A stretch of 64,000 nucleotides of DNA from Dyadobacter sp. CECT 9275 (lineage in GTDB: Bacteria; Bacteroidota; Bacteroidia; Cytophagales; Spirosomataceae), in assembly GCF_907164905.1 (NCBI RefSeq), contig NZ_CAJRAF010000001.1, positions 1,523,001 to 1,587,000 on the forward strand, given 5' to 3'. Below, in pieces: positions 1 through 64,000 of this stretch; positions within the stretch are counted from its first letter, which is position 1; the number at the start of each line of letters is the position of its first letter. A program made the translations under genes and the position numbers. The notes below the pieces were generated by a model, which was not told the DNA's origin, ran no database searches, and saw only the letters and a program-made list of their open reading frames with translations.

Positions 1-1041
1 ACTTTGATGTGCGTAACTTAATTCTCCATCCTTTTCCACCGGGCCTTCGTGTTGGGCAACGCCCTTTTTACCCATCAGTGCCAAGCCGATCATGATCCAG
101 ACAATTTCCCGGATCCGCATCACTACACCGATGAATATTCCGCCCGCCGCAGGCAATCCAACACTTTTTAAGGCCAGGGCAAGGCCCCCTTCACGGGTAC
201 CCAGCTGCATTGGGAAAAAGAATATCAGGTTGGCAAAAAGCGAAGACGCTGAACTGACGATCAATGCTTCTGTGAGAGACATATCCAACCCGATGGCAAA
301 AGCAGTGAAATAAATTTCCAGGCAGCCAACCACCCGCGCCACAAATTCCAGTACCAGGGATGAATAAAAGCGCGACCGGCGGTCGGCATAGAAAATCCTG
401 ATCTGATTGTCAATTTCATGCAGCGTTTCTTCTTTTTCGCGGGCAAAAATTTTCGCTTTTTTGCCAATCAGCGGTACCCGGCTCAGCAGATTAACGGTGC
501 TGACGGTGAATCCTTTTTTGTAAACCCTTATAAACCAAAATCCTAAAAGCAGACTGATGGCCAGCATCAGGCCGCAGCCCGCCAGCATGATGCTGTTGAC
601 CGGGATCACTGCCAGGATGAGACCGATAGAAACCACCCAGAATACAACGTGGGAAAACATATGCATGAGGCTGTACAATAGGACCGAAGAAGTGGCCTTG
701 TGTATACCCAGCCTGGGTTTGAGTTCCATAATGCGGTAAGGCTCACCTCCAAGTGCTACAAATGGTGTGATGTAATTGATGGCGTAACCGGAAATGGTCA
801 GTTTCAAAACGGATAGGAAAGAAAGGTCGGTTCGGGGGTGGCCGGGTTCATGGATCACGGCTTTGAAAGCAAAAGCATTCAGGATATAGATGACTAGCCA
901 GCTCCCGATGACAGGCACAAACCAGATACCCGTTTTCTGTATATTCAGCCATAGGTCTTCTACTCCGATGCCATAGATCATATAGCCCAGAGAGAATATG
1001 CCGATCAGCATAAAAATGGCTTTATATACTTTGGTACCCAT
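1..1041 (-). CDS. YbhN/UPF0104-type (LPG synthase TM region) membrane protein, C-terminus cut by window edge
   Basis: The frame is open from the ATG at 1041 to base 1 (347 codons), so the C-terminus lies outside. The translation begins MGTKVYKAIFMLIGIFSLGY and is a polytopic membrane protein with the features of the lysylphosphatidylglycerol-synthetase transmembrane (flippase-like) family: GYAINYITPFVALGGEPYR about 100 residues in, and FPMQLGTREGG near residue 285. Members of this family flip or modify polar lipids in the inner membrane; no soluble aminoacyl-transfer domain is visible in the part present. The start overlaps the end of the CDP-alcohol phosphotransferase gene by 20 bases, so the two are probably co-translated. 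In this context a role in moving the lipid product across the membrane is inferred, not shown. Confidence 0.8.
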   Translation of the reverse strand, partial: MGTKVYKAIFMLIGIFSLGYMIYGIGVEDLWLNIQKTGIWFVPVIGSWLVIYILNAFAFKAVIHEPGHPRTDLSFLSVLKLTISGYAINYITPFVALGGEPYRIMELKPRLGIHKATSSVLLYSLMHMFSHVVFWVVSIGLILAVIPVNSIMLAGCGLMLAISLLLGFWFIRVYKKGFTVSTVNLLSRVPLIGKKAKIFAREKEETLHEIDNQIRIFYADRRSRFYSSLVLEFVARVVGCLEIYFTAFAIGLDMSLTEALIVSSASSLFANLIFFFPMQLGTREGGLALALKSVGLPAAGGIFIGVVMRIREIVWIMIGLALMGKKGVAQHEGPVEKDGELSYAHQS

Positions 1042-1993
1042 ATTCTTTACTATTCGAAATCTTATTGTAGAAATATCCGCTCACTTTTTCCTGACGCACG
1101 CACATGTAGATCAGAATGGGGTTTAACACAAAAATATCAAAGAAGAAATAAACCCAGGCCTGGTCCATAAACAGCCACAAAAACAGAAACAAAACCCGGG
1201 TGTTGAACTGAATAATGTTGGTATACTTCATGAGCGGCCTGTTTTGAACCCGAAAATCCGTAATCAGGTTCGCTGGCAAACCGGCTCTGTATTTTCCGCG
1301 GATCAGCATCAGCAGTTTCTGAAGCCTGGGTGACAGGCTTTCCTGCAGATTGGTATAGTTGAGGTAAAAACGTGCCACCAGTTTCATGCCAAAATTCTGT
1401 GTCCATGTCAGCTGGTCGTACTCCCGTTGCAGCTCACGGCTGTTGTCCAACTCACTGCCCGATTTGCCTTTGATAAAAAACAGGTGGACATTCCGGTAAT
1501 AATCGGCCATAGCGGACTGTACTACGTGTGAAAAACCTGCTACTACACCCGGTATCCATATCAGGGCGGTCCAGCCTTCGTTCATACTTCTTAAACAAAT
1601 GGCAATGTGAATGGATATAAACCAGAAATCCCCGGCTGCACCGTCGAGTATCCTGCCCAGCCTGCTTTTGTTGTTTGTCATCCTGGCAAGCTGCCCGTCG
1701 GCGCTGTCCAGTGAGTTGGCAAACACCAGGGAGAGCATTCCAATGATATTAACTCCCAGATTCTGGCTGTAAAACAATATACCCGCAGCCACACCAAAAA
1801 AGATACTGATTATGGTTACCGTATTGGGGGTCATCCCGATTTTGGCACAGAACAGTGCGATCTGATACCCAATGGGGCGGTAAAACCATATATCAATTTT
1901 TTCCTCGGTATCATTCGATTTTAAGGAATTCTCGAATGAAGTTGTTTCTTGTCCGGCAAATGCAACGGTATCTTTCTTAGTCAGGTCGCTCAT
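1022..1993 (-). CDS. CDP-alcohol phosphatidyltransferase family membrane enzyme
   Basis: This 323-residue membrane protein carries the CDP-alcohol phosphotransferase signature: D96-x2-D99-G100-x2-A103-R104, then eight residues to G113 and D117. Family members exchange CMP of a CDP-activated alcohol or lipid for a hydroxyl acceptor at the inner membrane. The last signature aspartate, normally four residues after the third, is replaced by Gly121; an Asp lies one place later (D122). The flanking sequence is hydrophobic with several membrane spans. The start codon overlaps the stop of the ATP-grasp gene by one base (TGATG), and the 3' end overlaps the YbhN-like gene. Beside a nucleotidyltransferase and a ceramide operon, it could transfer a phospho-alcohol from a CDP-alcohol to ceramide. 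A phosphatidylinositol-phosphate-type synthase acting on CDP-diacylglycerol is the main alternative. Confidence 0.85.
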   Translation of the reverse strand: MSDLTKKDTVAFAGQETTSFENSLKSNDTEEKIDIWFYRPIGYQIALFCAKIGMTPNTVTIISIFFGVAAGILFYSQNLGVNIIGMLSLVFANSLDSADGQLARMTNNKSRLGRILDGAAGDFWFISIHIAICLRSMNEGWTALIWIPGVVAGFSHVVQSAMADYYRNVHLFFIKGKSGSELDNSRELQREYDQLTWTQNFGMKLVARFYLNYTNLQESLSPRLQKLLMLIRGKYRAGLPANLITDFRVQNRPLMKYTNIIQFNTRVLFLFLWLFMDQAWVYFFFDIFVLNPILIYMCVRQEKVSGYFYNKISNSKEYGYQSI

Positions 1994-2862
1994 CAGGCTA
2001 ATTTTGTGAATCTTTCAAATATTCTTTCGGCAATGTATCCGGCGGCTTCGTCCCGGCAAGGAGCAAAACTGGGCCAGTCGTTCAGGTCGATGATATGAAA
2101 ACTGCCGTCTTCGCCTACAATTGCATCACCTCCATAAATATCAATCCCCAGCACTTCGGCAGATGCGGCTGCTACCTGTTTTAGCTGATTTTCGTCAAAA
2201 GCATGGTACATCGACTTCCCGTTGATACTTTCGTAGGCCGCGTATTTATGGTGGTTGTTGTCGTAAGGATAAAACCAAAAGAAAAAGTCGGTATCATAAA
2301 CCCCGTAAAATTTCACAAGGTCACCCACGAGGTGTTCGGAAATGACGGCATCCGGGATGTCTCTCAGTGCATATTCTTTGATTATCTCCTTGGCTTCTTT
2401 TTTCGAATAGGCAAAAGTTACATCTTCCTTATGAATGGCATGAAAATCACCTCTTTTGATCCAGAATCCTTTTCCCGGTAACTGGTCAAAAACATCATCA
2501 CCGGTGTAGGTGGTGGGCACTACAAAACTTTTGGGGTAAGGTATCCCGTTGTCCACCAGCCCGTTGGTCATGTTGGTACGGTAACAGTTTTCAATTCCAT
2601 TTCCGGAGTTCACCACCACTACTCCGTTATATTCAAGAGTTTGTAGTTTTTTAACGGCATCTTTTTGCCTTGCCATGGTGAAAATGTATTGTTCCCCAAT
2701 ATGCTCACGGCTCAAAAAATCATCTTCCGAGCATATTCCCACCTTTGCGCCAAGGTTTTCAAGGGCTTTCATGGTGAGTGAAAAAATGGCATCGTCATTC
2801 CCGATATGGTTCGGCGAAAATTTCTTATTTCTGTGTATACCCAGGATGTCTATATCTTCCAT
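1993..2862 (-). CDS. ATP-grasp ligase (RimK-like), copy 1
   Basis: This 289-residue soluble protein has ATP-grasp features: a Lys/Arg motif WIKRGD at 134-139, an EH-containing strand with DLVKFYGV near 180, and a C-terminal metal-binding pair YGGDAI (D246) and IIDLNDWPSF (D259, N261). ATP-grasp enzymes join a carboxylate, as acyl phosphate, to an amine or other nucleophile. The substrate cannot be read from sequence. It lies between a nucleotidyltransferase (71-base gap) and a CDP-alcohol phosphotransferase (1-base overlap), which suggests it builds or decorates the activated alcohol, for example by adding an amino acid. A close paralogue is at 62047-62958; both start ME-x-x-x-IL-x-x-x-RNKK and share SPNHIGND and IIDLNDWPSFAPCR, which fixes the start used here. 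Confidence 0.85.
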   Translation of the reverse strand: MEDIDILGIHRNKKFSPNHIGNDDAIFSLTMKALENLGAKVGICSEDDFLSREHIGEQYIFTMARQKDAVKKLQTLEYNGVVVVNSGNGIENCYRTNMTNGLVDNGIPYPKSFVVPTTYTGDDVFDQLPGKGFWIKRGDFHAIHKEDVTFAYSKKEAKEIIKEYALRDIPDAVISEHLVGDLVKFYGVYDTDFFFWFYPYDNNHHKYAAYESINGKSMYHAFDENQLKQVAAASAEVLGIDIYGGDAIVGEDGSFHIIDLNDWPSFAPCRDEAAGYIAERIFERFTKLA

Positions 2863-2868
2863 AATGTG

Positions 2869-2901
2869 TAGCTGCAGCCTCCAGCGGGTAGCTCGCAGCT
2901 A
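2869..2901. repeat. Inverted repeat in the nucleotidyltransferase/ATP-grasp gap
   Basis: Arms TAGCTGC (2869-2875) and GCAGCTA (2895-2901) are perfect complements separated by 19 bases, in the 71-base gap between the two genes. It could form an mRNA hairpin that tunes expression of the downstream ATP-grasp gene or protects an RNA end. No run of T follows, so a simple intrinsic terminator is unlikely. Confidence 0.4.
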
Positions 2902-2933
2902 ATTAAATTGGTGTCGTTTTTTTGTTTTCCGGC

Positions 2934-3647
2934 TTAGGCCACAAATTCTTCGTTGAGGAAAAGCTCGGCTGTTTTTATATCTGCAACATGGTCCACATCC
3001 ACAATTTTGGAAAACGGATATGCTTTTAGTTGTAATTTATTCTCCAGTAGCTGGCGCTGAAAATTTCGCATCCTGCTTGTTCCTTCTTCAATGGCCTGGG
3101 TTACTACATCCAGTGCTTTTCCGCGTAAGCAGTACATCCCTCCAGAAACATAGGAAGTATGCTGGTGGTTGTCATCCGTAAAAGCTGTGATGTTTTTGTT
3201 GTCATCGGTTACAACAAACAAGGGACTTTCGTCATCAATGAACGTTGTAACGGCCATTAACCCATCTATTTCCTGATGTTTTTCAAATGTTTCAATAAAC
3301 GATCTGAATTCCGGTTCCCTGAACACGGTATCGGTAGTTGTCAGACACACTGAGCCGAGGTTTTTCGCACTTTTCAGTAGTTCATAAAAGCTGTGCAGAG
3401 AGCTTGGTGTAGACTTACGCACGATTTGTAAGGGCAGTTCGTAATCCGTTTCGGTCAGATGTCGTTCCAGTATTTCGGATTCCTCATTGATAATGATATG
3501 AATAGTCTCGGGATTGTTATTTTTGAAAACGCCGATCAGCCGGTCGATTAACGTTTCTCCGTGCAGGGTAACCATCGGTTTGGGAAGTTCGAAACCTTCC
3601 TTTGCCAACCTTGAACCTTCTCCTGCTGCTATAATTGCGTAATTCAT
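2934..3647 (-). CDS. Sugar/alcohol-phosphate nucleotidyltransferase (NTP_transferase family)
   Basis: This 237-residue protein begins MNYAIIAAGEGSRL with PKPMV about 12 residues later, the nucleotide-binding AAGxGxR...PKP signature of NTP transferases. A TTDTVF segment near residue 107 and VDVDHVADI near residue 222 supply likely metal-binding acidic residues. The length matches single-domain phospho-alcohol cytidylyltransferases of the LicC type (about 230 residues), which form CDP-alcohols from CTP and a phospho-alcohol, but nucleotide and substrate cannot be deduced. It lies 53 bases after the DUF5686 gene and 71 bases before the ATP-grasp gene. As the first gene of the presumed head-group module it would provide the activated alcohol for the CDP-alcohol phosphotransferase two genes on. 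That pathway role is inference. Confidence 0.82.
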   Translation of the reverse strand: MNYAIIAAGEGSRLAKEGFELPKPMVTLHGETLIDRLIGVFKNNNPETIHIIINEESEILERHLTETDYELPLQIVRKSTPSSLHSFYELLKSAKNLGSVCLTTTDTVFREPEFRSFIETFEKHQEIDGLMAVTTFIDDESPLFVVTDDNKNITAFTDDNHQHTSYVSGGMYCLRGKALDVVTQAIEEGTSRMRNFQRQLLENKLQLKAYPFSKIVDVDHVADIKTAELFLNEEFVA

Positions 3648-3700
3648 AATTTATCTTTTACTATGATCCCGTTCCTGTTCATTACTTTTTCAGGATACTG

Positions 3701-6259
3701 TTAAAAATCGAGCCTGAACCGCGCCCTGATCCCCCATTCCGAAACATTAGGATGATCCAGATAATTAAAACGTTTCACCAGATCCACCCGCAGCAGTTTG
3801 AAAATGTTGGCAACGCCTATGCTGCCTTCCATGTAAGGCTGCTTGTCCATGGTGTAGCTGATAGGCCTGCCCTGGTCGTCAACCGGGAACTGGTAAACTG
3901 ATGCGCCCTTAAGGGGGTTATTTTCATCACGTAATCCGCCAACGGCTGCCTTGAAACTGAATACTTCTCTCAATTTCAGCTTTTTGAGCAATGGGATTTT
4001 GTTAAACAGAAATCCGTTCATATAATACTGTACATCCAGACTGGCATAATGATCACTCACGAATTCCAGGAAGTTCATTAGGTTGTAGGAATTGAGCTGA
4101 TATGCATAGGTCTGGTTGGCGCGGTGTATCGTCAGCAACGGGAAGGGAATGTTTTTCCCGAAGATGTAGCCGCCTTCCGTCGTAATGTCCATAAAGCCCA
4201 GTTGAGACAGGTATATCCTTTTGGAAATATTGGCCGTTACATTGTGATAACTGTTCTCGCCGTTCAGCACACCTTTTAATCCGGCATTATACCGCAATGT
4301 GAAAATCGGGAATTTATTGATGATCGGGGTACGGTATAGTTTGCCCTGGTAGAACTGTTCGTTGGGGGCATACCTTAATTCCAGGTTTACCTCGGTGTTG
4401 CTCAGCTGAGCCACGGTGGGCTGACCGTCAATATGTTCCACTGGCTTGTATTCAAGTATACCCGCCGGGCGCTGGTTCCAGTGTGTGAAGCCAACTTTGT
4501 AGGAGAACCTGTTCTGAAATTCCCGCACATATTCTGCCTTATAGATATCGTTGTAAAGCCAGCGGTTGTTCTGCCCTCTTTTGAAAGACAGCAGGAAGTT
4601 ATCCTCCTGCACAAACTGGAGGTCCTGCCCGGGAATTTTTGTATCCCGCTGATAGCTGGCCCGGATGTAGTGCAGCGGAAAATGATATACAGACTTGTTG
4701 TTAAGCGAATAGGTTCCGCTCAGGAAATATTTCCACTTCTGGTCCTTAAAACCATAGGCCGCATAGGTCTCAAAAAATATCCGTTTACTGAGATCTGTGG
4801 TCGTACGCCCACCGAACCTTAACCGGAAACCCTCCACCGGATTGAAACTGTAAAAGGTATTCACAGGCCCTACTTCCACAATGTCAAAGGATTTATATCC
4901 TGCAAGGAAGAGAGAAGTGATGTCCATGGTGCGCCGGAAAGACGGAATGGTCTGCAGGGTATCAACGTTTCGATAAATATCTCTTTCAGACTTTTCCAGC
5001 GGAATATGTCTTACCTGCTGCCAGTAACTTTCCCCTGTTTTGATCAGCGGATTATAGATTGCCTGTTCTGCCGGGCCCCGGTAAACACTATCCGGCCTGG
5101 GCTGGTTTACTTCATAGTTTTTATAATTAACCACCCGCTGCCCGAACAGACCGCCACCCTTTTCGCCCAGCGCAAACTCCATTCCGAGTGTTGTTTTGCT
5201 CGGATGATAGCGGCCATCCGGACTTTTTTCAAATTCCAGACGTGCTTCCAGGTCTCTCATGAAATTGAGATTGATATCCTTATTTACCGTCAGATAGGCA
5301 TTTTGCACGGCGTAGTTTCCATCCAGCGTAATGAAGAGTTTCCCTTCAAACAGCATGTCTGTTTTGTTTCGGGGAACAAATCCCAGTTCTACCAGCCATG
5401 GTTCGTGTGTTTTTACGGTATCCCGTATAAAGTACTTGTAAAAAGTAGGAGCGGTATTGGCTATCGGGCTAAGCAGCAGGTTGGTGGCAATGGAGATATC
5501 ATTTTTATAAATATTGATATCCTCATACAGCCGGTTAAAATAGGCACTCAAGCCATCGTTGTCTACAAACCGTGCATCAAACTCAGCACGACGGTTCGCT
5601 TTCACCCACTGTTTTTTTGTATACGGATTTTTTCTGAAATATACCTGAGACAGTTTCTCCTGAATATAAGCCGGTAATATGTTTTTCCCGCCTATGGTGG
5701 AAGAATCCTGGTCTTTGAACAGGAACTGATAGTTGCGGAAAATACGGCGTTCCTTAAACTTGTCGGAAAGGTTGCTCAGTGCAAAAGAGATTTTCTCATA
5801 CTGCTCATATTCCGCAAAGTCATAATTAGCCATCTGGTTTTTATCCCGGTTTTCAATGACCTGGCGGATAAGCTGTACTGCCGGGTTATCCTTGTTCCGG
5901 TACCGGGCCCTGCCTTTTACCGTCACTTCTTTTAACATGGAAGCATCAACCTTCATCTTGATGTTGATCACCTGGTCAGCACCAACGGTTATTTTTTTAT
6001 CAATGCTCTCGTAGCCTACGTAAGTGAACCGGATGGCAGCGTAATTCTCCTTAAGAGTAAGTGCATATTTCCCATCTACATCCGCGGAGGTACCCATGGT
6101 GGTACCTGGAATGACAATGCTAACGTACGGCAGCGTTTCTCCGGTTTGTGCGTCGGTGATTACCCCTTTGATCGTGGTAGTTTGCGCAAGCACGCCTGTG
6201 CCTCCCAGAAGGAGTATACCGGCCATGAGGGCAAATCTTATGTATAGTGTCTTTAACAT
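3701..6259 (-). CDS. DUF5686 / carboxypeptidase-regulatory-domain outer-membrane protein
   Basis: The start is set at the ATG at 6259, because it directly precedes a signal peptide (MLKTLYIRFALMAGILLLGG, ending LAQ). An in-frame ATG 14 codons upstream would bury that signal. The mature protein opens with a carboxypeptidase-regulatory-like fold (TTIKGVITDAQTGETLPYVS) and continues as a DUF5686 protein of about 850 residues, rich in alternating aromatic strands and ending in RLDF, as expected for a beta-barrel with a terminal Phe. The family is widespread in Bacteroidota and its function is not established. It lies 109 bases after the ceramide reductase-like gene and 53 bases before the nucleotidyltransferase, between the two halves of the lipid locus, so a part in placing the lipid in the outer membrane is possible but unproved. 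Confidence 0.85.
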   Translation of the reverse strand: MLKTLYIRFALMAGILLLGGTGVLAQTTTIKGVITDAQTGETLPYVSIVIPGTTMGTSADVDGKYALTLKENYAAIRFTYVGYESIDKKITVGADQVINIKMKVDASMLKEVTVKGRARYRNKDNPAVQLIRQVIENRDKNQMANYDFAEYEQYEKISFALSNLSDKFKERRIFRNYQFLFKDQDSSTIGGKNILPAYIQEKLSQVYFRKNPYTKKQWVKANRRAEFDARFVDNDGLSAYFNRLYEDINIYKNDISIATNLLLSPIANTAPTFYKYFIRDTVKTHEPWLVELGFVPRNKTDMLFEGKLFITLDGNYAVQNAYLTVNKDINLNFMRDLEARLEFEKSPDGRYHPSKTTLGMEFALGEKGGGLFGQRVVNYKNYEVNQPRPDSVYRGPAEQAIYNPLIKTGESYWQQVRHIPLEKSERDIYRNVDTLQTIPSFRRTMDITSLFLAGYKSFDIVEVGPVNTFYSFNPVEGFRLRFGGRTTTDLSKRIFFETYAAYGFKDQKWKYFLSGTYSLNNKSVYHFPLHYIRASYQRDTKIPGQDLQFVQEDNFLLSFKRGQNNRWLYNDIYKAEYVREFQNRFSYKVGFTHWNQRPAGILEYKPVEHIDGQPTVAQLSNTEVNLELRYAPNEQFYQGKLYRTPIINKFPIFTLRYNAGLKGVLNGENSYHNVTANISKRIYLSQLGFMDITTEGGYIFGKNIPFPLLTIHRANQTYAYQLNSYNLMNFLEFVSDHYASLDVQYYMNGFLFNKIPLLKKLKLREVFSFKAAVGGLRDENNPLKGASVYQFPVDDQGRPISYTMDKQPYMEGSIGVANIFKLLRVDLVKRFNYLDHPNVSEWGIRARFRLDF

Positions 6260-6368
6260 TTTGTAATCGCAAGAGATTCTGTATTGTTTTCCATGGCGCA
6301 TATTTGTTCAGACCTTCCTGTTATCTGTCTGAAAAATGATTTTTCCGATACCAGCTTTAACCGTAAGG

Positions 6369-7375
6369 TTAAAGCCATTTGTTCGTGGTGTACCAGTCCA
6401 GCGTTTCCGCAAGACCTTTCTTTAAATTATATTGAGGCACATATTGCAGCTCATTGCTGGCCGCTTCTATACTGCAATACCAGTTTGCAGCCGTTAGTTC
6501 ATTCACTTTTTCCGTATTCAGAACCGGTGTTTTACCCGACAGAGCCGAAAATCCTTCCAGCAACGTGGCAACCATTCTGATCATCTTTACCGGAACATGG
6601 AACCTGAATAACTTTTTCCTCTTTAGTGCTCCAAACAGCTCTGACAATGCGTACCGGTCATATTCCTGCCCGTCCGAAATATTATAGGCGCGGTGCTCTT
6701 TTGATTCTCCGGCCACCAGAGCAGTTAATGTAGCTGTTACCAGGTCTTTCACATATACGAAACTCAGCCGCTGCGGTTTTGTTCCGATGTGCAGGTCGAG
6801 GCCTTTGTTGAGGGTCTTAAACAAGATAAAAATGTCCTTTTCGCCGGGCCCAAAAACGGCGGTTGGTCTTATAATAGTAAGCGGAAGCTCCTTTAAATCA
6901 GCCAGATATTTTTCAGCGAGTAACTTGCTTTTACCGTAGGATGTAACCGGAAAAGGTTTTGTTTCTTCGGTGATTTTTTGTGCTTCTGCATAGGTCCGTG
7001 GCCCGATGGCCGCCAGACTGCTCATAAATACAAACCTTTTGAGGGGTAGTCTGGCTGACAGTGCAGCTTCCGCTAGATGAAGTGTATAAGTTGCGTTGAC
7101 CAGATTGTAAGCTTCCCTATTTTTTGCTCTCGTAACCGCGGCTCCATGAATAATGTAGTCATACTGTCCCTCTTTCAAAAGAGGCTCCAATGTTTGCCGG
7201 GAGCTGAAATCCGGATAGACAAAAACAAGGGGTATAGTTGTTTCCATGGCTTTCAATCCTGAAATATCACTGGAAGGCCTCACACCTGCATGGACTTCAT
7301 AACCTCTTTCCAGCGCCTGCTGCACTAAATGATGGCCTATGAACCCACTTGCTCCGGTGATCAGTACCTTGCCCC

Positions 7376-7379
<4 letters not shown>
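6369..7379 (-). CDS. cerR: Extended SDR, probable bacterial ceramide reductase (CerR-like)
   Basis: This 336-residue extended short-chain dehydrogenase has the NAD(P)-binding TGASGFIG at 8-15, a serine pair near 120-121 (FMSSLAAIGP) and the catalytic Y148-x3-K152 (SYGKSK). Its start overlaps the stop of the GNAT-like gene by four bases (ATGA). SPT, a GNAT-type acyltransferase and an NAD-dependent epimerase-type SDR are the three enzymes known to make bacterial ceramide in Caulobacter, where the SDR (CerR) reduces the keto group. The gene order here, with both junctions translationally coupled, makes that role likely. The product could be N-acyl-sphinganine or, if the first enzyme uses cysteate, a sulfonolipid base. 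The symbol rests on context and fold, not on a database match. Confidence 0.75.
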
Positions 7380-9750
<2,371 letters not shown>

Positions 9751-9821
9751 TTAAAATATTCGTTCCCACACGCATATTTTCCTTTAAATTCCTTGGTCTT
9801 AATCTTATTTTAATCCATCTG

Positions 9822-10433
9822 TCAAGAATTGAACAAATAATTGGTAACCATCCCGATAACATGGTTTTTATGTGTTTCGGTATATTCGTAAAATTCGGAT
9901 TCAGACATGTTATGCATTTTCATGTGCATTTTCTTGCCGACAAAAATAAACTGGATACTCCCCAGAATGATCGGCATCAGATGCTCGGGTTCGATATTCC
10001 GTATGCCTCCACGCTTCACCTCTTCCTGTATAAGCCCGATCAGTTTCCTGCTCAGGAGCTCCTTGTACATGGATATTTCTGACAGAAGATTTTCGCAGTC
10101 CCTATGGATTTCGTTCATAATGAACAATACCAGGGTAGGTTCCTGCCGCATCATCCGATAATCCTCTTCAATGATTTCTATTATTTTTTCCTTCAGACTG
10201 ATCGGCTGGTCTATGATTTTGAGGGTGTTAGTGCAGTATATGGAAAACAGGTCCTTGAATATTTCAATAAACAGCTTTTCCTTACTTCTGAAATAGTAAT
10301 TGGTGAGGGCAATGTTCATTCCTGCAGCATCGGCAATATCCCTGGCCGTTGTGCCGGTAAATCCTTTCTTAAGAAAAACAGACTTCGCTGCGTCCTTAAG
10401 CTTCTCTTCACTGGATTGATTGATACACTTCAC
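9822..10433 (-). CDS. TetR/AcrR family transcriptional regulator
   Basis: This 203-residue protein starts with a GTG at 10433. Its N-terminal helix-turn-helix is typical of TetR regulators (KGFTGTTARDIADAAGMN, then LTNYYFRSKEKLF, about residues 23-60); the C-terminal two thirds is an alpha-helical ligand and dimer domain. It lies 122 bases upstream of spt on the same strand, in a position to control the sphingolipid operon. Two candidate operators are visible: a nested repeat over the spt promoter (9712-9746) and a palindrome 71 bases upstream of its own start (10504-10525). They do not share an obvious core, so at most one may be its site. A lipid or acyl-CoA ligand would be a natural guess but nothing in the sequence proves it. 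Confidence 0.88.
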   Translation of the reverse strand: MKCINQSSEEKLKDAAKSVFLKKGFTGTTARDIADAAGMNIALTNYYFRSKEKLFIEIFKDLFSIYCTNTLKIIDQPISLKEKIIEIIEEDYRMMRQEPTLVLFIMNEIHRDCENLLSEISMYKELLSRKLIGLIQEEVKRGGIRNIEPEHLMPIILGSIQFIFVGKKMHMKMHNMSESEFYEYTETHKNHVIGMVTNYLFNS

Positions 10434-10503
10434 AATTCTTGTTATTTATTGACAAGGCAAATGTCGTATACATTTTTCTTTTCTCCAACGAACTTAATCA
10501 CAA

Positions 10504-10525
10504 ATTTTAAATGATCGTTTAAAAT
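10504..10525. promoter_or_regulatory. 22-bp palindrome upstream of tetR
   Basis: Arms ATTTTAAA (10504-10511) and TTTAAAAT (10518-10525) flank TGATCG, giving a near-perfect palindrome about 71 bases upstream of the TetR start. Size and position fit an autoregulatory operator of a dimeric repressor. AT-rich arms arise easily by chance, so confidence is limited. Confidence 0.4.
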
Positions 10526-10851
10526 CTTCACTTAAAATGATTTCGTGTTGGAATATTCATATTTTTAATGACGCTTGCGCCATCGTTGGCTGATTTATTA
10601 ACTACGGAATTTGTCCTGAAAAGATTCATGTCAGGGCTTTAAAAAAACTAAAAAAAGTAGGGAAGGGAAAATTTAAGGAAGGACGGTTGGCCTGGGCACG
10701 GGTTCCGGTCAGATTTTAGCATCGGGTTCGCTGATAGGAAGGAACTGCGGTGTTTCGAACTACCCTTAACAGGAATGGTATCCGGAAGAGGATTTACGCA
10801 AAATATTTTAGATATAATTTGAAAAAAAATGAAATTTAAAATTTGTTTGTA

Positions 10852-10877
10852 TATTTACGGGTACGTACCCGTAAATA
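10852..10877. promoter_or_regulatory. Perfect 26-bp palindrome upstream of the SDR/DHDPS operon
   Basis: The arm TATTTACGGGTAC (10852-10864) is followed directly by its exact reverse complement GTACCCGTAAATA (10865-10877), so all 26 bases are symmetric with no spacer. It sits 63 bases before the ATG at 10941. A perfect, partly GC-rich spacerless palindrome of this size is typical of operators for LacI- or GntR-type repressors. The cognate regulator is not evident in the window. Confidence 0.65.
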
Positions 10878-10940
10878 CTATGTTTCGCGTTTTAACGGCT
10901 TCCAAAAACATCTAACTTAATTAACAACACCGATAGTAAT

Positions 10941-11957
10941 ATGAAGGATATCACATCTTATGCGGAAAAACTCCTAAGCCCTTCCGCAGCTTTAATTGAA
11001 GATATAAAAAAGATCAAGGGAGATATTCTGATCCTTGGCGCTGGTGGTAAAATAGGGCCGAGCATTGCCCGGCTTGCCAAGCAGGCAATAGACGAGGCAG
11101 GCATGGATACCAGGGTGATAGGTGTTTCCCGTTTCAGTGAGGAAGGACTTGCCCAACAGCTGAATGCGGAGGGGATCGAAACAATTGTTGCCAATATTCT
11201 GGACGACAGTCAGTTGCAGGATCTTCCCGAGGTAGAAAATGTTTTATACCTGGCAGGAACAAAATTCGGAACATCCAATAATGAACCGTATACCTGGGCA
11301 ATGAACACCTACCTGCCCGGGCGTGTGGCTGACAAATTCCGTAATTCACGTATTGTGGTATATTCAACCGGTAATGTTTATCCTTTCACAACAGTTGCCT
11401 CCGGTGGTGCAACGGAAGAACTCAGTGCTGACCCTGTGGGAGAGTACGGCCAGTCGTGTCTGGGAAGGGAACGTCTGTTTCAATATTTTTCTTCCCTGTA
11501 TCACACGCCCTTGCTGATCTACCGCCTTAACTATGCCATCGATTTTCATTATGGTGTTTTACTTGAAGTCGCAAAATCGGTTCTGAACGGGAAGCCGATT
11601 GACCTTCGCACGGGACATGTAAATGTGATCTGGCAGGGTGATGCAAATGAAATGGCAATTCGTTCGCTGCTGCATTGCGAATCCCCCTCTAAGATACTCA
11701 ATATCACAGGTCCGGAAACCGTTTCTCTTCGCTGGCTGGCTGGGGAATTCGGACGTATTTTTAAGGCTGAGCCACAATTTGTGCATGAAGAGCAGCCCAC
11801 GGCTTTGCTGAGCAACGCGGCGGAATCGTTCCGGTTGTTCGGTTACCCGCGTACTACCCTGAAACAGATGATTGAGATCACGGCCAACTGGCTCCTGGAA
11901 GGTGGCAAGACGATTAACAAGCCTACGCATTTCCAGGAAAGACAGGGGCAGTTCTAG
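10941..11957 (+). CDS. NAD-dependent epimerase/dehydratase-like protein (extended SDR)
   Basis: This 338-residue protein has a Rossmann nucleotide-binding loop (LGAGGKIG, 32-39) and the YSTGNVYP strand (141-148) of extended SDRs. At the active site Tyr169 is present, but the residue four places on is Cys173 rather than Lys (EYGQSC), so the classical Y-x3-K pair is absent. It may still bind NAD(P) with altered chemistry, or the catalytic residues may be placed differently. It is the first gene after the 26-bp palindrome and is followed 62 bases later by a dihydrodipicolinate-synthase-family gene, so the two probably form an operon for breakdown of a sugar or sugar-acid derivative. The substrate is not known. 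Confidence 0.75.
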   Translation: MKDITSYAEKLLSPSAALIEDIKKIKGDILILGAGGKIGPSIARLAKQAIDEAGMDTRVIGVSRFSEEGLAQQLNAEGIETIVANILDDSQLQDLPEVENVLYLAGTKFGTSNNEPYTWAMNTYLPGRVADKFRNSRIVVYSTGNVYPFTTVASGGATEELSADPVGEYGQSCLGRERLFQYFSSLYHTPLLIYRLNYAIDFHYGVLLEVAKSVLNGKPIDLRTGHVNVIWQGDANEMAIRSLLHCESPSKILNITGPETVSLRWLAGEFGRIFKAEPQFVHEEQPTALLSNAAESFRLFGYPRTTLKQMIEITANWLLEGGKTINKPTHFQERQGQF

Positions 11958-12019
11958 GGTAGGTAACGAACCGGGTAAAAAAGTTATGAATTAAAATATC
12001 GGGATAGATAATCGCAATC

Positions 12020-13096
12020 ATGAAAGAATTAAGTCAGGATAAAAAGAAGCTGTTGTTTGCAGGAACGGTAATTCCGGCCCATCCGCTGGCGCTGGACAGT
12101 AATCTGCAGCTGGACGAAGCCAAACAGCGCGGCCTAACAGCCTATTACATTGCCAGTGGTGCAGGTGGCGTGGCCATTGGCGTGCATACCACACAATTTG
12201 AAATAAGAGACCCGGAAGTAAATCTTTTCGAAAAGGTACTTGAAATTACTGCGGATGAGATCAATAACAGTACCAAGGCGGATACATTTCTGAGGATTGC
12301 AGGAATTTGCGGACAAACTGCTCAGGCGGTGAAGGAAGCTGAAATTGCCGTAAAACATGGTTATGATCTTGGCCTTGTAAGTATGGCGGCATTTAAAACA
12401 GAACCTGAATCGGAAATTATTGAGCATATTAAAACCGTTGCCGGTATCATTCCTGTTTTTGGATTTTATCTTCAGGCCGCCATCGGAGGGCGTGTTTATA
12501 CCTATGAATTCTGGCAGCAGTTTGCTGAGATCCCCAATGTATACGCCATTAAAATTGCTGCATTTAACCGATATCAGACTCTGGACGTGGTACGGGCGGT
12601 ATGCAATTCTTCAAGAAAGGATGAAATTGCGCTTTATACCGGGAACGATGATAACATTGTGGCGGATCTGATCACGCCATACCGTTTTAAAGTAGGAGGG
12701 GAGCTGATTGAAAAAAGGTTCGTTGGCGGATTATTGGGACATTGGGCAGTTTGGACGCAAAAGGCTGTCGGTTTGCTGGAAACGGTAAAAAAATCTATCG
12801 GCACGGACTATCAGACGATGGAAGGCTTACTAAGCACCAATATTGAGGTAACGGATATGAACGCTGCAATCTTTGATCCGGCACATGCGTTTCACGGATG
12901 CATCACGGGTGTGCATGAGGTGTTGAGAAGGCAGGGGCTGCTGGACGGAATATGGACACTGAACCCGAAAGAAAACCTGTCGCCGGGCCAGTATGAAGAA
13001 ATTACCCGTGTGATTGACGCCTATCCGCATCTGGTTGATGATGCATTTGTAAAAGATTTCCTGGAAAGCAGGTCTGCCGTTTCAGCACATTCCTGA
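12020..13096 (+). CDS. Dihydrodipicolinate synthase family (class I aldolase/lyase) protein
   Basis: This 358-residue protein belongs to the DapA/NanA aldolase superfamily. It has the glycine-rich GAGGVAIGVHTTQF segment near 47-60, a Tyr near 150 (GFYLQAAIGG) and the likely Schiff-base lysine K178 in NVYAIKIAAF. It is longer than ordinary DapA (about 290 residues), with an extra C-terminal segment, and lacks the usual YNxPxRTG motif around the catalytic Tyr, so lysine biosynthesis is unlikely. A retro-aldol or dehydratase step on a keto-sugar acid is more plausible. It follows the SDR gene by 62 bases and ends at a strong terminator hairpin (13109-13173). Sialate lyase activity cannot be assigned; the sialidase-like locus is about 30 kb away. 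Confidence 0.8.
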   Translation: MKELSQDKKKLLFAGTVIPAHPLALDSNLQLDEAKQRGLTAYYIASGAGGVAIGVHTTQFEIRDPEVNLFEKVLEITADEINNSTKADTFLRIAGICGQTAQAVKEAEIAVKHGYDLGLVSMAAFKTEPESEIIEHIKTVAGIIPVFGFYLQAAIGGRVYTYEFWQQFAEIPNVYAIKIAAFNRYQTLDVVRAVCNSSRKDEIALYTGNDDNIVADLITPYRFKVGGELIEKRFVGGLLGHWAVWTQKAVGLLETVKKSIGTDYQTMEGLLSTNIEVTDMNAAIFDPAHAFHGCITGVHEVLRRQGLLDGIWTLNPKENLSPGQYEEITRVIDAYPHLVDDAFVKDFLESRSAVSAHS

Positions 13097-13108
13097 TGGT
13101 ATGACGTT

Positions 13109-13173
13109 CAGAGCGGCGGGGTATCTGTCCGCCGCCCTGAGCCAGGCAGCTATCGTATTGCTGGCTGTTTTTT
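13109..13173. terminator. Terminator region between convergent genes
   Basis: Two stem-loops lie between the DHDPS-family gene (plus) and the DUF4345 gene (minus). The first pairs GCGGCGG (13113-13119) with CCGCCGC (13129-13135), extended by CAG/CTG at its base. The second pairs AGCCAG (13140-13145) with CTGGCT (13161-13166) and is followed by six T (13168-13173), an intrinsic terminator for plus-strand transcripts. The second stem overlaps the 3' end of the minus-strand gene. Confidence 0.75.
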
Positions 13174-13551
13174 GTTCCACAGCAAAAGTGCCAGCGATAC
13201 CAGACAAAGAACGGATTCTGTTTTGATCCACATATTTCCAAAATCCCCCAGCGGCCCATCCATGATGATTGTAAGCAGGCGGGACAATGCATAAAAGCCC
13301 CATAATAGGGTAAGAAATGCCAGCGCATGTTGGATATAGTTTCTTACGCTGTATACAAGACTTATTACGATGGTAAAACCCACTCCGCCATAAACGCCTC
13401 TGATAGAAGAGAGTGCGTCGTTATTGGGCAGCTGGACCCTGACAAGGTCCATCACCGATTGTGGATCCTGAAATGCCATGATACTTACGGACGCTATGCT
13501 AAGCGCCGAGAGAATAATGAAAGTTTGCGATAATAGTTTTTGAATTTTCAT
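13150..13551 (-). CDS. DUF4345-family small integral membrane protein
   Basis: This 133-residue protein has about four hydrophobic segments and the short conserved piece SIRGVYGGVG (near 48-57) that I associate with the DUF4345 family; its function is unknown. The first hydrophobic stretch (FIILSALSIASVSIMAF) starts at about residue 10. It converges with the DHDPS-family gene and is not part of an obvious operon. No promoter could be fixed in the 305 bases upstream. The assignment to a conserved membrane family is fairly secure, but no role can be offered. Confidence 0.7.
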   Translation of the reverse strand: MKIQKLLSQTFIILSALSIASVSIMAFQDPQSVMDLVRVQLPNNDALSSIRGVYGGVGFTIVISLVYSVRNYIQHALAFLTLLWGFYALSRLLTIIMDGPLGDFGNMWIKTESVLCLVSLALLLWNKKQPAIR

Positions 13552-13856
13552 AAAGTTGTAATTACTTGGGATGTTTGCGCAGCCTGCATTAAAGCAGATG
13601 CGGAAGCAAAATTGGTGCTATCGTGGCCTATTAAAAACGGAGAAGCCATTGTACTATCTGTTTTCCTTCCTGAATCTCACATTTTATCGGTTCATCTGTT
13701 AAATGGTTCAGCAGATGGTTCTTACACGGATTAAATGGCGACAATCGGATTGAAAGGGATATTCCGACAATTGAATAACTATTTCTGATGTTTGAGGCAG
13801 CGTTTGCTTCCCATCAACCGCGTTCTGTTTAATTTTACTGCCCAGGAAAATTAAAC
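13552..13856. other. Intergenic region upstream of the two-kinase operon
   Basis: These 305 bases between the DUF4345 gene and the first LytS-type kinase hold no ORF with coding character; the one open stretch (13540-13734) has no family features. The notable element is the palindrome at 13827-13856 that touches the kinase start codon. Confidence 0.5.
13827..13856. promoter_or_regulatory. 30-bp inverted repeat abutting the start codon of the first kinase gene
   Basis: Arms GTTTAATTTT (13827-13836) and AAAATTAAAC (13847-13856) are perfect 10-base complements, and the spacer contains a further CTG...CAG symmetry, so nearly the whole 30 bases are palindromic. The right arm ends at the base before the ATG at 13857. 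As DNA it could be an operator; as RNA it would place the start codon beside a stem and could limit translation. Confidence 0.6.
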
Positions 13857-14942
13857 ATGAGCTTTCATCTGACATCTCTGGAAAAGTACTTTAGTTCTGT
13901 CCGGCAAAACCGGCTTTATTTCTATATACTTTTTTTATTGCTTCCCTGGTTTGTCCCGCTGATCGGGTACATGATGTGGGGGAAACTGTATTTTGCCAAT
14001 GCAGGCGTATTTCTTGGAGGGACAATAATTAACCTGATATTGTGCCTGTTAGCCAATCAGGTGAATCAGGTAACGGCAATTTACGTCTCCGGAATGTATC
14101 CGGAAGCACACCAGACACTGTATCGGGTAGTTGCCTGGTTTGTGGTTTATTCAGCTGTCAATGTCATTATCCTGTACCTGGTACTCGCTGCGTATGATTA
14201 TATCGGGCTTTTTGGGTATTCGCTGGATGGAGGACGTTTGTTGTATTCCGTTTTTTGTATTCTTGGCGCATCGCTCATCGGGGCCGGGTTGTCGGAGCTG
14301 GCTTATACCTTTATGCAGTGGAAAACCAATCAGTTGGAGCTGAGACAGATGGAGCAGCAGCAACTGCGGACTGAACTTGAAATTCTGAAGCAGCAGGTAA
14401 ATCCGCATTTTTTGTTCAATTGCCTTAATTCTCTATCCATTTTGATATCCGATGCTCCGGCAACGGCCGAAAAATTCGTGGATGAAATGTCAAAGGTATA
14501 CCGTTATCTGCTGACTGTCAACGGACCTGACCGCGAGGAAAGTCTTGTTGTGCTGGATGCCGAGATCCGTTTCATCAGATCCTATATATACCTGCTGGAA
14601 ACGCGATTTGAAGACGGAATACACATTACTGTTGAAGTGGCAGATCTTTACCTGAACGGGCAAATAGCGCCGCTCAGTTTGCAAACCCTGATCGACAATG
14701 CCATTCGTCATAACATTGTATCAGCCGGTCAGCCGCTTTACATCAGCATAAAAACCACGGCCACCGGACAGTTGGAAATTAAAAACAACTTGCAGAAACG
14801 CATGGTTAAAATGTCCCTGAACAACGCCGGGTTGGTTTCTCTGATATCCCGCTATAAATTTTTATTTAACCAGGCCGGGACCATCCAGGTGAAGGAAGAT
14901 ACCTCCTCGTTTTCGGTCACCCTGCCACTGATTTACACATGA
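13857..14942 (+). CDS. LytS/YehU-type sensor histidine kinase (first of a tandem pair)
   Basis: This 361-residue kinase has four predicted membrane spans in the first 150 residues, a short coiled segment, and the His_kinase box QQVNPHFLFN with phospho-acceptor H184. The ATP-binding half includes LIDNAIRHN (N-box) and, in place of a DxGxG loop, the NNL...AGLVSLISRY arrangement usual for this Bacteroidota subfamily. No periplasmic sensor domain is visible, so the signal is probably sensed in or near the membrane. It overlaps the second kinase gene by four bases (ATGA). A 30-bp palindrome ends exactly at its ATG. Confidence 0.9.
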   Translation: MSFHLTSLEKYFSSVRQNRLYFYILFLLLPWFVPLIGYMMWGKLYFANAGVFLGGTIINLILCLLANQVNQVTAIYVSGMYPEAHQTLYRVVAWFVVYSAVNVIILYLVLAAYDYIGLFGYSLDGGRLLYSVFCILGASLIGAGLSELAYTFMQWKTNQLELRQMEQQQLRTELEILKQQVNPHFLFNCLNSLSILISDAPATAEKFVDEMSKVYRYLLTVNGPDREESLVVLDAEIRFIRSYIYLLETRFEDGIHITVEVADLYLNGQIAPLSLQTLIDNAIRHNIVSAGQPLYISIKTTATGQLEIKNNLQKRMVKMSLNNAGLVSLISRYKFLFNQAGTIQVKEDTSSFSVTLPLIYT

Positions 14943-16018
14943 GACCTGCTTCCGGATTCAAGCGTATTGGAAAGTTCATTTGGCTGAGCCTGTTTGGCAG
15001 ATGGATCTTCCTGCTGCTGATACCTTGGTTTGTGCCTACTATCAGCTATCTGCTCATAGGGGAGCCATATCTGGAGAGTTTCTCCAATTTTATTTGGGGT
15101 ACGCTGATGGTTTTGCTGATGACAACCCTGGCGTTTATTCCTCATGACTGGGCAGTGCAGTACATTGCGGATCTGTACCCCTCCATTCACTTGTCTGCCA
15201 AACGGGCGGGGTTTACCGTTCTGGCTTTTTGTTTACTGACCGGCGTGTACATTAGCGTGTATGTTATGTTCATTATTCGTTTCAGGCCGCTGAATGCAGA
15301 ACTAAGTACCGACGGTGTAATAAAAGTATATCTTTTTGAATTCTTTGCAATACTCCTGCTTACCTGTCTGTATGAGGTGAACTACTCCCTGAAAAAATGG
15401 AAAGAAATAAAAATGAATAAGGAGGCAATCAAAAAAGCAGGCCTGCAGGGGCAACTCCAAAGTCTGAAAAGCCAGGTAAATCCGCATTTTTTGTTCAACA
15501 GCCTTAATACCCTCTCTGCATTGATTACTGATGAACCGCAACGGGCCGAACGCTTTGTGGATGAAATGGCAAAGGTGTACCGCTATCTTCTTCAGACTAA
15601 CGAGCATGAATTGACTGATTTGGCAACAGAAATAAATTTCATACGGTCTTACTATCACTTGCTGAGAACTCGGTATGACACCGGCCTTGTCCTGCACATA
15701 AACGTGGACGATGTGGCGCTGGAAAGTTTCATTCCGCCTCTCACCTTACAGCTTTTGGTGGAAAATGCCGTGAAACACAACACGATACTGGAGAAAAATC
15801 CATTGACTATTGAAATAACATCCTTAGAGAGCAACCTGCTGGAGGTAAAGAATAATGTAATCGTCAAATCCACTCATGTACGGTCCACTCAACTGGGGCT
15901 GGCCAATATAAACGCTAAGTATCAGATACTTTCCGCCAGACAGCCCGTGATAAGCGCCGGCCCGGATTATTTCGTAGTACTATTGCCTTTGTTAACTGAA
16001 AAACCTGTGAATCAATGA
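14939..16018 (+). CDS. LytS/YehU-type sensor histidine kinase (second of a tandem pair)
   Basis: This 359-residue protein is a paralogue of the kinase just upstream: four membrane spans in the first 155 residues, SQVNPHFLFNSLN with H183 as phospho-acceptor, LVENAVKHN as N-box and LGLANINAKY near the C-terminus. Its ATG overlaps the stop of the first kinase gene and its own stop overlaps the regulator start, both by four bases. Tandem kinases sharing one regulator may form heterodimers or sense two signals; sequence does not say which. Both retain the acceptor histidine, so neither is an obvious pseudo-kinase. Confidence 0.9.
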   Translation: MRPASGFKRIGKFIWLSLFGRWIFLLLIPWFVPTISYLLIGEPYLESFSNFIWGTLMVLLMTTLAFIPHDWAVQYIADLYPSIHLSAKRAGFTVLAFCLLTGVYISVYVMFIIRFRPLNAELSTDGVIKVYLFEFFAILLLTCLYEVNYSLKKWKEIKMNKEAIKKAGLQGQLQSLKSQVNPHFLFNSLNTLSALITDEPQRAERFVDEMAKVYRYLLQTNEHELTDLATEINFIRSYYHLLRTRYDTGLVLHINVDDVALESFIPPLTLQLLVENAVKHNTILEKNPLTIEITSLESNLLEVKNNVIVKSTHVRSTQLGLANINAKYQILSARQPVISAGPDYFVVLLPLLTEKPVNQ

Positions 16019-16812
16019 ACATACTGATTGTGGAAGATGAAAAGCTGGCGGTCCGGAAACTCACCAGGTTGCTGGAGGAGGTGGCTCCTCATGTGGTAAT
16101 CAAAGGAGTTACGCCAAGCATCGAAGCTACGGTTACATGGATCGACGAAAACCGTGGCAAGAATGAAAAAGAGCCGGATCTTATCTTTCTGGATATCGAA
16201 CTGGCTGACGGACAGAGTTTTGAAATTTTCAACCGGACTGAAATACGTAGTATGGTGATATTTACCACCTCCTATGATGAGTATGCCCTTCAGGCTTTTA
16301 AAGTGAACAGTATCGATTACCTGCTGAAACCGGTTCAGAAAGAGGATTTGCAGCGCGGTCTTAAGAAATATGAGGATCTGGTCGGCTACAAACAGCGTGG
16401 GAATGTAACCGTAGTACCGGAAGGTCTGGAGAACATACTTAAAAATCTGCGATTACAGCAGCCCGCAAAGGAGTACCGGAAAAGGTTTCTGGTGAAACAG
16501 GGAGCACGCATGATTTCGGTGGAAGTAGGGGATATTGCATTTTTCTATACTGAAGAGAGCATCAGTTTTTTCAAAAACTATCAGGGACAAAAGTTTGTGT
16601 TGGATTACAGGATGGATGAACTGGAAGGTTTTCTGGACCCGGAGCATTTTTTTCGGGTTAACCGGGGTATGATCGTCACGCACCAGGCAGTGACGCAAAT
16701 CCAGCCTTACTATAACCATCGCCTTGCACTGGCACTGCAGCCTGCCTTTGAAAAAGAGGTGATTGTGAGCCGGGAAAAAACCGGTGATTTTAAAAAATGG
16801 ATGGGGAAATAA
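16015..16812 (+). CDS. LytTR-family response regulator
   Basis: This 265-residue regulator has an N-terminal receiver domain with acidic residues at 8-9 (VEDE), phospho-acceptor D60 in LIFLDIEL, a T in FTTSYDEYALQAFK and the KP pair in YLLKPVQ. A linker leads to a C-terminal LytTR DNA-binding domain (about 155-262; residues such as FFRVNRGMIV and the terminal GDFKKWMGK). It is coupled to the two kinase genes by an ATGA overlap. LytTR proteins usually bind direct repeats; none was found upstream of the operon, so its targets are unknown. Confidence 0.92.
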   Translation: MNILIVEDEKLAVRKLTRLLEEVAPHVVIKGVTPSIEATVTWIDENRGKNEKEPDLIFLDIELADGQSFEIFNRTEIRSMVIFTTSYDEYALQAFKVNSIDYLLKPVQKEDLQRGLKKYEDLVGYKQRGNVTVVPEGLENILKNLRLQQPAKEYRKRFLVKQGARMISVEVGDIAFFYTEESISFFKNYQGQKFVLDYRMDELEGFLDPEHFFRVNRGMIVTHQAVTQIQPYYNHRLALALQPAFEKEVIVSREKTGDFKKWMGK

Positions 16813-16857
16813 CCCTACGCCTGGCAGGGTGAGGTGAAAAAATAATACTTTATTAGT

Positions 16858-16896
16858 CTATAAAATTTGTAGGATAGATAGTTTTACATACTTTTG
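16858..16896 (+). promoter_or_regulatory. Promoter with 15-bp palindrome upstream of the TauE/SafE gene
   Basis: A -7 box TACTTTTG (16889-16896, consensus TAnnTTTG) lies 19 bases after a TTG at 16867-16869, the usual Bacteroidota spacing. Overlapping the -33 element is the palindrome CTATAAAATTTGTAG (16858-16872), symmetric except for one pair. A similar palindrome, CTATCAAATTAATAG, with the same GTCTAT flank, lies at the leader promoter of the sulfatase locus (23622-23636), suggesting one regulator. Confidence 0.6.
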
Positions 16897-16930
16897 TGCT
16901 TAAGTATACCAGTCTAAATTTAATATTGTA

Positions 16931-17815
16931 ATGCAGGAAAAAGTAAGTGCCTTCAAACTATCCAGTCAGAAATACTGGTATGTGTTAGTCCCGGGTTTGG
17001 TTTTGGTAGTTCTCATATTCTCGCGTTATTACCAGGAAATTCTTCATTTCTTTAACAACAGTGATTTAGGGCTTGAGAGTGATTTTATTTTCTATCTTTT
17101 GGTTGGTTTGGGTGCGCAGTTGGTGGATGGTGCCCTGGGTATGGCTTATGGTGTAACCTCCAATTCGTTCCTTTTGTCGCTGGGAGTACCTCCTGCGGTA
17201 AGTAGTGCAAGTGTACATATTGCTGAGATGTTTACCACGGGAGCATCCGCCGTTTCTCATTTCCGATTTAAAAACATCAACAAGAAGTTATTCAAGAACC
17301 TTATTCTTCCGGGAGTTGCAGGTGCTGTTGCAGGGGCATATCTGCTTTCGGACCATATTAATGGAGACCTCATCAAACCTTTTGTTGCTGCCTATATGGC
17401 GGTGCTGGGATTGATCATCATCCGGAAGGCTTTGAAGAAAAATCTTGCCAAAACCAAAACCAGGCGTGTGGGTATTCTGGCTGCGTTTGGTGGTTTTATG
17501 GATTCTGTTGGTGGCGGTGGCTGGGGGCCCATTGTAACGTCTACGCTGATAGGGCAGGGGAGGGATCCGCGTTATACCATCGGGACAGTCAACGCAGCGG
17601 AATTTGCTATCGCTTTTTCCAGCGGGATTACGTTTATTATTTTTACTGAGATAAATAACTGGCAGGTGGTATTGGGCCTCATCATCGGAGGTGTTATTGC
17701 GGCACCTTTCGGTGCATTGCTGGTCAACAAAATCAAACGCCGCCCAATGATGCTGGTTGTTGGTGCGCTGGTAATTCTTCTCAGTATCCGGACCATCTTT
17801 CTTTCGGTCTTTTAA
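16931..17815 (+). CDS. TauE/SafE-family membrane transporter
   Basis: This 294-residue polytopic membrane protein (about eight spans) belongs to the sulfite-exporter TauE/SafE family. The N-terminal half contains GAQLVDGALGMAYGVTSNS and the second half a repeat of the pattern (GGFMDSVGGGGWGPIVTS). Family members move sulfite, sulfonates, sulfoacetate or similar anions across the inner membrane, in or out. The gene stands alone. Its promoter carries the same kind of palindrome as the sulfatase locus, which supports a sulfur-related role such as moving sulfate or sulfite released from esters. Direction and substrate are not determinable here. Confidence 0.85.
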   Translation: MQEKVSAFKLSSQKYWYVLVPGLVLVVLIFSRYYQEILHFFNNSDLGLESDFIFYLLVGLGAQLVDGALGMAYGVTSNSFLLSLGVPPAVSSASVHIAEMFTTGASAVSHFRFKNINKKLFKNLILPGVAGAVAGAYLLSDHINGDLIKPFVAAYMAVLGLIIIRKALKKNLAKTKTRRVGILAAFGGFMDSVGGGGWGPIVTSTLIGQGRDPRYTIGTVNAAEFAIAFSSGITFIIFTEINNWQVVLGLIIGGVIAAPFGALLVNKIKRRPMMLVVGALVILLSIRTIFLSVF

Positions 17816-18182
17816 TTCTTGCTTCTCCTTTTTTTATCATTATCACGATCTCTGAAACCCTGCCAGGTTAATTTAACGAGGTTTGGATAGTGATTTTCTA
17901 TTTCCTGTGCGCTCTCTTTCGGTGCAACATTTCGCTTTTGCCATGGCCAGGTTGTGATGGGCTGAGGTATCACTATTTATTTTACGTTTATATACCCTCC
18001 GTTTTATCAGTACCAGGTCGTTATTCTTAATAATTTACAGACCTGTTATTTGGCGGATCAAAAAAATATGTAACTTGTTTTTGGTTAGTCAGTACATCAG
18101 TAATTCCCAAATAGCTGTGCTGCAATCTGAAACGCGCTGGCCGACCGGTTATCACAACTCTCCCTTTTTCAGGTACTTTAAG
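17816..18182. other. Intergenic region, no recognised element
   Basis: These 367 bases lie between the TauE/SafE gene and the methyltransferase gene. I find no ORF with coding character, RNA gene or strong inverted repeat. A T-rich run near 17820-17840 follows the transporter stop but lacks a convincing stem. The promoter of the downstream gene must lie here but was not identified. Confidence 0.45.
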
Positions 18183-19031
18183 ATGAACAATGTTTATCAC
18201 GCTCAGATTGTTGAGTACTACAATCAATGCCAGAGAGATTATGAACTCATTTGGCATTTGAACACCCACCATTGCATGCATTATGGCTATTGGGAAAAAG
18301 ATACCAGGAGATTAAGGGATGCATTGATAAATATGAATGAAAAAGTGGCGGAATATGGAAAGCCGCAGCCGGGCCAGACTGTGGCAGATCTGGGGTGTGG
18401 TGTGGGTGGACCGGCCATATACCTTGCCCGTAAGTACCGCTGCCATGTGACGGGACTCTCCTTGTCTGAATCCCAAATAAGCCAGGCAAGTGAGCTTGCT
18501 CATACACAGGGGGCCGACTTTGCGACTTTTAAAGTTGGAGATTATTGTAATACCGGTTTTGAAAACGCGTCTTTTAATTTGGCCTATGCCATTGAAAGTG
18601 CATGTTATGCAACAGATAAGAGCATTTTTCTGGATGAAGCTTTCAGGATCCTGAAACCGGAAGGGAAACTCATTGTTATTGATTTCTTCTGGGCAGGCAG
18701 TGCAAGAAATCAAAAGGACCGTGAGATCATGAAGAAATGGACCGACAGCTGGGCCATTGCCGATTACGCCTATGAAAATGATTTTGAAGATAGTCTTCGT
18801 AAGTCGGGTTTTTCAAAAATTCAGAAGCATAATTGTAATTTGCAGGTCTGGCCCAGTATCAAACGACTTTACTATTGCTACTATCCCGGAGTGGTGTGTG
18901 ATTTTGTGTTGAGAACTGTGGGTTTAAGAGGTAAGGTCCTGACGCAGAATATGCAGTCGGCCTATTACCAATACGCTGCTTTCCAGCGCGGGCTGTGGAA
19001 TTACAACATTTACGTTGCCGAAAAATCCTGA
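18183..19031 (+). CDS. SAM-dependent methyltransferase, sterol/tocopherol-methyltransferase-like
   Basis: The start is the ATG at 18183 (MNNVYHAQIVEYYNQ, 282 residues); an open stretch with a TTG 36 codons upstream shows no coding character. The SAM-binding motif VADLGCGVGG is at 67-76, followed by acidic motif II (CHVTGLSLSESQI) and a post-motif ILKPEGKLIVIDFFW. The overall pattern, including an HYGYW segment before motif I, resembles class I methyltransferases acting on isoprenoids such as sterol C-methyltransferases, tocopherol or squalene methyltransferases. The substrate is unknown. It converges with the hybrid kinase gene, the two 3' ends overlapping by 22 bases, and lies near an FAD oxidoreductase of the phytoene-desaturase type, which might also handle isoprenoids. 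Confidence 0.8.
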   Translation: MNNVYHAQIVEYYNQCQRDYELIWHLNTHHCMHYGYWEKDTRRLRDALINMNEKVAEYGKPQPGQTVADLGCGVGGPAIYLARKYRCHVTGLSLSESQISQASELAHTQGADFATFKVGDYCNTGFENASFNLAYAIESACYATDKSIFLDEAFRILKPEGKLIVIDFFWAGSARNQKDREIMKKWTDSWAIADYAYENDFEDSLRKSGFSKIQKHNCNLQVWPSIKRLYYCYYPGVVCDFVLRTVGLRGKVLTQNMQSAYYQYAAFQRGLWNYNIYVAEKS

Positions 19032-20812
19032 TTTTCAGAAAGCAGATGAAATATTTTCCCCATCAGGTCCTCCTTGACAACGGGCTTGGAAGTATAGCCA
19101 TTCATGCCATTGGCAAGGCATTTTTCAGCTTCTGATTTTCGTGCAGAGGCCGTCAGTGCAATAATTTTAAGGGTGTTGATCCTGGGCAGGCTGTGCTCCC
19201 TGATGATTTTGGTGGTTTCAATTCCGTTCTTTTTGGGCATCTGGATATCCATTAGCACCAGGTCGTAGTCCGTTTTGGTTACCATGGAGAGTACCTCGTC
19301 TCCGTCGGAAGCAAATTCGATCCGGATCGTGGGTATTTCCGAATGCAGGATTCTTTTGATCACCAGTTGGTTCACCTCGTTGTCTTCTGCGATCAATATT
19401 TTGAGTCCCGAAAGTTTTTCCCTGATTCTGCTTTTGAGCCCAGGTTCCTGAATCTGTTCATATTCTGCAATGTTGCTTTGGTCCATGGGTAGTGTGATAT
19501 TGACCATCGTACCCACACCGGGCCTGCTTTTGATATGGATTTTTCCCTGGAAGAGTTCCACCAGCTGTTTGGTGATACTCAGGCCCATGCCCGTTCCGCC
19601 ATATTGCAAATAAATGTCAGAATTGGCCTGACTGAAGATATCAAATACTTTACTCAGTTCTTCCTCCGACATACCGATACCGGTATCTCTCACGGTGACG
19701 GCGAGGATATTGGCCCGCTGATTAAATCCGACGGTTAGTTTTACTTCCCCTTTGTTTGTGAATTTTATGGCATTGCTCAGTACATTGTTCAGTATCTGGG
19801 TAATACGGTAGGGGTCACCGGTGAACCTTTCGGGAATGTCGTCTTCCATGTCCAGCAGCAGGCTGATCTGTTTTTCGTCCGCCCTGAGCTTATTGGTGTT
19901 GTAGACGGTCTGCAGAATCGGGGACAAGTCAAAGCTTACCTTCTGGAAGTGGAATTTACCAGTCTGTATTTTGGTGATGTCCAGGATATCATCAATGATA
20001 TAGAGCAGGTGTTTGGAAGAGCGGTCGAGTATCTGCAGCAACTCCTCTTCGCCCTCTTTCAGGGGACTGTTGTTCAGTAATTCGCTGGTACCCAGGATGG
20101 CCGTCATAGGAGTCCGCATTTCGTGGCTCATCTGCGCGATGAACATATCCTTGTGTTTTTCAGCTGTTTCCAGGTCTTTTCTGATTTTTTCCAGTTTGTT
20201 CAGCGCATCGCGTAATTCTCCGTTGACGGCGTTGACTTCATTGAGGGAACTGATCTTGTTGTTTTCGAAGGAGTTACCTACAATAAAGACATTAAGGATA
20301 AGGAAGAGAATTACGGTGAGGGCGTAGTAACGGTGATCGCCCTCAAAGAACTGATATGCTTCCTGATATTTGATTCCCCAGATTTCCATCAGAAGAAAGG
20401 AAACAGGCATGAGTATCGAAACCAGAAACCAGAACCATGCAAATTTTTGGTTAAGTAACCAGAAAGCATACAGAGGAATGAGGATGCACCAGAAAGTAAC
20501 CGGACTCTGTAATCCTCCTGAGACATAAGCGGATACCCCCACATGCCCAGCCCCGGCTGTAATATAAATATTGACAGCACGATTTAAGGATAGTGCTCCG
20601 GTATAAAACGATATAAAGATGCAGGCAAAAATTCCCAGGAAGACAAGTGAACTTATTTGTACCTGATGAAAATCGAGGGCTTCATTGGCAATGACCACCA
20701 CAACCATCGTCAGTACGGTTAACTGGCAGCAGGTGTTAAAATGCCTGTAACGGCTCCTTTGCTCTTCATCAGTGATTTCAGAAGGAATTTTATAAGAGAG
20801 TTTATCGAACAA
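19010..20812 (-). CDS. Hybrid sensor histidine kinase with receiver domain
   Basis: Of 600 residues, about 35-180 form roughly six membrane spans. A coiled segment (190-220) leads to the HisKA box AQMSHEMRTPM (H230), an HATPase domain (N-box ILNNVLSNAIKF; G1 DTGIGM; GGTGMGL) and a C-terminal receiver with D522 (LVLMDIQMP) and a KP pair near 576. The likely start is a TTG at 20812; no ATG is nearby, and it overlaps the end of the upstream FAD oxidoreductase gene by 11 bases. With an HPt protein two genes upstream it could form a complete phosphorelay: kinase, internal receiver, HPt. No DNA-binding regulator is adjacent. Confidence 0.88.
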   Translation of the reverse strand: MFDKLSYKIPSEITDEEQRSRYRHFNTCCQLTVLTMVVVVIANEALDFHQVQISSLVFLGIFACIFISFYTGALSLNRAVNIYITAGAGHVGVSAYVSGGLQSPVTFWCILIPLYAFWLLNQKFAWFWFLVSILMPVSFLLMEIWGIKYQEAYQFFEGDHRYYALTVILFLILNVFIVGNSFENNKISSLNEVNAVNGELRDALNKLEKIRKDLETAEKHKDMFIAQMSHEMRTPMTAILGTSELLNNSPLKEGEEELLQILDRSSKHLLYIIDDILDITKIQTGKFHFQKVSFDLSPILQTVYNTNKLRADEKQISLLLDMEDDIPERFTGDPYRITQILNNVLSNAIKFTNKGEVKLTVGFNQRANILAVTVRDTGIGMSEEELSKVFDIFSQANSDIYLQYGGTGMGLSITKQLVELFQGKIHIKSRPGVGTMVNITLPMDQSNIAEYEQIQEPGLKSRIREKLSGLKILIAEDNEVNQLVIKRILHSEIPTIRIEFASDGDEVLSMVTKTDYDLVLMDIQMPKKNGIETTKIIREHSLPRINTLKIIALTASARKSEAEKCLANGMNGYTSKPVVKEDLMGKIFHLLSENQDFSAT

Positions 20813-22751
20813 AATAGAGGGAGTTTATGAATTTCCAGACAATTACAACCAGGTAATTAATAATAACGGCTATAAATGCGATTACCACGGCCAGTGGAAC
20901 TAAAGGGTACAATATTATTTTGGGCAGTTTTATAGCCTTAAAGCCAATCATCAAAACTGTTTTGCAAAACCAGTAGAACATCATCGGTTTTTGCCAGGGT
21001 AACCCGTTCCTGAAATTTCTTTCATCCATTATTCTTGGAATACTGAATAATCCGAAAGGGCTTGGCAAGGCATATGAGGCAGTCTTACAAAACTGCCGCT
21101 TTGGTTTTTTCTCTAGTTGGAGGATATTGTTTACAGCACGGCGTGCGGCTTCATTAGCGGTATCCATATCTGCCAGATCACTGTTTGTTTTGACGAAGTC
21201 GGCTGCCAGAAAGAAATTAGAAATCCTGGTATGTGCATCCGGACGGAGTGAATGGCTGACCACGGTATTGATCAGTAACGGTTCTTTGTTTGCCAGAATA
21301 TCCGGGTTTTGCGGGTCTGGACCAATGGAGTCATCCAGAAACGTCAGATCCCGAAAAAAGTCTGAGTCATTTAACTGAATTTTTTGTCCAGTATCGTCGA
21401 TAATTACACACTGTTTTATTTGATGCCATATTTCGGTTTTTACTTCTGTTTCAGTAAGCCGCTTCAAGGGCTTATTGACAAAGACACCATGTTCATCCCA
21501 ATTAGAAACAATCACACTGAGAATAGATTTAACGGGCTGTCCTTTATAGGACGGAAGCGGATTAGTTTTGATATATTCTTCCCAATACTGCACCTGCGAA
21601 ATAATTGTTATCGCAAACGGAGAGTTAGTAATGGTGATATGCCCATCGTTGATTTTAAGGTCAATTTTGAGATAAAACATTATGCCCGTCATCCAATCTA
21701 TTTCTTTGCATAGTGGTTTTATGAATCTCAATGTTGGGTCTTTGTCCAGAATGGGAGTACTCTTGTCCAGCAGAATATCCAGTCTTTCTACCGGCAAGGC
21801 CGAAATGAAATAGTCTGCATCCAGGGTTTGTACGTTTCCCTTAAAGTCTTTAACCTCTATTTTCTCGATTGAATCCGGAGCACCCCAATATTCCTTATCC
21901 TCCTCTTTTTTTATAATCAGTCTGTCAACAAAGCGGTGAGGTATAATTGTGAGGGTCGACGGATAGGAAGATTCGAGAAAATTCCTCCAGGGATCTAACC
22001 AGGCCATACGGGTGGGAGCATTGAGTATTCTGTCTGCCCTTCCACCAAAAGGATTTACAATTTGCCAGATCATATGGGAAAGGATTTTCCCTCCTGTTCG
22101 GGTAGATGAGCGATCGGCTCGGCATGCGACAAGGTTTTTTGTCACCCCTTCGGCAAGCAGTAACCTGTAATCTCTGCCGTAAGAAGGCCTTTTTGCTTCA
22201 ATAAATTCTTCCCAGGGCACCCTTTCATATTCGGTGAGATAACGACTCTCGCAAGACGTATACAATTGAACTAGTTTCTCAATAAAATTGTCTCGTCCCG
22301 AGTCGCTGATATCCAGTATTTTCTCATCAAATGCCTTTTTCAATGATTTGAGCTCGCCAATGACCTCCTCGGACTTACCCCGAATAATATCGAATACAAT
22401 ATTGAGTGGAATGTTAATTGGTTCGCGTCCGTCGGTAAACAAAAAAGTATAATACCTTACTCGTACCAGATTATCAAAGACTGACTTACCGTTGGCAAGC
22501 TTGATTTCTTTTAAGGTACGGGTGATGTTTCCGTAGAAGCCTGGGAAAAAACGGAAGCCATGTTCGGCAGGCAGGCTGTTGCTAAGGCCTGGGAAGGTGT
22601 GTTTCACGCTCCTGGCTTTTCCACCGAGTATTTCTCTACGGTTTTCCACAATCGTAACCCGGAAACCTCTTTTTAATAATTCATGTGCTGCACTTAATCC
22701 CGCTACCCCGCCACCCATGATCAATACTGTTTTACCGATGTCGTTGCTCAT
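20802..22751 (-). CDS. FAD-dependent amine-oxidase/phytoene-desaturase-like oxidoreductase with C-terminal membrane anchor
   Basis: This 649-residue flavoprotein has an N-terminal dinucleotide-binding fold (GGGVAGLSAAHELLKRG, about 13-29, then the ENRREILGGKARS ribose-binding segment). A C-terminal FAD motif (FFLAADFVKTNSDLADMDTANEAA, shown in part, near 545-568) follows the pattern of carotenoid desaturases and hydroxysqualene dehydroxylases. The last 60 residues are hydrophobic (ILYPLVPLAVVIAFIAVI), giving a probable membrane anchor. The substrate is unknown but a lipid or isoprenoid is likely. It lies 11 bases after the HPt gene and overlaps the hybrid kinase gene by 11 bases, an unusual place for a metabolic enzyme. 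Confidence 0.82.
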   Translation of the reverse strand: MSNDIGKTVLIMGGGVAGLSAAHELLKRGFRVTIVENRREILGGKARSVKHTFPGLSNSLPAEHGFRFFPGFYGNITRTLKEIKLANGKSVFDNLVRVRYYTFLFTDGREPINIPLNIVFDIIRGKSEEVIGELKSLKKAFDEKILDISDSGRDNFIEKLVQLYTSCESRYLTEYERVPWEEFIEAKRPSYGRDYRLLLAEGVTKNLVACRADRSSTRTGGKILSHMIWQIVNPFGGRADRILNAPTRMAWLDPWRNFLESSYPSTLTIIPHRFVDRLIIKKEEDKEYWGAPDSIEKIEVKDFKGNVQTLDADYFISALPVERLDILLDKSTPILDKDPTLRFIKPLCKEIDWMTGIMFYLKIDLKINDGHITITNSPFAITIISQVQYWEEYIKTNPLPSYKGQPVKSILSVIVSNWDEHGVFVNKPLKRLTETEVKTEIWHQIKQCVIIDDTGQKIQLNDSDFFRDLTFLDDSIGPDPQNPDILANKEPLLINTVVSHSLRPDAHTRISNFFLAADFVKTNSDLADMDTANEAARRAVNNILQLEKKPKRQFCKTASYALPSPFGLFSIPRIMDERNFRNGLPWQKPMMFYWFCKTVLMIGFKAIKLPKIILYPLVPLAVVIAFIAVIINYLVVIVWKFINSLYFVR

Positions 22752-22762
22752 TAGTCAAAGTT

Positions 22763-23098
22763 TTAGGAATAAAATTGGAGGTATATGCTGATGGATTCTA
22801 TTTCGGAGGGCAGCAGGGTTTCTATCAACTTAATACGGCCTTCAATTTCCCGGGCACTTAGGGTTTGGTCCGAAATACCTTCTTCCAGTTCGGACAACTG
22901 GCTCAGTAATTTTTTTGCACCCACCAGCAAAGCGCTGTTGGTCATCTGGTGGCAAAAAAGTTTCAGATGAGGTAAATCATTGCTGTTCAAATAAGCACGG
23001 AGCCGGGATGGAAGTATTTCAAATTGAGCGTGAACTTTGGTCAATACTTCCTTAATACCTTCTTCATCCTTTTCATAAAGTTCCAGCAGGTACTGCAT
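22763..23098 (-). CDS. HPt (histidine phosphotransfer) domain protein
   Basis: This 111-residue, almost entirely helical protein carries the HPt signature in the second helix: FCHQMTNSALLVGAKKL, with H50 as the probable phospho-acceptor followed by the usual M, S and GA positions. The small lysine or glycine residues common after the His are replaced by T and N, so it is a slightly divergent member. It is the first gene of the unit HPt - FAD oxidoreductase - hybrid kinase and would take phosphate from the kinase's receiver domain. The output partner is not in the window. Confidence 0.68.
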   Translation of the reverse strand: MQYLLELYEKDEEGIKEVLTKVHAQFEILPSRLRAYLNSNDLPHLKLFCHQMTNSALLVGAKKLLSQLSELEEGISDQTLSAREIEGRIKLIETLLPSEIESISIYLQFYS

Positions 23099-23690
23099 AG
23101 CAAACGGAAAGGTTAGGAAAACGATACTGATAGAAACAAGGGTTTAAGCTAGAAGTGGAGTTATGAAGAAAAATTTCACCGATGGTACAAGATAAGTGAA
23201 ATCTGATGTTGCATATCGTTTAGCAGAACCCACTCGGATATACTTTTGCTCAACCGATAGGTACAGAGCCTCTTACAAACACACAATAGCCATTTGGGTA
23301 AATTTAAAATAAAAAATCAATTAAAATGTAACCGTTGAAAGTTTAATTTCAAATAACCTACCCGGGTAAAACAAAGCGGTGGCCGTTGCATATAAACGTT
23401 TCCAGACCCGGATTAATGAAGAGGTGGCTGTCCGTTAAAGCATCTGGTTTGGGTGGTCACCTCCTGGCACGTAAACGAATAATTTTAGAAAAATACAGAT
23501 ATTTTATTTAATTATTTGAATGGTGTTCCTCCTGTTAAATTGACAGAGGCAAGCGATTTGATTAATTTTCCTGAAAACCTAAAAAACATTTGTTTGTTTA
23601 ATTTTATTAACCTTACTTTGTCTATCAAATTAATAGAGTTATTCTGGTTTTTCAACCACCGCTAAACCAGGATATTAAATTTGCATGACA
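23099..23690. other. Upstream region of the sulfatase locus
   Basis: About 590 bases with no coding-like ORF, AT-rich from 23300 to 23680. The last 100 bases hold the promoter and palindrome described separately. The promoter of the HPt operon must lie near 23100-23250 but no good match was found. Confidence 0.5.
23590..23636 (+). promoter_or_regulatory. Promoter and 15-bp palindrome of the sulfatase-locus leader
   Basis: A TTG at 23590-23592 and a near-consensus -7 box TTACTTTG (23613-23620) are 20 bases apart. Immediately after lies the palindrome CTATCAAATTAATAG (23622-23636; TCTAT...ATAGA when one base is added each side), matching the form CTATnAAATTnnTAG found at the TauE/SafE promoter. 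A regulator bound here would cover the predicted transcription start. An alternative -7 box TAAATTTG at 23676-23683 lies too close to the leader ORF to leave a useful 5' end. Confidence 0.55.
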
Positions 23691-23783
23691 ATGAGAACGA
23701 TGAATGTAACTTCTTCGCGGGCAGGATCCGTGTGCATGGTGGGTAATCTGCAAAACCAGGGTTCTGGCAGCTGTTGTTGTTGA
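23691..23783 (+). CDS. Short Cys-ending leader peptide (candidate sulfur-responsive attenuator)
   Basis: A 30-codon ORF, ATG at 23691 (an in-frame ATG at 23685 is also possible), reads MRTMNVTSSRAGSVCMV at its N-terminus and ends SGSCCC, with three consecutive TGT codons (23772-23780) directly before the TGA. A fourth Cys is at position 15. It lies about 100 bases before the binding-protein gene that heads the sulfate-ester locus. Runs of codons for the relevant amino acid just before the stop are typical of leader peptides that sense charged tRNA; here low cysteine would stall the ribosome. A hairpin follows 42 bases later. Expression and conservation are not shown, so this is an inference from position and codon content. 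Confidence 0.55.
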   Translation: MRTMNVTSSRAGSVCMVGNLQNQGSGSCCC

Positions 23784-23824
23784 GATCCGCTGGTACTTCT
23801 TCCAATTTTTTACAGGAACTGTTA

Positions 23825-23846
23825 CCGCACGGGTTTACCGTGACGG
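23825..23846 (+). promoter_or_regulatory. Hairpin between leader ORF and first structural gene
   Basis: CCGCACGG (23825-23832) pairs with CCGTG-A-CGG (23838-23846) over eight base pairs with one bulged A and a five-base loop (GTTTA). It starts 42 bases after the leader stop and ends 36 bases before the ATG at 23883, without a following T run. It could be one arm of an attenuation or translational-control switch linked to the leader ORF. Confidence 0.45.
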
Positions 23847-23882
23847 CAGGTCCGAAATGATTTCTAGTTATCATTCTGAATT

Positions 23883-24815
23883 ATGAAAGCAATTAAAATT
23901 TTATTGTTGGCAGCAGGTTTGTTATTTTCATTCCGTCCGGCTGCGTTTTCGCAGGGGCAGTCTTCCAGCAAGGTTATTATTACAGGTGTTCGTTTTGCCT
24001 ACCCGCTGGTAGATAAGTGGATCAAGGAATATACGGCAAAGAATCCCGAAGTTGAGATCGTTATTGAAACAAGAACCATAACAGATCCCGAAAAGTACGA
24101 TCTTCTGATTGAAGCTTTTGAACATGAGAAGGAAGTGAAGGAAACCAGGGAATATGTGTCTATTGCCCGTTATGCCCTGCTTCCGATAGCCAATGCGAAA
24201 TCAGCTTTTGCCCGGGAGTATGCCGACAAAGGGTTTAATGAAAAGACTTACAAGCAAATCTTCTTTCATGATATTTATGCTGAAAAGGACAAGTCAGTCA
24301 CCGCTCCGTTTACAATTTATACCCGTCTGCAAAAAGCAGGAGCACCGCTGACATTTGCCCGGTATTTCGGTTATGAACAGCAACAAATCAAAGGTAAGAC
24401 CATTGCAGGTGCAGACGAACATCTGATCAAGGCGTTGCTGAAGGATGAAACCGGGATCACCTATACCATTCCAGGCCTTGCGTATGATCTGAACACACGT
24501 AAACCTGCCGAAGGAATTACCATTATTCCGGTTGATCTGGACGGAAACGGCAGGGTTTCAAAGGACGAAAAATCGCTGGAGAATCTCGACCAGGTACTGG
24601 ATCGGCTGGAATCAGAAAAGGTGAGCAATGTTCCTGTGGAATACCTTCATTTTTCAATCGCAAAAAATAACTCCAATCCGGAGGCCAAAAAGTTCCTGCT
24701 CTGGGTAGCGGCACATTCCGGGGAGGATCTGCGTAAGTTTGGCTATCTAAAGCCAGAATCGAAAAGATTGCAAACAGAAAAGCAGAAACTAGAAAGATTC
24801 TCGGTAGTGAAATAA
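23883..24815 (+). CDS. Secreted periplasmic-binding-protein-like protein (PstS/extracellular solute-binding type) with an EF-hand loop
   Basis: This 310-residue protein has a signal peptide (MKAIKILLLAAGLLFSFRPA, cleavage near FSQG) and a fold reminiscent of phosphate/sulfate-type solute-binding proteins: VIITGVRFAYPLVDKWIKEY early on, IARYALLPIANAKSAFA near 95-110, and a C-terminal LLWVAAHSGEDLRKFGYL. No ABC permease or ATPase genes accompany it. A perfect EF-hand-type calcium loop (D218-x-D220-x-N222-G223-x-V225-x3-E229) is inserted near residue 218. It is the first gene after the Cys leader, 295 bases ahead of susC, so it may bind sulfate or a sulfate ester in the periplasm. The ligand is not determined. 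Confidence 0.65.
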   Translation: MKAIKILLLAAGLLFSFRPAAFSQGQSSSKVIITGVRFAYPLVDKWIKEYTAKNPEVEIVIETRTITDPEKYDLLIEAFEHEKEVKETREYVSIARYALLPIANAKSAFAREYADKGFNEKTYKQIFFHDIYAEKDKSVTAPFTIYTRLQKAGAPLTFARYFGYEQQQIKGKTIAGADEHLIKALLKDETGITYTIPGLAYDLNTRKPAEGITIIPVDLDGNGRVSKDEKSLENLDQVLDRLESEKVSNVPVEYLHFSIAKNNSNPEAKKFLLWVAAHSGEDLRKFGYLKPESKRLQTEKQKLERFSVVK

Positions 24816-24959
24816 ATAGTTCAAACCGAACAACTGGTGCTTTTAGCGCGTTGCGTATATGCATCAGGGTGAAATTCGGGCCAGATAAACAGACGTCCCT
24901 GATCATGTTTGGTTATAACTTGTCTGTAAGCGCAATGAATTAATAATAACACCTGCAGA

Positions 24960-24990
24960 TACCTTGAAAACAGGAGTATGTTTTCAGGTA
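24960..24990 (+). terminator. Stem-loop after the binding-protein gene
   Basis: TACC-T-TGAAAAC (24960-24971) pairs with GTTTTCA-GGTA (24980-24990): eleven base pairs with one bulge and an eight-base loop. It lies 145 bases after the stop of the binding-protein gene and 120 before susC. Without a T run it may be a partial terminator or an RNA-end-stabilising element separating expression levels of the two parts of the locus. Confidence 0.4.
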
Positions 24991-25078
24991 CAAAAATGTA
25001 CGTATAGTGCTTTTCGGTAGCCCGGCAGGTTGTCCTATGTATTGTTGTGACCCACTTTAATTATTGTTTTTAATCCAA

Positions 25079-25102
25079 AAACGGTATGTATATATGCCGT
25101 TT
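25079..25102 (+). promoter_or_regulatory. 24-base hairpin just upstream of the susC start
   Basis: AAACGGTATG (25079-25088) can pair with TATGCCGTTT (25093-25102), allowing G-U pairs, around a TATA loop, ending eight bases before the first ATG of susC. As RNA it would occupy the ribosome-binding region and could limit SusC synthesis. As DNA it could be an operator. Confidence 0.45.
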
Positions 25103-25110
25103 ACCAACCT

Positions 25111-28100
25111 ATGATGAAAAAATACGTTTATTTGAGTTTTCTTTTAGCGCTATTAATTAACAATGCTTATGCGCAGCATAATGCTGCCCCGCCGTTCATT
25201 ACAGGCGTTGTAAAGGACGAGTCGGGACAGACAATCCCCGGTGCAACAGTTTCTATTAAAGGGACTTCGGTGTATACCAGTACAGATCTGGACGGCAGGT
25301 TCAGCATACCGGCTGGCAAAGATCTTCCCTTTACAATTCAGGTAGGTATCACTGGTTTCCAGCAACAGGAAATTGATATTTACGAATTAACCGAAGAACC
25401 TGCCGAAGTGGCCCTGAAAACGGCCAACGTGCTGGACGAAGTGGTGGTGATTGGTTATGGAACGCAAAAAAAGGGGGACCTGACGGGATCGGTTTCTTCG
25501 GTTCCCCAGCTTGTTCTAAAACAGCCTATCAGCTCGTTTGACAGGGCTTTGCAAGGGGCTGCCGCCGGCGTGCAGGTCACGCAGTCTTCGGGCCAGCCCG
25601 GAAGTGCGGTCAGTATCCGTATCCGTGGGGGGAATTCCATTACGGGTGGAAATGAGCCACTTTATGTGATTGATGGATTCCCGGTTTACAATAACAATGC
25701 AGACGCAAGCGCGGGTGTAACGAACGGTCCCAGTATCAATGCCCTGGCCAGTCTAAACCCCAGTGATATTGAGTCCATCGATGTATTAAAAGATGCCTCT
25801 GCAACAGCCATTTATGGTAGCCGTGGTGCCAATGGTGTTGTGATCATCACCACTAAGAAGGGAAAAGCAGGGCAGAATTCATTTACTTACGATGCCTATT
25901 ATGGTACGCAGAAGGTACTCAAAAAGGTGGACGTAATGACGAACGCCAGAGACTGGGCACTCCTTAAAAATGACGCAAGGGCCAATTCAGGAAAAGCACC
26001 ATATTATACGCAGGACCAACTGGATAAACTAACCGGCGGTACCGATTGGCAGGACGAAGCGTTCCAGTCTGCACCGATACAGAATCACCAGCTTTCTTTC
26101 ACCGGTGGTGATGACAGGACCCGCTATTCGGTCTCCGGAAATTACTTCAGGCAGGATGGTGTACTCAAGCATACTGATTTCGAAAGATACTCGGGAAGGA
26201 TTAACCTGGACCGCGATTTCTCCGCGAAATTTAAGGTGGGTGTTAATCTGACAGCCAGCAAAATCGAGTCGAGCGTAGCCAATGCGGGGATCGTCAATGC
26301 GTTGTTGTCCATGCCGCCCACCGTCAATGTAAGAGATGCCAACGGTAAATATACCTATCAAAGTGAGTTTGAAACACCACTGGGAAATCCGATTGCGACA
26401 CTGGAAAAGGAAATCAACCGGACCAAAACCTACCGATTTCTGGGGAATGTGTATGGTGAGTACACTTTCATAGAAGGACTTGTGGGTAAAATTTCGTTTG
26501 GGGCCGATGTGATCAATAACAAACAAAACCGCTATATACCCTCGGACATTTATCAGGGAGCCAATTCCAACCCGACAGGAAAGGCCTATGTAGGAACACG
26601 CTTTTCGTCAACCTGGCTGAATGAAAATACGCTGAGTTACTCCAAAACGCTGAACGACCGGCATGCTTTCAATATAGTTGTGGGATATACACAACAGGCC
26701 TTTGAAACAGAAAGCGCAACAGCGGGCTCACAATCATTTATCACGGATCAGCTGACTTACAACGACCTGGGCAGTGGCTCGGTGTATACCCAGCCCGAAT
26801 CAGGTTCGTCTGCCTGGGCACTGAACTCGTTCCTGGGGAGGATCAACTACACCCTGGCCCAGAAATACATTTTTACAGTGAGGGGTCGCGCGGATGGTTC
26901 TTCCCGTTTTGGCAAGGACAAAAAATGGGGGTACTTCCCGTCTGCGGCTTTTGCCTGGAATATTTACAAGGAGGAATTTTTATCGGGTGCCCGAACGATC
27001 AGCAATCTGAAATTTCGCCTCAGTGCAGGGGTAACGGGGAACCAGGAGATCGGACAATACCTGTCGCTTGCCACGCTGAACTCCAATACCTATTTCTTTG
27101 GCGGACAAACCTATATCGGTTTTTCGCCCAACAGAATTGCCAATCCGGACCTGGGCTGGGAAACCACAGCACAGTACGACGCGGGAATTGACTTGTCGCT
27201 CTTCAAGAATAAGGTCAACTTCGTTTTTGATGCCTATTATAAGAAAACAACCAATCTGCTCCTGAACGTCCCCGTCCCATACACCACCGGACAAACAACC
27301 GCGCTGCAGAACTATGGCTCGGTGGAAAACAAGGGAATTGAACTCGGTATTAATACAGAAAACTTTACCGGCGTGTTTTCCTGGAATACCAATTTTGTTT
27401 TTTCCCTGAACAGAAACAAAGTGTTAACCCTTGGTGATGGTGCAGATTATATTATTTCGGGAGCCAATATTGCAAAGGTGGGCCAGCCGCTGGGTACCTT
27501 TTATGGTTACAAAACCAATGGCCTCTTCCAGACAGGGGATGATATAGCAAATCTGCCCACGATCAACCCCGCTACAACCAAGCCAGGCGACCGCCGTTAC
27601 GTGGATATCAACGGAGATGGAAAAATTACCCAGGCCGATGACCGTACATTGATCGGTAACGCTCAGCCCAAGTTTCAGGGAGGGATCACCAATACCTTCT
27701 CGTTCCTGAATTTTGACCTGAGTCTTTTCTTTCAGGGAACTTATGGCAACAAGCTCTTTAATCAGAACAAGCAACAGCTGGAACTGTTGACAGGGCAGCA
27801 AAATGCATCAACGGCGGCTTATGATCGATGGACACCGGCCAACCCTGGCAACGTTGTACAGCGTGCCTTTGAAGATCCCGCTCCTGTCAATACAAGCAGG
27901 TACGTGGAAGATGCGTCTTTCCTTCGCTTCAAAAATCTGACGATCGGATATAATCTGCCCAAAAGCATTGCTTCAAAAATTCACGCAAACCATATAAAGA
28001 TCTATGTATCGGCCCAGAACCTGTTTACAATTACCAGGTATACCGGTTATGATCCGGAAGTGAGCCGCAACGAACAAAGTACACTTAACCAGGGAATTGA

Positions 28101-28158
28101 TTACAGCGTATATCCCGGAAGCAAATCGTTCCTGGGTGGTTTGAATATTACGTTCTGA
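25111..28158 (+). CDS. SusC/RagA-type TonB-linked outer-membrane transporter
   Basis: This 1015-residue protein (start at the first of two adjacent ATGs) has a signal peptide ending AYAQ, an N-terminal carboxypeptidase-regulatory-like domain (ITGVVKDESGQTIPGATVSI, 30-49), and the SusC signature before the plug (LDEVVVIGYGTQKKGDLTGS, near 109-128). The plug contains RIRGGNSITGGNEPLYVIDG and GANGVVIITTKKGK, followed by a 22-strand-type barrel ending GGLNITF with the terminal Phe. It imports ligands captured by SusD using TonB energy. It precedes susD by 38 bases and seven sulfatase genes, so the ligand is probably a sulfated organic compound. No anti-sigma/sigma (FecIR-type) pair is adjacent. 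Confidence 0.95.
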   Translation: MMKKYVYLSFLLALLINNAYAQHNAAPPFITGVVKDESGQTIPGATVSIKGTSVYTSTDLDGRFSIPAGKDLPFTIQVGITGFQQQEIDIYELTEEPAEVALKTANVLDEVVVIGYGTQKKGDLTGSVSSVPQLVLKQPISSFDRALQGAAAGVQVTQSSGQPGSAVSIRIRGGNSITGGNEPLYVIDGFPVYNNNADASAGVTNGPSINALASLNPSDIESIDVLKDASATAIYGSRGANGVVIITTKKGKAGQNSFTYDAYYGTQKVLKKVDVMTNARDWALLKNDARANSGKAPYYTQDQLDKLTGGTDWQDEAFQSAPIQNHQLSFTGGDDRTRYSVSGNYFRQDGVLKHTDFERYSGRINLDRDFSAKFKVGVNLTASKIESSVANAGIVNALLSMPPTVNVRDANGKYTYQSEFETPLGNPIATLEKEINRTKTYRFLGNVYGEYTFIEGLVGKISFGADVINNKQNRYIPSDIYQGANSNPTGKAYVGTRFSSTWLNENTLSYSKTLNDRHAFNIVVGYTQQAFETESATAGSQSFITDQLTYNDLGSGSVYTQPESGSSAWALNSFLGRINYTLAQKYIFTVRGRADGSSRFGKDKKWGYFPSAAFAWNIYKEEFLSGARTISNLKFRLSAGVTGNQEIGQYLSLATLNSNTYFFGGQTYIGFSPNRIANPDLGWETTAQYDAGIDLSLFKNKVNFVFDAYYKKTTNLLLNVPVPYTTGQTTALQNYGSVENKGIELGINTENFTGVFSWNTNFVFSLNRNKVLTLGDGADYIISGANIAKVGQPLGTFYGYKTNGLFQTGDDIANLPTINPATTKPGDRRYVDINGDGKITQADDRTLIGNAQPKFQGGITNTFSFLNFDLSLFFQGTYGNKLFNQNKQQLELLTGQQNASTAAYDRWTPANPGNVVQRAFEDPAPVNTSRYVEDASFLRFKNLTIGYNLPKSIASKIHANHIKIYVSAQNLFTITRYTGYDPEVSRNEQSTLNQGIDYSVYPGSKSFLGGLNITF

Positions 28159-28196
28159 GGCGTTCCTGCTGTTTTATCCAAATTGATTATATCCTA

Positions 28197-29624
28197 ATGA
28201 AAAAGATACTATATATATTCCTGGGGTTATTTACCCTGTCTGCCTGCACTGATCTGAACGAAAATCCCGCGTCTCTGATTACCACGGAGCAATTTTATAA
28301 AACTGAAAGTGATGCGCTTTCGGCTGTGACGAGTGTATACAACGCGGCACTTAATAACGGGGGGCTTACCATGTACAACCGTCTTTGTCACCTGGCATTT
28401 GAGATCATGTCGGACGACGCTATTGCCGGTCTGCGGGTTACCAATGCGGATGTCAGAACCATCTCGGTACTTTCCCATTCCACTACCAACGACCGTGTCG
28501 ACGAGTTGTGGAGGGAAAGTTATGTGGCGATCAACCGCGCCAATATTGCCATCGAGCGTATTCCTCGGATCGATATGAATGAAACCCTGCGGACGCGGCT
28601 TGTGAATGAAGCCAGGTTTTTGCGTGGTTTGCTGTATTTCAATCTGGTAAGGCTGTGGGGAGACGTTCCTTTGATATTGAATGAAACAGGGTCGCTTGAT
28701 AAAGGCTCGATACAGATAGCCCGGACACCCAAGGAGGAAGTTTATCAGCAGATCATCGCGGATCTTACCGCAGCCGAAGCCTTGCCTAATTCCTTCACAG
28801 GCGCCGATGCAGGAAGAGCTACCGGAGGTGCTGCCAAATCCATATTGGCAAAGGTGTACCTTACCCGGCAGGAGTGGGGGAAAGCGGCTGCTAAAAGCCT
28901 GGAGGTGATCAACGGGCCTTATGGTTATGCCTTGTTTGACAACTTTGCGGATGTTTTTAACGTGGCTACCAAGAATGGCAAAGAGCATATTTTTTCGGCC
29001 CAATGTAAATCCAATGTCAACGGGCAGGGTAACCGGCTGGCTTCTTCGGCCACTCCTGTGGGTATTCCTGGTGTCGCTGCCGCCGGTACGGACGAACCTC
29101 ATCCCGCAACGTATGCGTTGTATGCTGCCACAGACAAACGCCGTGATGTTACCTTTTTTACGTCTCTTCTGAGTCCTACAACGGGTAAGGAAGTTACGTT
29201 CCAGCCCCGGTTCTTTAAATATTTTGATATGGCGCAAATTGGTAACCCCACCGAATCTGCCAAAAATATCCCGGTGATCCGTTTTGCCGAAATCCTGCTG
29301 ATTTACGCAGAGGCAGTAAATGAAGCAAGCGGTCCGAGTGCTGAGGCTTACTCAGCCATCAACAAGGTGAGAAAAAGAGCAGGACTGGCAGATCTGGCTG
29401 GTTTGAGCAAGGATGAATTCAGGGAAGCGGTGTATCTGGAAAGACGGCTGGAACTGATGTTTGAATTTCAGCGCTGGTTTGATCTCATCAGAACCAAACG
29501 GATGATTGCCGAACTGCACAAGATAGGAAAAACTAACGCTGCAGAGAAACACTACCTGCATCCGATACCGCAGCGTGAAATGGATTTAAATCCCAAGCTG
29601 GTTCAAAACCCGGGCTGGGAGTAA
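28197..29624 (+). CDS. SusD/RagB-type outer-membrane lipoprotein
   Basis: This 475-residue lipoprotein has a signal peptide with lipobox LSAC (Cys17), followed by the TPR-rich SusD fold: FYKTESDALSAVTSVYNAA, RFLRGLLYFNLVRLWGDVP, a TPKEEVYQQIIADL helix, and the conserved C-terminal features VIRFAEILLIYAEAVNEA and RRLELMFEFQRWFDLIR. It caps the SusC channel on the cell surface and presents the ligand. It lies 38 bases after susC and 61 bases before the first sulfatase gene. At 475 residues it is at the small end of the family. Confidence 0.95.
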   Translation: MKKILYIFLGLFTLSACTDLNENPASLITTEQFYKTESDALSAVTSVYNAALNNGGLTMYNRLCHLAFEIMSDDAIAGLRVTNADVRTISVLSHSTTNDRVDELWRESYVAINRANIAIERIPRIDMNETLRTRLVNEARFLRGLLYFNLVRLWGDVPLILNETGSLDKGSIQIARTPKEEVYQQIIADLTAAEALPNSFTGADAGRATGGAAKSILAKVYLTRQEWGKAAAKSLEVINGPYGYALFDNFADVFNVATKNGKEHIFSAQCKSNVNGQGNRLASSATPVGIPGVAAAGTDEPHPATYALYAATDKRRDVTFFTSLLSPTTGKEVTFQPRFFKYFDMAQIGNPTESAKNIPVIRFAEILLIYAEAVNEASGPSAEAYSAINKVRKRAGLADLAGLSKDEFREAVYLERRLELMFEFQRWFDLIRTKRMIAELHKIGKTNAAEKHYLHPIPQREMDLNPKLVQNPGWE

Positions 29625-29685
29625 ACGTCTGGTAATTAAGGAGATCATCAGCTATCACAGCTTATTAAGTAAAACAAGCAGATTT

Positions 29686-31137
29686 ATGAAGAACAAGATT
29701 TTGTTAATTGGCCTGGTCCTTATGACGCTAGTTGTCAAGCAGTCACGCGCGCTTGAAAAAGGTCAGCCGGATGATAAAAAACCCAATATCCTGTTTATCC
29801 TTGTGGACGACTGGGGCTGGACTGACCTGGGTGTTGCAGGAAGCAAATATTACGAAACGCCCAACATTGACAAACTCGCCAGCGAAGGCCTGCGCTTTAC
29901 CCAGGCCTATTCGGTAGGGCCAAATTGTGCTCCCAGCCGTGCATCACTGATGACTGGAAAGTATACACCAAGGCATGGTATTTTCACCGTGTCCAATTCT
30001 GACCGTGGGGAATCGTCTCAGCGAAAACTGATACCGATCGAAAACAATACGGTACTGAACCCTTCCTTTGTAACCATTGCCGAAGAACTAAAAAATGCGG
30101 GATATAACACCGGCCTGATAGGAAAATGGCAGCTGGGAGGGAAAAACAAAGGAGCTGATGCGCAGGCCCAGGGTTTTGACCATGTGATCGGAGGCTCGCC
30201 GGGAACACCGTCTTACTTTTATCCTTATAGCAAAGACGGCGATAAATCTCCGCACGAAGGAATTGAGACCGGAGAAGAAGGGGAATACCTTACCGACCGC
30301 CTGACCGACGAGGCGATCAGGTTTATTGATTCCAATAAACAGAAACCGTTTTTCCTGTATCTATCTTATTTCGCGGTGCATACGCCCATCCAGGCCAAAG
30401 AACCCGTCGTTCAGAAATATAAAGGTAAAAAAGGCGACCAGTATCACAACAATCCAACGTATGCAGCGATGATCGAAAGTGCCGACGAGGGTATCGGCAG
30501 GGTATTGAAATCGTTGGAAACGTTGCATCTGGCTGAAAACACATTTGTGGTTTTTTTCTCGGATAATGGTGGAATGGGTGCGGTAACGGCCCAGCCGCCT
30601 TTGCGGGGTTCCAAAGGAATGCTTTATGAAGGAGGGGTGCGGGTTCCGTTGATCATCAAATGGCCGGGCAAAACAAAAGCAGGTTCCAAAACGGAAACAC
30701 CAGTGATAGGAATTGATTTTTATCCGAGCTTGCTGGAAATAGCCAATATTCAGAAACCACTCAACGGCGAGCTGGACGGACAAAGTTTTGTGCCGCTGCT
30801 GCTTGGGAAAACGACGCCGGCCAGAGATATCTTCTGGCATTTCCCGGCCTACCTGGAAGGATATAAAGGAGATAAACGGCATAAAGATACCTTCCGTACC
30901 AGGCCAACGAGTGTGGTGCGTTCAGGAGATTTCAAACTACACCAATTTTATGAAGATGGCCGTGTTGAGCTTTATAATATTAAAGCGGATATAGGTGAAT
31001 GGGTTGATCTGTCCAGAAAGAATCCCGCTAAAACCAAGGAGCTGCTTTCCAAACTAGAAGCCTGGAAAACGGCTGTAAATGCACCGGTTCCTACACAGCC
31101 CAACCCCGATTTTGTGCCCGTAACAACGGGAAAATAA
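29686..31137 (+). CDS. Sulfatase 1 of 7 (S1 family, CAPSR)
   Basis: This 483-residue secreted sulfatase has an N-terminal hydrophobic signal (MKNKILLIGLVLMTLVV). The active-site motif is CAPSRASLMTG with C81 as the residue to be oxidised to formylglycine. Metal ligands are the DD pair at 41-42 and DNGG in the second half (FFSDNGG), and the GKWQLGG segment follows. Sulfatases hydrolyse sulfate esters in the periplasm or at the cell surface. The Cys-type motif requires a formylglycine-generating enzyme or anSME encoded elsewhere. Substrate subfamily cannot be fixed by eye; arylsulfatase-A-like is a fair description. It follows susD by 61 bases in the same orientation. Confidence 0.92.
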   Translation: MKNKILLIGLVLMTLVVKQSRALEKGQPDDKKPNILFILVDDWGWTDLGVAGSKYYETPNIDKLASEGLRFTQAYSVGPNCAPSRASLMTGKYTPRHGIFTVSNSDRGESSQRKLIPIENNTVLNPSFVTIAEELKNAGYNTGLIGKWQLGGKNKGADAQAQGFDHVIGGSPGTPSYFYPYSKDGDKSPHEGIETGEEGEYLTDRLTDEAIRFIDSNKQKPFFLYLSYFAVHTPIQAKEPVVQKYKGKKGDQYHNNPTYAAMIESADEGIGRVLKSLETLHLAENTFVVFFSDNGGMGAVTAQPPLRGSKGMLYEGGVRVPLIIKWPGKTKAGSKTETPVIGIDFYPSLLEIANIQKPLNGELDGQSFVPLLLGKTTPARDIFWHFPAYLEGYKGDKRHKDTFRTRPTSVVRSGDFKLHQFYEDGRVELYNIKADIGEWVDLSRKNPAKTKELLSKLEAWKTAVNAPVPTQPNPDFVPVTTGK

Positions 31138-31173
31138 CATTTCCATTCTTTAAAACAGCAGATGATATTCCCT

Positions 31174-33504
31174 ATGAAAAAGATACTCTCGGCGCTTTTG
31201 AGCGGCTTGGTAAGCTTCACTTCTGTCCTGGCGCAGCATAGTCCGCAGCAGCCCTGGCACGGTAAGATCAACCCGACATTACAGGAGTCAACACCTTTTA
31301 AAATCAACTATAACAAAAAGGCACCCAAAGATGCTCCTAATGTTATCTGGATACTGATTGACGATGCAGGATTTGGGGCCACCACTGCTTTTGGCGGATT
31401 GGTTGAAACACCTAACATTGAAAAGCTTGCCAACCAGGGTTTGCGGTTTACTAATTTTCACACCACGGCCATTTGTTCTCCCACTCGTGCAGCGCTGCTC
31501 ACGGGGAGGAATCATCATTCGGCTCACGTAGGTTTGCTCACCCCGGCTGCCATCGATTTCCCGGGATATGATACTTATATTCCGTTTGAAAAGGCAACTG
31601 CTGCTGAGGTTCTCAGGGAAAACGGTTATAGTACTTTCGCCCTGGGGAAATGGCATCTGACGCCGGTAACTGAAAATTCACAGGCGGGGCCTTTCAATCG
31701 CTGGCCTACAGGCAGAGGGTTTGATCATTACTATGGCTTTCTTCCCGGTGCGACCGATCAGTGGCATCCAGAACTTTGGGAAGACAATACCAAGCTGGAT
31801 ATTGAACCTAATAACAAACACTTAAATCAACTGCTGGCTGACAAAGCGATTACTTATATCGCCAATCAGAAATCAGTGGATGCAGAAAAACCGTTTTTCC
31901 TGTATCTGGCAACCGGCGCCACACATTCTCCGCACCAGGTAGCAAAGGAATGGATTGATAAGTACAAGGGAAAGTTTGACCTCGGCTGGGATAAATATCG
32001 GGAGATCGTGATCGAAAATCAGAGAAAATCGGGTATTATTCCTAAAAATGCTGTTTTGCCCGAACGTAATCCGGGTGTGAAGGAATGGGCCTCGCTCAGC
32101 GAAAAGGAGAAAAAGGCTTATGCGCATTTTATGGAAGTGTATGCTGCCTTTTATTCCTACACTGACTATGAAATTGGCAGGATTGTTAATTATCTGGAGC
32201 AGATAGACCAGCTCGATAACACGATAATCGCTGTGATTCTGGGAGATAACGGCGCCAGCAAAGGAGGTACTCAGCATGGTACCATTAATCCGCAGATCAA
32301 CCGGCTGCAGGGTGAACAACGCATTGACGCCATTTTGAAGGCACAGGATCTTATTGGAACGGATGAGTCTAGCACGGATTATCCGATAGGCTGGGCGGCC
32401 GCAGCCAACACGCCATTCCGTTACTGGAAAGCTGATGCCAATACCGAGGGAGGTACCCGCAACCCGATGATTTTGTATTACCCCAAAGGGATCAAAGACA
32501 AAGGAGGTATCCGCAATCAGTATGGCCATGTGAACGATATTTTACCTACCACCCTTGAAATGATCAAGGGAGAAGCCCCCAAAATAATCAACGGCTACAA
32601 ACAGGAGCCTTTTGAGGGAACCAGCCTTGCGTATGCCATAGACCAAGCAAAAGCACCTTCCAGACATACCATACAGTACTACGAAATTGCAGGAGCTTTG
32701 TCTATTTATAAAGACGGCTGGAAGGCTTCCCGGGGGCACAAGGTCTGGGAAAGTTTTGAGGCAGGCAGTAATGCGGACCCCAGCGGGAAAAAGGTCGATT
32801 TCAGTAAGGACGTCTGGGAGTTATATAACCTCAACGACGACTTTAACGAACGGTTCAATCTGGCATCTGAAAATCCTGCAAAGTTGAAAGAATTACAGGC
32901 CGTTTTTGACCAGGAAGCCAAAAAGTACTATGTATATCCTCTGAAGGATTTTACAGCCCATGACATGCCCGCCGGCAGAACGGTATATGGCAAAATGCCA
33001 AATATTACTTTGTTTCCCGGGGTGGACAATCTGGTAGGTGTGAGCAGCCCGCTTTATGACGGTCGTTCTTTTACAGTCAATGCTGAGACAGAAATTGTGA
33101 GCGGAAATGAAGAGGGCGTTTTGTTTGCCGTCGGAGGGGATAAAAGTGGTATCAGCCTGTTCGTGAAAGATGGCAAATTTCACTATACACATAAAACTGC
33201 CCGGGATGTTTTCAATTTCACAGCGCCTGATGTAGTGCCCAAGGGTAAGGTTAGTTTCAGGCTGGTATATGAATTTAACGGACCGGCCGAGGCAGGCAAA
33301 TCTGTGGGTAAGGAAAGTCTTTTTGTAAATGATACAAAGGTGGGTGAAAGAAGTTTTACAGCGGCACAGGCGGCCATCCAGGGTGGGAGGAATATAGACG
33401 GGACAGACGTCGGCCGCGACCAGAAAACCGAGGTGTCCGATCAGTACAAGGCACCGTTTGCCTTTACCGGAAAGTTGAAAAAGGTAACCATCAAATATGA
33501 ATGA
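31174..33504 (+). CDS. Sulfatase 2 of 7 (large arylsulfatase, CSPTR)
   Basis: The chosen start (ATG at 31174) gives a signal peptide (MKKILSALLSGLVSFTSVLA); an ATG four codons upstream is also possible. At 776 residues it is the largest sulfatase here and matches the long bacterial arylsulfatase type, with a 200-residue beta-rich C-terminal domain after the core. The active site is CSPTRAALLTGR with C101; metal ligands include DD at 63-64 and GDNGASKGG. An SPFVKDGKFHYTH-like beta section near the end resembles a lectin-type fold, by inference. The stop overlaps the next gene by four bases (ATGA), so the two are translationally coupled. Confidence 0.92.
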   Translation: MKKILSALLSGLVSFTSVLAQHSPQQPWHGKINPTLQESTPFKINYNKKAPKDAPNVIWILIDDAGFGATTAFGGLVETPNIEKLANQGLRFTNFHTTAICSPTRAALLTGRNHHSAHVGLLTPAAIDFPGYDTYIPFEKATAAEVLRENGYSTFALGKWHLTPVTENSQAGPFNRWPTGRGFDHYYGFLPGATDQWHPELWEDNTKLDIEPNNKHLNQLLADKAITYIANQKSVDAEKPFFLYLATGATHSPHQVAKEWIDKYKGKFDLGWDKYREIVIENQRKSGIIPKNAVLPERNPGVKEWASLSEKEKKAYAHFMEVYAAFYSYTDYEIGRIVNYLEQIDQLDNTIIAVILGDNGASKGGTQHGTINPQINRLQGEQRIDAILKAQDLIGTDESSTDYPIGWAAAANTPFRYWKADANTEGGTRNPMILYYPKGIKDKGGIRNQYGHVNDILPTTLEMIKGEAPKIINGYKQEPFEGTSLAYAIDQAKAPSRHTIQYYEIAGALSIYKDGWKASRGHKVWESFEAGSNADPSGKKVDFSKDVWELYNLNDDFNERFNLASENPAKLKELQAVFDQEAKKYYVYPLKDFTAHDMPAGRTVYGKMPNITLFPGVDNLVGVSSPLYDGRSFTVNAETEIVSGNEEGVLFAVGGDKSGISLFVKDGKFHYTHKTARDVFNFTAPDVVPKGKVSFRLVYEFNGPAEAGKSVGKESLFVNDTKVGERSFTAAQAAIQGGRNIDGTDVGRDQKTEVSDQYKAPFAFTGKLKKVTIKYE

Positions 33505-34895
33505 TCTGCAATAAAAACAATACGACCGTGCATGTAAATTTAAAACCAACGATATTACTGGCGATGACGCTGCTACTGTCGTTAAGCCTTTTTGCTCAGG
33601 AAAAACCGAATATCATTCTCATCCTGGCCGATGACATGGGAAAGGAGTGTATAGGTGCCTATGGCAGTACTTACAAAACCCCTAACATTGATAAACTGGC
33701 AAGCGAAGGCCTCAAATTTAATTACGGATTTTCGCAGCCGCTTTGCACACCATCCCGTGTGCAGATCATGACGGGGAAGTATAACTATAAGAATTACAGC
33801 GAGTTCGGTTTTCTGAATCAGAATGAAAAAACATTTGCACATCTGGCCAAAGAGGCAGGATATGCCACGGCAATCGCCGGGAAATGGCAACTGGGTCCTA
33901 ATCAGAAATTACCCAAACATTTCGGTTTTGACCAATATTGTTTGTGGCAGCTGAGTAAACCGCGCAGGGAAGGAGAAAGATATGCAAGGCCGCTGATTGA
34001 TAGGGACGGAGATATTCTGAAAACAACCGACGATGATTACGGGCCGGACATTTTCACGGATTACATTATTGATTTTATTGAAAAAAATAAAGACAGAAAA
34101 TTCCTGGCCTATTTTCCAATGGCCCTGGTACATGATCCTTTCCTGCCAACACCCGACAGCAAAAGCTGGAAGAACAATGCAGCAGGTCGTCACGAAAAGG
34201 ATACTTTGAATTTCCGGGATATGGTAGCCTATTCCGATAAAAATGTAGGTAAGATAATCCGGAAACTGAAAGAACTTAACCTTTATGAAAATACGATTAT
34301 TGTTTTTACCGGGGATAACGGAACGGGCAGGGCAATTGTCACACAGCTGAAAGACGGCCGCAGGATACCGGGCGGGAAAGGCCTGACACTGGATCGCGGG
34401 CATCATGTCCCGCTGATTGTGAACTGGGGCAGTGGTAAATACAAAAAGCATGAAACGGATGATCTGGTAGATTTTACGGATATCCTGGCCACAATTTCGG
34501 ACGCCGTCCAGGTACCGGTTCCGAAAGCTTGGGATACAGATGGAGTAAGTATCCTGCCACAGATCAAAGGTGAAAAGGGCACGCCAAGAAAATGGATTTT
34601 TTCACACTATTCACCCATACATTCAGAAGGAGCGAATAAAAATGCTGCCCGGTTTTTCCGTGATCGCCGGTATAAACTCTATTCGGACGGCAGGTTTTAT
34701 GATCTGTTGAAAGACATCGAAGAAACCAGCCCGATCCCCGAAGGGAAAGCTGGTGCAGAAGGTGAAAGAGTAAGGAAGGTTTTTCAGACGCAATTGGCCA
34801 AACTCCCTGCCTGGAAATTCGGAGACCCCGGTGTTGCCAAGGTAATTCTGCCGGGTTTGGAACCGGTTCCGGGTTTTGCTGAAAAAGGAGATTAA
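33501..34895 (+). CDS. Sulfatase 3 of 7 (CTPSR)
   Basis: This 464-residue sulfatase's ATG overlaps the stop of the preceding gene (ATGA). A short polar N-terminal stretch precedes the hydrophobic signal (TILLAMTLLLSLSLFAQ), so the signal peptide starts late; a downstream GTG would remove the extension. The active-site motif is CTPSRVQIMTGKYN with C82, the metal pair DD at 44-45, the second-half ligand GDNGTG, and GKWQLG after the active site. Hydrolysis of a sulfate ester is expected. The small-residue context (Q-P-L before the Cys) differs from its neighbours, suggesting different substrate preference. Confidence 0.9.
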   Translation: MICNKNNTTVHVNLKPTILLAMTLLLSLSLFAQEKPNIILILADDMGKECIGAYGSTYKTPNIDKLASEGLKFNYGFSQPLCTPSRVQIMTGKYNYKNYSEFGFLNQNEKTFAHLAKEAGYATAIAGKWQLGPNQKLPKHFGFDQYCLWQLSKPRREGERYARPLIDRDGDILKTTDDDYGPDIFTDYIIDFIEKNKDRKFLAYFPMALVHDPFLPTPDSKSWKNNAAGRHEKDTLNFRDMVAYSDKNVGKIIRKLKELNLYENTIIVFTGDNGTGRAIVTQLKDGRRIPGGKGLTLDRGHHVPLIVNWGSGKYKKHETDDLVDFTDILATISDAVQVPVPKAWDTDGVSILPQIKGEKGTPRKWIFSHYSPIHSEGANKNAARFFRDRRYKLYSDGRFYDLLKDIEETSPIPEGKAGAEGERVRKVFQTQLAKLPAWKFGDPGVAKVILPGLEPVPGFAEKGD

Positions 34896-34937
34896 ATCAG
34901 TGGCACGGCATCAGTCGTGCCGCTGTTAAACAAACAA

Positions 34938-36335
34938 ATGATGAAACAACGACTTTTATTGAAGCTAAGTTATACGCTTGGGTTTTGTCTGGTATCATTG
35001 CTGAGCAGTTTATCAGCCGCCGCTCAGCCGAAGGGAAAGCTCAATGTGCTTTTTATAGCTGTGGATGATATGAATGACTGGATTGGGCCTTTTGGCGGAT
35101 ATCCCGGCATTAAGACACCTAATATTGATAAACTTGCAAAAAAAGGGCTGATCTTCACAAGAGCCTATTGTGCCGCTCCGGCCTGTAATCCTTCCAGGGC
35201 CAGCCTGCTGACGGGCATTCGTCCGTCTACTTCCGGGGTATATCACAATAACCAGCCCTGGCGCCCGGTGATGAAGGACGCCGTTACTTTGCCACAGTAC
35301 TTTACGGCCAACGGTTATGACGTCAAAGGTGCTGGTAAAATTTTCCATAATTCCTTTAACGACCAAGCGTCATGGCCCGAGTACTTTGATGTTCCCCATT
35401 CACCGGTACCTCCCAAAGCGCCGGTTAACGGTTTCGCCCATTTTGACTGGAGCCCGGTGGACGTGCAGGATGAAGATATGGGTGATTACAAGGTTGCGAA
35501 CCAGGGAATTGACTATTTCGGCAAGAAACACGAGAAACCGTTTTTCCTGGCCATCGGATTCACCCGACCTCATTTACCCTGGTATGTACCGCAAAAATAC
35601 TTTGATCAATATCCATTGGCGGGAATTAAACTTCCAAAGGTTATCAGTAACGACCTGGCCGATATACCAGAAGCAGGTGTGAAAATCGCGAAGCCGAAAG
35701 GCGATCATAAATTCATAACCGATCATAAACAGTGGGAGAAGGCGGTGCAGGGGTATCTGGCAAGCATCACCTTTGCAGATGCGCAGATAGGCCGGTTGCT
35801 GGATGCCCTTGAAAATAGCGAATATGCTAAAAATACGGTGATCGTTTTCTTTGGAGACCATGGCTGGCATCTGGGAGAGAAGGAACACTGGCGTAAATTT
35901 GCCTTATGGGAGGAGGCATCACGCGTTCCATTTATTGTGTATGCACCGGGAATTACCAAAGGAGGTTCGGTTTCTGAGCGGACCGTAAACCTCCTGGATA
36001 TCTATCCCACCCTGGTTGAACTATTTAAGCTGCCCGTAAAAAGGGAGTTGGAAGGAAACAGTATTACCACCCTGCTGCGGAATCCTGGCGCTAAATGGGA
36101 ACATCCTTCCATTACTACCCACGGCTTTGGTAACCATGCCGTGCGTTCTGAAAAATACAGATATATTCGTTATGAAGATGGTTCTGAGGAATTATATGAT
36201 CACGATACGGATCCTCAGGAATGGAAGAATCTTGCAAAAGATGAAAAATTTGCGTCTGTCAAAAAAGAGCTGGCAAAGGCCCTGCCCGTTGTGAATACGA
36301 AGGATGCGCCAACAGTGAAGGAAGGGAAGGAGTAG
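34938..36335 (+). CDS. Sulfatase 4 of 7 (iduronate-2-sulfatase-like, CNPSR)
   Basis: The start is placed at the first of two ATGs (34938/34941) directly before a signal peptide ending SAAAQ; a GTG seven codons upstream is less likely. The active site is CNPSRASLLTG with C83; the metal pair is DD at 43-44 (AVDDMNDW), and the second half has FGDHGWHLGEKEHW and VNLLDIYPTLVEL, the pattern of iduronate-2-sulfatase-like proteins. It shares this layout with the next gene, so the two are probably an internal duplication or close subfamily members. The 42-base gap to the previous gene keeps it in the run. Confidence 0.9.
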   Translation: MMKQRLLLKLSYTLGFCLVSLLSSLSAAAQPKGKLNVLFIAVDDMNDWIGPFGGYPGIKTPNIDKLAKKGLIFTRAYCAAPACNPSRASLLTGIRPSTSGVYHNNQPWRPVMKDAVTLPQYFTANGYDVKGAGKIFHNSFNDQASWPEYFDVPHSPVPPKAPVNGFAHFDWSPVDVQDEDMGDYKVANQGIDYFGKKHEKPFFLAIGFTRPHLPWYVPQKYFDQYPLAGIKLPKVISNDLADIPEAGVKIAKPKGDHKFITDHKQWEKAVQGYLASITFADAQIGRLLDALENSEYAKNTVIVFFGDHGWHLGEKEHWRKFALWEEASRVPFIVYAPGITKGGSVSERTVNLLDIYPTLVELFKLPVKRELEGNSITTLLRNPGAKWEHPSITTHGFGNHAVRSEKYRYIRYEDGSEELYDHDTDPQEWKNLAKDEKFASVKKELAKALPVVNTKDAPTVKEGKE

Positions 36336-36423
36336 GCAGTTTTCAGTAAGCAGTAGGGGAATGGTTGGGTAATGAATTGAACGGGCCAGTTCGGACTTAG
36401 TTTCACAATAAATGATTTTCATA

Positions 36424-37854
36424 ATGAAAAAACGTGCTTTTCTGAATCTCGTCTCTTTTTCCATGGCGGGTTTTTTTATCCTTACCACCTATCGAGCAGG
36501 CGCCGGAAACGAGCCGCCAAAGAAAAAGTACAATGTGCTTTTTATTGCAGTGGATGATCTCAACACCGACCTGGGCTGTTACGGAAATACCTTTGTGAAA
36601 ACACCTCATATCGACAGACTGGCCAAACGGGGCGTGAAATTTGACCGGGCCTATACCCAGTTTCCGCTATGCAGCCCCAGCCGCTCGTCACTTTTAACGG
36701 GACAGCGCCCGGATGTTACAGGTATTTACGAGCTGCAGACGCATTTCCGGAGGAACCTGCCGGACATTGTAACCCTGCCGCAATTGTTTAAAAATAACCA
36801 GTATTACAGCGCCCGAGTAGGGAAAATTTACCATTACGGGGTACCCGGGCAAATAGGAACGGATGGTCTGGACGATCCGATCTCCTGGGATCATAGAATT
36901 AACCCGAAAGGGCGTGATAAGGCCGAAGAGTCGCTTATCAAAAACCTTACTCCGGATCGTGGACTGGGCAGTGCACTGGCGTGGCGTGCAACGGAAGGTA
37001 CTGATGATGAACAGACCGACGGAATGGTCGCAAATGAGGCGATCAAATTACTGGAACAGAAAAAGGATGAGGCGTTTTTTCTGGCCGTTGGGTTTTACAG
37101 GCCCCACTCGCCCTATGTAGCGCCCAAAAAGTATTTTGATATGTATCCCGTTGAGACCGTGCCGCTTGCCAGGGAAATTGAAAACGATTTTGATGATATT
37201 CCGGATGCGGCTTTGTTTACCAAACCAGCCAACTGGGGGCTGTCCAGAGCGGATCGTCAGGAAGCGCTTCGTGCTTATTATGCAACCATATCTTTCATGG
37301 ATGCTCAGGTGGGTAAGCTGCTGGACGCTGTGGACAGGCTGAAACTCGCCGATCATACCATTATTGTACTCTGGAGTGATCACGGTTACAACGTAGGCCA
37401 GCACGGGCAGTGGATGAAACAGAGTTTGTTTGAAAACTCTGCACGCGTTCCGCTACTGATTGCAGCGCCCGGAGGTGTGAAAGGGAAAACATCCGGCCGT
37501 ACTGTAGAGCTGCTGGATATTTACCCGACCCTGGCAGAACTTTGCCAGCTGTCGCCACCGCAGGCATTACAAGGAAAGAGCCTGACGCCACTCCTGAAAA
37601 AACCGGATGCTAAATGGGACAAACCGGCTTATACGCAGGTTCGCAGGAACCAGTTTTTTGGCAGGAGTGTACGTACCGAACGTTACCGGTATACACTTTG
37701 GGATGAAGGAAAGGCGGGAGAAGAACTTTATGATCATGACAAAGATCCGGATGAGTTTCATAATCTGGCCAAAAGTACGGAGCACGCAAGTATCAGAAAT
37801 GAATTATTGGCTTTACTCAAGAAAGGTTACCCTGCTTTGAGCCAGGGCCAATAG
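36424..37854 (+). CDS. Sulfatase 5 of 7 (iduronate-2-sulfatase-like, CSPSR)
   Basis: The start is at 36424 (MKKRAFLNLVSFSM signal); an ATG four codons upstream is possible. The active site is CSPSRSSLLTGQRPDVTG with C83, the metal pair DD at 44-45 (AVDDLNTDLGCYG), and the second-half segments LWSDHGYNVGQHGQW and VELLDIYPTLAEL mark it as iduronate-2-sulfatase-like, the nearest relative of the preceding gene. It lies 88 bases after that gene and only three bases before the next, so the run continues as one transcription unit. Human iduronate sulfatase acts on glycosaminoglycans, but bacterial members vary widely. Confidence 0.9.
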   Translation: MKKRAFLNLVSFSMAGFFILTTYRAGAGNEPPKKKYNVLFIAVDDLNTDLGCYGNTFVKTPHIDRLAKRGVKFDRAYTQFPLCSPSRSSLLTGQRPDVTGIYELQTHFRRNLPDIVTLPQLFKNNQYYSARVGKIYHYGVPGQIGTDGLDDPISWDHRINPKGRDKAEESLIKNLTPDRGLGSALAWRATEGTDDEQTDGMVANEAIKLLEQKKDEAFFLAVGFYRPHSPYVAPKKYFDMYPVETVPLAREIENDFDDIPDAALFTKPANWGLSRADRQEALRAYYATISFMDAQVGKLLDAVDRLKLADHTIIVLWSDHGYNVGQHGQWMKQSLFENSARVPLLIAAPGGVKGKTSGRTVELLDIYPTLAELCQLSPPQALQGKSLTPLLKKPDAKWDKPAYTQVRRNQFFGRSVRTERYRYTLWDEGKAGEELYDHDKDPDEFHNLAKSTEHASIRNELLALLKKGYPALSQGQ

Positions 37855-37857
37855 AAA

Positions 37858-39327
37858 ATGAAGGGTTATTTACTCAAATGTATACTTGGAGGCCTCGCCG
37901 TAGTCTCTGTGGCAGGCGTTGAGAAAGTTGACCGGGATCCGAAACCGGCTCAACTTTCTGTTAAGAACCCCAGGCCCAATGTGATCATTATCCTGGCGGA
38001 TCAATGGAATGCACAGTCGCTGGGATACGCTGGTAATAAAGATGTCAAAACGCCGAATCTGGATAAACTGGCCCGGAGAAGTGTGGTTTTCTCAACGGCA
38101 GTTTCGGTTACACCCGTTTGCAGCCCGGCGCGCGCGAGCCTGCTGACGGGGCAATACCCTTTAACGCATGGCGTATTCTATAATGACCGGCCGCTTAAAA
38201 ATGAAGCACTCACAATGGCGGAGATATACCAATGGGCGGGTTATCAAACGGGATATATCGGTAAATGGCATGTAAATGGTCATCACCCTTCCGAGAAACA
38301 ATTTAGTGCCCGGAACCGTACCGTGCCTAAAGACCGGCGTCAGGGTTTTGAGTACTGGAAAGCAAGAGAAGTGACCCATGACTACAATCATTCTTTTTAT
38401 TTTGATGAAAACGATGTGAAACATGATTGGCCCGGATACGATGTTTTCCCGCAGACAGACAGCGCGATCAGTTTTATTGATAAAAATAGAACAACACCTT
38501 TTCTGCTTTTTCTTGCATGGGGGCCGCCCCATGATCCTTACGCCACTGCACCGGAAAACTACCGCAAGCTTTACAATCCTGCACAGTTATCCCTAAGACG
38601 GAATGTTCCGGATTCGCTCACAGAAAAGGCCCGAAAAGATCTCGCCGGATATTATGCACATTGTACAGCCCTTGACAAAGCGGCGGGCGATTTACTGGCT
38701 GCGTTGAAAAGAGCCGGTGTGGAAGATAATACCATCATGGTTTTTTCATCGGATCACGGAGATATGATGTATTCGCATGGTAAGCTAAGGAAACAAAAGC
38801 CATGGGATGAGTCGGTGCTGGTACCGCTGATCATTCATTACCCCGCCCGGCTGGGCGTGCAGCAAAAGGATATCTCCATGCCTTTCAGTAACATAGATCT
38901 GCTGCCCACTTTGCTTGGATTGAGCGGGATTCCTATTCCTAAATCAGTCGAAGGAACAGACTATACGACGATTTTAACCGGAAAGAAAAAACCGAAAGGC
39001 AATGAGGCCGCGCTGATCCAGCTACCGGTACCTTTCCATGAATACAATTTCTCGAACGGAGGAAGGGAGTACCGCGGCATCCGGACGGCCAGGTATACTT
39101 ATGTCCGCGATCTGGCTGAGCCATGGCTATTGTATGATAACCTGAAAGATCCGTATCAGCTCCGCAATCTGATTGGTAAGCCAGGCTCAGCAGCTTTGCA
39201 GGCCGAGCTCGAAAAGGTTTTACAACAAAAATTAGCCGATGCAAAAGATGAATTCCTGCCCGCTGATGAATATATGAGCCGGTGGGGGTATCATTACGAT
39301 GGTAAAGACAGTCTGAGAGTAAACTGA
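37858..39327 (+). CDS. Sulfatase 6 of 7 (CSPAR)
   Basis: This 489-residue sulfatase begins with an ATG three bases after the previous stop. The N-terminal signal is weak (MKGYLLKCILGGLAVVSVAG). The active-site motif is CSPARASLLTGQYPLTHG with C88, with Ala in place of the common Ser; both are accepted in the family. The first metal ligand is a single Asp (D48) followed by Gln (LADQWNAQ) rather than a DD pair, an arrangement shared with choline-sulfatase-type and other subfamilies. SSDHGDMMYSHGKLRKQ supplies the second set of ligands. The sequence is clearly distinct from genes 4 and 5. Confidence 0.9.
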   Translation: MKGYLLKCILGGLAVVSVAGVEKVDRDPKPAQLSVKNPRPNVIIILADQWNAQSLGYAGNKDVKTPNLDKLARRSVVFSTAVSVTPVCSPARASLLTGQYPLTHGVFYNDRPLKNEALTMAEIYQWAGYQTGYIGKWHVNGHHPSEKQFSARNRTVPKDRRQGFEYWKAREVTHDYNHSFYFDENDVKHDWPGYDVFPQTDSAISFIDKNRTTPFLLFLAWGPPHDPYATAPENYRKLYNPAQLSLRRNVPDSLTEKARKDLAGYYAHCTALDKAAGDLLAALKRAGVEDNTIMVFSSDHGDMMYSHGKLRKQKPWDESVLVPLIIHYPARLGVQQKDISMPFSNIDLLPTLLGLSGIPIPKSVEGTDYTTILTGKKKPKGNEAALIQLPVPFHEYNFSNGGREYRGIRTARYTYVRDLAEPWLLYDNLKDPYQLRNLIGKPGSAALQAELEKVLQQKLADAKDEFLPADEYMSRWGYHYDGKDSLRVN

Positions 39328-39365
39328 TCGTGAAATAATATGCTGATGAGATTTTCCTGAGCCTG

Positions 39366-40742
39366 ATGAAAAAACTGATACTGATTTTAATAACTTTTTT
39401 TGGGTGCATGCCTCTTTTCGCGCAGAGTAAAAGGGGTAATGACCGCCCGAATATTATTTTTTTACTCACCGACGACCACCGTTGGGATGCGCTGGGGGCG
39501 GCAGGGAATCCCATCATTCAAACACCAAACCTGGATGCGCTGGCGGGCAGAGGAATATTATTCGAAAATGCCTATGTAACCACGGCCATTTGCTCGGTAA
39601 GCCGATCCAGCATCCTGAGCGGACAGTATCTTTCGCGTCATAACATTCGGGATTTTAATACTGATTTTTCGCCGGAGGCACTATCGCAGACCTATCCCGC
39701 ACTTTTGAAAAAGGCTGGTTATAAACTGGGTTTTATCGGAAAATTCGGCATTGATGTCAATAATCAGCCTGACTCTCTTTTTGACTACTGGGCCAGTGCC
39801 AAGGAGGGACAGCCTCAGTACGAACTGGTTAACCAGAGTGGAAAAATCATCCATCATACTGATAGCGTAGGAAAAGACATCCGGCAATTTCTGGATCGCT
39901 TTGGCAGGCAGGAGCCTTTCTGCCTCTCGGTGAGCTTTAAGGCGCCCCATGAGCTGGACGGAAATCCTCCTACCTATCCGGTGCAGGAACGCTTTCGTAA
40001 TTTATATAAGGGCGTTACGATCCCGGAGCCCGTTACAGCTGCTCCCGAATACTGGAACAGTCTGCCCGATTTTTTTAGAACCGATAAAAATATTGGCCGC
40101 GAACGCTGGAAACCTTTGCTGTCAACGGCCGAATTGCGGCAGGAAACCGTCAGGAACTACTACCGGCTGATCACCGGCGTGGATGAGGTGGTAGGGAATT
40201 TGGTAGCGCAGCTCAGGGAGATGGGGATAGATCAAAACACCATCATCATATTTATGGGAGATAACGGTTTTTCACTTGGCGAGCATGGGCTGGAAGGGAA
40301 GTGGTTTGGTTTTGAAGAGGCAATCAGGGTTCCGCTGATCATCTCCGGCGGGGCACTTCCACAGAAATGGAGCGGGAAGAAAACGAAAAAGATCGGGCTG
40401 AATATTGACATAGCGCCCACGCTGCTTGGTTTTGCAGGGGTACCGGTTTCGCTGGGTATGCAGGGAGTTGATCTTATGGCTGTACTGGGGGGGAAGGTCC
40501 CGGCCCGCAGCGATTTTTTTTATGAACATACTTTTCTGGGGAGCCCGCGGCTGCCCAAGGTGGAAGGGGTAGTGGGGGCTGATTTTAAGTATATGAAATA
40601 TACAGAGTTTAATTACGAACAATTGTTCAACACCAAAAACGACCCGCACGAAACCAAAAACCTGTCCGGTGACCCTGCCTATCTCAAACAGCTGAACCTT
40701 TTCCGGTCGCGGTATCAGGTGCTGAGGGAGTCGGTTAAGTAG
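39366..40742 (+). CDS. Sulfatase 7 of 7 (unusual CSVSR active-site motif)
   Basis: This 458-residue sulfatase has a clear signal peptide (MKKLILILITFFGCMPLFAQ) and a metal pair DD at 36-37. The active-site motif is ICSVSRSSILSGQ with C76: the usual Pro or Ala two places after the Cys is Val. The Arg is kept, as is MGDNGFSLGEHGLEGKWF in the second half. The change may affect recognition by the formylglycine-generating enzyme or may be a subfamily trait. This is the last gene of the run, 38 bases after its neighbour; no clear terminator follows before the remnant at 40786-40953. Confidence 0.88.
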   Translation: MKKLILILITFFGCMPLFAQSKRGNDRPNIIFLLTDDHRWDALGAAGNPIIQTPNLDALAGRGILFENAYVTTAICSVSRSSILSGQYLSRHNIRDFNTDFSPEALSQTYPALLKKAGYKLGFIGKFGIDVNNQPDSLFDYWASAKEGQPQYELVNQSGKIIHHTDSVGKDIRQFLDRFGRQEPFCLSVSFKAPHELDGNPPTYPVQERFRNLYKGVTIPEPVTAAPEYWNSLPDFFRTDKNIGRERWKPLLSTAELRQETVRNYYRLITGVDEVVGNLVAQLREMGIDQNTIIIFMGDNGFSLGEHGLEGKWFGFEEAIRVPLIISGGALPQKWSGKKTKKIGLNIDIAPTLLGFAGVPVSLGMQGVDLMAVLGGKVPARSDFFYEHTFLGSPRLPKVEGVVGADFKYMKYTEFNYEQLFNTKNDPHETKNLSGDPAYLKQLNLFRSRYQVLRESVK

Positions 40743-41215
40743 CAGACAGCAGAACTGATTCGCGCTGATTTAAAATTTTTGAGTATTATTTGTACAGCGT
40801 ATGAATTTCATCAGCCGAGGCCGGGATTTTGTCGGTTGGATCGCGGTGGAGGCCACACATCTGGTTCATTTTAATGATGCCGTAGATCTGATCCGACGTC
40901 TTGGAGATATCCGGAAGATCGAAAGTATATCGGAGTCGGGCAGGCCTTACAGGTTATATACAGAAGCACAAAGTATCCCTGGCGAAAATCTGATCAGCCC
41001 TCACGAGATTTAGCAATAATAATTAGTCATTCAAAGCCTTATAGTTTTAGAGAGTTTCTTGCCCATCATTCAATTTCTGTTAACAGAGTTTATCCTCGAA
41101 AATTTTGAGTTAACTTCTATCCATCTGCAGAATGATGTCTTCCTTGTATATCGATGAGAAAAATGAAGAGGAGAATGATCCCGATAAGCAAAAAAGCCAC
41201 CTGTCCCAGCACATT
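40743..41215. other. Region between the sulfatase run and the sialidase-like gene
   Basis: These 473 bases hold no intact gene. A probable gene remnant on the minus strand (40786-40953) is listed separately. The remaining 260 bases (40957-41215) are AT-rich and show no clear ORF, hairpin or promoter. Confidence 0.5.
40786..40953 (-). pseudogene. Possible remnant of the C-terminus of a lost gene
   Basis: On the minus strand a 55-codon open stretch runs from a stop at 40954-40956 to a TAA at 40786-40788. Its translation includes DLPDISKTSDQIYGIIK and ends ADEIHTLYK, with a natural amino-acid mix and many G/C third positions, unlike random intergenic sequence. It has no start codon near its beginning, so it looks like the tail of a decayed gene, perhaps lost when the sulfatase and sialidase loci were joined. 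I do not recognise the family. Confidence 0.35.
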
Positions 41216-42391
41216 TCAGGGATTGACACGGGTTCTGAAAATGTTTTTTTGGTTTCCCAGTATCACATCTTCCTCCTTGAAGCGGCAATACAAAATATCC
41301 ATGGCACCGGTACGCTCCCGGTCATATGTCACATGAATAGTGCCATCGGCTGTCTGATCCACATCAGGATAGGAAACCCAGTCACGTTCATCGAGCAGTA
41401 ACTTGTGAGGCCATGTTTTACCACCATCCTTAGAGATAAAGGCCGTCATATCCAGCCGGTTCCGGTTATCATTCATCACCAGAAGCAGGTTGCCGGAAGC
41501 CAGCCTCCTGATATGAAAGCGGCTGCTGGTAGTGGGTCCGGTAAGGCGAAACGGTTCCAACTTTGACCAGCTTGCGCCATAGTCTGTACTTTTACAGTAA
41601 TAAATCGTCCGCTTGTCTCCTCTAACGAAGCACAGCATAGCACCATTATCGGAGGTCTGTACGACCATGTGCTCGTCATAAGTTCGGGCACTGTCTGCCA
41701 TCCTTACCGATGAGTAAGGCACTAGTGTAGTAAGTGCTCTTTTCTTTTTTCCATTGTAGTCAAAACGATGGATGAAGGTACCATCCTGCACGTAGCCTGG
41801 TTTTTGTAGCGCATCAGGACTTAATTTCCATACAGAAACCGGAAAAAGAGCGAAGTCTTTCTGTGGGACATACAATGGCTTGTTCATCATAATGCCATAA
41901 GACAGCAACCTCGACTTACCGTGCACCACTTTTTTACCATTCCAGGTAACAGGTATGGCATGCACACCTCCCTTAAGATCCCAATATTCATTATTGAGTG
42001 CCGTAGCATAAAAAAGCCAGACCTGCCCGCTCTTATCGCGCCACAGTGCCGCATCGTACACCCGGGTAGTAGATTCTTTAGGAAATACCACAAGCTGATC
42101 ATTTTTCCAGCTTTTGCCACCATCCGTACTCACAGCCAGTGTGGCGTAATTACCCGGCCCTTCTTCTTTTCCGCCCGAATACCAGACAACAAAGATGGTC
42201 TTCCCATCTGCGGATGTTACCAGGGAAGGTACCCGCTCATGCTGACGGTTTTTAATCCTTGCATCGTCGGCTGGTTGCTCCAGAATAATAGCAGCTGAGG
42301 CCCTCTGAGGATCTGTTTTGGTCAGATCTGTTTGGGCTAAGGCGCGTACGCCGAGTATAATAAGTATAAAAGTGATATAGTTAAATTGCAT
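41216..42391 (-). CDS. BNR/Asp-box sialidase-like secreted protein
   Basis: This 391-residue protein with a signal peptide (MQFNYITFILIILGVRALAQ) has the repeated Asp-box sequences of sialidase-like six-bladed propellers: STDGGKSW near 90, STDYGASW near 285 and SKDGGKTW near 340. Catalytic-site candidates include RVPSLV early on and REVTY-like positions (TYDRERTG) near the end. True sialidase activity is not certain, because many BNR proteins act on other sugars. It is divergent from the AGE-epimerase operon, sharing the 346-base intergenic region, which fits a shared regulator such as the ROK protein of that locus. Confidence 0.78.
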   Translation of the reverse strand: MQFNYITFILIILGVRALAQTDLTKTDPQRASAAIILEQPADDARIKNRQHERVPSLVTSADGKTIFVVWYSGGKEEGPGNYATLAVSTDGGKSWKNDQLVVFPKESTTRVYDAALWRDKSGQVWLFYATALNNEYWDLKGGVHAIPVTWNGKKVVHGKSRLLSYGIMMNKPLYVPQKDFALFPVSVWKLSPDALQKPGYVQDGTFIHRFDYNGKKKRALTTLVPYSSVRMADSARTYDEHMVVQTSDNGAMLCFVRGDKRTIYYCKSTDYGASWSKLEPFRLTGPTTSSRFHIRRLASGNLLLVMNDNRNRLDMTAFISKDGGKTWPHKLLLDERDWVSYPDVDQTADGTIHVTYDRERTGAMDILYCRFKEEDVILGNQKNIFRTRVNP

Positions 42392-42737
42392 TCCCGACGC
42401 ACGGTTTATTAAAGATTGTTTATTGAAACCTATCTAATAATACGTTCTGCGGAGGGGTTCGGACTATTTTTTGGGGAATTCAGGTTCCTTTCCATACGCT
42501 CCTTGAGCCCGTTTCTAACAAGCACCAGATTTGATAACATTTGATCTTGATCCGAAAAAAATATTAATGGCCATTTCTTGTGAACTTAATTTTAAATATG
42601 GTATTTTGTTGAAAGTAAAATAAAAAATAATATTAAGTTGCTAGATAAATTTATTTTTATTCTTTTAGTACAGCGAGTTATTTATATAAAGGATCTTTTT
42701 GCTATAATTTGAAACACCTAAACCTGACTATTAAACA
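42392..42737. other. Divergent promoter region, sialidase-like gene / AGE epimerase
   Basis: These 346 bases separate two divergent genes and are very AT-rich from 42570 to 42720. Both promoters should be here. Partial matches to the -7 box are present (for example TATTTTG near 42601), but none with a good -33 partner, and no strong palindrome was found. Confidence 0.45.
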
Positions 42738-43928
42738 ATGCAGTTTGACAAGTATGCTCAACTTTACAAAAATGCTTTATTGGATGATGTAATTCCCTTT
42801 TGGTTGAGAAATTCGGGGGATACTGAATTTGGAGGGTATTTTACCTGTCTGGACAGGACTGGCGAGGTATTCGATACCGATAAGTTCATCTGGCTGCAAT
42901 GCCGGCAAGTCTGGTGTTTTTCAATGTTATACAATCAGGTAGAACAAAAAACGGAATGGCTGGATTTTGCCATTCAGGGAGCAGCATTTTTGGAAAAGCA
43001 TGGTCGTGATCAGGAAGGCAACTGGTATTTCTCGCTCACCCGTCAGGGAGCACCGCTGATCCAACCCTACAATATATTTTCGGATTGTTTTGCTTCCATG
43101 GCTTTCGGGCAGCTTTTTAAGGCTACCGGCAATAGCGTATATGGGCAAATTGCGCTGGATACCTTTCATGGGATACTGCGGAAGAGAGATAACACCAAGG
43201 GGATTTATAATAAGAATTACCCAGGAACCAGGCCGTTACAAAGTTTTGCACTGCCGATGATCATCTGCAACCTGGTACTGGAGATTGAACATTTGCTCGA
43301 TCCTGTCCTGGTCAGCGACAGCATAGCCAAAGGGATTCATGCGGTAATGGAAGAATTTTACCAGCCCGACCTTGGGATCATTCTTGAGAATGTTACCCCG
43401 GATGGAAAGTTTTCGGATTCGTTCGAGGGCAGGCTGGTTAACCCCGGGCATGGGTTGGAGTCTATGTGGTTCATGATGGATCTGGCCCGCAGAACCAGTG
43501 ACCAGAAGCTGATCCGCAAAGCGGTTGATATCACCCTGAACCTGCTGGAATATGGGTGGGACAAGGAATATGGCGGTATCTTTTATTTTATGGATGTGAA
43601 AGGACATCCTCCCTTACAGCTCGAATGGGATCAGAAATTGTGGTGGGTACACATAGAAACGCTCATCAGCCTGCTGAAAGGATATCAGCTCACGGGTGAT
43701 GAAAGGTGCAGGGCCTGGTTTGAAAAAGTACACGATTACACCTGGGCTCATTTCCCTGATCCCGAAAACGGCGAATGGTTTGGGTATCTCAACCGGGAGG
43801 GAAAGGTTTTGCTGCCTCTGAAGGGCGGAAAATGGAAAGGTTGTTTTCATGTACCCAGAGGGTTGTTCCAATGCTGGAAAACGCTGGAGGCTATCTCGGC
43901 CAAGGAGCCGGGAGTGATCACCGTCTGA
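42738..43928 (+). CDS. AGE-family (N-acylglucosamine 2-epimerase) sugar epimerase
   Basis: This 396-residue (alpha/alpha)6-barrel protein has the family features: FWLRNSGDTEFGGYFTCLDR near the start, NPGHGLESMWF with the catalytic-type His near 240, and WWVHIETLISLLKGY and FHVPRGLFQCW in the last third. AGE enzymes interconvert GlcNAc and ManNAc or epimerise mannose, glucose or cellobiose. The neighbours (a sialidase-like gene upstream, an FHS transporter 48 bases downstream, a ROK regulator) resemble Bacteroidota sialate/ManNAc loci, where an AGE-type enzyme acts as ManNAc 2-epimerase. The exact sugar is not determinable. Confidence 0.88.
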   Translation: MQFDKYAQLYKNALLDDVIPFWLRNSGDTEFGGYFTCLDRTGEVFDTDKFIWLQCRQVWCFSMLYNQVEQKTEWLDFAIQGAAFLEKHGRDQEGNWYFSLTRQGAPLIQPYNIFSDCFASMAFGQLFKATGNSVYGQIALDTFHGILRKRDNTKGIYNKNYPGTRPLQSFALPMIICNLVLEIEHLLDPVLVSDSIAKGIHAVMEEFYQPDLGIILENVTPDGKFSDSFEGRLVNPGHGLESMWFMMDLARRTSDQKLIRKAVDITLNLLEYGWDKEYGGIFYFMDVKGHPPLQLEWDQKLWWVHIETLISLLKGYQLTGDERCRAWFEKVHDYTWAHFPDPENGEWFGYLNREGKVLLPLKGGKWKGCFHVPRGLFQCWKTLEAISAKEPGVITV

Positions 43929-43976
43929 TTTTATCAATTTTTGCAGCAAAAAAATCACTAAAGTAAAAGCTGGGAT

Positions 43977-45227
43977 ATGGCAAATTTACCTTCACAGGCA
44001 ACGGTTGTAAATGAGTCGGGGGAATCAGGGAAAAGTTATACCCCGGCATTGATTTCGCTCGCTGTATTGTATTTTATGATGGGTTTCATTACCTGTTTGA
44101 ACGATACCCTGGTACCTTTTTTTAAAAAAGGTTTTACATTGAGTTATTCGGAATCGTCCCTGGTACAGTTCTATTTCTTCCTGACTTACGGAATTATGTC
44201 CATTCCTGCGGGCAAAGTGGTTGAAAGGGTAGGTTACAAAAACGGCATGGTCCTGGGTTTTCTGGTTGCAGCCTTTGGGGCGCTGCTGTTTTATCCGGCA
44301 TCGGTTTTTCATCAGTATTACCTTTTTCTGACGGCCCTGTTTATCCTGGCGATCGGCATTGTACTATTGCAGGTTGCAGCTAACCCTTACATCACCATAC
44401 TGGGCCCCACCAAAACGGCATCGGCGCGGCTGACACTGATCCAGGGAGTGGGTTCAATCGGTACCACAACGGCTCCGCTGTTTGGTGCTTATTTCATTCT
44501 GGCTCCGCTGCAGGGTGCTGTCTCGGGAAGTGAAGCTGTAAGATACCCCTATCTGGGTATTGCTCTGGTATTGTTACTGATAGCGACGGCAGTTTATTTT
44601 CTTTCTCTCCCGGTAATCGGCATTCAAAAGGCAGGTGGAAACTCCCTGATAAAAGCGCGGAGCATTTTTTCTTTTCGCAACCTTAATTTTGGTATTATTG
44701 CCATATTCGCATACGTAGGAGCGGAGGTTTCCATTGGTACTTTCCTGACCAATTATATATCCGAACTACTTTCCGTGACCGAAAGTGAGGCCAATACCTT
44801 TGTAGCTTTTTATTGGGGAAGTATGCTCGTAGGGCGGCTGTTCGGTTTTTTCGGTCTGAGGGTTTTGAAAGCCCCACTGATACTGAGCGTAGCCGCGGCG
44901 GTATCCATCGGATTAATTTTGTTTTCTGTCAGTACCAGCGGATATCCGGCGGTTTGGAGTATGATTGCGGTGGGGTTATGTAATTCGGTAATGTTCGCCA
45001 TTATTTTTTCACTTTCGGTGGAAGGGGTCGGAAGTTATACTACCCAGGCATCAGGACTGTTATCGACAGCCATTGCAGGAGGGGCCGTTGTTTCCTTCGC
45101 CCAGGGTGTTTTAAAGGATCATACCACCTGGCAGGTGGCTTTTTTAATTCCCGCGATTTGTTATGTTTATATCCTATTTTTTGGAATAAACGGTTATAAG
45201 CATAAGAACGACATCTTTCATAGCTGA
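43977..45227 (+). CDS. FHS-family sugar:H+ symporter (FucP/GluP/NagP-like MFS)
   Basis: This 416-residue MFS protein of about 12 spans is characteristic of the fucose-galactose-glucose:H+ family: YFMMGFITCLNDTLVPFFK in TM1, a VGYKNGMVLGF loop, LLQVAANPYITILGP in TM4 and GPTKTASARLTLIQGVGSIG after it. In Bacteroidota such transporters carry glucose/galactose, fucose or N-acetylated sugars. It follows the AGE epimerase by 48 bases and precedes the FAD oxidoreductase by 57 bases, so it probably imports the sugar that the epimerase uses. Confidence 0.9.
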   Translation: MANLPSQATVVNESGESGKSYTPALISLAVLYFMMGFITCLNDTLVPFFKKGFTLSYSESSLVQFYFFLTYGIMSIPAGKVVERVGYKNGMVLGFLVAAFGALLFYPASVFHQYYLFLTALFILAIGIVLLQVAANPYITILGPTKTASARLTLIQGVGSIGTTTAPLFGAYFILAPLQGAVSGSEAVRYPYLGIALVLLLIATAVYFLSLPVIGIQKAGGNSLIKARSIFSFRNLNFGIIAIFAYVGAEVSIGTFLTNYISELLSVTESEANTFVAFYWGSMLVGRLFGFFGLRVLKAPLILSVAAAVSIGLILFSVSTSGYPAVWSMIAVGLCNSVMFAIIFSLSVEGVGSYTTQASGLLSTAIAGGAVVSFAQGVLKDHTTWQVAFLIPAICYVYILFFGINGYKHKNDIFHS

Positions 45228-45284
45228 TTACCGCTCAGGAAAAGCCAGTGGCAATCGTAGATTATTAAAAAACAGGTTACCTTC

Positions 45285-47000
45285 ATGAATCGCAGAAATT
45301 TTATTGAATACCTTGGCATAGGAAGTACTGCAGCAGCTTCTGCCTCTTTTTTTTCATCCGGAGCTTTTGCCGCATCTTCATCATTATATACCGCCAACAC
45401 AAAGGAGTTGTCTGCCGACGTGATCATAGCGGGTGGTGGGCTGGGTGGCTGTGCGGCTGCGCTGTCGTCTTTAAGAAATGGTTTGTCGGTTATCCTTACC
45501 GAGGAAACAGAATGGATAGGCGGGCAGCTTTCGCAGCAGGGTGTACCACCGGATGAACACCAGTGGATTGAAACACACGGAGCCACGCAGGCATACCGGG
45601 ATTTCCGGACCGCTGTGCGCCAGTATTATAAAAGCAATTACCCCTTAACCCCGGATGCACGATCTCGCCAGTTCCTTAATCCGGGCGATGGAGCCGTTTC
45701 CCGATTATGTCATGAGCCGCGGGTTGCAGTAGCCGTTTTGCTGAATATGCTTGCGCCGTATCTGAGCAGCAGAAAACTGATTTTACTTACAGGACATAAA
45801 ATCACAGGCGCGGATGTATCCGCTGATCAGGTGAAGGCGCTTCAAGCCAGAAATGTATTTACCGGCAGGGAGCTTATCCTTGCAGCACCTTATTTTGTGG
45901 ATGCTACCGAAACCGGAGAGCTGCTCCCGCTTACCAGAACGGAGTATGTGGCGGGTGCGGAAGCAAAAAAGGATACCAGGGAATTACACGCAGCGGACGT
46001 TGCCAATCCACATAACAATCAGTCTTTTACTATGTGTTTTGCAATGGATTATCTCAAAGGCGAAAACCATGTGATCGATAAACCGGCGGAATATGCATTC
46101 TGGAAAAACCTGATACCCAAGATGAAACAACCCTGGTCGGGCAGGCTGCTGGATCTGGGTTATTCGGATCCGAAAACTCTGAAAAGAAAAGAGTTAGGAT
46201 TTCATCCGGAAGGTATCCGGACGGGGGAAAGGCTGAATCTCTGGAATTACAGAAGGATCATCAACAAGGAGAACTTTACGGCAGGGACTTATCCGGGTGA
46301 CGTTACGATCGTCAACTGGCCGCAGAATGACTATTTCCTGGGCGACGTGATCGATGTGAGTGAAAAGGACTTTAAAAAGCATGTGGAGAAGGCAAAACAG
46401 CTGAGCCTGTCATTACTATACTGGCTGCAAACCGAAGTTCCCCGTCCCGACGGTGGACAAGGCTGGGCTGGGTTGCGGCTTCGCGGTGATGTGATGGGAA
46501 CGGAAGATGGATTGGCGAAGTATCCTTATATCCGGGAGTCGAGGAGGATAAAGTCTTTGTTCACGATTCTGGAAGAACATGTCGGGGCTGAAAACCGAAG
46601 TCTGGTGACAGGCGAAAAGACTAATCTGAAAGCTGCTGATTTTTATGATAGCGTAGGAATAGGTTATTATCATATTGACCTGCATCCCAGCTCCGCGGGA
46701 GATAATTATATTGATTTCGCCTCCCTTCCTTTTCAGATCCCGCTTGGCGCCCTGATTCCTCAGCGGGTTCAAAATCTGTTACCGGCCAACAAAAATATTG
46801 GAACAACCCATATTACCAATGGCTGTTACCGTCTTCATCCGGTAGAATGGAGTATCGGTGAGGCAGTCGGAATTTTGGTTGCCCAGGCTATCAGGGAGAA
46901 AGTGATTCCGAAAGTCATCAGAGAGGATAAAGGCAGATTGGCTGACTTTCAGGACATGGTACGGAAGCAGGGCATTGATACTGCCTGGCCTAAAGCATGA
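45285..47000 (+). CDS. Tat-exported FAD-dependent oxidoreductase (FAD_oxidored family)
   Basis: This 571-residue protein has a twin-arginine signal (MNRRNFIEYLGIGSTAA), so it is exported folded with its cofactor. The FAD-binding motif AGGGLGGCAAALSSLRNG is near 50-67, followed by EETEWIGGQLSQQG, and the C-terminal FAD segment is THITNGCYRLHPVEWSIGEA. Members often lie beside glycan-degradation genes in Bacteroidota and Planctomycetota, and their substrates are mostly unknown. Next to a sugar epimerase, transporter and ROK regulator, a periplasmic oxidation of the sugar is plausible. The FAD signature and export route are clear. Confidence 0.85.
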   Translation: MNRRNFIEYLGIGSTAAASASFFSSGAFAASSSLYTANTKELSADVIIAGGGLGGCAAALSSLRNGLSVILTEETEWIGGQLSQQGVPPDEHQWIETHGATQAYRDFRTAVRQYYKSNYPLTPDARSRQFLNPGDGAVSRLCHEPRVAVAVLLNMLAPYLSSRKLILLTGHKITGADVSADQVKALQARNVFTGRELILAAPYFVDATETGELLPLTRTEYVAGAEAKKDTRELHAADVANPHNNQSFTMCFAMDYLKGENHVIDKPAEYAFWKNLIPKMKQPWSGRLLDLGYSDPKTLKRKELGFHPEGIRTGERLNLWNYRRIINKENFTAGTYPGDVTIVNWPQNDYFLGDVIDVSEKDFKKHVEKAKQLSLSLLYWLQTEVPRPDGGQGWAGLRLRGDVMGTEDGLAKYPYIRESRRIKSLFTILEEHVGAENRSLVTGEKTNLKAADFYDSVGIGYYHIDLHPSSAGDNYIDFASLPFQIPLGALIPQRVQNLLPANKNIGTTHITNGCYRLHPVEWSIGEAVGILVAQAIREKVIPKVIREDKGRLADFQDMVRKQGIDTAWPKA

Positions 47001-47031
47001 TGATGGGATGTGGTCACACGTTGCCCGTTTC

Positions 47032-47077
47032 TTCACCGAAAAGTAGATAACCAATAGTTATGTAGCTTTTCGGTGAA
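47032..47077. promoter_or_regulatory. Long inverted repeat upstream of the ROK gene
   Basis: TTCACCGAAAAG (47032-47043) and CTTTTCGGTGAA (47066-47077) are perfect 12-base complements. Between them ATAAC and GTTAT form an inner stem, so a 46-base hairpin is possible. It begins 31 bases after the FAD oxidoreductase stop and ends 19 bases before a -7-like box TAAGTTTG (47097-47104) for the ROK gene. It may act as terminator of the upstream operon or as operator for the regulator. Confidence 0.55.
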
Positions 47078-47125
47078 AAATAAATGAAATAAACAGTAAG
47101 TTTGGAAAAAGTAAGGTTCGTCTCT

Positions 47126-48331
47126 ATGAGTGTTAATATCAGGTTTCCGTCGGGTTCTACCAAACAAAATAATTTAAAGCGCTCGGTACTAGGCTATTTT
47201 GCGGTAAATGGGAATACTACCATACCGGATTTGTCCAGGGAGCTGGATATCAGTGTTCCTAAAATTACCGCTTTGGTAAACGAACTCATCCAGGACGAAT
47301 TGCTGAAAGATTATGGAAAAATAGAGTCTAGCGGTGGCCGAAAACCTTCGTTATACGGACTGATAGCTGATTCTGCTTTTTTTATTGGTGTGGAAGTGAA
47401 GCATGATCAGATCAATATTGGAGCTACAAACCTCAAAAACGAGCTGATTAAGGTCTCGGAAAAACTTCCTTACGACCTCAACAATACCCCTGATTCGCTG
47501 GCAATCCTGTACGATTATATATCTTTTTTTATCAAGGAGCTCGGCGTGGGCAAGGAAAAGGTACTGGGTATCGGGATTAATCTGTCGGGACGGATCAATT
47601 ACCAGACCGGGCATAGTTACAGTTACTTCCATTTTGAGGAAAAGCCTTTAAGTGAGATCATTGAAAGTAAAATAGGTATTCCGGTATTTCTGGAAAATGA
47701 CTCTCGGGCTATGGCTTATGGAGAGTTTTATGAAGGGGTGGTAAACGAGGAAAAGGATGTACTCTTCCTGAACCTGGATTATGGCATTGCGGTGGGGATT
47801 CTGGTAGATGGAAGTATTTATTACGGCAAATCAGGATACGCCGGTGAGTTTGGTCACATGCCTTTGTTTGATAACGAATTGTTATGTCACTGCGGCAAAA
47901 AGGGATGCCTGGAAACCGAAGCATCGGGATGGGCTCTTACCCGCATGTTCCGTGAAAAGTTGCATGAGGGATCATCTTCTGTTGTATCCCTGCAGCACAT
48001 TGATCCCGAAAACGTTCATATGGAGGATATTATCAGGGCGGTTCATAAGGATGATGTACTGGCCATTGAACTGATCGCGAAAATAGGTGAGCGGATTGGC
48101 CGTGGTATCGCTTTGCTGATCAATATTTTCAATCCGGAACTGGTCATCCTGGGCGGACGGCTGGCAGGTACCGGTGATTACCTGCGCTACCCGGTGCAAA
48201 CCGCTATTAATAAATATTCCCTGAGCCTTGTTAACAACGATACCAAGCTCGTCCTGTCCAAACTGGGCGACCGCGCCGGCATTGTTGGGGCTTGTATTCT
48301 CGTCCGTAACAAAATGATGGCCTTGCATTAA
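47126..48331 (+). CDS. ROK-family transcriptional regulator (NagC/Mlc-like)
   Basis: The start is placed at the ATG at 47126 (MSVNIRFPSGSTKQNNL); a TTG eight codons earlier is less likely. The N-terminus is a winged helix-turn-helix (TTIPDLSRELDISVPKITALV, given in part, about 34-53), followed by a ROK sugar-kinase-like domain with GIGINLSGRI, ENDSRAMA, the GEFGHM sugar-contact motif and the zinc site CHCGKKGC. It probably represses the sialidase/epimerase/transporter genes and releases on binding an imported sugar or its phosphate. Because ROK kinases and repressors share the fold, the DNA-binding domain is the deciding evidence for a regulator. Confidence 0.9.
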   Translation: MSVNIRFPSGSTKQNNLKRSVLGYFAVNGNTTIPDLSRELDISVPKITALVNELIQDELLKDYGKIESSGGRKPSLYGLIADSAFFIGVEVKHDQINIGATNLKNELIKVSEKLPYDLNNTPDSLAILYDYISFFIKELGVGKEKVLGIGINLSGRINYQTGHSYSYFHFEEKPLSEIIESKIGIPVFLENDSRAMAYGEFYEGVVNEEKDVLFLNLDYGIAVGILVDGSIYYGKSGYAGEFGHMPLFDNELLCHCGKKGCLETEASGWALTRMFREKLHEGSSSVVSLQHIDPENVHMEDIIRAVHKDDVLAIELIAKIGERIGRGIALLINIFNPELVILGGRLAGTGDYLRYPVQTAINKYSLSLVNNDTKLVLSKLGDRAGIVGACILVRNKMMALH

Positions 48332-48363
48332 CCTGGTTGCAGTGATTTCTGGAAGGCACCCTT

Positions 48364-51300
48364 TTAAAACCAGAAACCTATCTGCACCGCAATCCTGGGT
48401 TTTTCTTCCTTCTTTTCTTTTGGTATGAAGGCACCTGCTGTAATGGTCAGGATATCCACAGGTGCCAGCCATATTCCTCCGCCGTAGGTGTAGTGCCAGT
48501 TTTCGGAAGGGTCATTTTTGAGCCAAACCCTGCCATAATCGAAACTGCCGAAGATACCGTAAGTAAGCGGAAGGGTAGGGTTGTAACTACTGCCCAGGCG
48601 TATGCGGAGGTCTGTATCGTGCCATACTGTACTTTTTCCATAGAATCTTTCGGTACGGTATCCCCGCAGCCCCTGCTTGCCACCCAGGGTTGGCATCTGG
48701 AAAAATTCATATCCACTGCCGAAATTTATACCAGTACCAATCTGAGTTGCCAGGATGATATTCTCCCTGGTATCCAAAGCATTATAAAAGGAAAACTGTG
48801 CCCGCCACGATGCAAAATCCCGATTCGTATTGAGATGTTTCGTCCAGTTAACGTTGGACCGGAAGCGTATCCCGGAATGCGGAGCGAACACATTGTCCAC
48901 ACTGTTGACGTCGAATAGCAGTTTGGCACCTGTGAAAAATTTGGTTTCAAAGATGTCATTGCTCAGGCCATTCTCGCTGTTGGTTATATACCTTCCCTGA
49001 TTTGCTTCAATATCTGTCAGTTCTGCAAAAGGTCCCAGGGCAATGAAACCGTTATTATTGGCAAACCGTTTTTTGATGGCGGGATAAATGTGCAGGGCGG
49101 TCTGGTGTACACGGTAATAATTGGCGTTGTCAACAGGTCTTTCGGAGGTATTGCCCAGCCCTGCGTAGTTAAATGCATAGGTTGGTCCGCGATAGTAGGT
49201 ATCCAGGTAAAAATCCAGGTTTTTGAATGTATTGATAAAATCTCCTGTATAGTTAACTTTAAACGCATTGGTCCCAAATGCATAGGTCCCGCCAAAAGTC
49301 TGTACCGACGCATACGGTTCCTTTTTGAAACCATACTTTGTCATACTTACATTTCCACCTATCAGTACGCCGTCATCAGGATTAAAGCCCAGGACAGGCA
49401 TGGGCATGGCAATGTCGTAATTACTATCGGCACTGCGGCGGTCATAAACATTGTATCGGTAAAGACTGGTTCTTTTATCTTTGGTGTCAGGTCCTGTTGC
49501 AAGGATGTTATTGCCCAGGTCATCGTAAACCAAAGCATACTTGCCGGGTGATTTTACACTTGAGTGGTCTGTGAAGCGGTCTTTTCCTAATCCACCTATC
49601 ATTCGGACCTCTAACCCTTTCCTGACCTTTCCATTGATCACGAATTCGTCATCTCCTCCGTTCCCGTATAGGTTAACAACCTGGGTAACATTGCTTTCGA
49701 ACGTCCTTTGGTATTCCTGCTTTTTCTGGATTCCTTTTTTGCTGATTTCATAAACAGTCACTTTGGTTTGCGCATCATCCAGCCTTTCCACAACAAACCT
49801 TTCAGCCTCCTCTGTTCCAATCACATTCACCGACTTGCTGACAAACTCATAATGTTGCCTGGCCAGGTTTTTAAGATGATCTCTTCGGGCCATTATGCTT
49901 TTAATCAGCGTCGGGGATGACAATGCGCGTGCTTTGTCGGGCCAGTTGTCGAATGATTTTTGTATCACCTCATCCGTCAGATTTTTTTGTATGAATTCAA
50001 TCTGTTCCTCCCATTGTTCCCAGTTTAACTCATTCAGGAAGGTACGATCAAACAGCCGGGCGCTCCAAGTGGTCCATTTCATGCTGCTTACTTCGGGGTT
50101 AAAACTTTGCAGCTGTCGCAGGAAGGGGAGTGTCAGCCGGGCAACGCTTGTAAGTAACCCGTCGTAAAGAGAAAAGGCCTGGTCGCGGTCACGGGGAATG
50201 GGGCGGTACAGGTTACTTCCATCTTTTTGTTTAATGGAGGCCCAGGCCCACTGGTCGTCATGCCGGTCCCAGTCGCCGATCACGAAGTCAAACAAACGTG
50301 TTCTGACCGCCCATTTTTCGTCTACTTTATTTTTATTGTTTTCAAGAATTCCCTCCACCAGTTCAGGGGTACTTACAATTTTATCCGGTTTCCCGAAAAA
50401 CGCCGCATCTTTCCATTTTTTACCGTCGGGGCGCTCTTCAAACAAATTCATGGTACCGCCAAACAAAGTATTGAAATTGGCAAGCCCCGGTTGTGACGGA
50501 ACATAATAAAGCCGGGGATTGGTATGGTAAACCTGAATGGCGTCTGCCAGAACGGGCATTGAAAGCGGAGCGAACGGATTGGTAGACAGAAAGTTGTCTT
50601 CTACCAGATACTGCGCTGCAATCATTTTATTGAATGGAAAGGGCAGAAAACGGGTAACATCCTTGGTCAACCCGCGGAGTACATATTCTTTCCCGTTCGG
50701 ATCTCGCAACCTGAGCGAATTGGTCTGGTTACCGCCTCCTTGTTTCACTGGCGTGAGACCATCTTTGTAAGTACTCAGGTCCAGGACCGGGAAAGGGTAT
50801 TTTTCAATGTACAGATCACGATTGTGCTGGCCAAACAGGAACTTGTGAAAAGCGCCGACGGGCTTCACTTCTTTCCTGGTTACAAACTGGATTGTAGAAT
50901 CCTTATGCTGTTCATATTCTGCAAATTGAGCCGTAGAATCAAGCGTCTCAACAGTTGGTTTTTCTTTTATTTTCTTTTGAAAAAGAACTTTTGCATCCTT
51001 TCCGTCGGGACTTACCTGCCAGTATTTAACCCATGTTTCGCCTCCTTCATAAAAACTTAAAGTACTATAACCGAGTGCAGTGGACGAGAACTGAGAACCT
51101 TTGCCCATACCCACCGGGCTGGTTTTTGAGCCGCTCCCGCTTACAATAAATTCCTGTCCGTCGTTTTCGATGTACTGGAGTGTATGCTCATGTCCGCTGG
51201 CAAAAATAAAGTTGCCGTTTTTCTTGGCACCCGCCAAAATTGCCGTCCGCAAATCTCTGTAATGCTTGTTAGCCACATCCTGCCTTGACCCGATCGTGGC

Positions 51301-52152
51301 ACGGAAGAGTGCGCTCAGGCTACCCAGGCCGGGAAGCGGAATATACAGGTTCGGATTCAGTTCAGTCAGCGGGAAAATGTGCTGTTTGACGGTTAACCTT
51401 CCACCATGCGGGCCGTAGGTATAGGGAGGATGGTGCATGGCGATCACCACATTTTTATTCCGGTATTTACGTACCACATTTTCAAATACAAACCTGAAAT
51501 GTTCCCGGTTTTTGATCTCGCAGCCATCGTTAATCCGTGCATCCTTGTCCCAGTCGGTAAGCCACCATTGCGAATCCACTACAATAATCACCACGTTGTC
51601 ATTCAGCTCAACCACCTCGGGGCCGGAGCAAGCATCAAGCGGTAGGAAATAATTTTCATATTCGTCCTTATCTGTTTTGCCGCGCCGTTTATTCAAATAG
51701 TTCTGGATGTATTTTTCCTGGCGTTTTAACCCCTTCACGCCCCAGCCGCGCCAGTCGTGATTACCCGGAAGAAAAACGGGGTACCCCTTAAAATCATTTA
51801 ATGTTTCCAATTGGGAGTTGATCCGGTATTCGGCGTCGCTGCGATTGGCAGAATCCTCTGCGGCGGGCATGCCGTAACCATAAATATTATCACCCAGAAA
51901 AACCGCAGAACTGTTCTTTGATTCACTGCTAAGCCTGTTTTTCAGATATTCCATAACGGGTGCCTTATGCCCGGGAGAATCATTCCCAGCATCGCCGATG
52001 AGGTACATGGTATGCTTGAGTACCAGCTTCGGGTCTGGCGCATTGGCTTCCCATTTTACTGCTTCTTTGGCATACTTCGTTTTATAACCCGCACAGGACC
52101 AGTAGAAAACGGGGAGTGCTAGTATAAGAAAATAACGTAGAATTAATCTCAT
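48364..52152 (-). CDS. Metallophosphoesterase fused to a BamA/TamA-like outer-membrane beta-barrel
   Basis: The start is the ATG at 52152; a TTG nine codons upstream would overlap the previous gene. The signal is a lipobox type (VFYWSC). Residues about 45-350 are a calcineurin-like metallophosphoesterase with YLIGDAGND, FLGDNIYG, LPGNHDW, MHHPPYTYG and ASGHEH, all the metal ligands. A long middle region follows, and the last 420 residues are a beta-barrel of the BamA/surface-antigen type ending RIAVQIGFWF with terminal Phe. The enzyme would sit at the outer membrane, presumably facing the periplasm or the cell surface. It is the last of four minus-strand genes with polyphosphate kinase, 10 bases after its neighbour. 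Confidence 0.87.
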   Translation of the reverse strand: MRLILRYFLILALPVFYWSCAGYKTKYAKEAVKWEANAPDPKLVLKHTMYLIGDAGNDSPGHKAPVMEYLKNRLSSESKNSSAVFLGDNIYGYGMPAAEDSANRSDAEYRINSQLETLNDFKGYPVFLPGNHDWRGWGVKGLKRQEKYIQNYLNKRRGKTDKDEYENYFLPLDACSGPEVVELNDNVVIIVVDSQWWLTDWDKDARINDGCEIKNREHFRFVFENVVRKYRNKNVVIAMHHPPYTYGPHGGRLTVKQHIFPLTELNPNLYIPLPGLGSLSALFRATIGSRQDVANKHYRDLRTAILAGAKKNGNFIFASGHEHTLQYIENDGQEFIVSGSGSKTSPVGMGKGSQFSSTALGYSTLSFYEGGETWVKYWQVSPDGKDAKVLFQKKIKEKPTVETLDSTAQFAEYEQHKDSTIQFVTRKEVKPVGAFHKFLFGQHNRDLYIEKYPFPVLDLSTYKDGLTPVKQGGGNQTNSLRLRDPNGKEYVLRGLTKDVTRFLPFPFNKMIAAQYLVEDNFLSTNPFAPLSMPVLADAIQVYHTNPRLYYVPSQPGLANFNTLFGGTMNLFEERPDGKKWKDAAFFGKPDKIVSTPELVEGILENNKNKVDEKWAVRTRLFDFVIGDWDRHDDQWAWASIKQKDGSNLYRPIPRDRDQAFSLYDGLLTSVARLTLPFLRQLQSFNPEVSSMKWTTWSARLFDRTFLNELNWEQWEEQIEFIQKNLTDEVIQKSFDNWPDKARALSSPTLIKSIMARRDHLKNLARQHYEFVSKSVNVIGTEEAERFVVERLDDAQTKVTVYEISKKGIQKKQEYQRTFESNVTQVVNLYGNGGDDEFVINGKVRKGLEVRMIGGLGKDRFTDHSSVKSPGKYALVYDDLGNNILATGPDTKDKRTSLYRYNVYDRRSADSNYDIAMPMPVLGFNPDDGVLIGGNVSMTKYGFKKEPYASVQTFGGTYAFGTNAFKVNYTGDFINTFKNLDFYLDTYYRGPTYAFNYAGLGNTSERPVDNANYYRVHQTALHIYPAIKKRFANNNGFIALGPFAELTDIEANQGRYITNSENGLSNDIFETKFFTGAKLLFDVNSVDNVFAPHSGIRFRSNVNWTKHLNTNRDFASWRAQFSFYNALDTRENIILATQIGTGINFGSGYEFFQMPTLGGKQGLRGYRTERFYGKSTVWHDTDLRIRLGSSYNPTLPLTYGIFGSFDYGRVWLKNDPSENWHYTYGGGIWLAPVDILTITAGAFIPKEKKEEKPRIAVQIGFWF

Positions 52153-52162
52153 AGAATTTTTA

Positions 52163-53020
52163 TCATTTTTTGCGGACAAACTTCAGAATATTGCCGTCCG
52201 ACAGATCGTCACCTTCATCGGAAATATACATATTCCCGGTTTTGTCAAAAGCAATACCTTCCGGCTGGTTGAATGTATTTCCGTTCAGGCCAAATGCATG
52301 TTTAACCTTCCAGTGGGTATCAGTAATTACTAACAGTTTGTTTACGGCCGAAATGATATACCATTCAGAGGTAACAGGGTTCTGTGCCATGGCGGACGGT
52401 CGGAAACCTCTCTCCACCTTTCCGCTTATCGCTTTTATTTCGTCAACATTGATACTGAAATTCCCGGCGGTTTTCGCCTGGTCTCCCAGTTTCAATATAT
52501 ATCCCGAAACCCTTTTTTTAGAATTATCCTGCGGGCAGTTTTTACAGATCACATACAACTTACCTGTTTTTTCGTCGCCGTACATGCCTTCGTATTCGCC
52601 TTTAGGTAACACTTGGTCCAATTCCTTTACGCCGGCTGGCTCTTCATAAACTGCTTCTGAAAAAGGAAAGGTGAATAAATGCCCGTTACTTTTCAGGATC
52701 ACGACCTGGTCGTTCAGAATGGCAACGTCTTCATAATCTCCTTTCTTTCCAAATTTGGTATGGCGTTGTACTTTTACGTCCCACCCCAGCCTGAAAAGCT
52801 TACCTTCTTCATCCTGGATAGCGTAAACCGTATCGCTGTTTCCTTTGTAAAATGTGATGCCTGAAATTTCAAACAGGCTTTCGGGCATGTTGAATTCGTC
52901 GGGGCTGTGAAGGTCATATTCTTCAAATACCTCCTCTTTTTCCTTTGTGGTGGCATTACAGGCAGCCAGCCCGATTGTGATCAGGGATAATGCGATCAGC
53001 CGAATAACTGAATTTTTCAT
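52163..53020 (-). CDS. SdiA-regulated-type beta-propeller lipoprotein
   Basis: This 285-residue lipoprotein (lipobox LAAC, signal MKNSVIRLIALSLITIGLAA) has the SdiA-regulated / YjiK-like propeller pattern: ISGITFYKGNSDTVYAIQDEEGKLFRL early on and NQPEGIAFDKTGNMYISDEGD near the end. The function of the family is not established. Its start overlaps the polyphosphate-kinase stop by four bases (ATGA), and the metallophosphoesterase-barrel gene follows after 10 bases. It may bind phosphate compounds or act as a scaffold, but nothing visible proves it. Confidence 0.78.
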   Translation of the reverse strand: MKNSVIRLIALSLITIGLAACNATTKEKEEVFEEYDLHSPDEFNMPESLFEISGITFYKGNSDTVYAIQDEEGKLFRLGWDVKVQRHTKFGKKGDYEDVAILNDQVVILKSNGHLFTFPFSEAVYEEPAGVKELDQVLPKGEYEGMYGDEKTGKLYVICKNCPQDNSKKRVSGYILKLGDQAKTAGNFSINVDEIKAISGKVERGFRPSAMAQNPVTSEWYIISAVNKLLVITDTHWKVKHAFGLNGNTFNQPEGIAFDKTGNMYISDEGDDLSDGNILKFVRKK

Positions 53021-55068
53021 AGTACTTGTGCTGTGAGTTCCTTTTCGATGTCTTCCGCTGATGCCATCAGGAGCCTGTAAATTGCCTCCTGTGAACGGGT
53101 ATCTTTTTCGTTTCTATTCATAGGGATATTTTTCAGGTCCCGGTCAATCCGCACCGCTTTGGCAGTATCCTCCCACTGCAGTGCAAGGATAGAGACCATC
53201 TGTTTTTTTATTTCCTCATCATAAACCGGAAAACAAACCTCAATCCGGCGGTAAATATTCCGGTTCATCCAGTCGGCCGAACCCATGAATACTTCCTGTT
53301 TCCCATTGTTATGAAAAATGAAAACCCTGCCATGCTCCAGATAGCGATCCACGATCCGCCTGACGGTGATGTTTTCGCTGAGTCCCGGAACACCGGGCAC
53401 GATCCTGCAGATACTGCGCACGATCAGATTTATACCGACTCCCGCATGGGAAGCTTCATAAAGTTTTTTGATCAGTACCTCTTCTTCCAGATTGTTCAGT
53501 TTGATGGTAATGCCGCTCGGCAGCCCTTTTCGGGAATTCTCAATTTCTCTGTCGATCAGCTGTAAGAATCTGTTCTGCAGGTTAAATTGAGCTACCAGCA
53601 AATGACGAAAAACCAGGTGATCGGTATTTTCGGGTTTTTTCTTCTTGCTTAAAAATCCAAAAAGGTTTTCGGCTTCTTCCAGCATTTCCTGATGTGCCGT
53701 GAGCAGTATATGATCGGTATAAAAACGGGCCGTGCTTTCGTTGAGATTCCCCGTTGCCAACAGGCCAAGCAGTGCAGATTTAGCGTTTTTTCTTTTTACA
53801 AGCGCCAGTTTCGCATGTACCTTCAGGGTGCTTACGCTATGGATAATTTTCACGCCGGCCGATTTCATCTTTTTCGCCCAGTGAATGTTATTGGCTTCGT
53901 CGAAACGTGCCTTTAACTCCACCAGTACCGTCACTTTTTTGCCATTTTTAGCCGCGCTGATCAGTGCATGGGCAATGCGTGAATCACTCGCTACCCTGTA
54001 CATGGTGGTGTACACTTCGGTCACACTTTTGTCGATGGCCGCTTCATTAAAAAACCTTAAAATGGTATCATAACTCTGATAGGGAGCGTGGACGATCCGG
54101 TCCTTTTCCGAAATGGTATCAAATAATGTGGTATTCGGGTTAAGGGTATCTACCTGTTTGACGGCAGGCCAGTCGGGGTAAGTAAGAGATGGAACATGTA
54201 CGGGTAGTGACGCCAGATCCTTAAGATTATGATACCAGCCTCCTTCTACCAGAGCCGCTTTCTGGAGATTTAAGATACTGGTAATATACTGGAGATGCCG
54301 GGTGGGCATACCTGGCTCATACAGGAACCTGGTGGCAAAACCCATGTCTCTGGATTTCAGTTGTTTCTCAAATTTTTCGGTTAATATTTCGTCATCGTTT
54401 TCGTCTAGCACATTTAGCTCCGCATCACGGGTTACTTTGATGTTGAAAGCGGCGATGTTTGTTGCGCCGGGGAACAGGTTCTGCAGATTGCAGCGGATGA
54501 TATCTTCCAGAAACACAATATAGGCAAAGCCATCTGCATCAATCCGCACAAAACGTTTGAGGTCATTACTGGGAACATTGATCAGATAGGTGCGTTCGCC
54601 CGAAGGGAATTGAGTGATGGCTACCAGGTATAACTGATTGTTTTCCGGGAAAAAACGGGTATTGTCTTTCAGCTTAACAGGCTGAAGAAATCCGGCAATG
54701 TGTGTATAAAAATAAGTATTGACAAATGGAAGGATGGATTCTGGCAAAACCTCATGGTAACAAAAATGAAAACCATGATTTTGCAGCTCCGGCAGGATGG
54801 TTTTCTTTAAGATCTGCCCGTAATGGTCCTGTTGCTGGTTGATGATCTCAGTGGCCTCTGCCAATATTCTCTGATTTTTACCGGCCGCTTCCAGTTTTTG
54901 CAGGTAGGGGATCCGGACACGATAAAACTCGTCGAGGTTGGAAGAGTATATGGACAGGAATTTAATCCGTTCAAGCAGCGGGACTTCCTCGCTGGCGGCC
55001 TCCGACAATACCCTTGCATTAAAAGTCAGCCAACTGATATCCCGGTCAAAAAAAAGCGGCTCCTGCAT
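53017..55068 (-). CDS. ppk1: Polyphosphate kinase 1
   Basis: The start is placed at the ATG at 55068 (MQEPLFFDRDISWLTFN); a TTG four codons upstream is less likely. The 683 residues match the usual PPK1 length. The N-terminal domain has the conserved ISWLTFNARVL and SNLDEFYRVRIP; the catalytic half has ELKARFDEANNIHWAKK, the phospho-His in STLKVHAKLALV (H418), ATGNLNESTARFYTDH, and EHGRVFIFHNNG near 600. The enzyme makes polyphosphate reversibly from ATP. The His of the E. coli HIGTGNFNE motif is Leu here (LLATGNLNE). It lies 12 bases after the HD/Pycsar-like gene and is coupled to the lipoprotein gene. Confidence 0.95.
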   Translation of the reverse strand: MQEPLFFDRDISWLTFNARVLSEAASEEVPLLERIKFLSIYSSNLDEFYRVRIPYLQKLEAAGKNQRILAEATEIINQQQDHYGQILKKTILPELQNHGFHFCYHEVLPESILPFVNTYFYTHIAGFLQPVKLKDNTRFFPENNQLYLVAITQFPSGERTYLINVPSNDLKRFVRIDADGFAYIVFLEDIIRCNLQNLFPGATNIAAFNIKVTRDAELNVLDENDDEILTEKFEKQLKSRDMGFATRFLYEPGMPTRHLQYITSILNLQKAALVEGGWYHNLKDLASLPVHVPSLTYPDWPAVKQVDTLNPNTTLFDTISEKDRIVHAPYQSYDTILRFFNEAAIDKSVTEVYTTMYRVASDSRIAHALISAAKNGKKVTVLVELKARFDEANNIHWAKKMKSAGVKIIHSVSTLKVHAKLALVKRKNAKSALLGLLATGNLNESTARFYTDHILLTAHQEMLEEAENLFGFLSKKKKPENTDHLVFRHLLVAQFNLQNRFLQLIDREIENSRKGLPSGITIKLNNLEEEVLIKKLYEASHAGVGINLIVRSICRIVPGVPGLSENITVRRIVDRYLEHGRVFIFHNNGKQEVFMGSADWMNRNIYRRIEVCFPVYDEEIKKQMVSILALQWEDTAKAVRIDRDLKNIPMNRNEKDTRSQEAIYRLLMASAEDIEKELTAQVL

Positions 55069-55080
55069 GTGATTGTCCAA

Positions 55081-56313
55081 TTAATGTCCGTAAAAAACAG
55101 AAGCAATTACAAAAGAGATCACCGAGGTTACTATTCCAAACATGAAAACGTTGTAAGCTACGCGCAGTAAACGGTACTTGCGCCCCAGTACCACCCCCTG
55201 TGAATAAACATCCTTGGTCAGGCTGCCATAGAGAAACTCGCGGTCGTTCATCATCTTGTTCATTCCGCTCGAATACTCACCGTACGACATCCTGTAAAAA
55301 TTCCCGAAGAAAAGCAGATTCACATTTTTGGTGTCAATATCCTCCTGTGTGAACGTTCCGTGCGGAAGACTGGGTCTTGTGGCCAGTATTGAAAACACCA
55401 TCGTGATCACGCAAATGGTCAGTAACAGGGTGGTAGGAATGATCAGATAGGAGTTGTCTTCCAGCTTACGTATCAGTACACTCAAGAGTACCGATATGAT
55501 AATGGAGGTGGTGGTGATCATAATGTGCGCCTTATTGTCTGCCATGTCGCTCAGTCGTTGGTGGTTATTGGAGCTGATCCTGAACATGGTTTCGATCCCC
55601 TTGTCTGGCCGGTCGGACTTTACTTTCTTATTTTCATTATGCTCTGCCAAAGCCGATGCTTCTTCCGAAAAGAGTGCTTTGGGACGTGTAGTTTCTACCT
55701 CCAGTACGGGTTCTGTTTCAAGGTCTTTTTCCTTAAGTTTCTCAAGGTTTTTCTTTTTCTGCTTGTCCAGCAAATTTTTGCAGAAATCGGTATGGAAGGT
55801 GTGTTCCTGTAATAATCGGATGGTATCCTGCCGCCATTTTACCTTATCTATTTTTTTTCCCAGCCTTTGCTCCGCTTCTTTGCGCATGAGTTTGTTGCGT
55901 TCCTGAAATTCTTCCGTCCCGAAATGGAAAAGGTCTGCATCGCAGACAATCTGTTCCAGCAGTGTTTTAGGTTTTTGGGGAATGATCGTGGCCAGAATGC
56001 AGGCCTTTACGTTTTCAATGATACCTTCGTCAAAACCTTCGCCTGCCAGAAACTCCGATGCCAGCTCGGCACCGCGCAGTTCGTGGCTGGACGACTGGCC
56101 GGTGTAATACCCCGTATCATGAAACCAGGCGGCTGCTCCTACAACGAATGAATCCCGGTCGCTGAGCCCATAATGGTTCGCGATTTTAGCTGCATTGGAT
56201 ACCACAGACTCTGTATGAGTAAGGTTGTGATAGATGAGCTCTGCGATTTCGCTGTTGCCAAAAAAATGCTGAACATGATGCCTTACTTTGTCGAGCCGGT
56301 TATTGTAATTCAT
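55081..56313 (-). CDS. HD-domain phosphohydrolase fused to a Pycsar-effector-type (DUF5706) membrane domain
   Basis: The N-terminal half is an HD metal-dependent phosphohydrolase: H29/H33 in HNLTH, HD at 65-66 (AAWFHDTG), HELRGAEL and D125/D127 in CDADLFHFG. A charged linker (about 185-240) leads to a C-terminal DUF5706 domain of the kind found in Pycsar effectors: MADNKAHIMITTTSIIIS, two adjacent membrane spans (about 265-315) and a third near 385-406. In Pycsar defence this membrane domain acts on cyclic-nucleotide binding; here it is attached to a hydrolase and set 12 bases upstream of ppk1. Housekeeping nucleotide or polyphosphate signalling is as likely as defence. The 410-residue size is well above that of stand-alone effectors. 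Confidence 0.82.
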   Translation of the reverse strand: MNYNNRLDKVRHHVQHFFGNSEIAELIYHNLTHTESVVSNAAKIANHYGLSDRDSFVVGAAAWFHDTGYYTGQSSSHELRGAELASEFLAGEGFDEGIIENVKACILATIIPQKPKTLLEQIVCDADLFHFGTEEFQERNKLMRKEAEQRLGKKIDKVKWRQDTIRLLQEHTFHTDFCKNLLDKQKKKNLEKLKEKDLETEPVLEVETTRPKALFSEEASALAEHNENKKVKSDRPDKGIETMFRISSNNHQRLSDMADNKAHIMITTTSIIISVLLSVLIRKLEDNSYLIIPTTLLLTICVITMVFSILATRPSLPHGTFTQEDIDTKNVNLLFFGNFYRMSYGEYSSGMNKMMNDREFLYGSLTKDVYSQGVVLGRKYRLLRVAYNVFMFGIVTSVISFVIASVFYGH

Positions 56314-56426
56314 AAATGAAAGGGAACAGTGTATTCTTTATAAGGTAAGTACAAGTTAACTTAAGAAAAACGAAACATTGGTCACAGTTTAAAATAATCG
56401 GTACTGGGCAGATTATATCTTGTGTG

Positions 56427-56448
56427 CCGAAAAGTGATCGCTTTTCGG
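56427..56448. terminator. Bidirectional stem-loop between the GAF and HD/Pycsar genes
   Basis: CCGAAAAG (56427-56434) and CTTTTCGG (56441-56448) form a perfect 8-base stem with a six-base loop, 20 bases downstream of the GAF-protein stop (minus strand). It probably terminates or protects that transcript, implying the ppk1 group has its own promoter in the remaining 110 bases. No T run follows. Confidence 0.55.
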
Positions 56449-56468
56449 TTCAAAACAGACGACGGATT

Positions 56469-58877
56469 TCAATTCCATTCCGAATCGAGGTTAACTCCGA
56501 TTCTCAGTGCTTTCAAACCGTTCACGCCCTGCAGTTCTTCCAGGTCCAGGTATTCCAGGTCGTCCAATAGAGTATTCTGTTCCTGCAGATACCTGATGTA
56601 ATCCACATATTCCTCAGCTGATTTATTATTGAAATAAACCATCGCAATTTTCCCGGGCTGCGTGAGGCGTTCGCCGGTACCCTTCACATGCACCTTGTCG
56701 ATTCGTTTTTTAATGATCTGATAACGGATATTGTATGCGCCTTCCACATCAAACCGGCGTTCGTCATCCCGGAAACTGATGTCTATACTGCCCGAATTAA
56801 TGAAAATGAGCTGCGTGGTACGCAGGTGTTTTTCCATTTGCGGAAGTAGCGAATGCGTGATCCTCGCTATGGCGGCCATGGAAGTAAGCTGCCATAGCCT
56901 GATATTTTTCAGATAAAGGTGGCTGAAAGGTTTGTTGGGATCAATGGCCTGGCCAATATAAATATCATATTCAATCCCGTCGGTCCTGAACTTTTCAAAG
57001 TACGTTGGGTACGACAGCTGGATCTCATTTTTGAAAAGGTCCAGGTACAGATTCACCGAGGAGTTAATTTTTTGCATTGATATTTCCAGTGCCCGCCGTT
57101 GCGCAAAGGCAGCACCGTTTTGTTCGTCAATGATATCAAAATAACTATCTATAGCCTCTGCAATGGGGTCTATCTCAGTTTCAGCAGCGCTTCCGGCCAA
57201 GGCGGGAACCGTCTGTATCACGCGGTTTTCTCTGAAATGCATCAGGAAAGGATGTACTTCGGTTTCCAGGAAATCCCGGATTTTCATTTCATCGTTGTCA
57301 TTTGATTCATCCACGATCTCGGCCAGCCATTTTTTGCATTTGAAAACCATTTCGTCCGCCAGGCCAAAACCCATTTGTTTTTTGAGCACCGAAAACGTTT
57401 CGATCAGGACGTTGAACTGTAAACGCAGGTCATTCCTCAGGGCCAGATTTCTTTCTATCGTGGAATTCCGGATATCTATTGCACCATAAAGCGGATACAC
57501 ATTTTTGAAATTAATACTTTCAATGGTTGCCGTGCTTGGCGACAGGGTTTTGTCTCTCAGGTAATGCCAGGCCGCGTCCTTGAATTTCCATTGAACGGCC
57601 GGCTGCAGGGAGGTGAATTTTTCCCGGATCACATTTTCTATGCCTGCATTAAACTCCTCAATACTGTTATGAAGTATCTGCGCGATCAAAGGAAGGGCCA
57701 TATCCAGCCTGGAAATCAGTTTTTCATCCAGCAGATTGGCCTGGTAGGTATACACCTCAAGTACACCCACTATCCGGTTGTCAAAGTAAACGGGCAACAA
57801 TCCGTAGGATTGGATACCATCCGTTTTTAATATCCTGATAAATTCGTATTTCTCATCCTCCTCCGTAAAAGATCTCATGAAGATCAGCTTAGGATCACTG
57901 AAATAGCTTTCCGCCATCGACAGGTACGTTTTTTCGGCCAGATCGCCGATGGCGGCTGCACTGATGAGCTTGCTGTTCAGGAAAGTACTCTGCTGGAAAA
58001 CCAGCTTGTTGTTGACTTTCAGCATGGGCATCATCCCAAACTCAATCGCCTGGTTTTCAACCAGCCCTTTCAGGGATTCGGTTACCTGACTAAAAAATGT
58101 CTTTGAGTCAAATGTACTTCTGTTCAGGATTACATTTTTGATGTTTTCAACGGAATGTTCCGAGGTGACGTCGGTCAGTGTGATGATTGAAAACCCTTCA
58201 AACCGGAAAAGAGAGAGCGGAAGCAGATCGGTGATCAGACTGAGATCCTCATTTGCCTGAAATCTTCTGCGAAGCAGTTCAAGGTTTAATTCAGGAAGTT
58301 CGCCTTTGGGAGAAACGGTCGTAAAGCTGTTGTCAATATTAAGCTTGTAAAATTTCTGAAGTCCGGATACGTCGTCTTTTAGGGTAATGATCAGATCATT
58401 GGAATGAATGGCAGGGAAATTATAGAGTTTTTCCAGCACAAATGCATAGACCATCTGTACCTTTTCCGTCACAGAAAAGGAGTTTTCCTTCATAATACCG
58501 CATTTTACTTCACCGGTGGAGTTTTCAATCATCAGATTATAGAAAGCGTCGGTTCCGTAAAGAATAATGGGGCTTATGGGGGTACTAATGGCCCACAGAA
58601 CGGATTTTTCGTCGGTTACGGGCGGTACAAGCATGTCGTATACCAAGGCAAGCTGCTCCTCGTATTTGGATATATTGCCCAGGGGAACACTTTCCAGAAA
58701 AGCAGGGTCAGCTTTGAGCCGGTTGACAACCATTTCAAAAAATGACCTTCGGATAGAAGTTTCCTGTTGTATTTTGTTTTCAAGATGGCTGACGTACTTC
58801 CTGAAAGAGATGGAAGCATCAATAGTCAACGCCGCCAGTGGAGAGTCTTTCGAGACATCAATGATGATGGATTTCAT
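56469..58877 (-). CDS. Large cytoplasmic GAF-domain protein of unknown function
   Basis: This 802-residue protein has no signal or membrane segments. A GAF-like domain is visible at about 250-410 (including SYGLLPVYFDNRIVGVLEVY). Downstream, VYPLYGAIDIRNST (460-473) resembles the first beta-strand and metal-binding Asp of class III nucleotide cyclases, followed by long helices. The typical second metal Asp and other cyclase residues were not found, so a true cyclase is doubtful. The C-terminal 250 residues are unassigned. It precedes the HD/Pycsar-like gene by 155 bases, with a terminator between. The GAF fold suggests sensing of a small ligand; the output is unknown. Confidence 0.68.
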   Translation of the reverse strand: MKSIIIDVSKDSPLAALTIDASISFRKYVSHLENKIQQETSIRRSFFEMVVNRLKADPAFLESVPLGNISKYEEQLALVYDMLVPPVTDEKSVLWAISTPISPIILYGTDAFYNLMIENSTGEVKCGIMKENSFSVTEKVQMVYAFVLEKLYNFPAIHSNDLIITLKDDVSGLQKFYKLNIDNSFTTVSPKGELPELNLELLRRRFQANEDLSLITDLLPLSLFRFEGFSIITLTDVTSEHSVENIKNVILNRSTFDSKTFFSQVTESLKGLVENQAIEFGMMPMLKVNNKLVFQQSTFLNSKLISAAAIGDLAEKTYLSMAESYFSDPKLIFMRSFTEEDEKYEFIRILKTDGIQSYGLLPVYFDNRIVGVLEVYTYQANLLDEKLISRLDMALPLIAQILHNSIEEFNAGIENVIREKFTSLQPAVQWKFKDAAWHYLRDKTLSPSTATIESINFKNVYPLYGAIDIRNSTIERNLALRNDLRLQFNVLIETFSVLKKQMGFGLADEMVFKCKKWLAEIVDESNDNDEMKIRDFLETEVHPFLMHFRENRVIQTVPALAGSAAETEIDPIAEAIDSYFDIIDEQNGAAFAQRRALEISMQKINSSVNLYLDLFKNEIQLSYPTYFEKFRTDGIEYDIYIGQAIDPNKPFSHLYLKNIRLWQLTSMAAIARITHSLLPQMEKHLRTTQLIFINSGSIDISFRDDERRFDVEGAYNIRYQIIKKRIDKVHVKGTGERLTQPGKIAMVYFNNKSAEEYVDYIRYLQEQNTLLDDLEYLDLEELQGVNGLKALRIGVNLDSEWN

Positions 58878-59076
58878 TATTTTTATTGTCCTGGTCGCAG
58901 ATGTGTAAGTTAAGAATTATCCTGCGGTTACCGGATTTAATCCGGGAAAATTCACAAATAGCCGTGGGTAAACTCTTCATTTTTTGTTTCCGGCCTGAGC
59001 CGATAAGGAAAAATAATTATATAATCGAGAACAATAAACAATGAGATAGAATTCCTTTAAAAAGGACGATTATTCT

Positions 59077-59661
59077 TTAAAGTTTGAATCTTATACCCGC
59101 ACCTATTTTGATAATGTCCGACGGGGACAAAGATTTCGTATTTAAAAAATAACTGACCAGGTACAGATCATTTGAGTTGAGTTCTATATAGCCTGTGGTT
59201 GCTTTGATAAAATTGCTTTCAGGAGATTTCCAGGTTATTGAAGTTTCGGTTATGAGGTGTGCTCTGAGGGCAGTTTTCCACCAGTAATAACCTTCCGGAT
59301 ATCTTCCCGGCCATCTGAAATGAAAGTCTTCTCCAAACTGGTAGCTGAAGCGGATGCCCGTATCCAGTACATTGATGTTCATCTTTGTAGAAGGTTTTAT
59401 AATGAAAGGTTCGTAAACAAATGATCCTGATAAGATATGCAGGGGGCCGCCTTTTGGCTCTGGTACATAACCGTACTGTACACTAAGCCTGGCACGGTCT
59501 TTCAGGATGTCATATCCGGTTCCCACGCTGAGCCAGCCAATACTCCCCGCATACTGGACGGTGGCAAAGTCTGGGATTAGCCATTTGAGCGGCTGTGCCT
59601 TTGTCGGTAATAAGCCTGAGAGGATAAACAGGATGATTATCCGGAGAAATTTGTCATTCAT
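59077..59661 (-). CDS. Small outer-membrane beta-barrel-like protein, unknown function
   Basis: This 194-residue protein has a signal peptide (MNDKFLRIIILFILSGLLPTKA) and alternating amphipathic strands typical of small outer-membrane barrels, for example YAGSIGWLSVGTGYDI, RLSVQYGYVPEP and the C-terminal IIKIGAGIRFKL. The family is not recognised. It is the last gene of the second ATP-grasp operon, four bases after the metallophosphoesterase gene. Confidence 0.65.
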   Translation of the reverse strand: MNDKFLRIIILFILSGLLPTKAQPLKWLIPDFATVQYAGSIGWLSVGTGYDILKDRARLSVQYGYVPEPKGGPLHILSGSFVYEPFIIKPSTKMNINVLDTGIRFSYQFGEDFHFRWPGRYPEGYYWWKTALRAHLITETSITWKSPESNFIKATTGYIELNSNDLYLVSYFLNTKSLSPSDIIKIGAGIRFKL

Positions 59662-59665
59662 GGTT

Positions 59666-60508
59666 TCAATAATCGATGATGCTCTTCAATACCTTGCCAT
59701 CCACTATTTTCAGCAGGACAAAAGCATCCTGTTCGTACGCATAACTGGTGATGTAACGAACATGGTCATCATAGGGGTAAAAATCTCTGTGCTCATGCAC
59801 ATGGCCGTGAAGTGATACAAGCAAATTCGGTGTCTGGCTCAAAAGCCGGGTGTAAGGGCCTTCAAGGTCAGTGTTGAATTCGTCTGGGCTAAAGGGCGGT
59901 ACGTGCGAAACCGTGACGATATGTTTCACGTTGGCGGCAGGTTTCAGTGCATTGCCCAGCCAGTTCATATCCGGTACCTTCCTGAACTTGTACTCGAGGC
60001 TGTTGGTATTGTGGGTCACAAACCGGATGCTGTCATAAACAAATGAAAGATTCAGTGGCCCGAACATTTTCTCGAAAACGACTTCTCCATTGGCCACCAG
60101 ATCATGGTTGCCGATTACGCCGATGTATGGTTTGCTGAGTTTTGCCAGGCGGCTGTTAACCCACTCAAATTCCTGCAGAAGCCCAAAATCGGAAATGTCT
60201 CCCGCCAGTAAAATGAAATCTATTTCCGGCAGGGTATTGGCCTTTTTTACAAAACGGTCGATGTGAGCATAAAATCGCTGGGAATCTCCGGTGAAGGCGA
60301 TGGTCACGGTATCATCGGCATTCCGGCCTAGTTTGGCAATGTTCTTTTCGTTGAGATTAACGGGAGAGTTCCGGTCGCTGGTCTGGTTAGGGCTAAATTC
60401 AAAAGCGTTGCAGCTCCCTAGAAACAAGGCCAGGATAAAAAAACTGTTGCGCGCAAAAGCAGGGTGCTTTAATACGTGCAACAGCAGATATTTTACAATC
60501 GTTTTCAC
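59666..60508 (-). CDS. Lipoprotein metallophosphoesterase (calcineurin-like)
   Basis: This 280-residue protein starts with GTG at 60508. A hydrophobic segment ends in a lipobox (LFLGSC), so it is probably a lipoprotein facing the periplasm. The metallophosphoesterase core has FTGDSQ, LAGDISDFG, VIGNHDLV, SHVPPF and LHGHVHEH, a complete metal set. It follows the ICMT-like gene by 17 bases and precedes the small barrel gene by 4. In this operon it may trim a phosphate or a phospho-head-group from a lipid or a periplasmic metabolite. Confidence 0.85.
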   Translation of the reverse strand: MKTIVKYLLLHVLKHPAFARNSFFILALFLGSCNAFEFSPNQTSDRNSPVNLNEKNIAKLGRNADDTVTIAFTGDSQRFYAHIDRFVKKANTLPEIDFILLAGDISDFGLLQEFEWVNSRLAKLSKPYIGVIGNHDLVANGEVVFEKMFGPLNLSFVYDSIRFVTHNTNSLEYKFRKVPDMNWLGNALKPAANVKHIVTVSHVPPFSPDEFNTDLEGPYTRLLSQTPNLLVSLHGHVHEHRDFYPYDDHVRYITSYAYEQDAFVLLKIVDGKVLKSIIDY

Positions 60509-60525
60509 AGCATTATATCAAAAAA

Positions 60526-61254
60526 TTACGATAAAATCTCGGTCATTTTTCCCGATTTTTTGAGGTACCTGACGTAGCCGTAGGCCAGCCCCAGCAGGAT
60601 TACTATGGCGCCAAATAGCCAGTTTCGGTTGGGCGCGTTATATGTTAATTCCGGATATTTGAACAGCAGCAAGGCAGTGATACCCACCAGCCACACCAGC
60701 AGGGTATTGTACTCTTTCAGGATCCATCTTTTGTAATTGAACCGCATTCCGGCCAGGGTATCTGAAATTCCATCGAAGCTGAACCACCAGCGGTTCACTT
60801 TCTGGCAGTAATTATCAAACTCAGCACCAAATTTATTGCGAAGAAAATTCTCTTCTGCCAGCACAATGGCCTGATAGATAAACAAGAAAAACGGTATGAC
60901 CAGCCCAACATACAGTAGCGAATTGGAAAGTATTCCGGCTCCGAGCAGCATCATTATATTACCCACATACAGCGGGTTACGGCCATGCCGGAAAATGCCC
61001 TCGGTCACCAGCTTTTCGGCATATACTTTCTTATCGCGACCACCGCGGATGATATAGGCCAGCCCGATGGTGGCTGCCCTGATGGCCTCTCCGGAAATGG
61101 TGATCAGCAGTCCGAGGATGATCGGGATTAAATAATAATTTTCTCCCCACCCGGCAGCTGTAAACAGGGCAGGTGAAGGAGCAAAAAGAAGCAGATATAG
61201 GAAGATGAATAAATTATTCCTGTAACGAAAGAAGAAGTTTCCGATGGCGATCAT
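60526..61254 (-). CDS. ICMT/PEMT-like membrane methyltransferase
   Basis: The start is placed at the ATG at 61254, which overlaps the CmoA-like stop by four bases (ATGA); a GTG 12 codons upstream would overlap it by 40. The 242 residues hold about six membrane spans. The C-terminal part has the signature of isoprenylcysteine carboxyl methyltransferase / phospholipid N-methyltransferase proteins: FRHGRNPLYVGNIMML, then EENFLRNKFGAEFDNYC. These enzymes methylate a carboxylate or amine on a lipid-like substrate at the membrane, using SAM. Coupling to a second SAM enzyme and an ATP-grasp ligase suggests a membrane-bound modified product. Confidence 0.83.
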   Translation of the reverse strand: MIAIGNFFFRYRNNLFIFLYLLLFAPSPALFTAAGWGENYYLIPIILGLLITISGEAIRAATIGLAYIIRGGRDKKVYAEKLVTEGIFRHGRNPLYVGNIMMLLGAGILSNSLLYVGLVIPFFLFIYQAIVLAEENFLRNKFGAEFDNYCQKVNRWWFSFDGISDTLAGMRFNYKRWILKEYNTLLVWLVGITALLLFKYPELTYNAPNRNWLFGAIVILLGLAYGYVRYLKKSGKMTEILS

Positions 61255-61997
61255 TGTTTGGTAGCGATTATTCCTGAAAAATTGTACCACTTGAAAAACG
61301 TTTCGCAGTGGGTAAAACCGGATTCATGGAGGAGTTCTACATTTTCAGATAATTTGTAAGGGATTAGAACATTTTCCAGGGCCTCGCGTTTCTGTGATAT
61401 CTCCAGCTCGCTGTAATCCCGGCGGCGTTTGTAGTCGTAATAGTATTTGATGAAGTCCCGGTTAAAAACGCTGTTTTCCGCCAGTACCTTTTCTACGAGT
61501 ATCAATACACCTCCCTGGTTTAACCCTTCATAAATATTTTTGAGCAGTTTGCTGCGGTACAGCGGGCGCACAAACTGGAGTGTCAGACAAAGTATTACTA
61601 CGGAGGCATTTTGAATGCGGGGCTGTTGATGGAGATCGTCGACGAGCAGCTCGTACGGACGGGTAAGACCGGCTTCCTTCAGTTTTATGTCGCATTTGCT
61701 GATCATTTCTGCCGATTCATCAATACCGATAAAGGGGATATCCTGTGGAACGAGCTCGTTAAGGCCAATTAAGGTTGTGCCCGTAGAACAGCCCAGATCG
61801 TAAATACTTGTGCCGGGCAATGCGTGGTCGGCAGCCAGTTCCGCAACCATGCGCTGGATTTCGCCGTAGTAGGGGACAGAACGGTTCACCATGTCGTCAA
61901 AAACATTGACAACCCTGGTTCCGAATTTAAAATCTGAAACTTTGGTGATCTCGTCTCTGAAAACAGCGTCCTGCTCCTGACTATTGGATCTTTTCAT
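61251..61997 (-). CDS. CmoA-like carboxy-SAM synthase / SAM-dependent methyltransferase
   Basis: This 248-residue protein is close to E. coli CmoA in length and motifs: the N-terminal DFKFGTRVVNVFDDM with NRSVPYY, SAM motif IYDLGCSTGTT, TLQFVRPL, and the C-terminal YSELEISQKREALENVL, which in CmoA holds the Arg contacting the added carboxylate. CmoA converts SAM and prephenate to carboxy-SAM; its usual partner CmoB then modifies tRNA uridine-34. No CmoB is nearby. Instead this gene sits between an ATP-grasp ligase (49-base gap) and an ICMT-like enzyme (4-base overlap), so carboxy-SAM or a related donor might be used on another substrate. An ordinary methyltransferase with CmoA ancestry is the alternative. 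Confidence 0.78.
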   Translation of the reverse strand: MKRSNSQEQDAVFRDEITKVSDFKFGTRVVNVFDDMVNRSVPYYGEIQRMVAELAADHALPGTSIYDLGCSTGTTLIGLNELVPQDIPFIGIDESAEMISKCDIKLKEAGLTRPYELLVDDLHQQPRIQNASVVILCLTLQFVRPLYRSKLLKNIYEGLNQGGVLILVEKVLAENSVFNRDFIKYYYDYKRRRDYSELEISQKREALENVLIPYKLSENVELLHESGFTHCETFFKWYNFSGIIATKQ

Positions 61998-62046
61998 AGT
62001 TTTTAATCATCATAATTGGTGTTGATGTTCCCTTGCTTATCTGATA

Positions 62047-62958
62047 TTACCAGACATTGTTCTGGGGCAGTTTATGTCTGATAGGTTCCCTTGTGTTTTC
62101 GGTGAATCTGTTGAAAACAGCGGAGGCAATATAGGGTGCGGCTTCTTCCCGGCAGGGGGCAAAGCTAGGCCAGTCATTCAGGTCAATGATTTTGAAATTG
62201 CCGTCTTTGTCCACAATCGCATCGCCGCCGTAAACTTCCACACCCACCGCTATTGCGGCTGCATTGGCTATTACTTTCAGTTTTTCAGTATCAAATACAT
62301 AATGAGAAGCCTGTCCGTTGATATTCTCGTAGTCGGTATATTTGTGGTGTTTATTTTCGAAGGGATAAAACCAGTAAAAAAATCCCGAGCTGCGCACACC
62401 GTAAAACTTGACGAGATCCCCGGTCAGATGTTCGGAAACCAACGCCTCCTGGATATCACGCAAACCATATTCCCGCAGGATCTCATGCCCTTCCTGCCTT
62501 GAACTTACAAATGTTACATCCTCCCGGTGCATGGCGTGGAAATCACCCCTCTTCACCCAGAACTGCTGGAACGGGAAACCGTCAAAAACCCCGGCATCGT
62601 TGTAAAATGTGGAGACCACCAGGCTACGGGGCACTGGAATATTGTAATATTCCAGTGCTTTGTGCATGTTGATCCGATACGAATTTTCGATACTAAAGCC
62701 CGAGTTGACAACTTTTGCCCCACGGTATTCCAATGACTGCAATTTTTTTACGACCTGTTTCTGGCGGGCCATGGTCATGATATGCTGAGATCCGTTCTGT
62801 TCCTGAGCAAGGAATTCGTCCTCATCGTAAAGCTGGATTTTGCAGCCCATTTTCTGTAATTCTGCCAGCGTCAAAGAGAATATCGCCTCGTCGTTCCCAA
62901 TATGATTGGGAGAGTATTTTTTATTGCGGCTCACCGCCAGTATTTCTAAATGTTCCAT
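62047..62958 (-). CDS. ATP-grasp ligase (RimK-like), copy 2
   Basis: This is a paralogue of the ATP-grasp gene at 1993-2862. The start is set at the ATG at 62958 (MEHLEILAVSRNKKYSP, 303 residues) because it aligns with the start of the paralogue, and because the upstream extension would run into a hairpin. Shared features are SPNHIGNDEAIFSLT, FWVKRGDFHA, EHLTGDLVKFYGV, VYGGDAIV and IIDLNDWPSFAPCR. It carries about 15 extra C-terminal residues. It is the first gene of the operon with the CmoA-like, ICMT-like, metallophosphoesterase and barrel genes. Substrate unknown; the similarity to copy 1 suggests related substrates in two pathways. Confidence 0.85.
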   Translation of the reverse strand: MEHLEILAVSRNKKYSPNHIGNDEAIFSLTLAELQKMGCKIQLYDEDEFLAQEQNGSQHIMTMARQKQVVKKLQSLEYRGAKVVNSGFSIENSYRINMHKALEYYNIPVPRSLVVSTFYNDAGVFDGFPFQQFWVKRGDFHAMHREDVTFVSSRQEGHEILREYGLRDIQEALVSEHLTGDLVKFYGVRSSGFFYWFYPFENKHHKYTDYENINGQASHYVFDTEKLKVIANAAAIAVGVEVYGGDAIVDKDGNFKIIDLNDWPSFAPCREEAAPYIASAVFNRFTENTREPIRHKLPQNNVW

Positions 62959-63004
62959 GTTAATCGGTACTAAGTTTATCTGAACGGGATAGGTTAATCT
63001 GCTT

Positions 63005-63040
63005 ATTTGAAACTGATATGAATGCATCTCAGTTTCAAAT
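63005..63040. terminator. Strong stem-loop downstream of the RND gene
   Basis: ATTTGAAACTGA (63005-63016) pairs perfectly with TCAGTTTCAAAT (63029-63040); an inner ATG/CAT adds three pairs. It lies 52 bases after the RND stop (minus strand) and 46 bases before the ATP-grasp start, so it probably terminates or stabilises the pump transcript and separates the two units. Confidence 0.6.
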
Positions 63041-63092
63041 CAAACCATGACCCTTCTGATCCGTTCAGATAAATTTTTAGCTGAGATATTCT

Positions 63093-64000
63093 TTAAATTT
63101 CTTCTACCACAACGGCCTCCTGTACCTGTGCGGGCCGGGTACGGAATGAGCGCCATTTCTCTCCCAATTTATCTACCAGGTAGTATACCATGGGCACAAG
63201 GTAGATCGTCAGCACCATAGAGCTGGACAGTCCGCCAATAAGGACCCATGCAAGGGAGTTTTTCCATTCTGCTCCCGCACCAGTAGCTGTTGCAATAGGG
63301 ATCATACCTATCACCATCGCAATGGTTGTCATCAGGATAGGGCGGAGCCGTTCTTCACCGGCATATAGAATAGCCTTGCGATAGTGCATGCCCAGCGCTT
63401 TCTGCTGATTGGCAAAGTCAACAATAAGAATGGCATTTTTTACAACCAGCCCGATCAGCATGAGCATTCCCAGCATGGAGAAAATACCAATATCCGATGA
63501 CGACAAAGCCAGTGCCAGCAAAGCGCCGATGACAGCAACTGGTATTGAGAATAATACCACAAACGGATACACAAAGCTGTCGTAAAGCAACACCATGATG
63601 AAGTAAACTAATATCAGGGCTGCGAGCATGGCGATACCCAGCGATCCAAAGCCATCCGACTGGTTTTTTGCGTCTCCGCCCCATGAGATTTCTATTCCAT
63701 CGGGCAGCGGATTTTTAACAAGATCTGCCTGTATCTGAGCGGTTAAAGTGCCAGATCCGATTCCAAGTGTGTTGGCTGTAACAGTTACCGAAGAGCGGCG
63801 GTCCTTGCGTTCCAGCATGGATGGACCGGTGCTCAGGCTTACATCGGCAAACTCCGAAAGACGCACGGAACGGTTGGCAGCAGGACTGAAAAAGTTGATA
63901 CTTTTCACATCTTCAGGATCTTTCCGGTCAAAAGCATCCAACATGATGCGGATATCATAATCCTCGCTGCCGTCACGAAATTTGGAGTCGTCGTTTCCTG
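63093..64000 (-). CDS. RND-family efflux transporter permease, C-terminal part (N-terminus outside window)
   Basis: The frame is open from the stop at 63093 to the window edge (302 codons), so only the C-terminal third is present. It reads as the second porter region and last membrane block of an AcrB/HAE1-type pump: SINFFSPAANRSVRLSEFADV, ISWGGDAKNQSDGFGSLGIAM, the span FIMVLLYDSFVYPFVVLFSI, SMLGMLMLIGLVVKNAILIV and GEERLRPILMTTIAMVIGMIP. Such proteins export lipophilic compounds with a periplasmic adaptor and outer-membrane channel. A hairpin at 63005-63040 separates it from the ATP-grasp operon. Confidence 0.92.
   Translation of the reverse strand, partial: GNDDSKFRDGSEDYDIRIMLDAFDRKDPEDVKSINFFSPAANRSVRLSEFADVSLSTGPSMLERKDRRSSVTVTANTLGIGSGTLTAQIQADLVKNPLPDGIEISWGGDAKNQSDGFGSLGIAMLAALILVYFIMVLLYDSFVYPFVVLFSIPVAVIGALLALALSSSDIGIFSMLGMLMLIGLVVKNAILIVDFANQQKALGMHYRKAILYAGEERLRPILMTTIAMVIGMIPIATATGAGAEWKNSLAWVLIGGLSSSMVLTIYLVPMVYYLVDKLGEKWRSFRTRPAQVQEAVVVEEI

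Follow-up and report, generated by a model that had tools for sequence, protein, structure and literature searches.

Inositol lipids, reported to be relatively rare in bacteria, are important to the fitness of Bacteroidota that live with a host (PMC9246714). Phosphoinositol dihydroceramide is a product of both B. vulgatus and P. veroralis, and for B. vulgatus and Prevotella the main text of Heaver et al. 2022 (PMC9246714) describes a putative inositol-lipid cluster of NTP transferase, CDP-alcohol phosphotransferase (CDP-OH) and HAD genes beside that for myo-inositol-phosphate synthase (MIPS). A CDP-inositol route was proposed there for this alternative cluster, and in P. veroralis the HAD is fused to CDP-OH. 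The B. vulgatus genes carry the locus tags 13095 (NTP transferase), 13105 (CDP-OH) and 13115 (HAD), a numbering that leaves room for one gene between the first two. CDP-inositol is also the reported head-group precursor of the hyperthermophile inositol phospholipid pathway (Jorge et al. 2015, cited in PMC10191378), the role that we propose for it here. The B. thetaiotaomicron system BT_1522-BT_1526 resembles the present locus in its phosphoinositol lipid end product and its phosphatase partner, but employs a PIP synthase with CDP-DAG, PgpA and an AUR1-like enzyme, whereas NTP transferase, ATP-grasp, CDP-OH and HAD proteins are encoded here; PIP synthase, PgpA phosphatase and AUR1-like synthase of the BT_1522-1526 type are absent from among the operon genes.

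The window, a 64,000-nucleotide stretch from Dyadobacter sp. CECT 9275, carries four adjoining head-group genes, all open and intact on the minus strand: an NTP transferase, predicted to be a CTP:inositol-phosphate cytidylyltransferase (2934-3647; Pfam NTP_transferase, 1.4e-12), an ATP-grasp protein, possibly inositol-phosphate-kinase-like (1993-2862), a predicted CDP-inositol:lipid phosphoinositol transferase (1022-1993; CDP-OH_P_transf, 2.6e-11) and a flippase-like membrane protein (1-1041; LPG_synthase_TM, 4e-25). The last is cut at the window start, and the full gene encodes 355 residues (positions 9974-11041 of locus L003). These four genes form the central part of a longer operon, which runs past window base 1, where genes for a HAD hydrolase, a PfkB kinase, a DUF4833 protein and a fatty-acid hydroxylase (FA_hydroxylase) follow on the same strand; from the flippase-like end to FA_hydroxylase the genes are spaced by 54, 15 and 1 bases or overlap slightly. 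On the other side, again on the minus strand, lie DUF5686 with a CarboxypepD_reg-like domain (3701-6301; Pfam), an NAD-dependent epimerase/SDR that is cerR-like by position (6369-7379; reading frame and Pfam), a GNAT-like protein that is bCerS-like by position (7376-8497; weak Pfam acetyltransferase match, 0.011) and serine palmitoyltransferase (SPT, 8494-9714), with a TetR-family regulator upstream of SPT (9822-10433; reading frame and Pfam). An ATP-grasp paralogue, 59% identical to the first, is encoded far away on the same strand (62047-63027). A promoter scan performed at chance level (15 sites against 15.0 expected), and the 18 terminator-like sites (shuffle mean 9.9) are spread over both strands.

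An earlier note had described a head-group module behind a ceramide operon. A CDP-alcohol module inside such an operon is supported: the four genes are confirmed as real by their reading frames, by Pfam for the NTP transferase, CDP-OH and flippase-like proteins and by the predicted fold for the ATP-grasp protein; the proposed nucleotidyltransferase and CDP-OH roles fit; and SPT scores 723.7 bits against the NCBIfam NF047600 cut-off of 640. The note had overlooked the second ATP-grasp paralogue and, beyond the window edge, HAD and PfkB. The accompanying statement that no described pathway has exactly this set was too strong, because the main text of Heaver et al. 2022 describes the putative NTP/CDP-OH/HAD cluster. 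By its gene families the window module appears close to that cluster already predicted in gut bacteria: NTP transferase, CDP-OH and HAD genes occur together in both, with LPG-synthase-like and carboxypeptidase-regulatory-like neighbours. It differs in having PfkB where MIPS adjoins the gut cluster, in its position inside an spt operon and in its CDP-OH, from which the GX3DX3D motif given in that text for finding the enzyme is absent. The term "ATP-grasp" does not occur in the main text of PMC9246714. Relative to that text, the linked ATP-grasp gene, the replacement of MIPS by PfkB and the spt operon setting are new, as are the NTP-ATP-grasp and flippase-HAD fusions and the aminotransferase/dehydrogenase/Mla variant described below. 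Among the matches listed in literature searches on sphingolipids together with ATP-grasp, CDP-inositol, amino-inositol lipids and inositol phosphate kinases of the ATP-grasp type in bacteria, no title or abstract start describes this ATP-grasp gene, and the same holds for the listed literature on inositol phosphoceramide and on Spirosoma/Dyadobacter sphingolipids.

The module was surveyed in 93 ATP-grasp loci across Bacteroidota, drawn from a best-hit list and samples. At most 9 kb from the ATP-grasp gene, NTP transferase is present in all 93 loci, CDP-OH in 89 and HAD in 86; a flippase-like (LPG_synthase_TM) gene is near 69. Among the labelled families, which do not include the Mla genes that intervene in eight loci, NTP transferase directly precedes ATP-grasp in 91 of the 93, and the arrangement is therefore not due to chance. 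Of the two exceptions, the one in the window arises artificially from the second ATP-grasp gene there, and only L139 truly differs. NTP transferase and ATP-grasp are fused as single frames in L213 and L216, and the flippase-like protein is fused to HAD in L207. In L212, a suspected HAD fusion with a missing NTP transferase was dismissed, as the frames show separate genes with NTP transferase present. HAD is absent from all eight loci that have a CDP-OH relative without ATP-grasp, one of them on a short contig. In other classes a variant combines the module with an inositol-dehydrogenase-like enzyme, an aminotransferase and a Mla-type lipid transporter, and amino-inositol phospholipids with dedicated lipid transport are therefore predicted. 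Viral contigs scanned with the ATP-grasp protein contained no relative.

The proposal that the module is linked to spt stood within the window's group (Dyadobacter and kin), where all 33 entries show the linkage, and failed as a general rule, since only 2 of 60 others do, both from Parapedobacter. A search for SPT in other genomes matched 20 of 20, only three above the cut-off, and also 11 of 14 controls, E. coli included, so that such matches say nothing about sphingolipids in those genomes. DUF5686 recurs beside inositol-lipid modules of both types. Of 27 MIPS neighbourhoods, nine (L165, L167, L170, L174-L176, L182, L185 and L187) have a different inositol module in the SPT-GNAT-DUF5686 frame, one of the PIPS type as in BT_1522-BT_1526; there SPT and GNAT come first and MIPS and DUF5686 after them, and eight of the nine have a gene labelled PIPS-like. 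That two different inositol modules trade places in a single ceramide-operon frame clearly illustrates pathway displacement.

MIPS or PfkB is found in 79 of the 93 ATP-grasp loci, a count that excludes the window's own PfkB just past the window edge; MIPS is near 49. Within the window's group no operon contains MIPS, and PfkB is present in 30 of 33, the remaining three being cut; two Parapedobacter loci carry both. Among solved kinases the operon PfkB is closest to TM0415, a myo-inositol kinase (PMC5931981), at 6e-26; the next match to another kinase has 3e-14. An HMMER alignment shows that the inositol contacts identified in that work, D11, N78, Q141 and R145, are all kept. In contrast, the signature of pyrophosphate-dependent PfkB enzymes (K171, F221, R229, R232, M266) is broken, with R229 replaced by alanine and R232 by cysteine; two basic residues of the signature are thus lost, and ATP use is therefore predicted. 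No MIPS gene lies in the window's operon. The idea that the genome lacks an inositol-phosphate synthase was nevertheless rejected: PF07994 gave no match in the genome, whereas a weak match from a protein search led to an unlinked INO1-type homologue on contig C4. This homologue is of the mycobacterial type (TIGR03450, 307.5 bits, under the cut-off of 638; PF01658, 81.4 bits, above cut-off; inositol-3-phosphate synthase 1gr0, 6e-85). Among 21 module-bearing genomes of the window's group, taken from 21 of the 31 such named loci, six have the homologue at 83-87% identity, one has a weak partial match and 14 have none.

The best NCBIfam matches of the CDP-OH protein are inositol-phosphate lipid synthases, at scores far below cut-off (50.5 against 180 and 35.9 against 170 bits); PIPSynBT1523 gave 26.2 bits against 350. 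The window protein departs from the family motif DX2DGX2AR...GX3DX3D in that the fourth Asp is Gly. Among 95 ATP-grasp-linked sequences, this last motif position is Ser in one and Gly in the other 94, including that of the window. Locus L066, in which CDP-OH, MIPS and a weak NTP transferase match occur together with no ATP-grasp or HAD match, has a CDP-OH that retains this Asp; our guess is that it represents an organism with the hyperthermophile-type CDP-inositol pathway.

The gene families, their conserved order, the linkage to inositol genes, the fusions and the residue conservation are direct observations, and from them we infer all substrates, the acceptor and the relay of phosphorylation described here. 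As part of a bacterial sphingolipid operon, the genes very probably put an inositol-phosphate head on a lipid. The head group is highly likely to be inositol-derived, and it is most likely made through CDP-inositol, because of the MIPS/PfkB linkage, the TM0415-like contacts of PfkB and the inositol module found in the same frame. Ceramide, which SPT, GNAT and SDR would supply, is probably the main acceptor in this organism. PfkB would phosphorylate myo-inositol, a step replaced in many relatives by MIPS, which would supply inositol phosphate instead. The ATP-grasp protein, proposed as a kinase, would then phosphorylate the soluble inositol phosphate a second time ahead of cytidylylation, the NTP transferase would activate the product with CTP, CDP-OH would move phosphoinositol onto the lipid, HAD would take off one phosphate after this transfer, and the LPG_synthase_TM protein would probably move the product, an inositol phosphoceramide-like, phosphoinositol-headed sphingolipid. 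Taken whole, with CDP-inositol as intermediate and the ATP-grasp protein as a kinase, we consider this account somewhat more convincing than its opposite. The kinase/phosphatase relay in exactly this form is tentative. Slightly more tentative is the relay of phosphorylation, activation, transfer and dephosphorylation, with its kinase beside or fused to the cytidylyltransferase and its phosphatase once fused to the flippase, when extended to the amino-inositol variant with Mla transport.

The earlier note assigned the ATP-grasp protein as a ligase adding an amino-acid-like unit, a claim that is weakly supported at best. A carboxylate ligase of the RimK/LysX/PsnB type would esterify or amidate the inositol head with an amino acid, giving an aminoacylated phosphoinositol lipid. 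The predicted structure (pLDDT 93) has the ATP-grasp fold common to RimK/LysX ligases, and fold comparison places LysX, ArgX and RimK first, although it does not separate kinase from ligase. PsnB (7drm) is the top PDB sequence match of ATP-grasp A2, and in other classes tandem ATP-grasps occur beside an aminotransferase in four of seven loci. The Pfam search with the window protein returned no match, PF05770 (ITPK, inositol 1,3,4-trisphosphate 5/6-kinase) included, and its RimK-family NCBIfam matches were all below cut-off (TIGR00768, RimK/LysX ligases, 31.8 against 143.4 bits). Across 18 family members the RimK model matched three and the ITPK model, weakly, two, with equal best E-values near 0.005 (0.0048 for PF05770). 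In contrast, the profile of the catalytic half prefers inositol phosphate kinases (7.1e-5 and 1.3e-3) to the listed ligases (0.11 and 0.66), and the metal motif is D-x-N, which together with the fold is as in ITPKs, where 7drm has E-x-N. The core module contains no amino-acid or amine gene, its partners are inositol-phosphate genes, and the ATP-grasp protein is fused to the nucleotidyltransferase rather than to a lipid-step enzyme. The flippase-HAD fusion and the lack of HAD in the eight loci with a CDP-OH relative and no ATP-grasp are further points for a kinase. A ligase appears rather unlikely, and on the sequence comparisons we lean slightly towards a kinase.

The co-occurrence of HAD and ATP-grasp would also suit a scheme without a doubly phosphorylated intermediate, in which HAD acts first, converting the MIPS product to free inositol, and the ATP-grasp protein re-phosphorylates another position; the NTP-ATP-grasp fusion fits such a kinase step just ahead of cytidylylation. 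However, the inositol-kinase-like PfkB kept in the operons of the window's group would then be redundant, and the HAD fusions, with the flippase as partner in L207 and CDP-OH in P. veroralis (main text of PMC9246714), point to a late lipid step, which makes this order quite improbable. The head group could instead be another phospho-alcohol or phosphoglycerate. The Caulobacter nucleotidyltransferase CpgD, of COG1213, is described as making CDP-glycerate for a ceramide head group and as needed for the ceramide lipid (PMC12275187), and the family is promiscuous; set against the dense linkage to MIPS, inositol-kinase-like PfkB and PIPS modules, a head of this kind is very hard to credit.

With an inositol-derived head preferred, the cluster provides a concrete set of genes on which the CDP-inositol route, so far unproven, can be tested. 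It suggests how Runella aurantiaca, in which the synthase was not found, could make inositol lipids from scavenged inositol. Which substrate the conserved ATP-grasp enzyme uses would tell whether it is a bacterial inositol-phosphate kinase or helps to make an aminoacylated inositol lipid.

On the minus strand of the window (contig C1 of its genome, bases 1523001-1587000), genes for TetR, serine palmitoyltransferase (SPT), a GNAT-like protein, an SDR, DUF5686, an NTP transferase, an ATP-grasp protein, a CDP-alcohol phosphotransferase (CDP-OH; 1022-1993) and a flippase-like protein follow one another, the last extending past window base 1. The head-group module proposed in the earlier note is present with the four genes seen there, but it comprises six, as the overlapping locus L003 shows the run going on beyond the window with closely spaced genes for a HAD hydrolase, PfkB, DUF4833 and FA_hydroxylase. 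The gene spacing suggests a single transcript. A second SPT gene lies elsewhere in the genome (C2:36937-38118; 704 bits, above the NCBIfam cut-off). In window bases 59666-63027, a second ATP-grasp paralogue precedes genes for a class I methyltransferase, a PEMT-like phospholipid methyltransferase and a metallophosphoesterase; class I and PEMT-like methyltransferases come after the main operon in many Dyadobacter loci, and a similar phosphoesterase comes after HAD in several Parabacteroides loci.

ATP-grasp was found in 12 of 296 genomes of a phylum-wide sample, all 12 with a CDP-OH relative of at least 42% identity. It matched 12 of 395 genomes in a class sample (8 clear, 4 weak and partial) and 21 of 149 in an order sample around G388 (18 clear, 3 weak). 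Of nine class-sample genomes in which CDP-OH matched strongly, eight also have ATP-grasp and one, G388, does not. In a scan of named genomes, at least 550 of 594 candidate stretches encode an ATP-grasp relative; the best 80 of these loci, a set skewed towards close relatives, include Dyadobacter, Runella, Larkinella, Rhabdobacter, Sphingobacterium, Olivibacter, Pedobacter, Parapedobacter, Dysgonomonas, Parabacteroides and others. The first four were defined as the window's group (NCBI taxonomy: Spirosomataceae, with Rhabdobacter in Cytophagaceae).

Neighbourhoods were compared for 93 ATP-grasp entries (92 distinct, L052 repeating L078; L003 was left out as a copy of the window). Within 9 kb of ATP-grasp, NTP transferase occurred in 93, CDP-OH in 89, HAD in 86, flippase in 69, myo-inositol-phosphate synthase (MIPS) in 49, SPT in 35 and PfkB in 32. 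Within this distance no CDP-OH was found in L128, L134, L135 and L141; the seven entries lacking HAD are four cut contigs (L093, L116, L120, L147), the window, whose HAD lies outside it, and L128 and L135. MIPS or PfkB accompanied 79 of the 93, both in L124 and L127, and the 14 with neither include the window (PfkB outside), the cut loci L093 and L120, and L063, from a genome with MIPS at another site. Among 17 new loci of the order sample (L200-L216; L205 and L215 are cut contigs), NTP transferase and HAD each occurred in 15, MIPS in 14 and SPT in 3; L208 had neither NTP transferase nor HAD. In genome G443 the module is split between L158 (ATP-grasp, NTP transferase) and L157 (CDP-OH, HAD, MIPS). 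The linkage to spt put forward in the earlier note holds for all 33 entries of the window's group (PfkB in 30, the remaining three being cut; MIPS in none), but for only 2 of the 60 entries elsewhere (MIPS in 49, PfkB in 2). The counts and the G443 split therefore indicate that the module is widely tied to inositol phosphate supply, and to ceramide synthesis in some lineages only. A head group other than inositol is very improbable.

A MIPS model matched 31 of the 395 class-sample genomes, 30 above cut-off. The surroundings of 27 MIPS loci were inspected, in addition to L053, L157, L159 and L161, retrieved earlier; the weak match in G577 was left out. In nine of the 27, SPT and GNAT are followed by MIPS, then by one or two small genes and DUF5686; a labelled SDR stands between GNAT and MIPS in five of the nine, and eight carry a PIP-synthase-like gene, seven DUF4833 and eight FA hydroxylase. 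These nine are the frame of the window operon holding another inositol module, which is good evidence that the two inositol modules do a similar job.

The best solved relatives of the window operon's PfkB are TM0415 structures (6e-26; next different kinase, 3e-14). TM0415 phosphorylates myo-inositol using pyrophosphate, with inositol contacts D11, N78, Q141 and R145, according to the accessible passages of PMC5931981. Since all four contacts are kept and the pyrophosphate signature is altered (R229 to Ala, R232 to Cys), PfkB is predicted from sequence to be an ATP-dependent inositol kinase. S89 of TM0415 is Gln in this PfkB, and a homologue with Gln there gave a product other than Ins(1)P; the same passages caution that the true acceptor of TM0415 may differ because its Km for inositol is 12 mM (PMC5931981). 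The window's genome also has a mycobacterial-type INO1 homologue on contig C4 (L162:1245-2459), unlinked to the operon; an INO1-type gene is common to 6 of 21 related genomes examined. Transposase-like genes, judged by eye, lie close to this homologue. Runella aurantiaca (L078) gave no match to any of three synthase queries.

The explanation considered best, and moderately probable, is a phosphoinositol-headed sphingolipid made via CDP-inositol, with a proposed ATP-grasp/HAD relay. In one fitting route, Ins(3)P would receive a second phosphate ahead of CDP transfer, the doubly phosphorylated inositol would accept CDP ahead of transfer to lipid, and dephosphorylation would come last; this route would also yield the usual D-1 linkage. 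This step order is inferred from general chemistry. Single open frames, as read in draft genomes, encode NTP transferase together with ATP-grasp in L213 (519 aa) and L216 (545 aa), and flippase together with HAD in L207 (583 aa). Since gene fusions often link consecutive pathway steps, ATP-grasp would act near cytidylylation and HAD near the lipid. A CDP-OH-HAD fusion is described in P. veroralis (Heaver et al. 2022, PMC9246714, in the part available). HAD was not found in eight loci with a CDP-OH relative and without ATP-grasp (L064-L071; L069 is a 5.4-kb contig).

Two observations count against the relay: ATP-grasp sits with PIP synthase-type genes in L208, L128 and L141, and 71 of 88 HAD sequences have the motif D-[FY]-G-G-T, without the second Asp usual for HAD phosphatases. 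PgpA-, GtrA- and AUR1-like neighbours were noted by eye in the same three loci. That ATP-grasp is instead a ligase, giving an aminoacylated phosphoinositol lipid, appears rather unlikely. Confidence in the best explanation is slightly reduced by the HAD motif and by the caution on TM0415, and the ligase and non-inositol alternatives are rated marginally more probable.

The last Asp of D..DG..AR...G...D...D is lost in all 95 ATP-grasp-linked CDP-OH sequences, two duplicate pairs among them (Gly in 94, Ser in 1), and is Gly in 16 further sequences of the order sample; of 90 residues at the following position, 72 are Asp, 17 Asn and 1 Ser. Eight distant relatives without ATP-grasp keep it, as do second CDP-OH copies in L210 and L211, and four closer copies in loci without ATP-grasp lack it too. 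Because the pattern for finding the B. vulgatus CDP-OH includes this Asp (Heaver et al. 2022, PMC9246714, passages available), the ATP-grasp-linked and B. vulgatus enzymes may belong to different subfamilies.

Seven loci from genomes of other classes (L054, L056-L061; gene families tested on L056) have the order NTP transferase, MlaE, ABC ATPase, MlaD, ATP-grasp (two in tandem in four loci), class III aminotransferase, CDP-OH, GFO/IDH/MocA oxidoreductase, flippase, HAD, MIPS. The oxidoreductase is nearest to inositol 2-dehydrogenase, under the cut-off (75 of 355 bits). Mla genes also occur in L062, which lacks the amino genes. The gene content of the seven loci points to an amino-inositol head group and to a dedicated lipid transport system; neither 'aminoinositol' nor 'inosamine' occurs among the papers listed for amino-inositol terms.

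The nearest description of the module is the cluster of Heaver et al. 2022, whose functions are stated as unconfirmed in the available portion (PMC9246714); likewise, a 2023 review, as excerpted, still terms the CDP-inositol-lipid route predicted (PMC10191378). CpgD is described, in the accessible text, as a related cytidylyltransferase able to serve ceramide head groups (PMC12275187). The available part of a paper on Sphingobacterium detergens is no proof, since inositol phosphoceramide is named there merely as a possible species (PMC12724326); another strain, S. detergens CECT 7938 (L105), carries the module. The inositol-lipid module is real and conserved.
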